38,504 nt of DNA from Gemmatimonas sp. GTDB lineage: Bacteria; Gemmatimonadota; Gemmatimonadetes; Longimicrobiales; Longimicrobiaceae. Position 1 is the stretch's first letter. Each line of letters begins with the position of its first letter. This document shows positions 1-38,504 of the stretch, in pieces. The position numbers and the translations under genes were made by a program. The notes below the pieces were generated by a model that was not told the DNA's origin, did no database searches, and was given only the letters and a program-made list of their open reading frames with translations. The DNA is taken from contig WHSP01000027.1 in assembly GCA_009380025.1 (NCBI GenBank), forward strand, positions 1 through 38,504, given 5' to 3'.

Positions 1-1
1 G

Positions 2-652
2 GTCGACTCGACAATCGTGGTCGAGGCGCGTTACTACGGTAGCCACAACTTCATCGGCCGCCAGATCGCGGGGTACGACGCGCCGCTGTGTCTCTTGACC
101 CACGAGGCCGCGACCGCGCTTGCCCGGGTGCAGGCGGAGTTACGGCCGTTCGGCGTTGGGCTCAAGACCTACGATTGTTACCGCCCGCAACGGGCCGTCG
201 ATGACTTCGCAGCGTGGGCGTCCGACACGGCTGACACGACGATGAAGGCCGAGTTCTATCCAGCCGTCGAGAAGCGCAATCTATTCCGGGACGGGTACAT
301 CGCAGAGCGCTCGGGCCACAGCCGGGGCAGCACAGTCGATCTCACGATCGTTCCGTTGCCCGCGCCTGCACAGCGCGAGTATCAGGAGGGTGAGCCACTC
401 GTCGACTGCCGGCGCCCGGTCGGCGAACGCTTTCCGGACAACTCGCTCGACATGGGCACGGGCTACGATTGCTTCGATCCGTTGTCGCACACGGCGAACC
501 CCGGCATCGGCCCGAAGGCGCGACGCAATCGGCTGCTTCTCAAGGCGGTCATGGAACGACACGGGTTCAGCAATTACGCCCAGGAATGGTGGCACTTCAC
601 CCTTGCCGATGAGCCCCACCCCGAGACGTACTTTGACCTACCAGTGCGGTGA
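2..652 (+). CDS. D-alanyl-D-alanine dipeptidase, VanX/DdpX type (5' end cut off)
   Basis: Zinc metallopeptidase of family M15D that splits D-Ala-D-Ala. In bacteria without vancomycin resistance genes around it, as here, the usual role is cell-wall dipeptide turnover. Counting from the GTG at 17, the substrate-arginine motif is YRP (55-57), the zinc motif is S99-x-H101 with D108, and the catalytic Glu and last ligand are in E190-W-W-H193. These are all the VanX key residues. The reading frame stays open to the left edge (codons for VDSTI precede the GTG), so the true start and any signal peptide lie outside the window; position 2 is only the first in-frame codon. The family is usually about 200 residues or more, so little is missing. 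No vanA/vanH partners are seen downstream. Confidence 0.88.
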   Translation, partial: VDSTIVVEARYYGSHNFIGRQIAGYDAPLCLLTHEAATALARVQAELRPFGVGLKTYDCYRPQRAVDDFAAWASDTADTTMKAEFYPAVEKRNLFRDGYIAERSGHSRGSTVDLTIVPLPAPAQREYQEGEPLVDCRRPVGERFPDNSLDMGTGYDCFDPLSHTANPGIGPKARRNRLLLKAVMERHGFSNYAQEWWHFTLADEPHPETYFDLPVR

Positions 653-701
653 TCCGGCATCCCGCCGACATGCGTTGAAACCTGCGAGCTGGCCCCTCCG
701 C

Positions 702-1082
702 TCAGGACGCGAACCCGAGCTGCCGTGCGACTTCCGCCTGTCGACGGTCTCTGGTCAGGAACGCTAGATCGCGCGACTTGCTCGCGACGTGGATCGCGCA
801 GGCGAGGTGCCAGAGGTCCGCGCCTCGGAGGTACCCCGCCCGGAGGACCTGCTCGATCTCGCGGCTCAGTGGTCGATCTGGCAGAACCCAGGTGATCGTT
901 GCGACGAACTCGGCGCTGGCGGGCACTCCCTCGCGCGCGAACGCCGCAAGCAGCTCCGCTTCGAGTAGATTAGCCGATAACAGCAGGTCGAAGGTTTGCA
1001 GGCGGCGGGCAAGTGCAGTCGCCCCCGTTTCGCCGAACGCGATCGCGACCAGGCAGGACGTGTCGACATAAGCAGCGTTCAG
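702..1082 (-). CDS. vapC: PIN-domain ribonuclease toxin (VapC-like)
   Basis: Predicted Mg2+-dependent RNase toxin of 126 residues. The PIN acidic residues are in place: D7 in AYVDTS, E41/E43 in the LLEAELL helix, D89 in GADLWHLACA and D112 in FLTRDRRQ. There is no ATG, GTG or TTG near the 5' end in this frame. The PIN fold must start about residue 1, so I place the start at a CTG (1082-1080) that overlaps the stop of the upstream antitoxin gene (CTGA). A GTG at 926 is available but would remove the first 52 residues, including the first catalytic Asp. The overlap suggests translation coupled to the antitoxin. Family identity is firm; the exact start is not. Confidence 0.85.
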   Translation of the reverse strand: MNAAYVDTSCLVAIAFGETGATALARRLQTFDLLLSANLLEAELLAAFAREGVPASAEFVATITWVLPDRPLSREIEQVLRAGYLRGADLWHLACAIHVASKSRDLAFLTRDRRQAEVARQLGFAS

Positions 1083-1360
1083 CTGTCCCGCTCCCGGAGA
1101 AAGCGATCGAGCGCACCAGGTTTCCGTACGACGGGACGCAACAGGCTGGGTGGTGCCTCGCTCGGTACCACCACGCCCCTCCGCTCGAGATCGCGCACGC
1201 GCTTCTCGAGGCGTGTCCCTTCGTCGGCGGATACCGGCCGAATTTCGGCCACCGGCTTACCGTGATAAGTGACGGTTACCGTTTCTCCCCTTTCGCGGAC
1301 CTGTCGGAGGATCTCCGAAAGCCGGGCCTTGGCTTCATAGGTCGAGTAGGTCTTTTTCAT
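1079..1360 (-). CDS. Phd/YefM-family antitoxin
   Basis: Antitoxin partner of the PIN toxin, 93 residues. The N-terminal part has the Phd/YefM fold signature: YSTYEAKARLSEILRQV (about 5-21), then strand residues ETVTVTYHGKPVAEIRPV (26-43). The C-terminal half is charged and Pro-rich, as expected for the toxin-wrapping tail. I chose the ATG at 1360 because it gives the usual MKKTYS-type start; two in-frame starts 5 and 12 codons upstream are possible. The gene comes first and its stop overlaps the toxin start. A perfect 11-bp inverted repeat sits just upstream and is a candidate autoregulatory operator. Confidence 0.85.
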   Translation of the reverse strand: MKKTYSTYEAKARLSEILRQVRERGETVTVTYHGKPVAEIRPVSADEGTRLEKRVRDLERRGVVVPSEAPPSLLRPVVRKPGALDRFLRERDS

Positions 1361-1374
1361 GCTCTGAATCTGCA

Positions 1375-1428
1375 TCAGACTGGTCTGACTAGTCAAATCA
1401 CCGCCCGCCGGTGCGGTGACCAGTCTGA
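1375..1428. promoter_or_regulatory. Inverted repeat upstream of the antitoxin gene (candidate operator)
   Basis: A perfect 11-bp inverted repeat: TCAGACTGGTC at 1375-1385 and GACCAGTCTGA at 1418-1428, with 32 bp between. A third half-site-like copy, GACTAGTC, lies at 1387-1394. The spacing of the motifs and their position 15 bp upstream of the antitoxin start fit an autoregulatory site for a Phd/YefM dimer. The role is inferred from position only. Confidence 0.5.
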
Positions 1429-1623
1429 AGCTGCTGCACTGGTTGGCCGGTAGCGGTGACGGCGATCGCGGCCAGGTCGTCGTAGGACTTCACAGTCACC
1501 AATTGTCCGCCGGTTGGCGAGGCGCCCGCAGTCAGGGATCCCCGGTCAACGGAACAGGTTGTCAGGTAGGCGGACGGCTCGAGGTGCTGTCATCGGTACT
1601 CTTCAGAAGGCAGGGTCGTGTAC

Positions 1624-2748
1624 CTACGCCATCACCTGCCTGTCGAGCTTGCTCTTCAGCGGCAGCTTCGACCACGACTCCGAAGGATACGCCCATTCCA
1701 TCTGCTCGGGCCTGGTCCGGAACCAGTGGCTGACCAGTAGCATCTGGTCGACCTGTCGGCGGAAGGCGATCTGACCGGGTGGCTCCGGCTGTCGATAGTG
1801 CTGATCCGCCACCGCGAGGATCTGCTTCCGCTCGGCTGCTGTTCGAGGCACCGGGAACTCGGCGCGAACCGATCCGCTCCGGATTGCGTAGATCCGATGG
1901 TCCCCTTCCTCGCTGGGGACGACGTACAAAAACGACAGCTGCTCGATCATCGACTTCGCGCGAAGAAACTCGGTGCGGAGCATCTCCAGACACTGACGTC
2001 GGTTCCTCAGCAGCGCGGCGTGCTCGAACTCGAGTCGTTCTACCGCTTCAGACATCCTGCGCTCCAGCTCTCGCAGGGGCCCCTCCGAGTCACCCTGAAG
2101 GAACGCCTTCGCCTCCGCAACCTGGTCCAGATAGTCGCGCTCGGAAATTTTCGCGGCGCATGGTGCGGCACACCTGCGGAGCTCGTATCGAGGACAGAGC
2201 GGCGTGATGTCCACGCCGAAAAGGTCTCCCTGATCGGCGAAACGAATTGGCGTGCCGCGTCGGCAGTCCCTCAACAGCAGCAGGTCATTGAGCTCCTTCA
2301 CTGCGTCGGCGAGTCCCTCCCGCGCGCGAAGAGGGCCGTAGTAGCTGCCTGGCTCGTTGTTTGGCCGCCGGACCATCTGGACCCTGGGAGCGGGACCGGA
2401 GGAAAGCTTGAGGAACCAGTAGATCCCGTCGCGCTTCTGCCTGACGTTATACGGAGGTCGGAACCGCTTGATGAGCTCCAGCTCACGCAGTAGCGAAGCA
2501 AACTCGCTTGGGGTGTATTCCCAATCGATTGCCGCCGCCTCCCGGATGATACGCCACGCCTTCTCCTTTCGCTTCGCTCGGAAATAGCCCAGCAGTCGCG
2601 TCCGCAGCCGTTTCGACTTCCCGACGTAGATCACGACGCCTTTGGTGCCCATCATTCGATACACACCGGGGCGGTTCTGGGCGCCGCCACGCACCTTGTC
2701 GCGTAGCGTCCGGGATTCCACAGCCACGTCGAAAAGCAGCCGATGCAA
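1624..2748 (-). CDS. Short UvrC-like GIY-YIG nuclease (N-terminal half of UvrC only)
   Basis: 374 residues that align with the first half of UvrC. GIY-YIG nuclease: G28-V-Y30, Y41-V-G43, with Arg48 in GKSKRLRTR and ELELIKRFRPPYN ending at 101. Four cysteines (C162, C185, C193, C197) match the UvrC pattern C...C..Y.L.RC.APC that holds a 4Fe-4S cluster in UvrC. A UVR-like helix pair (LEFEHAALLRNR) follows near 240. The C-terminal RNase H-like and helix-hairpin-helix domains of UvrC are absent, so it could make at most the 3'-type incision, like E. coli Cho, or have another nuclease job. The start is a TTG with no clear ribosome site; GTG at 2727 or 2721 is possible. It is not a fragment by frameshift: it ends in a normal stop with a distinct C-terminal region of about 100 residues. 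Confidence 0.85.
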   Translation of the reverse strand: MHRLLFDVAVESRTLRDKVRGGAQNRPGVYRMMGTKGVVIYVGKSKRLRTRLLGYFRAKRKEKAWRIIREAAAIDWEYTPSEFASLLRELELIKRFRPPYNVRQKRDGIYWFLKLSSGPAPRVQMVRRPNNEPGSYYGPLRAREGLADAVKELNDLLLLRDCRRGTPIRFADQGDLFGVDITPLCPRYELRRCAAPCAAKISERDYLDQVAEAKAFLQGDSEGPLRELERRMSEAVERLEFEHAALLRNRRQCLEMLRTEFLRAKSMIEQLSFLYVVPSEEGDHRIYAIRSGSVRAEFPVPRTAAERKQILAVADQHYRQPEPPGQIAFRRQVDQMLLVSHWFRTRPEQMEWAYPSESWSKLPLKSKLDRQVMA

Positions 2749-2817
2749 GAGGGAGAAGAAAAACCGAACCTGTGCAAGGTACTGGCGGGTGGTGCTTCCG
2801 GGAAGGGAATCGCCGTG

Positions 2818-2866
2818 CCCGTTCCCGAGTCGAAGTCTAGCGGGAACGGGAACGTGTACGTGTACG
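2818..2866. repeat. 10-bp inverted repeat with short GTGTAC tandem
   Basis: CCCGTTCCCG (2818-2827) and CGGGAACGGG (2841-2850) form a perfect 10-bp inverted repeat with a 13-nt loop. It is followed at once by the alternating stretch ACGTGTACGTGTACG (2852-2866). It lies in the 293-bp gap between the UvrC-like gene and the dispersed repeat. It may be a mobile palindromic element or a transcription-end hairpin; no T-run follows. Confidence 0.6.
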
Positions 2867-2906
2867 GGATCTGCGGCCGGCCCTCATGTCATTCCCAACA
2901 CGTTTC

Positions 2907-2984
2907 CGTCATTCCCGCGAAGGCGGGAATCCAGTTTCTCCATCGGCTGCTGCGCCCTGGATTCCCGCTTCCGCGGGAATGACG
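2907..2984. repeat. 78-bp double-hairpin dispersed repeat, copy 1
   Basis: Begins CGTCATTCCCGCG and ends CGCGGGAATGACG, so the ends are inverted copies. Each half also folds alone: ATTCCCGC-gaag-GCGGGAAT and ATTCCCGC-ttcc-GCGGGAAT. A second copy of the same length is at 18690-18767. It looks like a non-coding REP/MITE-type element; no transposase is in the window. It lies between the convergent-looking ends of the mutM operon and the start of the UvrC-like gene. Confidence 0.85.
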
Positions 2985-3041
2985 ATTGGAGATAATCGGG
3001 CATGCGACGTCAGCATTCTGACATCGTGTAATGGCAGGACG

Positions 3042-3869
3042 TTACCGCTGGCACTTCGGACAGAAGAAGGTCGATCGGCCGCCCTGGACGATCCTCCGGA
3101 TGGGCGAGCCGCATCGGGGGCATGGCTCACCCTCACGATCGTAGACCAACAGGCGTCGCACGAACCCACCGCGCTCGCCGGACGCGTCGCGGTAGTCCAA
3201 GAACGTGGTGCCCCGGAAGGCGATGGCTTCGTTCAGGACTTCGACGATGGCGTCGTATAGGGCTGCGGTCTGACGCCGCAGCAGGCGCCGAGTCGCACGT
3301 CGGGGACTCACGCCTGCGCGAAAGAGGGCCTCGCTCGCGTAGATATTGCCGATCCCGACGACCCGTCGTTGATCCATCAGCCACGTCTTGATGGCGACGC
3401 GAGAGGTGCGGGTGAGCCGGTGGAGGAGGGCGGGCGTGAACGTTTCGGACAACGGCTCAACGCCAAGACCACGGCTTCTCCGCTCCCAGAATTCGCTCGG
3501 TAGCAGCTCGAGGCTTCCGAAGCGCCGGACGTCCTGGTAGAGCATCCGGCGGCCGTCTGCCAGGCGAAAACGGACACCGAGGTGGGTCGGTTCGGCTGCC
3601 GAGTCAGCCTGAACGAGCACACGACCTGTCATTCCCAGGTTGATGACGAGCCGATCCGGACCGGTTCCGGCGCGGGCGAGATGGAAGACGATGTTCTTCG
3701 CGCGTCGTTCGACGTTCCGGATCTGGCGGTCGCGAAGCGACTCCTCGAAAGCGCGGGGATCGCCGCGGATGAGGTCCGACTTCACCACGGCCGTCTCGCT
3801 GATCTCGGACCCGACGACCAATCGTCGGAGGTCCCGGACGATCGTTTCTACCTCCGGAAGCTCCGGCAC
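3042..3869 (-). CDS. mutM: Formamidopyrimidine-DNA glycosylase (Fpg)
   Basis: Base-excision repair enzyme that removes 8-oxoguanine and formamidopyrimidines and nicks the site. 275 residues, the normal length. The start is set by chemistry: the catalytic group is the free N-terminal proline left after Met removal, so translation must begin at the GTG at 3869, giving (M)PELPEVET. Pro2, Glu3 and Lys58 (RRAKN) are present, and the C-terminal zinc finger reads CPRCG ... GGRSTFFCPKC. The frame also opens with an ATG at 3911, directly after the purD stop (TGAATG); using it would bury the proline behind 14 residues. Third gene of the operon after the PLP enzyme and purD. Confidence 0.96.
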   Translation of the reverse strand: MPELPEVETIVRDLRRLVVGSEISETAVVKSDLIRGDPRAFEESLRDRQIRNVERRAKNIVFHLARAGTGPDRLVINLGMTGRVLVQADSAAEPTHLGVRFRLADGRRMLYQDVRRFGSLELLPSEFWERRSRGLGVEPLSETFTPALLHRLTRTSRVAIKTWLMDQRRVVGIGNIYASEALFRAGVSPRRATRRLLRRQTAALYDAIVEVLNEAIAFRGTTFLDYRDASGERGGFVRRLLVYDREGEPCPRCGSPIRRIVQGGRSTFFCPKCQR

Positions 3870-3911
3870 TTCACCCGGCCTCTGGCGCGGCGTATTCTCC
3901 GGGCGAACCAT

Positions 3912-5192
3912 TCACCGCCGGATCTCCCGCCAACCGATGTCGCGGCGGAAGTAGCTGCCATGGAACTCGATCCTCTCGGCTGCTTCGCGGCTCGTTGCGG
4001 CCGCCTCGCCGATGTCCATTCCCAACGCCGTCACTGCCATCACCCGGCCTCCGCTCGTCAACAGACGACCCTCTCGGATCGCGGTTCCGGCGTGGAAGAC
4101 GAGCACGTCCTCGCTCTCGAGGTCGGGTGGTATCTGGATGGGTACGCTTTTCTCGTAGTCGCCGGGATACCCGCCGGAAGCGATGACCGTTGTGAGCGCC
4201 GAGCCCTTCCTCCACCGGACGGCCGCTGTGTCGTTCAGTGCGGCACCGTTCGCGATCGCCGCCATCGGCTCGAGGAGTGAGCTCTCCATCAGCGGCAGGA
4301 TCACCTGCGCTTCCGGGTCACCGAATCGAGCATTGAATTCGATGACCTTCGGCCCTTCCGCCGTGATCATCAGCCCGGCATACACAATACCGCGGTAGGT
4401 GCGTCCGTCCTCGGCGAGCGCCGCGACCGTTGGACGCAGGATCTCTCGCTCGATCTGGCTCAATAGCTCGGGTGTCGCGATCGAGACGGGTGCGTAGGCG
4501 CCCATCCCTCCGGTGTTCGGACCGGTATCCCACTCGCCAATTCGCTTATGATCCTGAGCAGCGCCGAGCATCATGATCGACTCGCCGTCCGTCAGTGCGA
4601 ACACGGACAACTCCTCGCCCCGCATCAGCTCCTCGACCACCACGTACTCGCCGGCCGCGCCGAAGATTCCTTCGCCGAGGATCGCCCGGACGGCATCGAT
4701 CGCCGATTCTGTCGTTTCGCAAATCACTGCCCCCTTTCCGGCCGCCAGACCAGACGCCTTCACGACCAGCGGGCCACCGTCGCGCTCGACAAACGAGATC
4801 GCGGCCTCGGGATCATCGAACGTTTCGAAGGCGGCCGTGGGTATCCCGTGCTGCCGCATGAGCGCCTTCGCATAGGCCTTCGAGCTCTCCAGCTCGGCGG
4901 CGTGCCTGGTCGGACCGAAGATCGGCAGACCGCGGGCGGAGAACTCGTCGACGATCCCGTTCGCTAGCGGCACCTCCGGCCCAACGACCGTCAGGCCGAT
5001 CCGCTCGCGCAAGGCAAATCCGGCCAACGACTCGATCTCCGTTCCGTCGATCGGAATCGATTCCGCGAGTCCCGCGGTTCCGCCGTTGCCCCGCGTGACG
5101 AACAAGGTTGCTCCCGGAGCATCTCGACGGAGTTTCCAGAGGAGGGCGTGCTCCCGTCCGCCATTCCCGACCACCAGGATCCTCTCTGCCAC
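3912..5192 (-). CDS. purD: Phosphoribosylamine--glycine ligase (GARS)
   Basis: Second step of purine synthesis: joins glycine to 5-phosphoribosylamine using ATP. 426 residues, standard for the family. N-terminal Rossmann-like part (ILVVGNGGREHAL, residues 5-17), then an ATP-grasp domain with GPNTGGMGAYAPV and the metal site IEFNARFGDPEAQ. The start is a GTG, 4 bp after the stop of the upstream PLP-enzyme gene, so the two are co-transcribed. The stop is followed at once by the in-frame opening of mutM. A purine gene beside a repair glycosylase for oxidised purines is probably chance operon packing. Confidence 0.97.
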   Translation of the reverse strand: MAERILVVGNGGREHALLWKLRRDAPGATLFVTRGNGGTAGLAESIPIDGTEIESLAGFALRERIGLTVVGPEVPLANGIVDEFSARGLPIFGPTRHAAELESSKAYAKALMRQHGIPTAAFETFDDPEAAISFVERDGGPLVVKASGLAAGKGAVICETTESAIDAVRAILGEGIFGAAGEYVVVEELMRGEELSVFALTDGESIMMLGAAQDHKRIGEWDTGPNTGGMGAYAPVSIATPELLSQIEREILRPTVAALAEDGRTYRGIVYAGLMITAEGPKVIEFNARFGDPEAQVILPLMESSLLEPMAAIANGAALNDTAAVRWRKGSALTTVIASGGYPGDYEKSVPIQIPPDLESEDVLVFHAGTAIREGRLLTSGGRVMAVTALGMDIGEAAATSREAAERIEFHGSYFRRDIGWREIRR

Positions 5193-5196
5193 GGCT

Positions 5197-6360
5197 CTAC
5201 ACCCTTCTCAAGGCTTGATCCAGATCCTCCAGCAGATCCTCAGCATCCTCGATCCCACACGACAGCCGGACCAGCCCATCCGTGATGCCGATTCGCTGCC
5301 GCAGCTCTTCAGGCATCGAGGCGTGCGTCATCGAAGCCGGATGGCCGATCAGGCTCTCGACCCCGCCGAGCGACTCCGCGAGAGAGAAGACCCGAACTCC
5401 TTCGACGAGCGATCGGGCACGATCACGAGATCCGAGATCCAGCGAGATCATCCCCGTGAAACCATCCATCTGCTCGCGAGCCAGTTCGTGTTCGGGGTGC
5501 GATGCGAGACCCGGATAGTGAACTCGTTCGATCTTCGGCTGCTGCTCCAGCCATTCTGCGATCCGCTGGCCATTCGCGTTGTGCTCCCGCATCCGCAGAT
5601 GGAGCGTCTTCGTGCCCCGGAGCGCGAGCCAGCAGTCCCAGGGCCCCGGAATCGCGCCGGAGGCGTTCTGGAGGAACCGAAGCCGATCATGGAGCCCGTC
5701 GTCGCTCACGACGAGCATCCCGCCCACGATGTCCGAGTGGCCGTTGATGTACTTCGTGGTCGAGTGAAGGACGATATCCGCGCCCAACTCGAGTGGTCTC
5801 TGGTTGAATGGCGACGCAAAGGTGTTGTCGACGCTGAGCCACGCTTCTGCCCGCCTCGCGATCCCGGCGGCCTTCCGCAGGTCCGTCAGCCGCATCATGG
5901 GGTTCGTGGGCGTCTCGATATGGATCAAGCGGGTTTCCGCACGCAGCGCAGCCTCGATCGTGTTCAGATCGCCCGAATCCACGAACGTGAACTCGATTCC
6001 GAGCCTTCGGAATACCTGATCGAAGAGGCGAAAGCTGCCGCCGTAGATGCCCTCTCCCGAGATCACGTGTTCGCCGGCCGACAAGAGCTTCGTGACGGCG
6101 TCCAGGGCGGAGAGTCCCGACGCGAAGGCGACGCCGAAATGGCCGGACTCGAGCGCCGCGACGTTCCCTTCGAGTGCCTCCCGGGTCGGATTCTGGGTTC
6201 GGGCGTACTCGTAGCCGAGATGCCGCCCCAGTTCGGGCTGCACATAGGTCGACGTCTGAAAGACCGGCGTCATAATGGCACCGGTCGTTGGGTCCGGCCT
6301 CTGTCCCGCGTGCACGGCCAACGTTCCGAAGCCCTCACGTCTCGTCTCATCACGGTTCAT
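5197..6360 (-). CDS. Cystathionine gamma-synthase/lyase family PLP enzyme (MetB/MetC-like)
   Basis: PLP enzyme of the Cys/Met trans-sulfuration family, 387 residues. The Schiff-base lysine is K203 in HSTTKYINGHSD; D178 in SVDNTF is the expected pyridine-nitrogen partner; the early YARTQNPTR (52-60) and the FASGLSALDAV segment are diagnostic. The length fits cystathionine gamma-synthase or gamma-lyase better than the longer O-acetylhomoserine sulfhydrylases (about 430), but reaction type cannot be told by eye. The ATG at 6360 has a purine-rich site (GGAGGG, then GGGAG) upstream. It heads the operon with purD and mutM and is divergent from glmM. Confidence 0.93.
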   Translation of the reverse strand: MNRDETRREGFGTLAVHAGQRPDPTTGAIMTPVFQTSTYVQPELGRHLGYEYARTQNPTREALEGNVAALESGHFGVAFASGLSALDAVTKLLSAGEHVISGEGIYGGSFRLFDQVFRRLGIEFTFVDSGDLNTIEAALRAETRLIHIETPTNPMMRLTDLRKAAGIARRAEAWLSVDNTFASPFNQRPLELGADIVLHSTTKYINGHSDIVGGMLVVSDDGLHDRLRFLQNASGAIPGPWDCWLALRGTKTLHLRMREHNANGQRIAEWLEQQPKIERVHYPGLASHPEHELAREQMDGFTGMISLDLGSRDRARSLVEGVRVFSLAESLGGVESLIGHPASMTHASMPEELRQRIGITDGLVRLSCGIEDAEDLLEDLDQALRRV

Positions 6361-6713
6361 CGTTCTCCCATCCCTCCTTCAGTGCCCCGTCGGAGGAACG
6401 CCGAGTGCGACTGGCCCGCCAACGGAACATGCATCGCAGTAGCGCCACAGCTTACCGCGTCGTTGCTTGCTATCCCAGTCCCGAGACGTCCGGCGCACCC
6501 GCAGCCCATTGCAAACACCGTCCCTGACATGATTTGGCGGCTCCTCGAATACCATCGCTTCGGCGTTCGTTCCAGTGCGCGATTCTTGCGCCGTGAACCT
6601 ACTGCCGACAGCGTTGACCAGCAAAGGTCCGGGTTGCTGCCCCCATGCACCCGATCTACATTCGGCATTCGACAATCCGGTCGATCCGGGTGTGGCAGCG
6701 ATACGAGGGAAGT
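6361..6713. other. Divergent intergenic region between the PLP-enzyme gene and glmM
   Basis: 353 bp with no convincing gene; open frames here are antisense or lack starts. It must hold the promoters for both the minus operon (PLP enzyme, purD, mutM) and the plus operon (glmM, glmS and onward). I looked for a SAM-type riboswitch before the trans-sulfuration gene and could not recognise one. Confidence 0.6.
6634..6662 (+). promoter_or_regulatory. Weak candidate sigma-70-type promoter for glmM
   Basis: TTGCTG (6634-6639), a 17-bp spacer, then TACATT (6657-6662). It would start RNA near 6669, about 45 nt before the GTG start chosen for glmM. Only half of the -35 matches, so this is tentative. 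Confidence 0.3.
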
Positions 6714-8084
6714 GTGTTCGATACCAGCAACTTGATGGTGAGCGTCTCCGGGGTCCGGGGACGTGTCGGTGAAGGCCTCACTCCAGAGGTGATCGCGCGA
6801 TTCGCGGCCGCGTTCGGCGCATTCTCTGTTCGGGAGACAGGCCGTCGACGCGTGGTCATCGGGCGCGACTCACGCGTTTCCGGACCGATGTTCCTCCGGG
6901 CCGCGACCGCCGCTCTCCAATCGGTCGGTGCGGATGTCGTCGACGTGGGCGTCGTACCAACCCCCACCGTCCAGTTGGCCGTGGAGGATCTCGAAGCGGC
7001 GGGCGGGCTAGCCGTCACCGCCAGCCACAACCCGATCGAGTGGAACGCGTTGAAGTTCATCGGGCCGGACGGGATGTTTCTCGACGCGGAGCAGGGCCAG
7101 CGGATGCGGTCGCTCCTCGAATCCGAGATCCCGCGTGCGGACTGGCGTGCCCTCGGGAGCTATTCCACGGACGACGAAGCCGTGGAACGCCACCTCGAGC
7201 GCATCCTCGCTATCCCGTTCCTGGATGTCGAGCGCATCCGCGCCCGACGATTCCGGGTCGCGCTCGACTGTGTGCGCGGCGCGGGAGGTACCATCTTCCC
7301 CGCGTTGCTCGATCGCCTCGGCTGTGTGCTCGAGGCGATCAATCTCGAGACCGACGGGCTCTTTCCCCGTGAGCCGGAGCCCGTTGCCGCCAACCTCGGA
7401 GACCTCGAACGGCTCGTTCGGAACGTCGGTGCCGACGTGGGACTCGCCACCGATCCCGACGTCGATCGGCTCTCCCTGGTCGGGAACGGCGGCCGTGCTC
7501 TGGGCGAAGACTACACGCTGGCTCTGGCTACCCGCCTCGTATTGCGCCATCGCCCTGGAACAGTCGTCACCAACCTCTCGACGAGCCGTTTGCTCGACGA
7601 TGTCGCCCACGCTTCGGGCGCTCGACTGGACCGCGCACCCGTCGGCGAGATCAATGTCGCGCGCCGAATGCAGGAACTCGACGCGACGATCGGCGGCGAG
7701 GGCAACGGAGGCGTCATCCTTCCAGATGTCCACCTCGCGCGCGACGCCCCCGTCGCGGCCGCCCTCGTTCTCCAACTCCTGGCCGAGGAGGGTCGATCGA
7801 TCGATGCGATTGTCTCCGAGATCGGCGGGTACGAGATCGTCAAAGAGAAGGTCCCCCGCCCTTCAGGTTCTCTGGACGCGGCGTACGATTTGCTCGCGGA
7901 GCGCCTCGGGGCCCCCGAGATCGACCGGCAGGATGGTCTCCGCCTCGCTTGGCCAGAGGAGGGCCGCTGGGCGCATCTTCGCCCCTCGGGAACTGAGCCG
8001 ATTGTCCGGATCATCGCGGAGGCGCCCAACGCGGAACAGGCGAGCCGCCTCGTGGCGGCGCTTCGGGAAGCACTCCCAGCCTGA
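6714..8084 (+). CDS. glmM: Phosphoglucosamine mutase (alpha-D-phosphohexomutase family)
   Basis: Converts glucosamine-6-phosphate to glucosamine-1-phosphate. With the start at GTG 6714 the protein has 456 residues. All four family motifs are present: SGVRG (12-16), the phosphoserine loop TASHNP with Ser104, the metal loop DPDVDR (247-252) and sugar loop GGEGNGG (327-333), and the phosphate-binding RPSGTEP (423-429). The next gene is glmS, which makes its substrate, so glucosamine rather than mannose or glucose is the likely substrate. Start choice: GAGGGA at 6705-6710 is just ahead of GTG 6714 (short spacing); ATG 6735 (MVSVSGVRG) is the main alternative, and an upstream ATG at 6645 overlaps the possible promoter. 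Confidence 0.92.
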   Translation: MFDTSNLMVSVSGVRGRVGEGLTPEVIARFAAAFGAFSVRETGRRRVVIGRDSRVSGPMFLRAATAALQSVGADVVDVGVVPTPTVQLAVEDLEAAGGLAVTASHNPIEWNALKFIGPDGMFLDAEQGQRMRSLLESEIPRADWRALGSYSTDDEAVERHLERILAIPFLDVERIRARRFRVALDCVRGAGGTIFPALLDRLGCVLEAINLETDGLFPREPEPVAANLGDLERLVRNVGADVGLATDPDVDRLSLVGNGGRALGEDYTLALATRLVLRHRPGTVVTNLSTSRLLDDVAHASGARLDRAPVGEINVARRMQELDATIGGEGNGGVILPDVHLARDAPVAAALVLQLLAEEGRSIDAIVSEIGGYEIVKEKVPRPSGSLDAAYDLLAERLGAPEIDRQDGLRLAWPEEGRWAHLRPSGTEPIVRIIAEAPNAEQASRLVAALREALPA

Positions 8085-8108
8085 ACGCTCTCTACTTCTG
8101 AGATCAAT

Positions 8109-9962
8109 ATGTGTGGCATTATCGGGTACATCGGCGACAAGCAGGTTGCACCCCTGCTGATCGAAGGGCTGCGGCGCCTCGAGTATCGCGGCTACGACTC
8201 CGCCGGCGTCGCAGTCGTCGAGAACGGCAACATCCAGGTCCGCAAGGAAGCCGGGAAGATTGCCGAGCTCGAGAAGATGCTCGAAGGCGAACCCGTCAAT
8301 GGCAGCTACGGGATCGGTCATACCCGGTGGGCCACCCACGGCGCGCCAACCCAACGCAACGCGCACCCGCATGCAGCCGAGCACGGCGACTTCGCCCTTG
8401 TCCACAACGGGATCGTCGAGAATGCGGACGTCCTTCGTCGCCGTCTCAGCGAGCGGGGCCACGAGTTTACCTCTGAGACCGATACGGAAGTCCTCGTTCA
8501 CCTCATCGAGGAGGTATACGAGGAAGGTTCGGGCAGAGCAGGCGATTCCCTGGAGCGAGCGGTCGAAGCGGCGCTCCGACAGGTGGACGGCACCTATGGA
8601 ATTGCGGTCGTCTCGACACGTGACCCCGGCAAGATCGTCGTCGCCCGGCTCGGCAGTCCGCTGCTGATCGGCGTCGGGGCCAGCGCCGAAACCTTTGTAG
8701 CCTCGGACGCCGCCGCCGTCATCTCCCATACCCGCGATGTCGTCTACCTCGACGATGGTGATATGGCCACCATAACCGGTGAAGGTTACATCGTCCACCG
8801 CGGTGGCGTCGGACCTGTGGAGCGACCCGTCAACCGATTGGATTGGGAACTCGGTGAGGTCGAGCGCGCCGGCTATCCACACTTCATGCTCAAGGAGATC
8901 ATGGAGCAGCCGCAGACGTTGCGGGAGACGACCCGCGGACGTCTGATGGAAAGCGCGGGCGGCGTGAAGCTAGGTGGCCTCGACGGGATGGACGAGGAGC
9001 TCACCAATGCCAAACAGGTCATCATCCTCGGTTGTGGTACTTCGTGGCACAGCGGCCTGATCGGCGAGTACATGCTCGAGGACATCGCGCGCATTCCCAC
9101 GAAGGTGGAATACGCTTCCGAGTTCCGGTACCGGCGCCCGGTGATGGAGCCGGACACCCTGGCGATCGCGATCTCCCAGTCGGGTGAGACGGCCGATACG
9201 CTCTGGGCGATGCGGGAGGCCAAGCAGCACGGTGCCACCTGCATCGGGATCGTCAACCAGGTCGGCTCGACGATCGCGAGGGAAACCGATTCGGGGATCT
9301 ATCTGCACGCGGGTCCCGAGATCGGCGTTGCGTCCACAAAGGCGTTCACCTCCCAGGTTGCCGTGCTCGCCATGTTGACCGTCCACCTGGGTCGATTGAG
9401 GGGAGCGCTTTCGGCTTCCCGCGGTCGCGAGATCGTTCACGCCCTTGCCGCCGTTCCGGAGCAGGTATCCGAGATTCTCGGACTCGACGACGCGATCCGC
9501 GCTCTCGCTGAGGAGTACAAGGACCACCCCAACTTCCTCTACCTCGGTCGCGGCTACAACTTCCCGGCGGCCCTGGAAGGCGCGCTGAAGCTGAAGGAGA
9601 TCTCCTACATCCACGCCGAGGGCTACCCAGCGGCGGAGATGAAGCATGGTCCCATCGCGCTGATCGACGAGAACATGCCGGTCGTGGTCATCGCGCCCAA
9701 GGACGCAGTGTACGAGAAGGTCAAGTCCAACATCGAAGAGGTGAAGGCACGTGGAGGACGCGTCATCGCCGTGGTCACGGAGGGAGATACCGCGCTCATG
9801 CGCTACGCGGATCAGGTGATCCAGATCCCGCGAACGCACGACTCGCTGACCCCGATGCTCGCCACCGTCCCATTGCAGTTGCTCGCCTACCACATCGCGG
9901 TACTGCGAGGCTGCGATGTCGACCAGCCGAGGAATCTGGCGAAGTCGGTAACCGTCGAGTGA
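8109..9962 (+). CDS. glmS: Glutamine--fructose-6-phosphate aminotransferase (isomerizing)
   Basis: First committed step to UDP-GlcNAc: moves the amide nitrogen of glutamine to fructose-6-phosphate. 617 residues, usual size. The N-terminal class II amidotransferase domain begins MCGIIGYIG, with Cys2 as nucleophile after Met removal, and has GIGHTRWATHG; two SIS sugar-isomerase domains follow (CGTSWHS and SQSGETADT; then LGRGYNFPAALEGALKLKE). The ending NLAKSVTVE is typical. It starts 24 bp after glmM. I see no glmS ribozyme-like leader in so short a gap, so control probably acts at the operon promoter. Confidence 0.98.
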   Translation: MCGIIGYIGDKQVAPLLIEGLRRLEYRGYDSAGVAVVENGNIQVRKEAGKIAELEKMLEGEPVNGSYGIGHTRWATHGAPTQRNAHPHAAEHGDFALVHNGIVENADVLRRRLSERGHEFTSETDTEVLVHLIEEVYEEGSGRAGDSLERAVEAALRQVDGTYGIAVVSTRDPGKIVVARLGSPLLIGVGASAETFVASDAAAVISHTRDVVYLDDGDMATITGEGYIVHRGGVGPVERPVNRLDWELGEVERAGYPHFMLKEIMEQPQTLRETTRGRLMESAGGVKLGGLDGMDEELTNAKQVIILGCGTSWHSGLIGEYMLEDIARIPTKVEYASEFRYRRPVMEPDTLAIAISQSGETADTLWAMREAKQHGATCIGIVNQVGSTIARETDSGIYLHAGPEIGVASTKAFTSQVAVLAMLTVHLGRLRGALSASRGREIVHALAAVPEQVSEILGLDDAIRALAEEYKDHPNFLYLGRGYNFPAALEGALKLKEISYIHAEGYPAAEMKHGPIALIDENMPVVVIAPKDAVYEKVKSNIEEVKARGGRVIAVVTEGDTALMRYADQVIQIPRTHDSLTPMLATVPLQLLAYHIAVLRGCDVDQPRNLAKSVTVE

Positions 9963-10010
9963 GCGCGGCGAACACGAACGTCGTGGGTTCGACTCGGCCG
10001 TAGGCGTCTC

Positions 10011-10448
10011 GTGAGGGCGATCCTACAAAGGGTTGGTCGAGCCAGCGTGACGGTCGGTGACCGGGTCGTGGGCGAGATCGGGCATGGCTTGCTGGTCTTG
10101 GTCGCCTTCACCGATGGCGATGGGCAGGCCGAGGTCGACTGGTTGACCGAGAAGGTGGCTACCCTCAGGATCTTCTCGGATGATGCCGGGAAGATGAACC
10201 TCTCGCTCGAGCAGATCGGCGGGTCGGTTCTGGTCGTCTCGCAGTTCACCCTCTACGGCGACGCTCGCAAAGGTCGCCGGCCGAGCTTCATCGGGGCGGC
10301 CAGCCCTGACATCGCCATCCCCCTGTACGACGCCCTGCTCGAAGCGCTCCGCGCCCGGGGGTGCCAGGTCGCTGCCGGCGAGTTCGGGGCGATGATGCAG
10401 GTCGAGCTCGTAAATGACGGACCCGTTACCCTGATTCTCGAGCGCTGA
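10011..10448 (+). CDS. dtd: D-aminoacyl-tRNA deacylase
   Basis: Removes D-amino acids (and glycine from tRNA-Ala) mis-attached to tRNA. 145 residues, exactly the common length. Start GTG at 10011 gives MRAILQRV. The catalytic-site strand [17 protein letters not shown] and the C-terminal Gly-cis-Pro motif in NDGPVTL, which reaches into the partner subunit of the dimer, are both there. It lies 48 bp after glmS and 13 bp before maf in the same operon. The function fits with the dipeptidase and wall-precursor genes only loosely; general housekeeping is the simpler reading. Confidence 0.96.
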
Positions 10449-10461
10449 AGACCGGCTCGGA

Positions 10462-11076
10462 ATGACCTCGCCGCCACGTCTCATCCTCGCTTCTCGGTCA
10501 CCACGCCGGGCGGAGCTGTTGCGCCGCCTTGGCCTCGATTTCGAAGTCGTCCCGGCCACCATCGACGAAACCTACATCGACCATGAGATGCCGGCGGATC
10601 ATGCCGAGCGGCTGGCCCGCGAAAAGGCTTCCACGATCGCGGCTCGATATCCCGATGCTCTCGTCGTCGGATCCGATACGATCGTCATTCTCGATTCCGA
10701 CGTCCTCGGCAAGCCTCGAGACCCGGCGGAGGCGGTGGTCATGCTGCAACGGCTCGCTGGCCGAACCCATGAAGTCTACACGGGGGTCGCCGTAGCCTCC
10801 CCCGCGGGTATCGCTTCCGGACTCGAGCGCGTCACGGTACACTTCCGTTGGCTGGATCGAGAGGAATGCGAGGCGTATGTGGCGACCGGTGAGCCCCTGG
10901 ACAAGGCGGGCGCCTACGGGATTCAGGGGTTCGGCTCCGCCCTCGTCCGGTCGATCGAAGGTGACTACTTCGCCGTAATGGGTCTACCGGTCGTGCGGTT
11001 GCTGGCCTTGCTGAATCGCACCGGATGGCGATACGCCTACGGTGAGGGCCTGAAGCCGGTTGCACGCGTCCCTTAA
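10462..11076 (+). CDS. maf: Maf-family nucleotide pyrophosphatase
   Basis: Hydrolyses non-canonical or dTTP/UTP-type nucleotides to monophosphates; a house-cleaning enzyme once linked to septum inhibition. 204 residues. Family signs: LILASRSPRRAELLRRLG near the start, GSDTIVILD and GKPRDPAEA in the middle, HEVYTGVAV, and DKAGAYGIQGFGS near 150. The last motif is typical of the whole Maf family, so the dTTP (YhdE) versus m7GTP (YceF) preference is not settled by eye. Gap to dtd is 13 bp and to glpK 17 bp, in one operon. Confidence 0.94.
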   Translation: MTSPPRLILASRSPRRAELLRRLGLDFEVVPATIDETYIDHEMPADHAERLAREKASTIAARYPDALVVGSDTIVILDSDVLGKPRDPAEAVVMLQRLAGRTHEVYTGVAVASPAGIASGLERVTVHFRWLDREECEAYVATGEPLDKAGAYGIQGFGSALVRSIEGDYFAVMGLPVVRLLALLNRTGWRYAYGEGLKPVARVP

Positions 11077-11093
11077 GCCCCTGGGAGACCCTC

Positions 11094-12590
11094 ATGATTC
11101 TGGCCATCGACGAAGGGACGACTGGCGTAACGTGTCTGGTCATCGACCGAGACGGACGGGTCCGGGGTCGGGGCTACCGGGAGTTCACCCAGCACTTTCC
11201 TCGCCCGGGGTGGGTCGAGCACGACGCGGAAGAGATCTGGAGTGTCGTCCGGGAGGTATCCGCGGAGGCCGCCACAGCTGCAGCAACGACGCTCGATGCG
11301 CTGGAGGGCATCGGGATCACGAACCAACGGGAGACGGTGGTCGTCTGGGATCGGGAGACCGGCCAACCCGTGCATCGCGCACTCGTCTGGCAGGACCGCC
11401 GTACCGCCGATCTCTGCCGGACCCTCGAGGAGGGTGGCTACGAGCGGGACATCCGCGAGCGGACGGGACTCCTGATCGACCCGTATTTCAGCGCGACCAA
11501 GCTCACATGGCTCTTCGAGCAGAACCCCGACCTCCTTCAGCGCGCCGAAGGAGGAGAACTCGCCGTCGGCACCATCGACAGTTGGCTGGTCTGGAAGCTG
11601 ACGGGAGGCGCCATTCATGTGACCGAGCCGACCAACGCATCGCGCACCCTCCTCTTCAACCTGGATTCCCGAGGGTGGGATCCGGTTCTCCTCGATCGTT
11701 TCGGCGTCCCCGGGGCCGTTCTCCCCGAGATTCGCTCGTCGAGCGAACAGTACGCCGTCAGCAACGGGGACGCCTTCGGGGCCGAGATCCCTATCGCAGG
11801 GATGGCGGGAGATCAACAAGCCGCACTCTTCGGCCAGGGGTGTTGGACGGAGGGGCTCGGGAAGAACACCTATGGCACCGGCGCCTTTCTCCTCCTTCAC
11901 ACCGGTGCGAACCGAGTTGCCTCCCAGCATGGCCTGCTCACCACGGTCGCATGCGGTCCGCGCGGCGAGTACGCCTTCGCCCTCGAGGGAGCTATCTTCA
12001 TCGCCGGCGCAGCCGTCCAATGGCTTCGTGACGCCCTTGGAGTGATCGAAACCGCCCGAGAAACCGAGGGCCTTGCGCGCTCACTCGAGTCGAACGACGG
12101 CGTCTATTTCGTTCCCGCCTTCACGGGTCTGGGCGCCCCACATTGGGAGGCGGATGCTCGCGGTACGCTCGTCGGTCTCAGTCGGGGGACCGGAACCGCG
12201 CACCTCGCCCGTGCGGCGCTCGAATCCATGGCGTACGCGACCCACGACGTCGCCGACGCCATGGAGGCGGACAGCGGAGTCGAGATGCGGGAGCTCCGCG
12301 TCGATGGAGGCGTTGCCGCCAACGACTGGTTGATGCAGTTCCAATCGGACATCCTCGCCATTCCTGTTCGTCGCCCCGCCGTGATCGAGACCACGGCCTC
12401 CGGTGCCGCGGGTCTTGCCGGTCTGGCTACAGGGTTCTGGAGCTCCCCCCAGGAGTTCCTTTCCGCGCGGACCGACGATACCCTCTTCGAGCCCGCGATG
12501 CATGACGCCGCCGCTCGTCAGGAGCTGCTCGCCGGCTGGCATCGCGCCGTTCAGGCCACCCGTACCTGGGCTACGTACGCGAAACCATGA
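11094..12590 (+). CDS. glpK: Glycerol kinase
   Basis: Phosphorylates glycerol to sn-glycerol-3-phosphate with ATP. 498 residues, standard. FGGY kinase features: ILAIDEGTTGVTCLVID at the start, GITNQRETVVVWDRETG, VWQDRRT, the GTGAFLLLHTG nucleotide segment and GLGAPHWEADARG with the hinge region. No glycerol facilitator (glpF) or glycerol-3-phosphate dehydrogenase (glpD) gene is adjacent, so glycerol uptake would depend on genes elsewhere. Its stop overlaps the start of the next small gene by four bases (ATGA), showing coupled translation. Confidence 0.97.
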   Translation: MILAIDEGTTGVTCLVIDRDGRVRGRGYREFTQHFPRPGWVEHDAEEIWSVVREVSAEAATAAATTLDALEGIGITNQRETVVVWDRETGQPVHRALVWQDRRTADLCRTLEEGGYERDIRERTGLLIDPYFSATKLTWLFEQNPDLLQRAEGGELAVGTIDSWLVWKLTGGAIHVTEPTNASRTLLFNLDSRGWDPVLLDRFGVPGAVLPEIRSSSEQYAVSNGDAFGAEIPIAGMAGDQQAALFGQGCWTEGLGKNTYGTGAFLLLHTGANRVASQHGLLTTVACGPRGEYAFALEGAIFIAGAAVQWLRDALGVIETARETEGLARSLESNDGVYFVPAFTGLGAPHWEADARGTLVGLSRGTGTAHLARAALESMAYATHDVADAMEADSGVEMRELRVDGGVAANDWLMQFQSDILAIPVRRPAVIETTASGAAGLAGLATGFWSSPQEFLSARTDDTLFEPAMHDAAARQELLAGWHRAVQATRTWATYAKP

Positions 12591-12904
12591 CCCTCTGCTC
12601 CGCCCTCGCACTCTGCCTGCTGACTGCGTCGCCCCAGCCACCCTCGTCGCCGTGGTTCGGGGAGGACAAGCTGAAACACTTCTTCGCGAGTTTCGTGGTG
12701 AGCAGCCTGTCCGCCAGCGCTGCTCGCACGGCGGGGCTCGATCATCGAGAGGGCCTCGCGGTTGGTGCCGGGCTCGGTGCGGTCAGTGGCATCTTCAAGG
12801 AGGTGCAGGATTCCCGCGCCGGAGGGCCGTTCTCCGGGTACGACCTCGTCTGGGACGCCGCCGGGATCGGCTCGGCCGTTCTCCTTCTCGATGCCGGCCA
12901 TTGA
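12587..12904 (+). CDS. Small YfiM/DUF2279-like exported protein
   Basis: 105 residues. A hydrophobic start (MTLCSALALCLLTASP) looks like a signal peptide. The rest has the pattern DKLKHFFASF, GLGAVSGIFKEVQDSR, then FSGYDLVWDAAGIGSAVLLL, which resembles the YfiM/DUF2279 group of small envelope proteins, where conserved polar residues sit in short membrane-like helices. Function of that group is not known to me. The ATGA overlap with glpK puts it last in the glmM-glpK operon. Assignment to the family is by motif memory and should be treated as moderate. Confidence 0.72.
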   Translation: MTLCSALALCLLTASPQPPSSPWFGEDKLKHFFASFVVSSLSASAARTAGLDHREGLAVGAGLGAVSGIFKEVQDSRAGGPFSGYDLVWDAAGIGSAVLLLDAGH

Positions 12905-12941
12905 CCCCGTTGCCACCGCGAACTTCAACGGGGCCATGCCC

Positions 12942-12971
12942 TTGACACCGTTGGAGCTGTTCCATTATTCT
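12942..12971 (+). promoter_or_regulatory. Candidate sigma-70-type promoter for cstA
   Basis: A perfect -35 hexamer TTGACA (12942-12947), 18-bp spacer, and TATTCT (12966-12971) as -10. RNA would start near 12978. The perfect -35 in GC-rich DNA makes it stand out, but the -10 is only partly matched. Confidence 0.5.
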
Positions 12972-13311
12972 GCCGGGGATATTCAGCAAATCGATGCACG
13001 ATCGCGTACCCCCGGCGGCCACCAGCCCTTCGCTCGGTTTCCGGTCCGGGGTCGGACACGCGGCCGCGTCGATCTGACGACCTCACCGTTCGCGCTGCCG
13101 CGGCCGTCGGCCGCTCTAGCGCTCATGGTCGATCTTCGGTTGGACGTCTAAAGGCTTTTGATAGATCGCGCAGCTCTGCGTTACGCTTCCGCTCCGCTCC
13201 CTGCGGTGTACCATCGTACGCCTCACTCGCGGCTCGTCGCGTGCCTTGATCTGCACGATTTCTATTCGGCCTTCGCTGAGGCCTGTTTATCAACGGCCTT
13301 CTATCCTTTTC

Positions 13312-13377
13312 ACCCCGGTTGCGCGGGGTAAACTCACCAGGAACCTGCACGCTCCCGCGTCTCGTCTCAGGGAGCGT
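13312..13377 (+). promoter_or_regulatory. Two stem-loops in the cstA leader, directly before the ribosome site
   Basis: Hairpin 1: ACCCCG (13312-13317) with CGGGGT (13324-13329). Hairpin 2: ACGCTCCC (13349-13356) with GGGAGCGT (13370-13377), a perfect 8-bp stem. The AGGAGG ribosome site at 13382-13387 begins only 4 nt later. Such a layout could tune cstA translation. No known riboswitch class is recognised. Confidence 0.45.
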
Positions 13378-13396
13378 CGAAAGGAGGATGTCGCGG

Positions 13397-15124
13397 ATGA
13401 GCGCGATCTTGCTGGCGGTCATCGGGCTGCTCGGTTTCTTGACGGGCTACCAAGTCTACTCCCGATTCATTTCGGAAAAGGTCTTCAAGCTCGATCCGGA
13501 GTTTCGAACGCCGTCCCATGAGTTCGAAGACGGCGTCGACTACGTCCCCACCAACAAGTTCGTGCTCTGGGGTCACCACTTCACCTCCGTCGCCGGTGCC
13601 GCGCCGATCGTCGGTCCCGCGATCGCCGTGGTCTGGGGCTGGTTGCCCGCCTTCCTCTGGGTAGTCCTGGGCACGATCTTCTTCGCCGGAGTGCACGACG
13701 CCGGCGCGCTCTGGGCGAGTTCGCGGAATAAGGCGAAGTCGATCGGCGCTCTCGCGGAAGACATCATCGGTCCTCGCGGCCGTAGCGTCTTCATGATCGT
13801 GATCTTCCTGCTCCTGCTGATGGTCAATGCGGTGTTCGCGATCGTCATCGCGAACCTCTTCCTCAGCACGCCGTCCAGCGTGTTCGCCGCCTGGGCGGTG
13901 ATTCCGATCGCGGTCACGATCGGATTCCTCGTGTACCGCCGAGGTGTGGGGCTGGGTATTCCGTCCGTGGTCGGTATCGTCCTCCTGTACCTGGCGATGT
14001 GGGGCGGGCAATACATGCCGGTCGTGCTTCCGGAGTCCGTCGTTGGCCTCGGCGCGGCTTCGGTCTGGGTGCTGCTCCTCTTCGTCTACGCGGCCGTTGC
14101 ATCGATCCTTCCGGTCTGGGTCCTGCTTCAGCCGCGTGACTACATCAACGGGCTTCAGCTCTTCGTCGCTCTGGCCGTTGTCTACGCCGCCGTCCTCATC
14201 GGCAACCCGCAGGTCGTCGCACCGGCTTGGAACGGTGCCGCCGCCAGCGAGTGGGGAGCGCCCTCGCTCATCCCGCTCCTCTTCGTGACGATCGCTTGCG
14301 GCGCGATCTCCGGCTTCCACGGCCTCGTCTCTTCCGGGACCACCTCCAAGCAGCTCAACAAGGAAACCGATGTCCGATTCGTCGGCTTCCTCGGCGCGAC
14401 AGGTGAGGGGACCCTGGCCCTCGCCGCGATCATCGCTGCGACTGCCGGTTTCGCTTCATTGGCGGATTGGAGTGCGTTCTACAGTGCCGGCTTCCCGGCG
14501 GATGGGACGACCGCATTCGTCCAGGGTGGAGCTCAGATCGTCAACCAGGGCCTTGGCCTTCCCGTGCTCTTCTCGCAAACGCTGCTCGCCGTCATGGCGG
14601 TCCTCTTCGCGGCGACGACGATGGACACCGGGGTGCGTCTGCAGCGCTACATCATCCAGGAATGGGGTGAGATCTACAACATCCCAGCGTTGAAGGGCCG
14701 TCTCGTCGCGACCCTCGTCGCCGTGGGTTCGTGTATCGCCCTCGCGTTCGGCGCCGGCGGTGGTGGCGGTAGTGGCGGCCTGATCATCTGGCCCCTCTTC
14801 GGCACGACGAACCAGCTCCTCGCTGGGCTCACCCTGCTCATCATCAGCATCCTGCTCCTGCAGCGTAAGCGCGCCATTCGATACACCGTTGTGCCCCTGG
14901 CCTTCATCCTGGTTGCGGCCACCTGGGCGCTGATCATCCAGCTTCGCGGATTCTACGAATCCGGCCAGTACTTTCTGATGGTCCTGGACGTTCTGATCCT
15001 GGGTGCCACGATCATGGTGGCTCTCGAAGCGATCTCGGCTCTGCAGAGGACCCGACGTGGTGGCGGACCTCCGGCGCCGACTACGAAGGAGCCTTCACCG
15101 GCCGAGACCGCGCGGTCTTCGTAA
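13397..15124 (+). CDS. cstA: CstA-family carbon starvation / pyruvate-peptide transporter
   Basis: Multi-pass inner-membrane carrier of the CstA family (E. coli CstA and BtsT import pyruvate or peptides). 575 residues, within the family range, with about 15 hydrophobic segments. Family signs near the N-terminus: TGYQVYSRFISEKVF, then PTNKFVLWGHHFTSVAGA, GPAIAVVWGWLPAFLWV and FFAGVHDAGALWAS; later GAISGFHGLVSSGTTSKQL and GTTNQLLAGLTLL. The start is the ATG at 13397, 9 nt after AGGAGG; an ATG at 13388 touches that site directly and is less likely. A small protein ending in Cys-Cys follows 18 bp later, as YbdD follows cstA in E. coli. Confidence 0.94.
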   Translation: MSAILLAVIGLLGFLTGYQVYSRFISEKVFKLDPEFRTPSHEFEDGVDYVPTNKFVLWGHHFTSVAGAAPIVGPAIAVVWGWLPAFLWVVLGTIFFAGVHDAGALWASSRNKAKSIGALAEDIIGPRGRSVFMIVIFLLLLMVNAVFAIVIANLFLSTPSSVFAAWAVIPIAVTIGFLVYRRGVGLGIPSVVGIVLLYLAMWGGQYMPVVLPESVVGLGAASVWVLLLFVYAAVASILPVWVLLQPRDYINGLQLFVALAVVYAAVLIGNPQVVAPAWNGAAASEWGAPSLIPLLFVTIACGAISGFHGLVSSGTTSKQLNKETDVRFVGFLGATGEGTLALAAIIAATAGFASLADWSAFYSAGFPADGTTAFVQGGAQIVNQGLGLPVLFSQTLLAVMAVLFAATTMDTGVRLQRYIIQEWGEIYNIPALKGRLVATLVAVGSCIALAFGAGGGGGSGGLIIWPLFGTTNQLLAGLTLLIISILLLQRKRAIRYTVVPLAFILVAATWALIIQLRGFYESGQYFLMVLDVLILGATIMVALEAISALQRTRRGGGPPAPTTKEPSPAETARSS

Positions 15125-15142
15125 CGCATAGCTTCGAGTTTC

Positions 15143-15412
15143 GTGCTGCAAGTTGTTCTCGAGAAGCTTCGAGCCCTCGGCTCCCTGGTGCGTGAGTTCT
15201 ACATCGCTCCGCACCGGGGGGTCGTTGCGAGAGAGAAGCGTGACGAGGACGATCTCTTCATGCTCCTCGTCTTCTCCGAGATGATGGGAATCCCCAACCC
15301 CGCCAGCTACTACACGCTCGAGATGCAGCCCATCCTCTACGAGCGTTTCCACGACTGGCACACTCGGATGGGGATGGAGAAGTCGCCGCTTGAAGGCTTC
15401 CGCTGCTGCTGA
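15143..15412 (+). CDS. Small protein ending in Cys-Cys (cory-CC-star type)
   Basis: 89 residues, mostly helical and soluble. The last residues are EGFRCC followed by the stop. The centre holds HRGVVAREKRDEDDLFMLLVFSEMMGIPNP and YYTLEMQPILYERFHDWH. It resembles the proteins NCBI calls cory-CC-star. E. coli YbdD, which sits after cstA and works with it, also ends in a terminal Cys-Cys (ARCC), so a similar accessory role is a fair guess. Start is GTG at 15143; there is no other good start. The ArsA-type ATPase gene begins inside its last 23 bases. Partner, metal binding or tail modification at the CC end are all untested. Confidence 0.8.
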   Translation: MLQVVLEKLRALGSLVREFYIAPHRGVVAREKRDEDDLFMLLVFSEMMGIPNPASYYTLEMQPILYERFHDWHTRMGMEKSPLEGFRCC

Positions 15413-16424
15413 CCATGGCCTGAGGCTCGGCCGCCAACGCATTCTGTTCGTCGGCGGGAAGGGCGGCGTCGGAAAGACGACGACGGCCGGTGCACTGGCC
15501 TTGACCCTCGCCGACCGCGGGGAGCGGTGCATCCTCGTTTCCACCGACCCGGCACATTCGCTCGGAGATCTGTTCGATCGACGGATCGGCGATCGGGAGC
15601 TTGCCATCGCACCCAATCTTTGGGGTCTGGAGATCGATCCCGAAGGCCAGGTCGAACAGCATCTCGACCAGGTCAAGACGACCATGCGTGACCTGGTCAA
15701 GCCCGATCTTTACCCGGAGATCGAGCGCCAGATGTCCTTGACGAGGTTATCGCCAGGGGCAGTCGAGGCCGCGATGCTCGAGCGCATGGCCCAGCTAATG
15801 ATCTCCGGAGGCGAACGCTACGACCGCGTCATCTTCGATACGGCGCCGACCGGGCACACCCTGCGCCTCCTGTCGCTTCCCGAAATCATGGCGGCGTGGA
15901 CGGACGGCTTGCTGCGGCATCGAAATCGTTCCGATTCATGGAACCGAGCCCTGAAAAAGCTTGGCCCTCGACCTGGCGTCGGAGATGATATCTCGTTCCT
16001 GGATGCGCCGACCGAGCCCGGCGATGAGCAATCCGCACGCATCCGTGAGGTGCTACTCGATCGTCGCCGAAAGTTCTATCAGGCGCGCCGGCTTCTCCTC
16101 GAGCCCGGCACGAGCGCTTTCATCCTCGTCCTGATTCCGGAAAAGCTGCCGATTCTGGAGAGCCGTAAGGCCGTCGCATCGCTGGACGAGGTGAAGGTAC
16201 CCATTCTTGCGCTCGTCGTGAATCGGGTCCTGCCCTCAGAGCCGCTGGGAGACTTCCTGGAACAGCGACGTCAGCAGGAGGCTGCCTACCTTCGGGAGAT
16301 CGAGAGCCTTTTTCCAGACCGTGATCGAGTGTACATTCCCCTCCTGCCGCGCGACGTGGTGGGCATGGAGAACCTCCGCGGCATTGGACGCTGGTTACTC
16401 CCGCCCGCTGTGACGCCCGGGTGA
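15390..16424 (+). CDS. ArsA/GET3-family ATPase
   Basis: 344-residue single-domain ATPase of the ArsA/Get3 group. Deviant Walker A GGKGGVGKTTT (22-32), switch I STDPAHSLGDLF, switch II DTAPTGHTLRLLSLP. It has one ATP domain, unlike the tandem arsenite-pump ArsA, and I see neither the arsenite-binding cysteine pair nor arsB/arsR nearby, so arsenic resistance is unlikely. Start: TTG at 15390, with GGAG at 15376-15379, overlapping the CC-tail gene. Third gene of the cstA operon; linked to the small CC protein by overlap, so it may act on that protein or on the transporter. Family call is firm, role unknown. Confidence 0.9.
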   Translation: MKASAAADHGLRLGRQRILFVGGKGGVGKTTTAGALALTLADRGERCILVSTDPAHSLGDLFDRRIGDRELAIAPNLWGLEIDPEGQVEQHLDQVKTTMRDLVKPDLYPEIERQMSLTRLSPGAVEAAMLERMAQLMISGGERYDRVIFDTAPTGHTLRLLSLPEIMAAWTDGLLRHRNRSDSWNRALKKLGPRPGVGDDISFLDAPTEPGDEQSARIREVLLDRRRKFYQARRLLLEPGTSAFILVLIPEKLPILESRKAVASLDEVKVPILALVVNRVLPSEPLGDFLEQRRQQEAAYLREIESLFPDRDRVYIPLLPRDVVGMENLRGIGRWLLPPAVTPG

Positions 16425-16435
16425 AACCTCACCCG
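16418..16435 (+). terminator. Small hairpin at the end of the ArsA-type gene
   Basis: CGGGTGA-aacc-TCACCCG, a perfect 7-bp stem with a 4-nt loop that includes the stop codon. There is no T-run after it, so it is at best a weak or Rho-assisted terminator, or an RNA-end stabiliser. Confidence 0.35.
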
Positions 16436-16663
16436 AAGTAGCGCAACGAACGCGGTTCGCGCGGCAGCCAAAACCTTCTGAATGGTTAGGGGTAGCAGCG
16501 AGCGCAGGGGGTTCGGGAAGGGTTTGAAAATAGACGGGTGGCCAGGCGCGAATCTTCGGATCCGCCCTGGCCATTCGACTGTCAGGCTCTGGGAATCGAT
16601 CGCTTGGAGTGACCTGCAGCAAAGACCAACACAACCAATTGCTTCACCATGGGGGGACGACGT

Positions 16664-17077
16664 ATGAAACGGATGGGAGGCGTTTTCTGGCTGGTGGCTT
16701 TGCTTGCGGTCGTCGGAGTCCGGCCTGCTTCGGCTCAGTCGCCCGACCGTACGATCTGGGACGGAGTCTATACGGAAGCGCAGGCAACACGCGGGCAAAG
16801 AGCCGCCCAGCAGAATTGCGGGTCCTGTCATTCGCCCACGGAATGGTCGTCCGCCGTGTTCATCACCTCCTGGACGGGACATTCCATTCACGAGCTGCAC
16901 AGCCATCTGCGCAGCACCATGCCGTTCGATTCTCCGGGCCGACTGACCCGCGAGCAGTATTCGGATATCGTCGCATACATGCTGAAGTTGAACGATGTCC
17001 CAACGGGCACGCAGGAGCTGCCGAGCGACGAGGAAGAATTGCAGAGGATCGAGGTCACCCGCAAGAAATCGCGGTGA
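16664..17077 (+). CDS. Secreted monoheme c-type cytochrome
   Basis: 137-residue precursor. Signal peptide about 1-24 (KRMGGVFWLVALLAVVGV ... ASA). Heme site C52-G-S-C55-H56; the likely sixth ligand is Met86 in STMPFDSPG. The start region DRTIWDGVYTEAQATRGQ is typical of small periplasmic cytochromes linked to alcohol or sorbitol-type dehydrogenases. The ATG at 16664 follows a G-rich stretch (GGGGGGA) and gives a normal signal peptide; an ATG 15 bp upstream is possible. The Ccm cluster at 24.9-30.1 kb would mature it. It lies 296 bp before an FAD amine-oxidase gene on the same strand, and may accept its electrons (inference). Confidence 0.9.
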   Translation: MKRMGGVFWLVALLAVVGVRPASAQSPDRTIWDGVYTEAQATRGQRAAQQNCGSCHSPTEWSSAVFITSWTGHSIHELHSHLRSTMPFDSPGRLTREQYSDIVAYMLKLNDVPTGTQELPSDEEELQRIEVTRKKSR

Positions 17078-17148
17078 CGTGATGTTGCCATGCGGCATCC
17101 CGCGGGGAACGAAGGAGGGCAAGATCACGGAAGACCTGGCCTGGGACC

Positions 17149-17165
17149 GCGGGCGTCTCGCCCGC
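17149..17165. repeat. Short perfect palindromic hairpin GCGGGCG-tct-CGCCCGC
   Basis: 7-bp stem and 3-nt loop in the 296-bp gap between the cytochrome and the FAD oxidoreductase. A hairpin of this kind is often part of dispersed intergenic repeats in high-GC genomes. It has no T-run. The rest of the gap shows no gene. Confidence 0.5.
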
Positions 17166-17373
17166 AGGGCGCGATAGTCTCCATGCGGCCAGAGGACTGC
17201 GTCTCCCAGGAAGCTGGCGGGTGTGCCGCATCGTGGCGGGAAGCGCCAAGCACGGCAATCTTTCGTGATCCGGTATCCCAGTGTGCAATTCCGTAGAGTA
17301 GTCGCGTCTCCAGGGCAATCGACCCCCCTGCCACGTGAGGCCGCCTCCCTCCAACCAGACCCGCTGAAAACTC

Positions 17374-18612
17374 ATGGATCGTCGAAAGTTCATCAAGGCA
17401 GCCGGCATTCAAGCCGGTGCATTGCTGGCCGCGCGCGAATCAGCGGATGCTTCGAATCGGGCGCCGAGTAAGATTCGTACGCGTGCCTCGATCCCGGAGG
17501 TGGTTGTCGTCGGCGCAGGGGCCTTCGGCCTCTGGACTGCCTATCATCTCCAGCGCCTCGGGCATCAGGTTGCACTAGTCGACCTTTATGGCCCCGGGAA
17601 TTCACGCGCGACCTCGGCCGACGAAACGCGGGGGATCCGAACCGGGTACGGTGAGAACGAGTTGTGGAGTCGCTGGGCGAAGGTGGCTGTCGAGCGATGG
17701 CAGGCGTGGGATGTCGAGTGGGGAACAACCATGTTCACGCGCACCGGCGACATCTGTATGCGCGCTGAATGGGATGGGTTCCTCGCTAACACCACCGCGA
17801 CTTGGGACAAGGTGGGCGTTCGGTATGAGCGGGTTTCGGCCGATGAAATCCGCTATCGCTATCCTCAGATAAACGTAGATGCGTTCACCGTCGGCGTCTA
17901 CGAACCGGATGCGGGGGTTGCCAAAGCGCGCTACGCTTGCCTCACGCTCGCCGATAGGTTCCGCGAGCTGGGCGGCGCAATCACGATCGGCCACGCAGAT
18001 CTCGGTGACCGTACCAGCGATCGTCTGGATTCGATAGCGCTCCGACCTGGTGGCAGTCTCTCAGCCCAGACCTTCATCTTCGCCGTCGGGCCCTGGTTCC
18101 CAAAGCTGATGCCCGACCTCATGGGCGGTAAGATCCGGATTCCGATGGGTCACGTTTACTACTACGGTGCTCCGCCGGGCGACCTGCGGTTCAACGCCCC
18201 GAACTGTCCCAGTTACAACTTCCCTGGCGTTACCGGATGGCCGATCCTCGATCATGACAGCCGAGGCTTCAGGGTGCGCACAGGGGGTCGTCAGGGGGAC
18301 GATCCAGACACGTCGGTGAGATGGATCGACGAGCAGTATCATGAACCGGCTCGGCGAATCCTCATTGATCACTTTCCCGACCTCGCCGACGCACCTCTGC
18401 TCGAAACTCGCTGTTGCCACTACGAGCTCAGCTCGTCCAACAACTTCATCATCGATCAGCATCCCGAGTTCAGCAACGTCTGGATCGCGGGCGGCGGTTC
18501 GGCTGAGGGCTTCAAGTTCGGACCCGTGCTCGGTCCGTACATAGCCAACCGGGTAACGGGCCGCGAGGATGATCCGGAGCTTGCCGACACGTTCCGAATC
18601 CCCAGCGAATAG
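17374..18612 (+). CDS. Tat-exported FAD-dependent amine/sarcosine oxidase-like enzyme
   Basis: 412 residues of the DAO family, closest in pattern to monomeric sarcosine oxidase. Twin-arginine signal at the start (RRKFIK, residues 3-8, then a small-residue stretch). FAD-binding GAGAFG at 47-52. The end has ETRCCHYELSS and FIIDQHPEFSNVWIAGGGS; Cys348 falls where sarcosine oxidase carries covalently linked FAD, so a covalent flavin is possible. Substrate is unknown. The Tat signal puts it in the periplasm, unlike the usual cytosolic oxidase, so a cytochrome c such as the one just upstream may take electrons instead of O2 (inference). The ATG at 17374 has no clear ribosome site. Confidence 0.87.
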   Translation: MDRRKFIKAAGIQAGALLAARESADASNRAPSKIRTRASIPEVVVVGAGAFGLWTAYHLQRLGHQVALVDLYGPGNSRATSADETRGIRTGYGENELWSRWAKVAVERWQAWDVEWGTTMFTRTGDICMRAEWDGFLANTTATWDKVGVRYERVSADEIRYRYPQINVDAFTVGVYEPDAGVAKARYACLTLADRFRELGGAITIGHADLGDRTSDRLDSIALRPGGSLSAQTFIFAVGPWFPKLMPDLMGGKIRIPMGHVYYYGAPPGDLRFNAPNCPSYNFPGVTGWPILDHDSRGFRVRTGGRQGDDPDTSVRWIDEQYHEPARRILIDHFPDLADAPLLETRCCHYELSSSNNFIIDQHPEFSNVWIAGGGSAEGFKFGPVLGPYIANRVTGREDDPELADTFRIPSE

Positions 18613-18689
18613 TAAGGCTACGAGAGCCCTCACGGGGGGCGCGGAGAGCACAAACCCAAAGACTCAGTGTCACCGCGTCAAAGAACCGT

Positions 18690-18767
18690 CGTCATCCCCG
18701 CGAAAGCGGGGATCCAGTTGCTCCGTAGGCTCCCAGCCACTGGATTCCCGCGTTCGCGGGAATGACG
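18690..18767. repeat. 78-bp double-hairpin dispersed repeat, copy 2
   Basis: Same length and plan as the element at 2907-2984: starts CGTCATCCCCGCG, ends CGCGGGAATGACG. First stem reads ATCCCCGC-gaaa-GCGGGGAT, the second ATTCCCGC-gttc-GCGGGAAT. Relative to copy 1 the first stem has a T-A pair changed to C-G on both sides, keeping pairing. It lies between convergent genes (the FAD oxidase and the small protein at 18838), where it may act as a two-way terminator. Confidence 0.85.
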
Positions 18768-18837
18768 ACTCTGGCGGCAAAGAAGCGGCGCCGGATCATG
18801 AGATCCAGCGCCGCTTCCATTATCCCGCCCGGCTCCG

Positions 18838-19263
18838 TCAGGTGGTTGTAGGCGCTGCCGATCGGGGCGTTATCACTTCATCCAGCAGAAAGATGTCGGT
18901 GAGCAAGGCTCGAACGTGGATGGAGGCGTTGAGGTTGTCCACCAGTTGCGAGCTGATTGCCGGCTGGGCCATAGTCAACCGGAAAGCCGCTCCAGCGTTG
19001 TCGGCGTCTCGCTCGAGCACGGCGAGGAAATCGGTGTAATGCGGGTTGGAATCGAGGCCTTCGTCGGCGAGCACGGCCGTGAAGCCATCTGCGAGGCTCC
19101 CGATAGCCCTCTCGCTCCGGTTGAGGAACTCCCGTAACTGCGCGCCAGTCTTGGAGGCCTCGTGGGTCGAGAGCCCCTGGGCCGCGTACGCAAGCATGAA
19201 CTCGTACGTCTCTTCGATCGCCTCGATCCGAGACTGCAGCTCCTGTCGGGGTGAATCCGCCAC
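18838..19263 (-). CDS. Small helical protein of unknown function, last in the Mo-hydroxylase operon
   Basis: 141 residues, alpha-helical by composition, no signal peptide and no membrane segment. I do not recognise the family. Rich in Glu, Leu and Ala with one central charged stretch. GTG start at 19263 follows AGGAGG on the minus strand, and the upstream cytochrome b gene stops 8 bp before it, so it is surely translated with the operon. It could be an assembly helper or soluble subunit for the enzyme; no direct sign shows this. Known Mo-hydroxylase chaperones (XdhC/CoxI/PaoD) look different and are longer. Confidence 0.7.
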   Translation of the reverse strand: MADSPRQELQSRIEAIEETYEFMLAYAAQGLSTHEASKTGAQLREFLNRSERAIGSLADGFTAVLADEGLDSNPHYTDFLAVLERDADNAGAAFRLTMAQPAISSQLVDNLNASIHVRALLTDIFLLDEVITPRSAAPTTT

Positions 19264-19271
19264 CGCTCCTC

Positions 19272-20159
19272 CTACGACTCCCCGCCGGTGGCCGAGGGCG
19301 TCGGTGTCTCACGTTGCTTCACACCCTTGAGTGGCACCGACTTGGGCGCTACCGGCCAACGACTCGGGTTGTGATGCCAGGCGTAGTCCCGACGTGAGAT
19401 CCAGCCCCGGATCATCGACCAGGTGATCCAGTGCTTCTCCGGATGCAGCGCGAAATAGATGTGCACCATGATCGCCCCGACGAAGACGACGGAGGCGAGT
19501 CCATGGAGAACGAACATCATGCCCCAGGCGCTGTCGGACAGAATGTAGGGATTGGCAGGAGCGAAGATCGTGTCCACCCGAAGCATCATGAGGAGGCCCG
19601 TCGCCACGACGGCCAGTCCGGCGAACATCGTGAGATGGTGGAAAGCCTTGTTCTCCGTTGCCCACTTCCCGGGCTTCGGTGGCTCGGGTCCATCCTTACC
19701 GGTGACGAGCTTCAGCCGGTCCCACATTTCGCCGAGTTCTTTGAAGCTGATCCACATCGAACCGAGGCTCCGCTTCGAGACCGCGTGGACCGTGTGGAAT
19801 ACGGTATACACGGCCAAGGCGAGGCCAGCGATCCAGTGGATCGTGACCCATGGGAACTTCAGGCCCAGGATAGGTACGAACCCGGTAACCAGCAGCGTGA
19901 GGACAGCAACCGCGAGGATCCAATGGGAAATCCTCGAGACGAGGGTGTGGCGCTCAACCTGCTCGGGTGCCCCCGGTGCCGCACGCTGTACCTCCTCCTC
20001 GGTCGGTGGCACCTCCTTCTTCGCGATGAAAGCCGCATAGACCGCATGCCCGATGACGAAGGCAGCGCCCGCGACGACCGCCACGTAGAGGAGGGTCCAG
20101 GAGACCCCGATGAGGACCTCCTGGCTCCAGGGGTTCAATGCTCGGCGGAAAAGCTCCAT
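19272..20159 (-). CDS. Membrane b-type cytochrome (formate-dehydrogenase-gamma/b561-like)
   Basis: 295 residues with an extra N-terminal membrane helix (about 18-42) followed by the di-heme cytochrome b fold. Histidine-bearing helices: RISHWILAVAVLTLLVTG, TIHWIAGLALAVYTVFHTVH, AFHHLTMFAGLAVVATG and VLHGLASVVFVGAIMVHIYFALH. These look like FdnI/HyaC-type subunits that pass electrons between a periplasmic dehydrogenase and quinone. Its ATG overlaps the stop of the FAD-subunit gene by one base (TAATG). In the operon it would be the membrane anchor and quinone reductase for the molybdenum hydroxylase, an unusual partner for that enzyme class. Confidence 0.88.
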   Translation of the reverse strand: MELFRRALNPWSQEVLIGVSWTLLYVAVVAGAAFVIGHAVYAAFIAKKEVPPTEEEVQRAAPGAPEQVERHTLVSRISHWILAVAVLTLLVTGFVPILGLKFPWVTIHWIAGLALAVYTVFHTVHAVSKRSLGSMWISFKELGEMWDRLKLVTGKDGPEPPKPGKWATENKAFHHLTMFAGLAVVATGLLMMLRVDTIFAPANPYILSDSAWGMMFVLHGLASVVFVGAIMVHIYFALHPEKHWITWSMIRGWISRRDYAWHHNPSRWPVAPKSVPLKGVKQRETPTPSATGGES

Positions 20160-21163
20160 TACACAGTCTCCTGCCCGCGGATGGACCGCTTCACGAGGTT
20201 ACGCATCAAGGGCACCTTGTACCCATTCAGGCGGAGAGGCTCGGCGCCTCGCACTGCCAGCTCACCGGCCGCCGCCGCGGTTTCCTCGTTGGCGGGCTGC
20301 CCGATGATCGCCTGCTCGACCCGAAAGAGCCGGAGTGGCTTCGCCGCAACCCCACCCACTGCAATCCTCGCATCCTGAATGACACCGCCTTCTACGCGAA
20401 GCGCAGAAGCGACGTTCACCAGCGGGAAGTCCCACGACTTCCGGTCCGTCACCTTCTCGAAGTAGAAGCTCGCCCCCGACCAGGCGTTCGGAATCCGGAT
20501 CGTGGTCAGCACATCGCCGGTCCGCAGGACGGTCATCTGTTCGATATCCGTCCCCGGCCCGATGAAGAAGGTCGCCGCGTCGATCTCACGCTCGCCGCTC
20601 CGGTTCTGCACGACCATCCGTGCGTCCAGGGCGATGAGTGCCGGAGCCGTATCCGAGGGACTCACGGCGACGCACCGATCCGCACCGAGGATCGCGTGCT
20701 CCCGGTTCAGCGAGGCCGGCGTATTGGCGTAGCAGATGTTGCCGCCGGCCCGGTAGCACGGCCAGCCGGCACGGTAGTACCAGCAGCGTGTGTCCTGAGA
20801 GACGTTCCCGCCAATGGTTCCCTGATTTCGGATCTGCGGCGTCGCAACCTTATTCGCCGCTTCAGCGAGCACGCTGTAGTTCTGCTGGATCTCCGGATCC
20901 TTGACGACGGTCGAGAGCGGGGCGAGCGCCCCGATGTCGACACCGTCTGCTGTCGCCCGAATCTCCCTCAGCTCCTGGATCCCGGCTAGATCCACGAGCG
21001 CGGTAACCCGCTTCGTGCGATCCTTGAGCCAATCCCAGGTGTCCATCCCTCCGGCGAGAACGCGAGCGCTCTCGCCGTGTTCGTTGAGCAGCGCAATCGC
21101 ACCTTCCACATCCGTCGGCTGGAAGAGCTCATACGCCGGCATTACGTCATGGATAACCGCCAT
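20159..21163 (-). CDS. Molybdenum hydroxylase FAD-binding subunit with extra Cys-rich insert (PaoB/HcrB-like)
   Basis: 334 residues, medium subunit of the xanthine-dehydrogenase family. FAD motifs: ARVLAGGMDT (33-42) and NQGTIGGNVSQ (113-123). Four cysteines C127, C136, C144 and C164 lie in an insert (TRCWYYRAGWPC ... GGNICYAN ... DRC); PaoB and 4-hydroxybenzoyl-CoA reductase beta hold a 4Fe-4S cluster there, so one is expected here. The start is the ATG at 21163, with AAGGAG just upstream; a start at 21226 lies inside the large-subunit gene and has no such site. Spacing to that gene is 16 bp. Confidence 0.9.
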   Translation of the reverse strand: MAVIHDVMPAYELFQPTDVEGAIALLNEHGESARVLAGGMDTWDWLKDRTKRVTALVDLAGIQELREIRATADGVDIGALAPLSTVVKDPEIQQNYSVLAEAANKVATPQIRNQGTIGGNVSQDTRCWYYRAGWPCYRAGGNICYANTPASLNREHAILGADRCVAVSPSDTAPALIALDARMVVQNRSGEREIDAATFFIGPGTDIEQMTVLRTGDVLTTIRIPNAWSGASFYFEKVTDRKSWDFPLVNVASALRVEGGVIQDARIAVGGVAAKPLRLFRVEQAIIGQPANEETAAAAGELAVRGAEPLRLNGYKVPLMRNLVKRSIRGQETV

Positions 21164-21179
21164 TGTTCGCTCCTTCGGC

Positions 21180-23576
21180 TCAGACGTGGGTCTCGAGACG
21201 ACCGCAGGGCAAGCAGTCGTTCTCAACGATGCTCAAGATTTTGTCGGGAGTCAGCGGCTGGTGTGACGGGTGCTGGCCTCCCATTGCATCCTCGATGGCG
21301 CAGACCAGTGCACCGGCGCCCGCACCGACCGGCGGCTCCCCTATTCCCTTCGAACCCACCGGGTTCTGCGGGTCCGGCAGGTCGACCGCCGCAAAGATGA
21401 GCTCGGTCGGAATATCGAGCATCGTAGGCGGCTTGGTCGCTTCGATTCGCTTGGAGAGGTGGACGCCCCAGGTCGGGTCGATCGCCCACTTGAAGCTCTG
21501 GGCGATACCGATCCCCTGGATGACGCCGCCATTGCCCTGGGCGATCAGGCTCCTCGGGTTCAGCACCGTGCCGCAGTCCGCTACCGAGGTGACGTTGAGG
21601 ATCTCGTGCATGCCCGTCTCGAGATCCAGGTCCAGCTCGATCATCGAGACCACGAACGAGTACGTCCTCGCGGTGTGGGGAAGGTTGTCCTTCGCTGCCG
21701 CGACGAGACCCTGGCCCGCCAGCGCAGTTGCCGACGTACGGGTCATGTCGTTGATATCTTCCGGAAGTTCGTGGCCGTCGAACTTCCCGCCGCGAGCGAT
21801 CGCCCGCTCTGCCGCCTGGGCGAACGTCAGCGATCCACCCGGGCCGAACACCCGGCCACCACTCACCTGATAGGCGCTCGACGACCCGCCGAGCTCGAGC
21901 GCTGCCAGCTCCTGCAACAGCGTCTTCGCGAACTCACCCACGACCCAGTTCGCCCGGGTGTGCGCGTGCGTCGTCTGACTGCCGGACTGGCTCGAGCTGT
22001 GAGGCAGGTGCCGACTCGAGTGGCCCCAGACGACCTCGGTGTTCTCCCACGGGAAGTCGAGCGCCTCGGCCGCGGCCTTCGCCGTGTCGACGACCGAGTG
22101 AGTCCCCAGGTTCCCGACGCCCTGGTGGATGTACAGCTTGCCGTCCGGCCGGATGACGACCAGACCGTCCCATCCGCTCGTACCGCCGTAGTACGGGCTC
22201 AGCGCCATCCCCACTCCACGTACCTTGCTTCCGTTGCGCTGTCCGCTCCGCTGCCGACGCTCCGACCAGTTGAAGAGCTCGCCACACTGGGTCAGCGCCT
22301 CCGTTACGTATGCGCTCGTGATCGGGTAGGGCCCCCGGCCGAACTCTGTCTCGTGGTTCGGTGCGTTCACCAGGTGCACCTGGAGTGGATCGACACCCAG
22401 CTGGCGCGCCGCTCGACTGACGACCGGAGCCAGCATCGACACGATCTGCACGCCACCCGGGCCGCGCTGCGCCGCCCGTGGGGGGGTGTTGGTCAATACC
22501 GAAACCGTGCTGGCGCGCATTGCCTCGGGCGTATAACCCAGAGCGGATACGTCGCCGCTGGTGCTCGAGTCGCCCTGGCGACTATACGGGCCGTTGTCCT
22601 GGACGAGGAAGAGATCGAGAGCGGTGATACGACCGTCCCGGCGCATCCCCAGTCGGGCGTGGCCGAGCATCCCGGGCCGAGCCCGTCCCATCATCGTCTC
22701 TTCCGCCCGCGTGATCCGCATCATGACCGGGCGACCCGCCTTGCGGGAAAGGAGCGCCGGAATGACCTCGAGCACACTGCCGCGGATCTTGCTGCCGAAG
22801 CCCCCACCGCAGTATTCGGCGATGAAGAAGACGTCGTCGAGCTCGACCCCCACCCGATCCGCGATCGCACGGCGTGCCTGCGCGGTGCTCTGCGCCGAGC
22901 CATGCATGTACAGCTTTCCGTTCTGCCAGTACGCCATCGACGTACGGGGCTCCATCGGGTGGTGCGAGACCGACTGGCAGTAGAGTGTCTCTTCGATCAC
23001 CAGGTCCGCGTTCGCGAACCCGGCCTCGAGGTCGCCGTATTCCCATTGGTCCTCTTCCGTGCCCGGCCCGATCGGCATCTGGTCGGGGCCCACTCCATCG
23101 AAGACCGACTGGTCCCACTTGAGCGTCGTGATCTCCCGACCATTGTAGACATTGCCGCCGGTATTCGCGTCCGGTCCGCCCGGCCGCAGCGAATCGAGCG
23201 GGTTGAGGACGAACGGCAGCGGTTCGTAGTCGACCCGGATCAACTCGATCGCGTTCGCGGCCGTGACCTCGTCGACAGCTGCGACCGCCAGGATCGGCTC
23301 ACCCTCGTAGACCGGTTCGTTCGTCAACGCCGGTTCGAATGGGTGCTCCTCCTGCGGCACCTCGTCCGGCGTGAGCACCGCGACGACTCCCTCGAGCTCG
23401 AGAGCCGCACTGTAGTCGATGCTTCGGACCCGACAGTGGGGCATCGGGCTCGACAGGAGCTTCGTGAAGAGCATCCCTTCGGCGCGAAAGTCCTCCGCGT
23501 ACTTCGCACGACCCGTGATCTTAGCCACGAGGTCCTGCGGCGCGAAGCTCTGTCCAATCAGCTTGAAATCGGCCAC
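21180..23576 (-). CDS. Molybdenum hydroxylase large (molybdopterin) subunit
   Basis: 798 residues. Catalytic subunit of the xanthine-dehydrogenase/aldehyde-oxidase family, with molybdopterin-cytosine cofactor in bacterial members. Pattern: GRAKYAEDFR near the start, EYCGGGFGSKI and QRGPGGVQ in the middle, and the catalytic Glu747 in GSKGIGEPPVGAG. The CO-dehydrogenase loop (AYRCSFR) is absent, so it is not CO dehydrogenase. No signal peptide, so export would ride on the small subunit. Start: GTG 23576, 7 nt after GGGAGG; GTG 23582 is only 1 nt after it. The substrate cannot be named. Confidence 0.92.
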   Translation of the reverse strand: MADFKLIGQSFAPQDLVAKITGRAKYAEDFRAEGMLFTKLLSSPMPHCRVRSIDYSAALELEGVVAVLTPDEVPQEEHPFEPALTNEPVYEGEPILAVAAVDEVTAANAIELIRVDYEPLPFVLNPLDSLRPGGPDANTGGNVYNGREITTLKWDQSVFDGVGPDQMPIGPGTEEDQWEYGDLEAGFANADLVIEETLYCQSVSHHPMEPRTSMAYWQNGKLYMHGSAQSTAQARRAIADRVGVELDDVFFIAEYCGGGFGSKIRGSVLEVIPALLSRKAGRPVMMRITRAEETMMGRARPGMLGHARLGMRRDGRITALDLFLVQDNGPYSRQGDSSTSGDVSALGYTPEAMRASTVSVLTNTPPRAAQRGPGGVQIVSMLAPVVSRAARQLGVDPLQVHLVNAPNHETEFGRGPYPITSAYVTEALTQCGELFNWSERRQRSGQRNGSKVRGVGMALSPYYGGTSGWDGLVVIRPDGKLYIHQGVGNLGTHSVVDTAKAAAEALDFPWENTEVVWGHSSRHLPHSSSQSGSQTTHAHTRANWVVGEFAKTLLQELAALELGGSSSAYQVSGGRVFGPGGSLTFAQAAERAIARGGKFDGHELPEDINDMTRTSATALAGQGLVAAAKDNLPHTARTYSFVVSMIELDLDLETGMHEILNVTSVADCGTVLNPRSLIAQGNGGVIQGIGIAQSFKWAIDPTWGVHLSKRIEATKPPTMLDIPTELIFAAVDLPDPQNPVGSKGIGEPPVGAGAGALVCAIEDAMGGQHPSHQPLTPDKILSIVENDCLPCGRLETHV

Positions 23577-23587
23577 GTTCACCTCCC

Positions 23588-24217
23588 TTAGGCGGTCGTG
23601 CTACGCATGTACTCCGCGGCGCGCATCGCGGAGTTGAGGATCTTCGGATAGTCGGCACAGCGGCAGAGATTGCCCGAGAGCGCATGAGCCATCTCGTCGC
23701 GCGTCAAGGACGGGCTCTCCTGGATCGTCCCGACCATCGCCATGATGAAGCCGGGCGCACAAAACGCGCACTGGAAGCCCGCTTCATCGACGACCGCCTG
23801 CTGAACGGGGTGAAGCTCATCGCCGTTCGCAAGCCCTTCGATCGTCGTGACTTCTGCCCCACGTACCTGGTGCGTGAGCAGGGAACAGGAGTACTTCGGT
23901 ACGCCGTCGACCAGAACGGTGCAGGCACCGCAGTCGGCGCGGTCGCACCCGATCTTCGTTCCGGTGAGTCCCAACTTGTACCGGAGTGTCATTGCGAGCG
24001 TCTCTTGCTTCATCACGTCCACCCGTCGGTCCTGGCCGTTCACCCGGAGCGTGACGAGCCGCTCGACAGCACCCTGCGCCGACGCCGTCGACGCCCCTGA
24101 ACTGCGGAGCACGTACGCTCCAGCCGACACAGTCGCCCCCGTGGCCACCACCCCTTTGATGAAGGTGCGCCGGGAGACAGACCGTTCCACCCGCGATCTG
24201 AGGTCGAGTTTTTCCAT
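23588..24217 (-). CDS. Molybdenum hydroxylase 2Fe-2S subunit with Tat signal
   Basis: 209 residues. Tat signal: SRRTFIK at 15-21, then a hydrophobic stretch and an ASAQG cut-like site near 48. Plant-type 2Fe-2S cluster: C91, C96, C99, C111 (CDRADCGAC). Second 2Fe-2S: C150, C153, C185, C187 (CAFC ... CRC). All eight ligands present. The start is the ATG at 24217; an upstream start at 24352 would hide the signal. Same plan as E. coli PaoA (YagT), whose Tat signal takes the whole PaoABC enzyme to the periplasm. First gene of the operon. Confidence 0.93.
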   Translation of the reverse strand: MEKLDLRSRVERSVSRRTFIKGVVATGATVSAGAYVLRSSGASTASAQGAVERLVTLRVNGQDRRVDVMKQETLAMTLRYKLGLTGTKIGCDRADCGACTVLVDGVPKYSCSLLTHQVRGAEVTTIEGLANGDELHPVQQAVVDEAGFQCAFCAPGFIMAMVGTIQESPSLTRDEMAHALSGNLCRCADYPKILNSAMRAAEYMRSTTA

Positions 24218-24700
24218 GGTGCGATCCCCGTTTAAAGGATTACCAAGGGCTGGTGGGCCTCGCCGGTATGCGCCGGCGGAAAAGCGGGACCCGAAACCCC
24301 GGCGTTTACCTCCGGCGGCCAGGCACCCGTCCGGCCGAGAGGAGTGATTCACCCTGCAGTGAGCCCGGCCCGCGCCGGCTGAAGGGTTGTAACCTCGAGC
24401 GTGTTGCTCCGAGAAACCGAAATCATAACGACGAACACCCCGGGGGGAAGCGGTCGGATCTACGGCCGTCCCTGGGGTGTAGATTCAGAAGAAATCGCGA
24501 CGTGCGGATCTTCGAGCAGCACCTGTCCCGTGATTTTCAGTCTCAACCGGTGGTTTGAGCCGCGAAGGGAGGGTGACAAAGCTGTGAGCGATCAGCCGCG
24601 GCTCGCAATCCCGCGACGTCCTGAACTCCAGTGCAGAAAGCATCGCGGCCGCCGACCAATCGACCGCCGCGCACACCAGCGGAAATTCTACCCATACGCC

Positions 24701-24730
24701 AAGATATTCGAACGGTTGCCGCGTTGTCAA
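24701..24730 (-). promoter_or_regulatory. Candidate promoter for the Mo-hydroxylase operon
   Basis: On the minus strand: perfect TTGACA (24730-24725), 18-bp spacer, TATCTT (24706-24701). It would give an RNA leader of about 480 nt before the Fe-S subunit start. It overlaps an imperfect repeat, CGGTTG (24713-24718) with CAACCG (24728-24733), that could be a repressor or activator site. Confidence 0.4.
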
Positions 24731-24826
24731 CCGCGGGGAACGCCCGGCGGAGCGGCCGCGGTCACGACCCCGTCTCCCTCCGTCGACAATACCGTATCCA
24801 ACCGGCCTTCCAGCGGGCACGAAACT

Positions 24827-24854
24827 TTGACGAACGTCCGAATCTTTGTATATT
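24827..24854 (+). promoter_or_regulatory. Sigma-70-type promoter of the ccm cluster
   Basis: TTGACG (24827-24832, 5 of 6 matches), 16-bp spacer, TATATT (24849-24854, 5 of 6). RNA would start near 24861, giving a leader of about 33 nt to the TTG start of ccmE. The A/T-rich -10 stands out from its GC-rich surroundings. Confidence 0.65.
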
Positions 24855-24893
24855 TGCAACCCTGCGCAAGAACCCTCGGACCGGGAGGCGAAC

Positions 24894-25331
24894 TTGAAGA
24901 AGCAAAAGCAGTTTCTTCTGGGTGGTTCCTTGATGATCGGTGTGGTCGGCTACCTGATGGTGACGGGCATGCGGGAATCGATCGTCTATTATCACACGCC
25001 CGACGAGCTGATGGCCGAGGTTGCCGCCGATCCAGGGTACCATGACCTCGGGGTGAAGGTCGGCGGGCGCGTGCTCCCCGGCAGTGTGCAGTACGACCAG
25101 CGGACGCTCGATCTTCAGTTCGAGATCGTCGACATCGAATCCGGGCTCCCCGCCTTTCCGGTCGCGTTCCAGGGGCCGCTTCCCGAAACGTTCACGGAGG
25201 GCGTCGATGTGGTGGTGGAGGGGCAGTATACTCGCGAGGGGGTTTTCGAAGCGACGAACCTGCTCACGAAGTGTGGGTCTCGCTACGAGGCCGCCCCCGA
25301 CGACTACCTGACGCCCCCGACGACGACTTGA
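24894..25331 (+). CDS. ccmE: Cytochrome c maturation heme chaperone CcmE, CxxxY variant
   Basis: 145 residues, periplasmic heme carrier with one N-terminal membrane helix (about 7-26). The OB-fold core includes VGGRVLPGSVQYD and EGVDVVVEGQYTREGVFEA. In most CcmE proteins heme is bound by a His in the motif HxxxY; here the place is Cys127 with Tyr131 (KCGSRYEA), the CxxxY form known from Desulfovibrio and archaea. The TTG at 24894 follows GGGAGG at 24883-24888 by 5 nt and puts the membrane helix in place. First gene of the cluster; ccmF starts 1 bp after its stop. Confidence 0.93.
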   Translation: MKKQKQFLLGGSLMIGVVGYLMVTGMRESIVYYHTPDELMAEVAADPGYHDLGVKVGGRVLPGSVQYDQRTLDLQFEIVDIESGLPAFPVAFQGPLPETFTEGVDVVVEGQYTREGVFEATNLLTKCGSRYEAAPDDYLTPPTTT

Positions 25332-25332
25332 C

Positions 25333-27402
25333 ATGACGCAGATAGGGGAGATCGCTCTCTGGGTCGCGCTCGTCCTCGCCGTCTGGGGGGCGGGCGCGGC
25401 TTTCGTAGGTGGCCGTGCGAAGCGGGGCGATATCGCGCTGTCCGGTGAACGGGCCGTTATCGTTGTGTTTGCGTTGCTGGCGATCGCCTCGCTCGCGGTC
25501 ATCGCCGCGTTCCTCGGCAACGAGTACCAGTACCAATACGTCGCGGGGTACTCCAACCGCGACCTGCCCACGTTCTACAAAGTGGCGGGTCTTTGGGCGG
25601 GTCAAACCGGCTCCCTCGTCTTCTGGGCCCTCCTCCTCTCGCTCTTCAGCAGCCTCGCCGTCGTCCAGAATCGGAACCGGAATCGCGAGCTGATGCCCTA
25701 CGTTGCGGGGACCCTCCTGGTGGTGCTCGCCTTCTTCCTCCTGGTCATCGTCACCGTTTCGAATCCATTCACGCAGATGCCGTTCGCGCCGGCGGACGGA
25801 CGCGGGCTCAACCCGCAGCTGCAGAACTACTGGATGACGATCCACCCGCCGACGCTGTACCTCGGCTTCACGGCGTTCACGATCCCGTTCTCGTTCGCCA
25901 TCGCCGCCCTTCTCTCGGGCCGGCTCGACAGCCGCTGGATCACCACGACGCGGCGATGGACGCTGCTCTCGTGGTTCTTCCTCACGAACGGCATCATCTT
26001 CGGGATGATGTGGGCGTACGTGGAGCTGGGATGGGGCGGCTACTGGTTCTGGGACCCTGTGGAGAACGCGTCGCTCTTGCCATGGTTGACCGCGACCGCG
26101 TTCCTGCACTCGGTGATGATCCAGGAGAAGCGCGGGATGTTGAAGATGTGGAACATGCTCCTGGTGGTCGGCACGTTCCTCCTCTGCATCCTGGCTACCT
26201 TCCTGACGCGTTCGGGGCTGATCGAATCGGTCCACACCTTCGCCACGAACCTGCCGATTGCCTACATCTTCCTGGGCTTCATGTCGGTGGCGACAGTGAT
26301 GGCGTCGGCGTTGGTCTGGTGGAGGCGCAACGAGCTCGGGCCGGAGGCGCAGGTCGAGTCGTTCCTCTCGCGGGAAGCGGCGTTCCTGGGGAACAACCTG
26401 CTCTTCATCGCCGCGATGTTCGCCGTGCTCTGGGGAACGCTCATGCCGCTGATCACGGAAGGGTTGATGGGGCAGAGGATCGCGGTCGGGCCTCCGTTCT
26501 ACAACCAGGTCGGCATCCCGATCGGTCTACTGCTGCTCGCTCTGCTGGGGATCGGCCCCGTCATCGCGTGGCGCAAGGCGAGCAAGCGAAACCTGCAGCG
26601 GAACTTCGTCTGGCCGATCGTGGCCGCAGTGACGGTCGCGGCGGCCCTGTGGTTGGGGGGTGTGCGCCACGTACAGGTGCTGCTGACCTTCGCGCTGGGT
26701 GCCTTCGCCATCACGACGGTGGTGGTGGAGTTCAAGAAGGGAACGAAGGCGAGGGCGACGATCGAGGGTGAGGGAATCCCGAAAGCGTTCGTCCACCTCA
26801 TCCAGAGGAATCGTCGTCGCTACGGCGGATACATCGTGCATGTCGGTCTGGTAGTGATGTTCATGGGCTTCGCGGGCGCCGCGTACAATGTGGAGAGCGA
26901 GATCGGTGGAATGCTGCCGGGCGAGAGCACGGAGATACAGTCGCCGTTCGGGCACACGTACCGGCTCACATACCTGGACATGTCGTGGGACAACCACACG
27001 AATGGTGTGGCGGTGGTGGCCTCGATGGTCATCGAGAGGGACGGTCGGCCGATCGGGATGCTCACTCCTCAACAGCGGTGGTTCAACCAGCGGGAAGAAG
27101 TCAATATGGAGATTGGTCTCAAGCGGGCCTGGAACGAGGACTTATACCTGATCCTGGCCGGCGTTGACGACCCCGGTGGCTTCATGGAAGGTCGCAACCC
27201 CCGTCCGGCGGCGACATTCCGAATCCTCGTCAATCCGCTAGTGCCGTGGATCTGGATGGGGGGCATGATCATGGCGCTCGGAACGTTGACCGCGCTCTGG
27301 CCAGCGGGTCCGGCGGGATCGGGTGGGATTCCGGCCGAGGGTACGGAGAGGCCGGAGCGGGCGCGCGCACGTCGGAGCGAGGAGCAGCTGGCCGGTGTGT
27401 AG
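25333..27402 (+). CDS. ccmF: Heme lyase subunit CcmF
   Basis: 689 residues, large multi-pass membrane protein (about 14-15 helices). It joins heme to apocytochrome CxxCH. The WWD heme-handling motif is WAYVELGWGGYWFWDPVENA (about residues 220-240), and the family sign TRSGLIESVHTFA follows. A soluble domain near 530-620 and two last helices complete the usual plan. The ATG lies 1 bp after the ccmE stop. In this cluster it likely pairs with the variant CcmE and CcmH below. Confidence 0.95.
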   Translation: MTQIGEIALWVALVLAVWGAGAAFVGGRAKRGDIALSGERAVIVVFALLAIASLAVIAAFLGNEYQYQYVAGYSNRDLPTFYKVAGLWAGQTGSLVFWALLLSLFSSLAVVQNRNRNRELMPYVAGTLLVVLAFFLLVIVTVSNPFTQMPFAPADGRGLNPQLQNYWMTIHPPTLYLGFTAFTIPFSFAIAALLSGRLDSRWITTTRRWTLLSWFFLTNGIIFGMMWAYVELGWGGYWFWDPVENASLLPWLTATAFLHSVMIQEKRGMLKMWNMLLVVGTFLLCILATFLTRSGLIESVHTFATNLPIAYIFLGFMSVATVMASALVWWRRNELGPEAQVESFLSREAAFLGNNLLFIAAMFAVLWGTLMPLITEGLMGQRIAVGPPFYNQVGIPIGLLLLALLGIGPVIAWRKASKRNLQRNFVWPIVAAVTVAAALWLGGVRHVQVLLTFALGAFAITTVVVEFKKGTKARATIEGEGIPKAFVHLIQRNRRRYGGYIVHVGLVVMFMGFAGAAYNVESEIGGMLPGESTEIQSPFGHTYRLTYLDMSWDNHTNGVAVVASMVIERDGRPIGMLTPQQRWFNQREEVNMEIGLKRAWNEDLYLILAGVDDPGGFMEGRNPRPAATFRILVNPLVPWIWMGGMIMALGTLTALWPAGPAGSGGIPAEGTERPERARARRSEEQLAGV

Positions 27403-27424
27403 TTCCTGTTCACGCACGCCGAGG

Positions 27425-27949
27425 ATGGATTCCCGTGCGGGGCTGGCAACCCTCTGGCGCTGGTTGCTTGCCGGTTCGATCCTGATCGGTGTCGTTTGGT
27501 GGCCGGAGGTGTCGGAGGCCCAACGGCGGCAGGATCGGCCCAATGCGGAGGCGGCGGAAGCGGCGATCGCGCAGTTGCGTTCGCCATATTGCCCCGGGTT
27601 GATGCTCGAGGTCTGCCCGAGTGCCAGCGCGGCCGCACTCCGCGACAGCATCTACAACCTCGCAGCCGAGGGCCAAACCACGGACGATCTCGTGGAGTGG
27701 ATGCTGGCTCGTCACGGAGAGGAGTGGCGCGGGGTACCGCAACGTTCCGGCATAGGACTCCTCGCCTGGGTGATGCCGCCGCTCGGCCTGTTGATCGGGG
27801 TGGGAGTGCTGGTGGGGTGGATACGGGCGAGCCGTGCTCGAGCCGACGAAGTGGTCGAGGAACCGGAGGAGCCCATCAGCGAAACCGATCGTGACAAGCT
27901 CGCCGCGGCGCTCCGCGAGTGGGAGGCGACGGGCGGGGAAGAGGCATGA
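27425..27949 (+). CDS. ccmH: CcmH-like protein with incomplete thiol motif
   Basis: 174 residues. N-terminal signal or anchor (about 8-30, ending SEAQ), CcmH-like domain (about 40-105), C-terminal membrane helix (112-133) and acidic tail. Normal CcmH has LRCxxCQ; here it reads LRSPYCPG (Ser53, Cys56) with one further Cys64 (EVCPS). The rest, ALRDSIYNLAAEG ... LVEWMLARHGEEW, fits CcmH. So the first Cys of the CxxC pair is lost, and thiol chemistry on apocytochrome would need Cys56 with Cys64 or another partner. Start ATG at 27425 is uncertain: GAGG directly touches it. It follows ccmF by 22 bp. Confidence 0.85.
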   Translation: MDSRAGLATLWRWLLAGSILIGVVWWPEVSEAQRRQDRPNAEAAEAAIAQLRSPYCPGLMLEVCPSASAAALRDSIYNLAAEGQTTDDLVEWMLARHGEEWRGVPQRSGIGLLAWVMPPLGLLIGVGVLVGWIRASRARADEVVEEPEEPISETDRDKLAAALREWEATGGEEA

Positions 27950-28311
27950 TACTGCTCGGAACCGCTATTGGGCTCGCGGTGATCGCCGCGGGCTTCGTCA
28001 TTCATCCCCTCGTATACCGGCGATGGGGGCTGATGGGCGACGCGGTTTCGCCCGATGTCTTCAACAGCCAGCTTCGCAAACGAGCTGCGCTCACCGCGTT
28101 GAAGGACGTCGAGTACGACCGGGCGGCGGGAAAGCTCAACGACGCGGACTACCGGACGATGCGAAGTCGCCTCGAGCTGGAGGCGCTGGAGGCGGTGACG
28201 GCAGCCGAACGCGCGGATTCAGCTTCCGGGGAGACGAGCGCACACACATGTGGCTTCAAGAACCCCGGGGGCAGCCGATTCTGCGCGGGATGCGGTCGGC
28301 GCCTCGTCTGA
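27946..28311 (+). CDS. Short CcmI-like membrane protein with C-terminal zinc-ribbon-like end
   Basis: 121 residues. One membrane helix at the start (ILLGTAIGLAVIAAGFVI), then a CcmI-type coiled segment, ALTALKDVEYDRAAGKLNDADYRTMRSRLELEALEA. The C-terminal tail resembles a zinc ribbon: HTCGFKNPGG then FCAGCGRRL. The usual first CxxC has only one Cys here (AHTC), so the site may be HxC/CxxC or not functional. CcmI normally presents apocytochrome to the CcmF/H complex through a TPR domain; no TPR is here. ATG overlaps the ccmH stop by four bases (ATGA). Confidence 0.78.
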   Translation: MILLGTAIGLAVIAAGFVIHPLVYRRWGLMGDAVSPDVFNSQLRKRAALTALKDVEYDRAAGKLNDADYRTMRSRLELEALEAVTAAERADSASGETSAHTCGFKNPGGSRFCAGCGRRLV

Positions 28312-29054
28312 TCGGAGTGGAGCCAGCCCTCGAATCCCCACCTTCGGAAGTACTTGTCGAGGCTCGGGCGCTCGAGAAGTGGTTCGGTCCACACCCGGCG
28401 GTCCGCCGGATCGACTTCACCCTCAGATCGGGCGAGTTCCTGACGCTCTTCGGCCCGAATGGGGCGGGCAAGACGACCCTCCTGAGGTTGCTCGCGGGGT
28501 CGCTACGGCCGACGCGGGGCGAGCTTCGGTTCGCGACCACCGCGGGTGGTGATGAGCACGCCTGGCGTCGACGGATCGGGGTCCTGTCCCATCAGACGTA
28601 CCTGTATGGGGAGCTGACGGCGGAAGAGAACCTCCGATTCTATGCCCGCCTTTACGGTCTGGCCGACGTGCGATCACGGGTCGAGGAGCTCCTCAACCAA
28701 GTGGGATTGATCGATCGAGCCGGCGAACTCGTCCGTACGTTCTCGAGGGGAATGCAGCAGCGACTGGCGCTCGCCCGAACCTTGATTCACGAGCCGGAGA
28801 TGGTCCTGTTGGATGAGCCGTACACCGGGCTCGACCCCCATGCATCGCGTATGTTGCGGGGTGTGTTGGAGCACCTTCGGGATGGGAGACGGACGATCGT
28901 GCTCGTGACGCACAACCTCACCCAAGGGCTCGAGCTCGCGGATCGCGTGGTGATCCAGGCCGCCGGTCGATGGGTCTTCGATCGACCGCGGGCGGCGATC
29001 GACGTCGCTCGGTTCGAGCAGCAATACTCCGAGCGGGTTGGAGGCGAAGTATGA
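28290..29054 (+). CDS. ccmA: Heme exporter ATP-binding protein CcmA
   Basis: 254 residues, ABC ATPase that releases heme-loaded CcmE. Walker A GPNGAGKTTLL, signature SRGMQQRLALARTL, Walker B MVLLDEPYTGLD and switch His in LVTHNL are all present. The upstream gene ends at 28311; I chose ATG 28290, which overlaps it. GTG 28317 just after that stop would remove nine residues and is nearly as good, since neither has a strong ribosome site. Downstream, ccmB overlaps its stop by four bases. Confidence 0.92.
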   Translation: MRSAPRLIGVEPALESPPSEVLVEARALEKWFGPHPAVRRIDFTLRSGEFLTLFGPNGAGKTTLLRLLAGSLRPTRGELRFATTAGGDEHAWRRRIGVLSHQTYLYGELTAEENLRFYARLYGLADVRSRVEELLNQVGLIDRAGELVRTFSRGMQQRLALARTLIHEPEMVLLDEPYTGLDPHASRMLRGVLEHLRDGRRTIVLVTHNLTQGLELADRVVIQAAGRWVFDRPRAAIDVARFEQQYSERVGGEV

Positions 29055-29728
29055 CGGAGTTTCTTCGCCAGAGTCTGGTCATCGCCGGGAAGGATCTCAC
29101 GATCGAGGCCCGTTCGAAGGAGCGGCTGATCAGCATGCTTACCTTCGCGGTGTTGGTCGGGGTCGTCTTCACTTTCTCGCTGGACGCGACGGTGCCGTCA
29201 CGAAGCATTGCCGGAGCGATGTTGTGGGTCTCGATTCTCTTCGCGGGCATGCTCGGCCTCGGTAGGTCGTTCACACTGGAGAAGGAGCAGGACGCGTTGG
29301 TGGGCGTGTTGCTGACGCCGGTCGGTCGCGGGGCATTCTACTTCGGCAAGTTCCTCGCGAACCTCGCTCTCGTGACCGGAACGACTCTCCTTATCTTCTT
29401 CGTCTACGGCCTCTTCTTTCAGCTGAATCTCTGGGCTGCTTGGACCGGTCTCGCCCTCGTCACCGCCCTCTACCTCATCGGATTCATGGCACTGGGGACG
29501 TTGTTCAGCGCCGTGGCGGCGAGCACGCGCCTGGGCGACTCCTTGCTCCCAATCATCCTGCTTCCGCTCCTGATTCCGGTGATCTTCTTCGGGGCTACCG
29601 CCGCTCAACGGTTGATCCTGGGGCGCCCGCTGGAGGAGGTCGCGGGCAGCATACGCATGCTCGGAGCGTTCGACCTGCTGTTCCTCTTCGCCTGCACTAT
29701 CGTTTTCGGGAAGGTGGTAGAGGAATAG
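29051..29728 (+). CDS. ccmB: Heme exporter permease CcmB
   Basis: 225 residues with about six membrane helices, normal for CcmB. It is the membrane partner of CcmA. Pattern: IAGKDLTIEARSKERL at the start, LDATVPSRSIAGAMLW, GRSFTLEKEQDALVGVLLTP, GTLFSAVAASTRLGDSLLP and the last helix FDLLFLFACTIVFGKVVEE. ATG at 29051 lies in ATGA over the ccmA stop. In most Ccm operons ccmC follows; here a 74-bp gap is followed by a CcmD-like gene. Confidence 0.94.
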   Translation: MTEFLRQSLVIAGKDLTIEARSKERLISMLTFAVLVGVVFTFSLDATVPSRSIAGAMLWVSILFAGMLGLGRSFTLEKEQDALVGVLLTPVGRGAFYFGKFLANLALVTGTTLLIFFVYGLFFQLNLWAAWTGLALVTALYLIGFMALGTLFSAVAASTRLGDSLLPIILLPLLIPVIFFGATAAQRLILGRPLEEVAGSIRMLGAFDLLFLFACTIVFGKVVEE

Positions 29729-29802
29729 GATGACCCCGACCAAGAAGTGTGTCGTTCTAGATCGCTCTCTTACTCCCAACTGAATTCCGGAGGACCACTT
29801 CG

Positions 29803-30129
29803 ATGCGCTGGTCATTGATCCTGGTGACGTCGATTCTGATGCAGACGGCGATCTCTGGCGGGATGCCGGACCGCGTGACCGCGCAGGTCATGGCGCCGGT
29901 GGCGCAAGTGGATCTCGCAGCGCCCGCGACGGACGTTGCGATGGCGCGACAGGTACCGGCCGAGTCGACCGCACAGCCACCATTGCAACCCCGATCGACG
30001 CGGCCGTACTGGCACGTTTTCCTCGCCTTCGCGGCCGTCTGGCTGCTGCTGTTCGGCTACGCCCTGACGGTAGGCCGTCGGTTCGGGCGCCTCGAAGAGG
30101 AGGTGCGAAGGCTGCGGAGCACGTCCTGA
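29803..30129 (+). CDS. ccmD: CcmD-like protein with N-terminal extension
   Basis: 108 residues. The last third reads YWHVFLAFAAVWLLLFGY then RRFGRLEEEVRRL, the single-helix-plus-basic pattern of CcmD, which helps release CcmE from CcmABC. The first part is unlike normal CcmD (40-70 residues): it has a likely signal peptide (1-28, LILVTSILMQTAISG) and a Pro/Ala-rich segment. So the helix would sit after a periplasmic stretch. ATG at 29803, 9 nt after GGAGG. It is the last ccm gene; sodA follows after about 200 bp. Confidence 0.78.
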   Translation: MRWSLILVTSILMQTAISGGMPDRVTAQVMAPVAQVDLAAPATDVAMARQVPAESTAQPPLQPRSTRPYWHVFLAFAAVWLLLFGYALTVGRRFGRLEEEVRRLRSTS

Positions 30130-30160
30130 GTGCAGGGATGGAGTACTGGTCGAAAGTGGA

Positions 30161-30190
30161 ACGCGCCGGGTGGTGAAACATTCGGCGCGT
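30161..30190. repeat. 7-bp inverted repeat before sodA
   Basis: ACGCGCC (30161-30167) and GGCGCGT (30184-30190), perfect, 16-nt loop, soon after the ccmD stop. It may be a weak terminator or a binding site for sodA control. Confidence 0.35.
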
Positions 30191-30250
30191 CTTACATTCC
30201 CCGGCTCGGTGACGGACTGGCGCACAGCTTCGCATGGCCCGATGGCCCCA

Positions 30251-30304
30251 CCGCGGCGAGCACGCAACCGGTCGCTCGGGCCGACTTTTCTTCTTTTTTT
30301 TCTC
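30251..30304 (+). terminator. Imperfect hairpin and T-rich run before sodA
   Basis: A short imperfect stem (GAGC at 30258-30261 with GCTC at 30274-30277, plus flanking C/G pairs) is followed by a 20-nt pyrimidine run of mostly T at 30285-30304. The T-run is striking in this GC-rich DNA. It could terminate the ccm transcript or lie in the sodA leader, 10 nt before the sodA ribosome site CGGAGG (30315-30320). Confidence 0.4.
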
Positions 30305-30326
30305 GTACGTTAGACGGAGGTGTTCA

Positions 30327-30944
30327 ATGGCCGAGTTCACCCTGCCAGATCTTCCTTACCCCTATAACGCGCTCGAGCCCTATATCGACGCGCGAACAAT
30401 GGAGATCCACCACCAGAAGCATCACGGTGGATATGTGAGCAAGCTGAACGACGCGGTCGGGAAGCACCCGGAGCTGCAGGGCAGGAGCGTGGAGGAGCTA
30501 CTCCGAGGGATCGACCAGGTACCCGAGGATATCCGTACCGCGGTTCGAAACAACGGGGGTGGCCATGCGAACCACTCTCTGTTCTGGCAGATCATGGGGC
30601 CCGATGCCGGAGGGGACCCAACGGGAGATGTCGGCGAGGCGATCCGTTCGGCTTTCGGTGACTTCGGATCGTTCCGGGACAAGTTCGCAGCGGCTGCGGC
30701 GGGCCGTTTTGGCAGTGGATGGGTGTGGCTGATCCTCGGAGACGGCGGGAAGGTGGAGATGGTCGATTCGGCCAACCAGGACACCCCATTGATGCAGGGG
30801 CGCGTTCCCGTCCTCGGTCTGGACGTCTGGGAGCACGCCTACTATCTGAACTACCAGAACCGCCGCCCCGACTATGTGAAGGCGTGGTGGAACGTCGTCA
30901 ACTGGGGCGCGGTCGAGAAGCAGTATCAGTCGGCGCGCGGTTGA
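30327..30944 (+). CDS. sodA: Superoxide dismutase, Mn type (or cambialistic)
   Basis: 205 residues. Dismutates superoxide in the cytosol; no signal peptide. Metal ligands H28, H83, D166, H170 are all present. Gly79 in [13 protein letters not shown] and Gln151 in SANQDTPL are the Mn-type choices (Fe enzymes have an Ala/Gln at the first position). ATG at 30327 with CGGAGG 6 nt upstream; the longer frame start at 30234 adds a stretch coded by the T-rich run and is rejected. A 9-bp perfect hairpin ends the gene. Confidence 0.96.
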
Positions 30945-30958
30945 TTCCGGAAGGTGCT

Positions 30959-30983
30959 GCCCCCGACGAAGGATGTCGGGGGC
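30959..30983 (+). terminator. Hairpin after sodA
   Basis: GCCCCCGAC (30959-30967), loop of 7, GTCGGGGGC (30975-30983): perfect 9-bp stem 15 bp after the sodA stop, followed by a weak T-containing stretch. Good terminator candidate though the T-run is poor. Confidence 0.6.
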
Positions 30984-31025
30984 GGTTCGATTCTGTCCAA
31001 GGGGACACGAGACACACGAACGGCG

Positions 31026-31055
31026 TTGACTTTACCGCCGACAGCCCGATACAAT
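31026..31055 (+). promoter_or_regulatory. Sigma-70-type promoter of the threonine aldolase gene
   Basis: TTGACT (31026-31031, 5 of 6), 18-bp spacer, TACAAT (31050-31055, 5 of 6). RNA would start near 31062 and leave a leader of about 75 nt before the ATG. It directly follows the sodA terminator. Confidence 0.7.
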
Positions 31056-31136
31056 GGCGACAGCCGTTCACCGCCGGGTCGTCCGCCTCCTGCTCTTCCG
31101 CAACACAAAACAGTTCCCCTTTCGCTTGATTCGCAG

Positions 31137-32177
31137 ATGACCCTGGATCGATCCGCCATCGATCTTCGCTCGGATACTGTAACCAGACCGACCCCGGAAA
31201 TGCGTCGGGCCATCGCCGAGGCGGAGGTCGGCGACTCAGTTCTCGGGGACGACCCTACGGAAACGGAGCTGGAGGCATCCGTCGCCGATCTCCTCGGCAA
31301 GGAGGCGGCCCTCTTCTTTCCGAGCGGGACGATGGCGAACCAGACGGCGATACTCCTCCTGAGCCGCCCAGGGACGAGCGTGCTCGTCGAGGCTGGTGCC
31401 CACGTGGTTCACTACGAGGAGGCCGGCGCGGCGGCCTGGGGTGGCGTCCACCTGGAAACCATCCAGCCTCGAGGCGCCGAGCTGCACTCGGATGACTTCC
31501 TGGAAGCGTACGGTTCGATGTCTCGACACTTGCCTGAGATCAGCCTCGTCTGCCTCGAGAACACCCACAACCGGGGAGGTGGCCGGGTGCTCAGCGTCGA
31601 GGGGATGAATGAGATCTCCTCGCAGGCGAAACAACGCGGCCTCCCCATCCACCTCGATGGAGCTCGTCTCCCAAACGCCGCCATTGCCACAGGGTCACCC
31701 ATGAGCGCCTGGGCGGAGCTCGCCGATACGGTGATGGTCTCCCTGTCGAAGGGACTCGGTGCTCCTATCGGTTCGGTTCTGGCCGGTACCCGGAAGGCGA
31801 TGGATTCCGCGTGGCGGATACGCCGACGGCTGGGCGGCGGGATGCGTCAGGTCGGCATACTCGCTTCGGCCGGCCTCTATGCCCTTTGCAACAATATGAC
31901 GCGCCTGGCCGATGATCATCGCCGCGCGAAACGCCTTGCCGAAGTTGTTTCGTCCATCCAAGGGCTGACCGTCGTCGAACCACAGACGAACATCGTCATG
32001 ATCGACCTCGACCGCTCCCTCGGGCGAGCCGAACCTCTGGTTGAGCAGCTCACCGCACAGGGCGTACTGATGACGGCGTTCGGATCCCAAAGGCTGCGTG
32101 CGGTTACGCACCTGGACGTCGATGACGAGGGAATCGATCGAGCCGCGCGCGGAGTTCGGGAGGTCGTGCGACGCTGA
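31137..32177 (+). CDS. ltaE: Low-specificity L-threonine aldolase
   Basis: 346 residues, PLP enzyme that splits threonine to glycine and acetaldehyde. Family signs: [16 protein letters not shown] near the start, [41 protein letters not shown] with D174 and R177, and the PLP lysine K205 in [13 protein letters not shown] at 31137 gives the usual N-terminus; an upstream start at 30954 would cover the promoter and the terminator region. No ribosome site is obvious (GCAG just ahead). The gap to recA is 137 bp. Confidence 0.95.
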
Positions 32178-32314
32178 GCCGGGCCGTTCGACAGGGCGAG
32201 GATTCGCTTGCTTGTGTCCGCCGTTCTTCGTAATTTGTTCGGGCCTTCGAGCCACCGCGTTGCACCTCTCGGCGGCGGCTCCGAGTGGCCGGACCCGCAC
32301 CCAGCCGAGGACGC

Positions 32315-33361
32315 ATGATGACCCTGGAAGTAAGCGACGACAAAAAGAAGGCATTGAACGTGGCCATCTCGCAGATCGAGAAGGCGCACGGGAAGGGTTC
32401 GATCATGCGGATGGGGATCGACGGGCCGATGGTCCAGGTATCCGTGATCCCGACTGGAGCGATCAACCTCGACGCCGCGATCGGGATCGGCGGGATTCCG
32501 CGGGGTCGCATCACCGAGATCTACGGGCCCGAGTCGTCCGGCAAGACGACGTTGTGTCTGCACGTGATCGCGAACGCCCAGAGGAGCGGAGGGATCGCCG
32601 CCTTCGTGGACGCCGAGCACGCGCTGGACATCCAGTATGCGAGGAAGCTTGGCGTGGACGTCGACGATCTCCTCGTTTCGCAACCTGACACGGGAGAGCA
32701 GGCGCTGGAGATCACGGAGACGTTGGTTCGGAGCGGAGCGCTGGACGTCGTGGTGATCGACTCGGTGGCGGCGCTCGTGCCCCGCGCCGAGATCGAGGGT
32801 GAGATGGGCGACAGCCACGTTGGGCTGCAAGCTCGCCTGATGAGCCAGGCGCTACGGAAGCTCACCGGTGCGATCAACCGGTCGCAGACCGCCGTGGTCT
32901 TCACGAACCAGATTCGGGAGAAGATCGGCGTGATGTTCGGCAACCCCGAAACGACGACGGGCGGTCGCGCATTGAAGTTCTACGCGAGCCTGCGGATGGA
33001 CATTCGGAGGATCGGCTCGATCAAGGACCGGGACGAGCTGGTCGGGAACAAGGCGCGGGTGAAGGTGGTGAAGAACAAGGTTGCGCCGCCGTTCAAGCAG
33101 GCCGACTTCGATATCATGTTCAACATCGGGATCGACCACTACGGGATCATCGTGGATCTCGGTGTGGAATCCAACGTCATCCAGAAGTCGGGTGCATGGT
33201 TCTCCTACGGAGACGTGCGCCTCGGTCAGGGTCGGGAGAACGCGAAGGGGTTCCTGCAAGAGAATCAGGAGCTGGCGAAGGAGATCGAGTCGAAGGTGAA
33301 GGCGGAGCTGGGAATGGAGGAGGGTTCGGCCACGGGGGAGGATGTGCTGATCGACGGCTGA
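32315..33361 (+). CDS. recA: RecA recombinase
   Basis: 348 residues. Strand exchange, recombinational repair and SOS co-protease. Walker [10 protein letters not shown] (71-79), core VVIDSVAAL, loop L2 region [22 protein letters not shown], and C-terminal DNA-binding part. ATG at 32315, 5 nt after GAGG; ATG 32318 is next in frame and possible. A strong terminator follows. No recX is beside it. I looked in the 137-bp upstream gap for a LexA box but could not identify a known consensus; the stretch GTTCTTCG ... TTGTTC is the only repeat-like sign. Confidence 0.98.
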
Positions 33362-33400
33362 ATCCTCGCCGGGCCCGGCGGGCTCGACCATCGGTCACGG

Positions 33401-33434
33401 AATCGGTCCCGCATCACAAGGTGGGACCGATTTT
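33401..33434 (+). terminator. Rho-independent terminator after recA
   Basis: AATCGGTCCC (33401-33410), loop of 12, GGGACCGATT (33423-33432): perfect 10-bp stem ending in TTTT (33431-33434). The clearest terminator of the window, 40 bp after the recA stop. Confidence 0.88.
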
Positions 33435-33482
33435 GTCGTCGGAAAGCTTGCGTCCCGGAATCCGCCCTTTCCCAACACGGGT

Positions 33483-33559
33483 CTCACGCGGAGGGCGAGG
33501 AGGCGGCGGAGAACGACGACTACCAATCAACCACCGCGTCCTTCGCGCCTCCGCGTGAG
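33483..33559. repeat. 77-bp inverted-repeat element (CTCACGCGGAGG ends)
   Basis: CTCACGCGGAGG (33483-33494) and CCTCCGCGTGAG (33548-33559) are perfect 12-bp inverted ends, 53 bp apart. The inside is GGCGG/GGAG-rich on the left arm. No gene inside. It resembles dispersed palindromic elements; a second copy was not found in this window. Confidence 0.75.
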
Positions 33560-33715
33560 GCCGGTAGTTTCTGTTGACCCGACGGCGGAATCAGATGGCC
33601 CAGGGCACTATTCTTCGCTACCTCTGCCAAGTGCGGCCTCCCATCGCTTGAGCGGGCGGATGGCGGCGCGTTATCTTTCGCTCCTCCAGTGTGATACTTC
33701 CAGCACAGAGATTCG

Positions 33716-36346
33716 ATGCGAGCCGACGAAATTCGCTCCCGCTTTCTCGATTTCTTCGCAAAGCGAGGGCACCAGGTCGTTCCTTCCTCCTCGCTGGTGC
33801 CGAGCGACGACCCAACCTTGCTGTTCACCAATGCGGGGATGGTACCGTTCAAGAAGATCTTCCTCGGTGCCGAAGAGGCGGGCTACCGTAGGGCGACCAC
33901 GGCGCAGAAATGCGTTCGCGCGGGCGGCAAGCACAACGATCTCGAACAGGTTGGCTTCACGGATCGTCACCACACCTTTTTCGAAATGTTGGGTAACTTC
34001 TCGTTCGGAGACTACTTCAAGCGAGAGGCGATCGAGTTCGCGTGGGAGTTTCTGACCGAAGATCTGGGGATGCCGAAGGAGCGGTTGTGGGCGACCGTTC
34101 ACCACTCGGACGATCAGGCTGCGAAGCTCTGGGAGGAGATCGCAGGACTGCCTCCCGAGCGGATCTTCCGGCTTGGTGATGCCGATAACTTCTGGCAGAT
34201 GGCCGATACCGGACCGTGCGGGCCCTGCTCGGAGGTCCACTTCGACCTGAGGCCGGAAGGTGAACGAGGTACGGACCTGCCGGCCGAAGAGTTCGTCGTG
34301 AAGGGGGAAGCGGGAGAGTTCCTGGAGATCTGGAACCTCGTGTTCATGCAGTTCGATCGTGACGCGGACGGTGAGCTTCACTCGCTGCCCGCTCCGTCGA
34401 TCGACACGGGCGCCGGATTGGAGCGAATCGCGTCCGTTATGCAGGGCGTCGGCTCGAACTACGAGACCGATCTGTTCGTTACGTTGATCGACCGGGCGAA
34501 GTCCATCATCGGTGTGCCAGCGGAGTACGACTCGGCGGCCGGTGTGTCCTATAGGGTAGTGGCCGATCACGCACGGGCGACTGCGTTCCTGCTGGCGGAT
34601 GGCGTGTTCCCGTCGAACGAGGGTCGTGGTTACGTGCTGCGGCGAATCCTTCGCCGGGCTGTACGGCACGCTTGGCTGCTGGGTCGACGGGAGCCGACCC
34701 TCGTTCACGTGGTGGAGGCCGTCATCGAAAAGATGGGTGATGTCTACCCGGAGCTCGTTCAGCGGCAGGAGCACCTGCTGCGGACCACCCGGGCGGAAGA
34801 GGAACGCTTCCTGTCGACGATCGGCGAGGGGATGCTTCGGTTCGAGGAGATCGCTCCGGCCGGCGGCTCGGGCGTGGTTCCGGGCGAGGATGTCTTTCGA
34901 CTCTACGATACCTTTGGATACCCCGTTGATCTGACGGAACTGATGGCGGAGGAGCGGGGATACACCGTCGATCTGGAGGGTTTCGAGCGGGAGCTTGAAT
35001 CACAGCGGAAGCGATCCCGAGAAGACCGTGCGTCCTCGGCCGTGGGCATCGGCAACGACTCGCTCGCCGATGGCTGGGTCCAGGTCGTGAATCACGAGCA
35101 GGAGTTCGTCGGGTATGTGTGCGACCAGGTAGAAACGGAGGTTCTCGGATATCGCCCCACAGATGCAGGGGTTGCCCTTCAGCTCGAGGAGAATCCGTTC
35201 TACTCGGAAGCTGGCGGACAGGTGTCGGACACCGGCCACGTATACGGCGAGGGATGGACCCTCTCGGTCACGGCCGTCCGACGGCTGGGGGGACGCGTGG
35301 CTGTGGTCGGTTCGGTCGAAGGTGATTTTCGGCCCGGGCGGGTGACCGCGGCAGTAGGAGTGTCATCGAGGCGGGAGACAGAGCGCAATCACACGGCGAC
35401 GCATTTGCTCCACGCAGCGCTACGAAAGGTCCTCGGGGACCACGTGTTCCAGCAGGGCTCACTCGTCGCTCCGGACCGATTGCGCTTCGACTTCTCCCAT
35501 ACCGGCCCCGTGACGGAGGAACAGCTGGACCGTATCGAGAGGCTGGTGAACGAGGCCATCCTAGAGAATACCGAAGTATGTCCGGGAGAGATGGGGTATC
35601 GCGACGCGATCGATCGCGGAGCGATGGCGCTCTTCAGCGAGAAATACGGGGACGTTGTGAGGGTCATCGACATCCCCGGTGTTTCGATGGAGTTGTGCGG
35701 TGGTACCCACGTTCGGACGACTGGCCAGATCGGATTGTTCCGGATCGTCTCGGAATCGGCCGTGGCGGCGGGCGTGCGGCGGATCGAAGCGGTGACGGGT
35801 GAGGTAGCCTACACCAAAGGACTCGAGGACAGGCAGCGGCTGAAGGAGTTGGCGGAGCTGCTGCGCACGCAGGAGGAGGCCGTAACGTCACGGGTTCGTG
35901 CCACCATTGAGGAGAACCGAGACCTACAAAAGCAGCTCGATCGCGCGAGGGCGGCCGGCGGCTCGGACATCGCCGCGGGGCTTCTCGGCACTCCGGTCGC
36001 GGTGGATGGCGCGAAGGTCATTGCAGCGGCGATCGACGTCGCCAGCCTCGCCGAAGCGCGCGCTCTCGGCGATCAGCTACGGGAGCGAATGGGTTCCGGG
36101 ATTGCCGTTCTTGCGACGGAGCTCGACGGCAAGGCTTCGCTCTTCGCCGTGGCCACCGACGATCTGATCCAACGAGGCGTCCGGGCCGATGCGGTGGTCA
36201 GGGAGGTGGCGGCAGCGGCTGGCGGGAGGGGAGGAGGGAGGCCCCACATGGCGCAGGCCGGGATTCCGGATTCGTCCCGGCTGCAGGAAGCACTGGACCA
36301 GGTGGAACCGGTAGTCCGGGGCATCCTGGCAGGGGTCAGGGCATGA
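33716..36346 (+). CDS. alaS: Alanyl-tRNA synthetase
   Basis: 876 residues, normal length. Class II synthetase for alanine, with start MRADEIRSRFLDFFAKRGH and motif region FTNAGMVPFKKIFLG. The editing domain zinc residues are seen in HTATHLLHAAL and CGGTHV; a C-terminal C-Ala region (residues about 710-876) ends in a glycine-rich GGRGGGRPHMAQAG. ATG at 33716 lies after a weak site. Its stop overlaps the next small gene by four bases (ATGA). Confidence 0.98.
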   Translation: MRADEIRSRFLDFFAKRGHQVVPSSSLVPSDDPTLLFTNAGMVPFKKIFLGAEEAGYRRATTAQKCVRAGGKHNDLEQVGFTDRHHTFFEMLGNFSFGDYFKREAIEFAWEFLTEDLGMPKERLWATVHHSDDQAAKLWEEIAGLPPERIFRLGDADNFWQMADTGPCGPCSEVHFDLRPEGERGTDLPAEEFVVKGEAGEFLEIWNLVFMQFDRDADGELHSLPAPSIDTGAGLERIASVMQGVGSNYETDLFVTLIDRAKSIIGVPAEYDSAAGVSYRVVADHARATAFLLADGVFPSNEGRGYVLRRILRRAVRHAWLLGRREPTLVHVVEAVIEKMGDVYPELVQRQEHLLRTTRAEEERFLSTIGEGMLRFEEIAPAGGSGVVPGEDVFRLYDTFGYPVDLTELMAEERGYTVDLEGFERELESQRKRSREDRASSAVGIGNDSLADGWVQVVNHEQEFVGYVCDQVETEVLGYRPTDAGVALQLEENPFYSEAGGQVSDTGHVYGEGWTLSVTAVRRLGGRVAVVGSVEGDFRPGRVTAAVGVSSRRETERNHTATHLLHAALRKVLGDHVFQQGSLVAPDRLRFDFSHTGPVTEEQLDRIERLVNEAILENTEVCPGEMGYRDAIDRGAMALFSEKYGDVVRVIDIPGVSMELCGGTHVRTTGQIGLFRIVSESAVAAGVRRIEAVTGEVAYTKGLEDRQRLKELAELLRTQEEAVTSRVRATIEENRDLQKQLDRARAAGGSDIAAGLLGTPVAVDGAKVIAAAIDVASLAEARALGDQLRERMGSGIAVLATELDGKASLFAVATDDLIQRGVRADAVVREVAAAAGGRGGGRPHMAQAGIPDSSRLQEALDQVEPVVRGILAGVRA

Positions 36347-36654
36347 CCAGGTCGGAGCGCTGGATCGAGGAGCGGCTGGGCTCCGCGCCGAGAGAGTTGC
36401 TCGATGTGATGCGAGCCGCGGTGAGAGCTCATGATCTGCCCGACGTTCCGGAAGCGCTTGCGGCTGCCGCCATCGCGCTGTACAAGCAGGTCGTCGACGG
36501 TGCGGGCGGGCGCGAAGATGCCCTCCCTCTGCTCGCAGCCGATGCCTTGCTGACCCATGCTTTCGAGGCGGCTGCAGAGGCGGATCCCTCCTCGATCGGC
36601 TGTTGTGCTCAACGGTGGGGCGGCCGCGGTGGGCTGGGGAAGGTGGCGGCCTGA
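36343..36654 (+). CDS. Small protein of unknown function after alaS
   Basis: 103 residues, mainly helical, no signal or membrane segment. The first 80 residues are Ala/Leu/Glu-rich helices (RELLDVMRAAVRAHDLPDVPEALAAAAIALYKQVV); the tail is Gly/Arg-rich. I do not recognise the family. The ATGA overlap with alaS and the codon pattern like its neighbours make it likely real. It is followed 25 bp later by the ferritin-like gene. Confidence 0.6.
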   Translation: MTRSERWIEERLGSAPRELLDVMRAAVRAHDLPDVPEALAAAAIALYKQVVDGAGGREDALPLLAADALLTHAFEAAAEADPSSIGCCAQRWGGRGGLGKVAA

Positions 36655-36679
36655 TGATCCAGCATCCGGTGTTAATGTG

Positions 36680-37156
36680 ATGGCCCGATATCCCAGCGAC
36701 GACCAACCTGTTGGCGACTTGCGGGCCGCCAGGGCCGAGCGCGAGCCCGAGAACGGGGAACTGTTCGAGCGGCTCGGAGAGCTCCGGCGCGCCGAGAAGC
36801 TGCAGGCGCTTGTCTATCGACACATGGCAGCTCGGGCTGAAGCCGCTGGCGAGGTCGAGCTGGCTCACCGCTTCCATGGCTTGCACGCGGACGAGCAACA
36901 TCATCTCTCGAGATTGACCGCCCGGATGCTGGAGCTCGGCGCAAACCCCGCCGACCTCTCCACGCTCCAGGCCCCACCCGCGTCACTCGACGATTGGCAG
37001 GAAATCGTGCGGACGAGCGAAGCAGCCGAGATCGATCGCTACCGGAGCCTTGATCGCTCCGACCTCGACGAGGTCACCCGCTCCCTGGTCGACGAGATCC
37101 TCTCCGTCGAGGAGCGCCATGCGCAGGAGCTCGGTGGGAAGTGGACCGTCGCCTGA
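36680..37156 (+). CDS. Ferritin-like di-iron protein
   Basis: 158 residues, four-helix bundle of the ferritin/rubrerythrin type. Metal ligand pattern E39, E72-x-x-H75 (HADEQHH), E117 and E144-x-x-H147 (VEERHAQEL): the E, ExxH, E, ExxH set expected for a di-iron centre. No rubredoxin-like Cys motif, so not a full rubrerythrin. Role may be iron or peroxide handling; not proven. Start ATG 36680 lacks a good ribosome site; a GTG one codon upstream and a longer frame from 36557 exist. Lies 43 bp before the asparaginase gene. Confidence 0.82.
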   Translation: MARYPSDDQPVGDLRAARAEREPENGELFERLGELRRAEKLQALVYRHMAARAEAAGEVELAHRFHGLHADEQHHLSRLTARMLELGANPADLSTLQAPPASLDDWQEIVRTSEAAEIDRYRSLDRSDLDEVTRSLVDEILSVEERHAQELGGKWTVA

Positions 37157-37199
37157 TGGGGTCGGACGCGTCGCTTCGTCGAGACCGGGCGAGACCGAC

Positions 37200-38195
37200 G
37201 TGAGCGCGCCGCAGGTGGTGCTGATCACAACCGGCGGCACGATCTCCATGCGGAACGACCCGGCGCTTGGCGGCGCCCTTCCTCAGCTCTCGGGTGAGGA
37301 GATCCTCGGCAGGGTGCCGGAATGGGAGCGAGTCGCTGACGTGAGCGTCCTCTCGTTCGGCCTCTTCCCCGGGCCCCACATGACGATCGAGCGAATGTGG
37401 GACCTTCGCACGGCCGTTCTGGACGCGGTCAAGGGCGGAGCCTGCGGCATCGTCATTACACACGGTACCGATACCATCGAAGAGACCGCATATCTGCTCG
37501 ATCGATCCCTCGCCCTCGAGGTTCCCGTGGTGGTGACCGGGGCGATGCGCAGTATCTCGGAGCTCTCCTGGGACGGTCCTGCCAACTTGATGGCGGCGCT
37601 ACGTGTCGCCGCGACCGAGGACGCGGGCCGGAGAGGTGTCATGGTGGTGATGGACGAACGAATCGTCCAAGGGGCGGAAGTGGTGAAGACACACACCGAC
37701 GAGATGGGAACGTTCGAGTCACCGAACTGGGGTCCGCTCGGGATCGTCGACCACGGCAAGGTTCTGTTCTACCGGGAATCGCGACGCAGGGTAGCCCTGA
37801 AAACCCAGGCACCGGCCCTTCCGGTCGATCTGGTGAAGGTCGTCGCCGGGGCGGACGCCCGACTGCTCGATGCGAGCCTGAAGAGTGGGGCGAGGGGCAT
37901 CGTCCTGGAGGCACTGGGCCGCGGGAACGTTCCGCCAACGGTCGCGCTTGGTGTTCGAAGGTGGACCTCGGCGGGTCGACCGGTCGTGATCACCTCTCGG
38001 TCCTTGCGCGGCCGCGTACTCGATACGTACGCGTACGCCGGAGGAGGCCACGAGCTACGGGAAATGGGCGTGATCTTCGCCGATCACGTCACGGGACAGC
38101 AGGCGCGGATCGAGCTCATCCTCACACTCGGCGCAGTCGGCGAAGATCTGGATGCGATTCGGGAGAGCATCGAGGGGGGGCGATACGACAACTAA
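37200..38195 (+). CDS. Asparaginase/glutaminase family hydrolase
   Basis: 331 residues. Hydrolyses L-asparagine to aspartate and ammonia. Active-site signs: TTGGTIS with Thr14, and HGTDTIEET with Thr90 and Asp91 (matching Thr12, Thr89, Asp90 of the E. coli enzyme). The typical TGAMRSISELSWDGPAN is at about 113-129. No signal peptide, so cytosolic (type I-like) is expected. GTG start at 37200 places the first Thr correctly; the longer upstream frame overlaps the ferritin-like gene and is rejected. Last gene in the alaS operon. Confidence 0.92.
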   Translation: MSAPQVVLITTGGTISMRNDPALGGALPQLSGEEILGRVPEWERVADVSVLSFGLFPGPHMTIERMWDLRTAVLDAVKGGACGIVITHGTDTIEETAYLLDRSLALEVPVVVTGAMRSISELSWDGPANLMAALRVAATEDAGRRGVMVVMDERIVQGAEVVKTHTDEMGTFESPNWGPLGIVDHGKVLFYRESRRRVALKTQAPALPVDLVKVVAGADARLLDASLKSGARGIVLEALGRGNVPPTVALGVRRWTSAGRPVVITSRSLRGRVLDTYAYAGGGHELREMGVIFADHVTGQQARIELILTLGAVGEDLDAIRESIEGGRYDN

Positions 38196-38504
38196 AGTAC
38201 TCTGTGCCAGAAACATGACGACGTATTCCTGGTCATCCCCATTCGTCATTCCCTATAGTAGGTCTGGCGGAGTTTTCCACGGGCGGCGGCGGAGAGCCCG
38301 GTCGGGGTTGCTCGCAGGCGGCGCGTGTGGAAAACTCCGGGGCGGATCGGCGAGGCGCGAATTGCGCGAGTCGTGCGAAGGGGTCTATAGAGAAGAGGAC
38401 ACGCACCCCGCCCCGCTACGAATCTGTCATTCCTTGAGCACGATGAATCTTCGCGGGCCTTCGAGCGGGACGGGCGCACCCCGGTTCGGAACGAATACTC
38501 AAGA
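38196..38504. other. Intergenic DNA at the right edge
   Basis: 309 bp with no supported gene; open frames here have no family signs. It has a large inverted repeat (next entry) and two short GTCATTCC stretches (about 38245-38252 and 38427-38434) that resemble ends of the 78-bp dispersed repeat. Confidence 0.55.
38268..38339. repeat. 72-bp inverted-repeat element (CGGAGTTTTCCAC ends)
   Basis: CGGAGTTTTCCAC (38268-38280) and GTGGAAAACTCCG (38327-38339) are perfect 13-bp inverted ends, 46 bp apart, around a GC-rich centre. It looks like a REP/MITE-type element or an operator pair; no transposase in the window. Confidence 0.75.

Follow-up and report, generated by a model that had tools for sequence, protein, structure and literature searches.

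A conserved operon encoding a putative periplasmic molybdenum hydroxylase with its own b-type cytochrome in Gemmatimonadota and Acidobacteriota

Gene content of the operon

Five adjacent genes on the minus strand span positions 24217-18838 of the window, which is the whole stretch of 38,504 nucleotides analysed here, and neighbouring genes of this operon overlap or sit no more than about 20 bp apart. Listed in their 5' to 3' order, the genes encode the following products.

23588..24217 (-): Fe-S subunit with 2x[2Fe-2S], PaoA-like; Pfam Fer2_2 (4e-26), Fer2 and TAT_signal
21180..23582 (-): large molybdenum-cofactor subunit of the xanthine oxidase family; Pfam Ald_Xan_dh_C, MoCoBD_1 and MoCoBD_2
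20159..21163 (-): FAD subunit with a four-cysteine insert; Pfam FAD_binding_5 and CO_deh_flav_C
19272..20159 (-): cytochrome b with five helices, formate dehydrogenase-N gamma type; Pfam PF01292 (Ni_hydr_CYTB), E 7e-17
18838..19263 (-): small helical protein without a family, GTG start; no Pfam or NCBIfam match

The open reading frames and Pfam matches confirmed the coordinates and the gene order given in a preliminary description of this DNA, which had also called the cytochrome "fused into the operon"; the cytochrome does belong to the operon but is encoded by a separate gene of its own and is fused to nothing. The features of the xanthine oxidase family were all found, i.e., the Ald_Xan_dh_C and MoCoBD domains with the catalytic Glu, the 2x[2Fe-2S] subunit and the FAD subunit. 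A search against Rfam gave no match. Cytochrome c maturation genes adjoin the operon at window positions 24846-27402 (CcmE by Pfam, followed by a CcmF-like protein), likewise in the closest named locus (L035). On the other side, positions 17374-18612 encode an FAD oxidoreductase of the DAO family, whose start (MDRRKFIKAAG) is Tat-like, beside a small cytochrome c gene (16649-17077).

The Fe-S subunit begins MEKLDLRSRVERSVSRRTFIKG, with SRRTFIKG as the Tat signal and a likely cleavage site at ASA. The Pfam TAT_signal match (E 0.00036) lies slightly below the cut-off of that model; the twin-arginine motif is present in the window, as the preliminary description had claimed, and in 94 of 94 complete Fe-S homologues. 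The signal is confined to this subunit, the large subunit having no signal peptide. The insert of the FAD subunit reads TRC..WPC..NIC..DRC in the window, and its cysteines C127, C136 and C144 are conserved in 109/109 FAD subunits and C164 in 107/109. All four align with those of E. coli PaoB, and they probably form a [4Fe-4S] site. Both the Tat and the cysteine counts were taken on a wider set of fetched loci than the linkage counts given below.

For the large subunit the GTG at 23576 is the likely start rather than the one at 23582, since it aligns with the MADYKLIG of homologues and is preceded by GGGAGG. The catalytic Glu (E749, in GIGEPP) is invariant, and the other invariant residues are also kept. 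The nearest solved structure was 1rm6_A (4-hydroxybenzoyl-CoA reductase) both by sequence and by profile; every curated cut-off for named enzymes was missed by a wide margin. In the phylogenetic tree the family forms a single clade, well apart from PaoC and the remaining molybdenum hydroxylases that these genomes encode. A plasmid search returned large-subunit relatives of only about 31% identity and no relatives of the cytochrome.

The only solved chain matched by the cytochrome in the profile search was 1kqf_C (formate dehydrogenase-N gamma, FdnI), which was also the only match at E<=0.001 when the confident structure model (pLDDT 90) was searched with Foldseek (E 4.5e-6, probability 1.00). 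The curated cut-off for formate dehydrogenase gamma (TIGR01583) was missed, at 47.6 vs 115.85 bits, and the model has five helices vs four in formate dehydrogenase gamma, the extra one being the first (residues 21-44), which amends the plain gamma-type cytochrome of the preliminary description. H79, H108, H219 and H233 are invariant in 35 cytochrome sequences and correspond to the four positions that we take to be the heme ligands of FdnI; H79, H219 and H233 were matched to 1kqf_C in the printed alignment and H108 was assigned via its xHxxxG motif. Further invariant histidines (H38, H71, H122, H174) lie on the cytoplasmic side of the model's helices and, speculatively, may serve a quinone site, a proton site or a third heme. 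The mean numbers of K+R in the loops were 4.3, 6.5 and 6.0 for those taken as cytoplasmic vs 1.4, 0.4 and 2.2 for the periplasmic ones, and on this basis the N terminus was placed in the periplasm. In front of the extra helix lies a small hairpin whose NPWGQ motif is conserved; if periplasmic, this hairpin could contact the enzyme.

The small protein belongs to no Pfam or NCBIfam family and is strongly conserved, with 17 invariant residues among 45 homologues. Its confident model (pLDDT 93) is a compact bundle of helices, which matched no structure at E<=0.001 in the fold search; relatives with a solved structure were not found either. Neither a signal peptide nor a membrane helix is present.

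Linkage and taxonomic distribution

When a single genome of each species was scanned, 418 relatives were identified, and the best 80 loci were kept, nearly all of them from Acidobacteriota and Gemmatimonadota. Linkage was counted in these best 80 of 418 loci plus the window by profile searches over all reading frames, using loci with enough sequence. At 69/69 loci the FAD gene has the Fe-S gene upstream of it, and at 63 of the 69 its immediate upstream neighbour is the large-subunit gene. The cytochrome gene follows downstream of the FAD gene at 68/75 loci, the other seven having no cytochrome next to it, and the small gene is present at 47 of the 62 loci that have a cytochrome. The separation of these two genes from the subunits in most relatives, which the preliminary description had named as the result that would count against it, was hence not found. 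Since the arrangement recurs across Gemmatimonadota and Acidobacteriota it is not due to chance.

Within the same set of loci the small gene tracks the cytochrome and not the trio of Fe-S, large and FAD subunits, being absent from every cytochrome-less locus; from this pattern, we prefer the reading that the small protein assembles or completes the cytochrome. The 15 loci without the small gene are mostly from one acidobacterial group (L050 and relatives, from sponge-associated and other acidobacteria), so the small protein is not essential there. In L050, L051, L053 and related acidobacteria of this group, genes for a TPP-dependent enzyme and an isocitrate-lyase-family protein lie upstream of the operon.

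The small protein was found in 66 of 298 sampled Gemmatimonadota genomes, and the cytochrome in 31 of 297 sampled Acidobacteriota genomes, almost always as a single copy. The system was absent from all eight genomes sampled from the family to which the window belongs, and the distribution is therefore patchy. The closest named locus, L035, is from a Gemmatimonadota metagenome-assembled genome; its large subunit is about 70% identical and it shares the neighbouring ccm genes. The carriers include both soil and marine bacteria of the two phyla. Assigning a substrate from the gene neighbours was tried and rejected, as the contexts vary with the clade and have no common partner; PQQ dehydrogenases near five loci were judged not clearly above expectation.

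Catalytic subunits apart from the operon

The window's genome (G000) encodes a second Fe-S/large/FAD trio of the family on contig 71 (L131), without cytochrome b. Because such close trios occur without a cytochrome in the same genomes, the trio can work with another acceptor, and the cytochrome-less trios may use c-type cytochromes. A stand-alone large subunit, intact and 66-67% identical to that of the window, is encoded on contig 456 of the same genome (L133:5840-8257), with no partner genes nearby. As to its neighbours, the L131 trio is followed by a beta-propeller gene and genes for c-type cytochromes, and a PQQ dehydrogenase is encoded in the vicinity.

It is the catalytic gene that separates from the operon. 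In five marine acidobacterial genomes (L036-L040) the operon consists of the Fe-S, FAD, cytochrome and small genes, with one large-subunit gene lying alone at another locus; in these marine acidobacteria (L036-L040 and L161-L167) the lone gene adjoins genes for a DUF362 protein and a 3-keto-disaccharide hydrolase. Soil acidobacteria, too, carry intact stand-alone copies without partner genes close by, and in several of them the large-subunit genes outnumber the Fe-S and FAD genes, mostly beside a single cytochrome in the genome. At L061:4501-10942 (L172), two large-subunit genes occur in one operon with one Fe-S and one FAD gene and with a small lipoprotein-like gene in between. A family of likely exported proteins (L172:5319-5741; about 140 aa, no Pfam match) has homologues at L080, L095, L098, L108, L117, L175, L177 and L180 and recurs mostly near cytochrome-less trios and stand-alone large subunits.

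The flanking sequence fetched for 20 stand-alone loci contained none of the genes for the Fe-S, FAD, cytochrome and small proteins. Some stand-alone loci (L171, L175, L176, L178, L184) lie at or near contig ends, and the genomes are metagenome assemblies; two stand-alone copies with the same flanks in G300 probably reflect strain redundancy of the assembly and were not counted as two. Complete stand-alone large subunits keep 109-112 of the 112 invariant residues, and the loop TPPRxxQRxPGG near the active site differs between groups of large subunits. The stand-alone state arose repeatedly, with at least seven label changes forced on the tree.

We put forward tentatively, and with slightly more doubt than conviction, that one membrane module of Fe-S, FAD, cytochrome and small proteins serves several interchangeable large subunits encoded elsewhere in the genome. 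No signal peptide is evident in the stand-alone large subunits, and if they use this module, their export would have to proceed via the Fe-S subunit of another locus. Such a molybdenum hydroxylase would have substrate heads that can be exchanged, a plug-and-socket design of which we know no example in this enzyme family. The stand-alone catalytic subunits are the more surprising part of the finding.

Putative mechanism and comparison with known systems

The Tat motif, the gene linkage, and the profile and fold of the cytochrome support the preliminary description of a periplasmic molybdenum hydroxylase with its own b-type cytochrome. We consider it likely that the system is a respiratory enzyme, exported by Tat, which passes electrons via its Fe-S and FAD subunits and two hemes to quinone. 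For export, cofactors, docking, the direction of electron flow and the acceptor, we infer the following. The Fe-S, molybdenum and FAD subunits would fold in the cytoplasm and leave it jointly through Tat, carried by the one signal that the Fe-S subunit provides (hitchhiking); XdhC-type maturation genes elsewhere in the genome were counted in favour of the mechanism as a whole. The periplasmic molybdenum site would oxidise an organic substrate; where the preliminary description named none, we give only the likeliest class, an aldehyde or an aromatic compound. Electrons would run from Mo over the 2x[2Fe-2S] to FAD/[4Fe-4S], heme bP, heme bC and quinone. The cytochrome would dock the trio on the periplasmic face, probably through its conserved N-terminal hairpin (NPWGQ..), and the small protein would act on the cytoplasmic side, either in cytochrome assembly or as part of the quinone side of the cytochrome. 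Quinone is the expected acceptor since the operon supplies a cytochrome, and transfer to quinone, as the preliminary description had suggested, is the best reading because this cytochrome resembles formate dehydrogenase-N gamma by profile and by fold. Tat export, substrate oxidation and electron flow to quinone fit every feature tested.

Were the flow reversed, quinol would reduce the hemes and the molybdenum site would dehydroxylate or otherwise reduce its substrate, as in 4-hydroxybenzoyl-CoA reductase. This enzyme, a reductase working in the opposite direction, is the closest solved relative of the large subunit by sequence and profile, and its FAD subunit likewise has a cysteine insert; the insert pattern found here, however, is of the PaoB/aldehyde oxidase type, no CoA thioesters are to be expected in the periplasm, and the scores of the three subunits fall far under all curated cut-offs for 4-hydroxybenzoyl-CoA reductase (331.9 vs 994.6, 190.6 vs 404.6 and 153 vs 257.8 bits), which together make reversed flow quite improbable. 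Delivery of the electrons mainly to a periplasmic c-type cytochrome instead of quinone would agree with the cytochrome c maturation genes adjoining the operon in the window, with the small cytochrome c gene (16649-17077) near the operon in both the window and L035 and with its homologue near the cytochrome-b-less trio L131. We regard it as very improbable, given that such a cytochrome c gene is near just these three loci and that this route would not need a transmembrane cytochrome of the formate dehydrogenase-N type; in FdnI the electrons cross the membrane and reach quinone at a site facing the cytoplasm.

The small protein might alternatively belong to the enzyme itself, as a subunit with a periplasmic location or a regulatory role, in keeping with its high conservation and the position of its gene as the last of the operon. 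Its lack of a signal peptide and the fact that its gene never occurs without a cytochrome next to the FAD gene, and is missing from the cytochrome-less trios, render this unlikely, and a partnership with the cytochrome is preferred. Quinone-linked oxidation by the enzyme would add a route by which abundant uncultured soil and marine bacteria feed respiration, and a conserved operon with a dedicated cytochrome b makes a quinone-linked molybdenum hydroxylase directly testable.

A literature search, mostly without subscription papers, found no description of such an operon. PaoABC of E. coli shares the three subunits, the Tat signal on the Fe-S subunit, the aligned four-cysteine insert and a large subunit without a signal. 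The large subunits are only distantly related, however (216.9 bits vs a curated PaoC cut-off of 1180), and the E. coli operon encodes the chaperone PaoD and no cytochrome; the earlier statement that PaoABC has the Tat signal and the insert without a cytochrome b agrees with that operon and with the cysteine alignment. That the subunits are exported together on a single Tat signal is established for PaoABC (PMC4273604), whose electron acceptor was reported as not identified in 2014 (PMC3958847). Aerobic CO dehydrogenase (CoxMSL) has the same domain layout of the three subunits, from which the operon in the window differs by its Tat signal and cysteine insert; the curated large-subunit cut-offs were missed (141.9 vs 991 and 182 vs 950 bits).

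Of the solved structures, 4-hydroxybenzoyl-CoA reductase (1rm6) matches the large subunit best, and its FAD subunit has an extra [4Fe-4S], as is probable here, whereas the cysteine spacing of the insert differs; to our knowledge that enzyme has neither a Tat signal nor a cytochrome. FdnI (1kqf_C) has the cytochrome fold and all four heme-ligand positions in common with the cytochrome described here but four helices, to which an N-terminal helix and further invariant histidines are added in the present family, and it serves an enzyme of the DMSO reductase family whereas the partner here is of the xanthine oxidase family. The parts are of known kinds; joined to a cytochrome of their own and a partner protein not described before, and conserved in two phyla, they make up a new variant.
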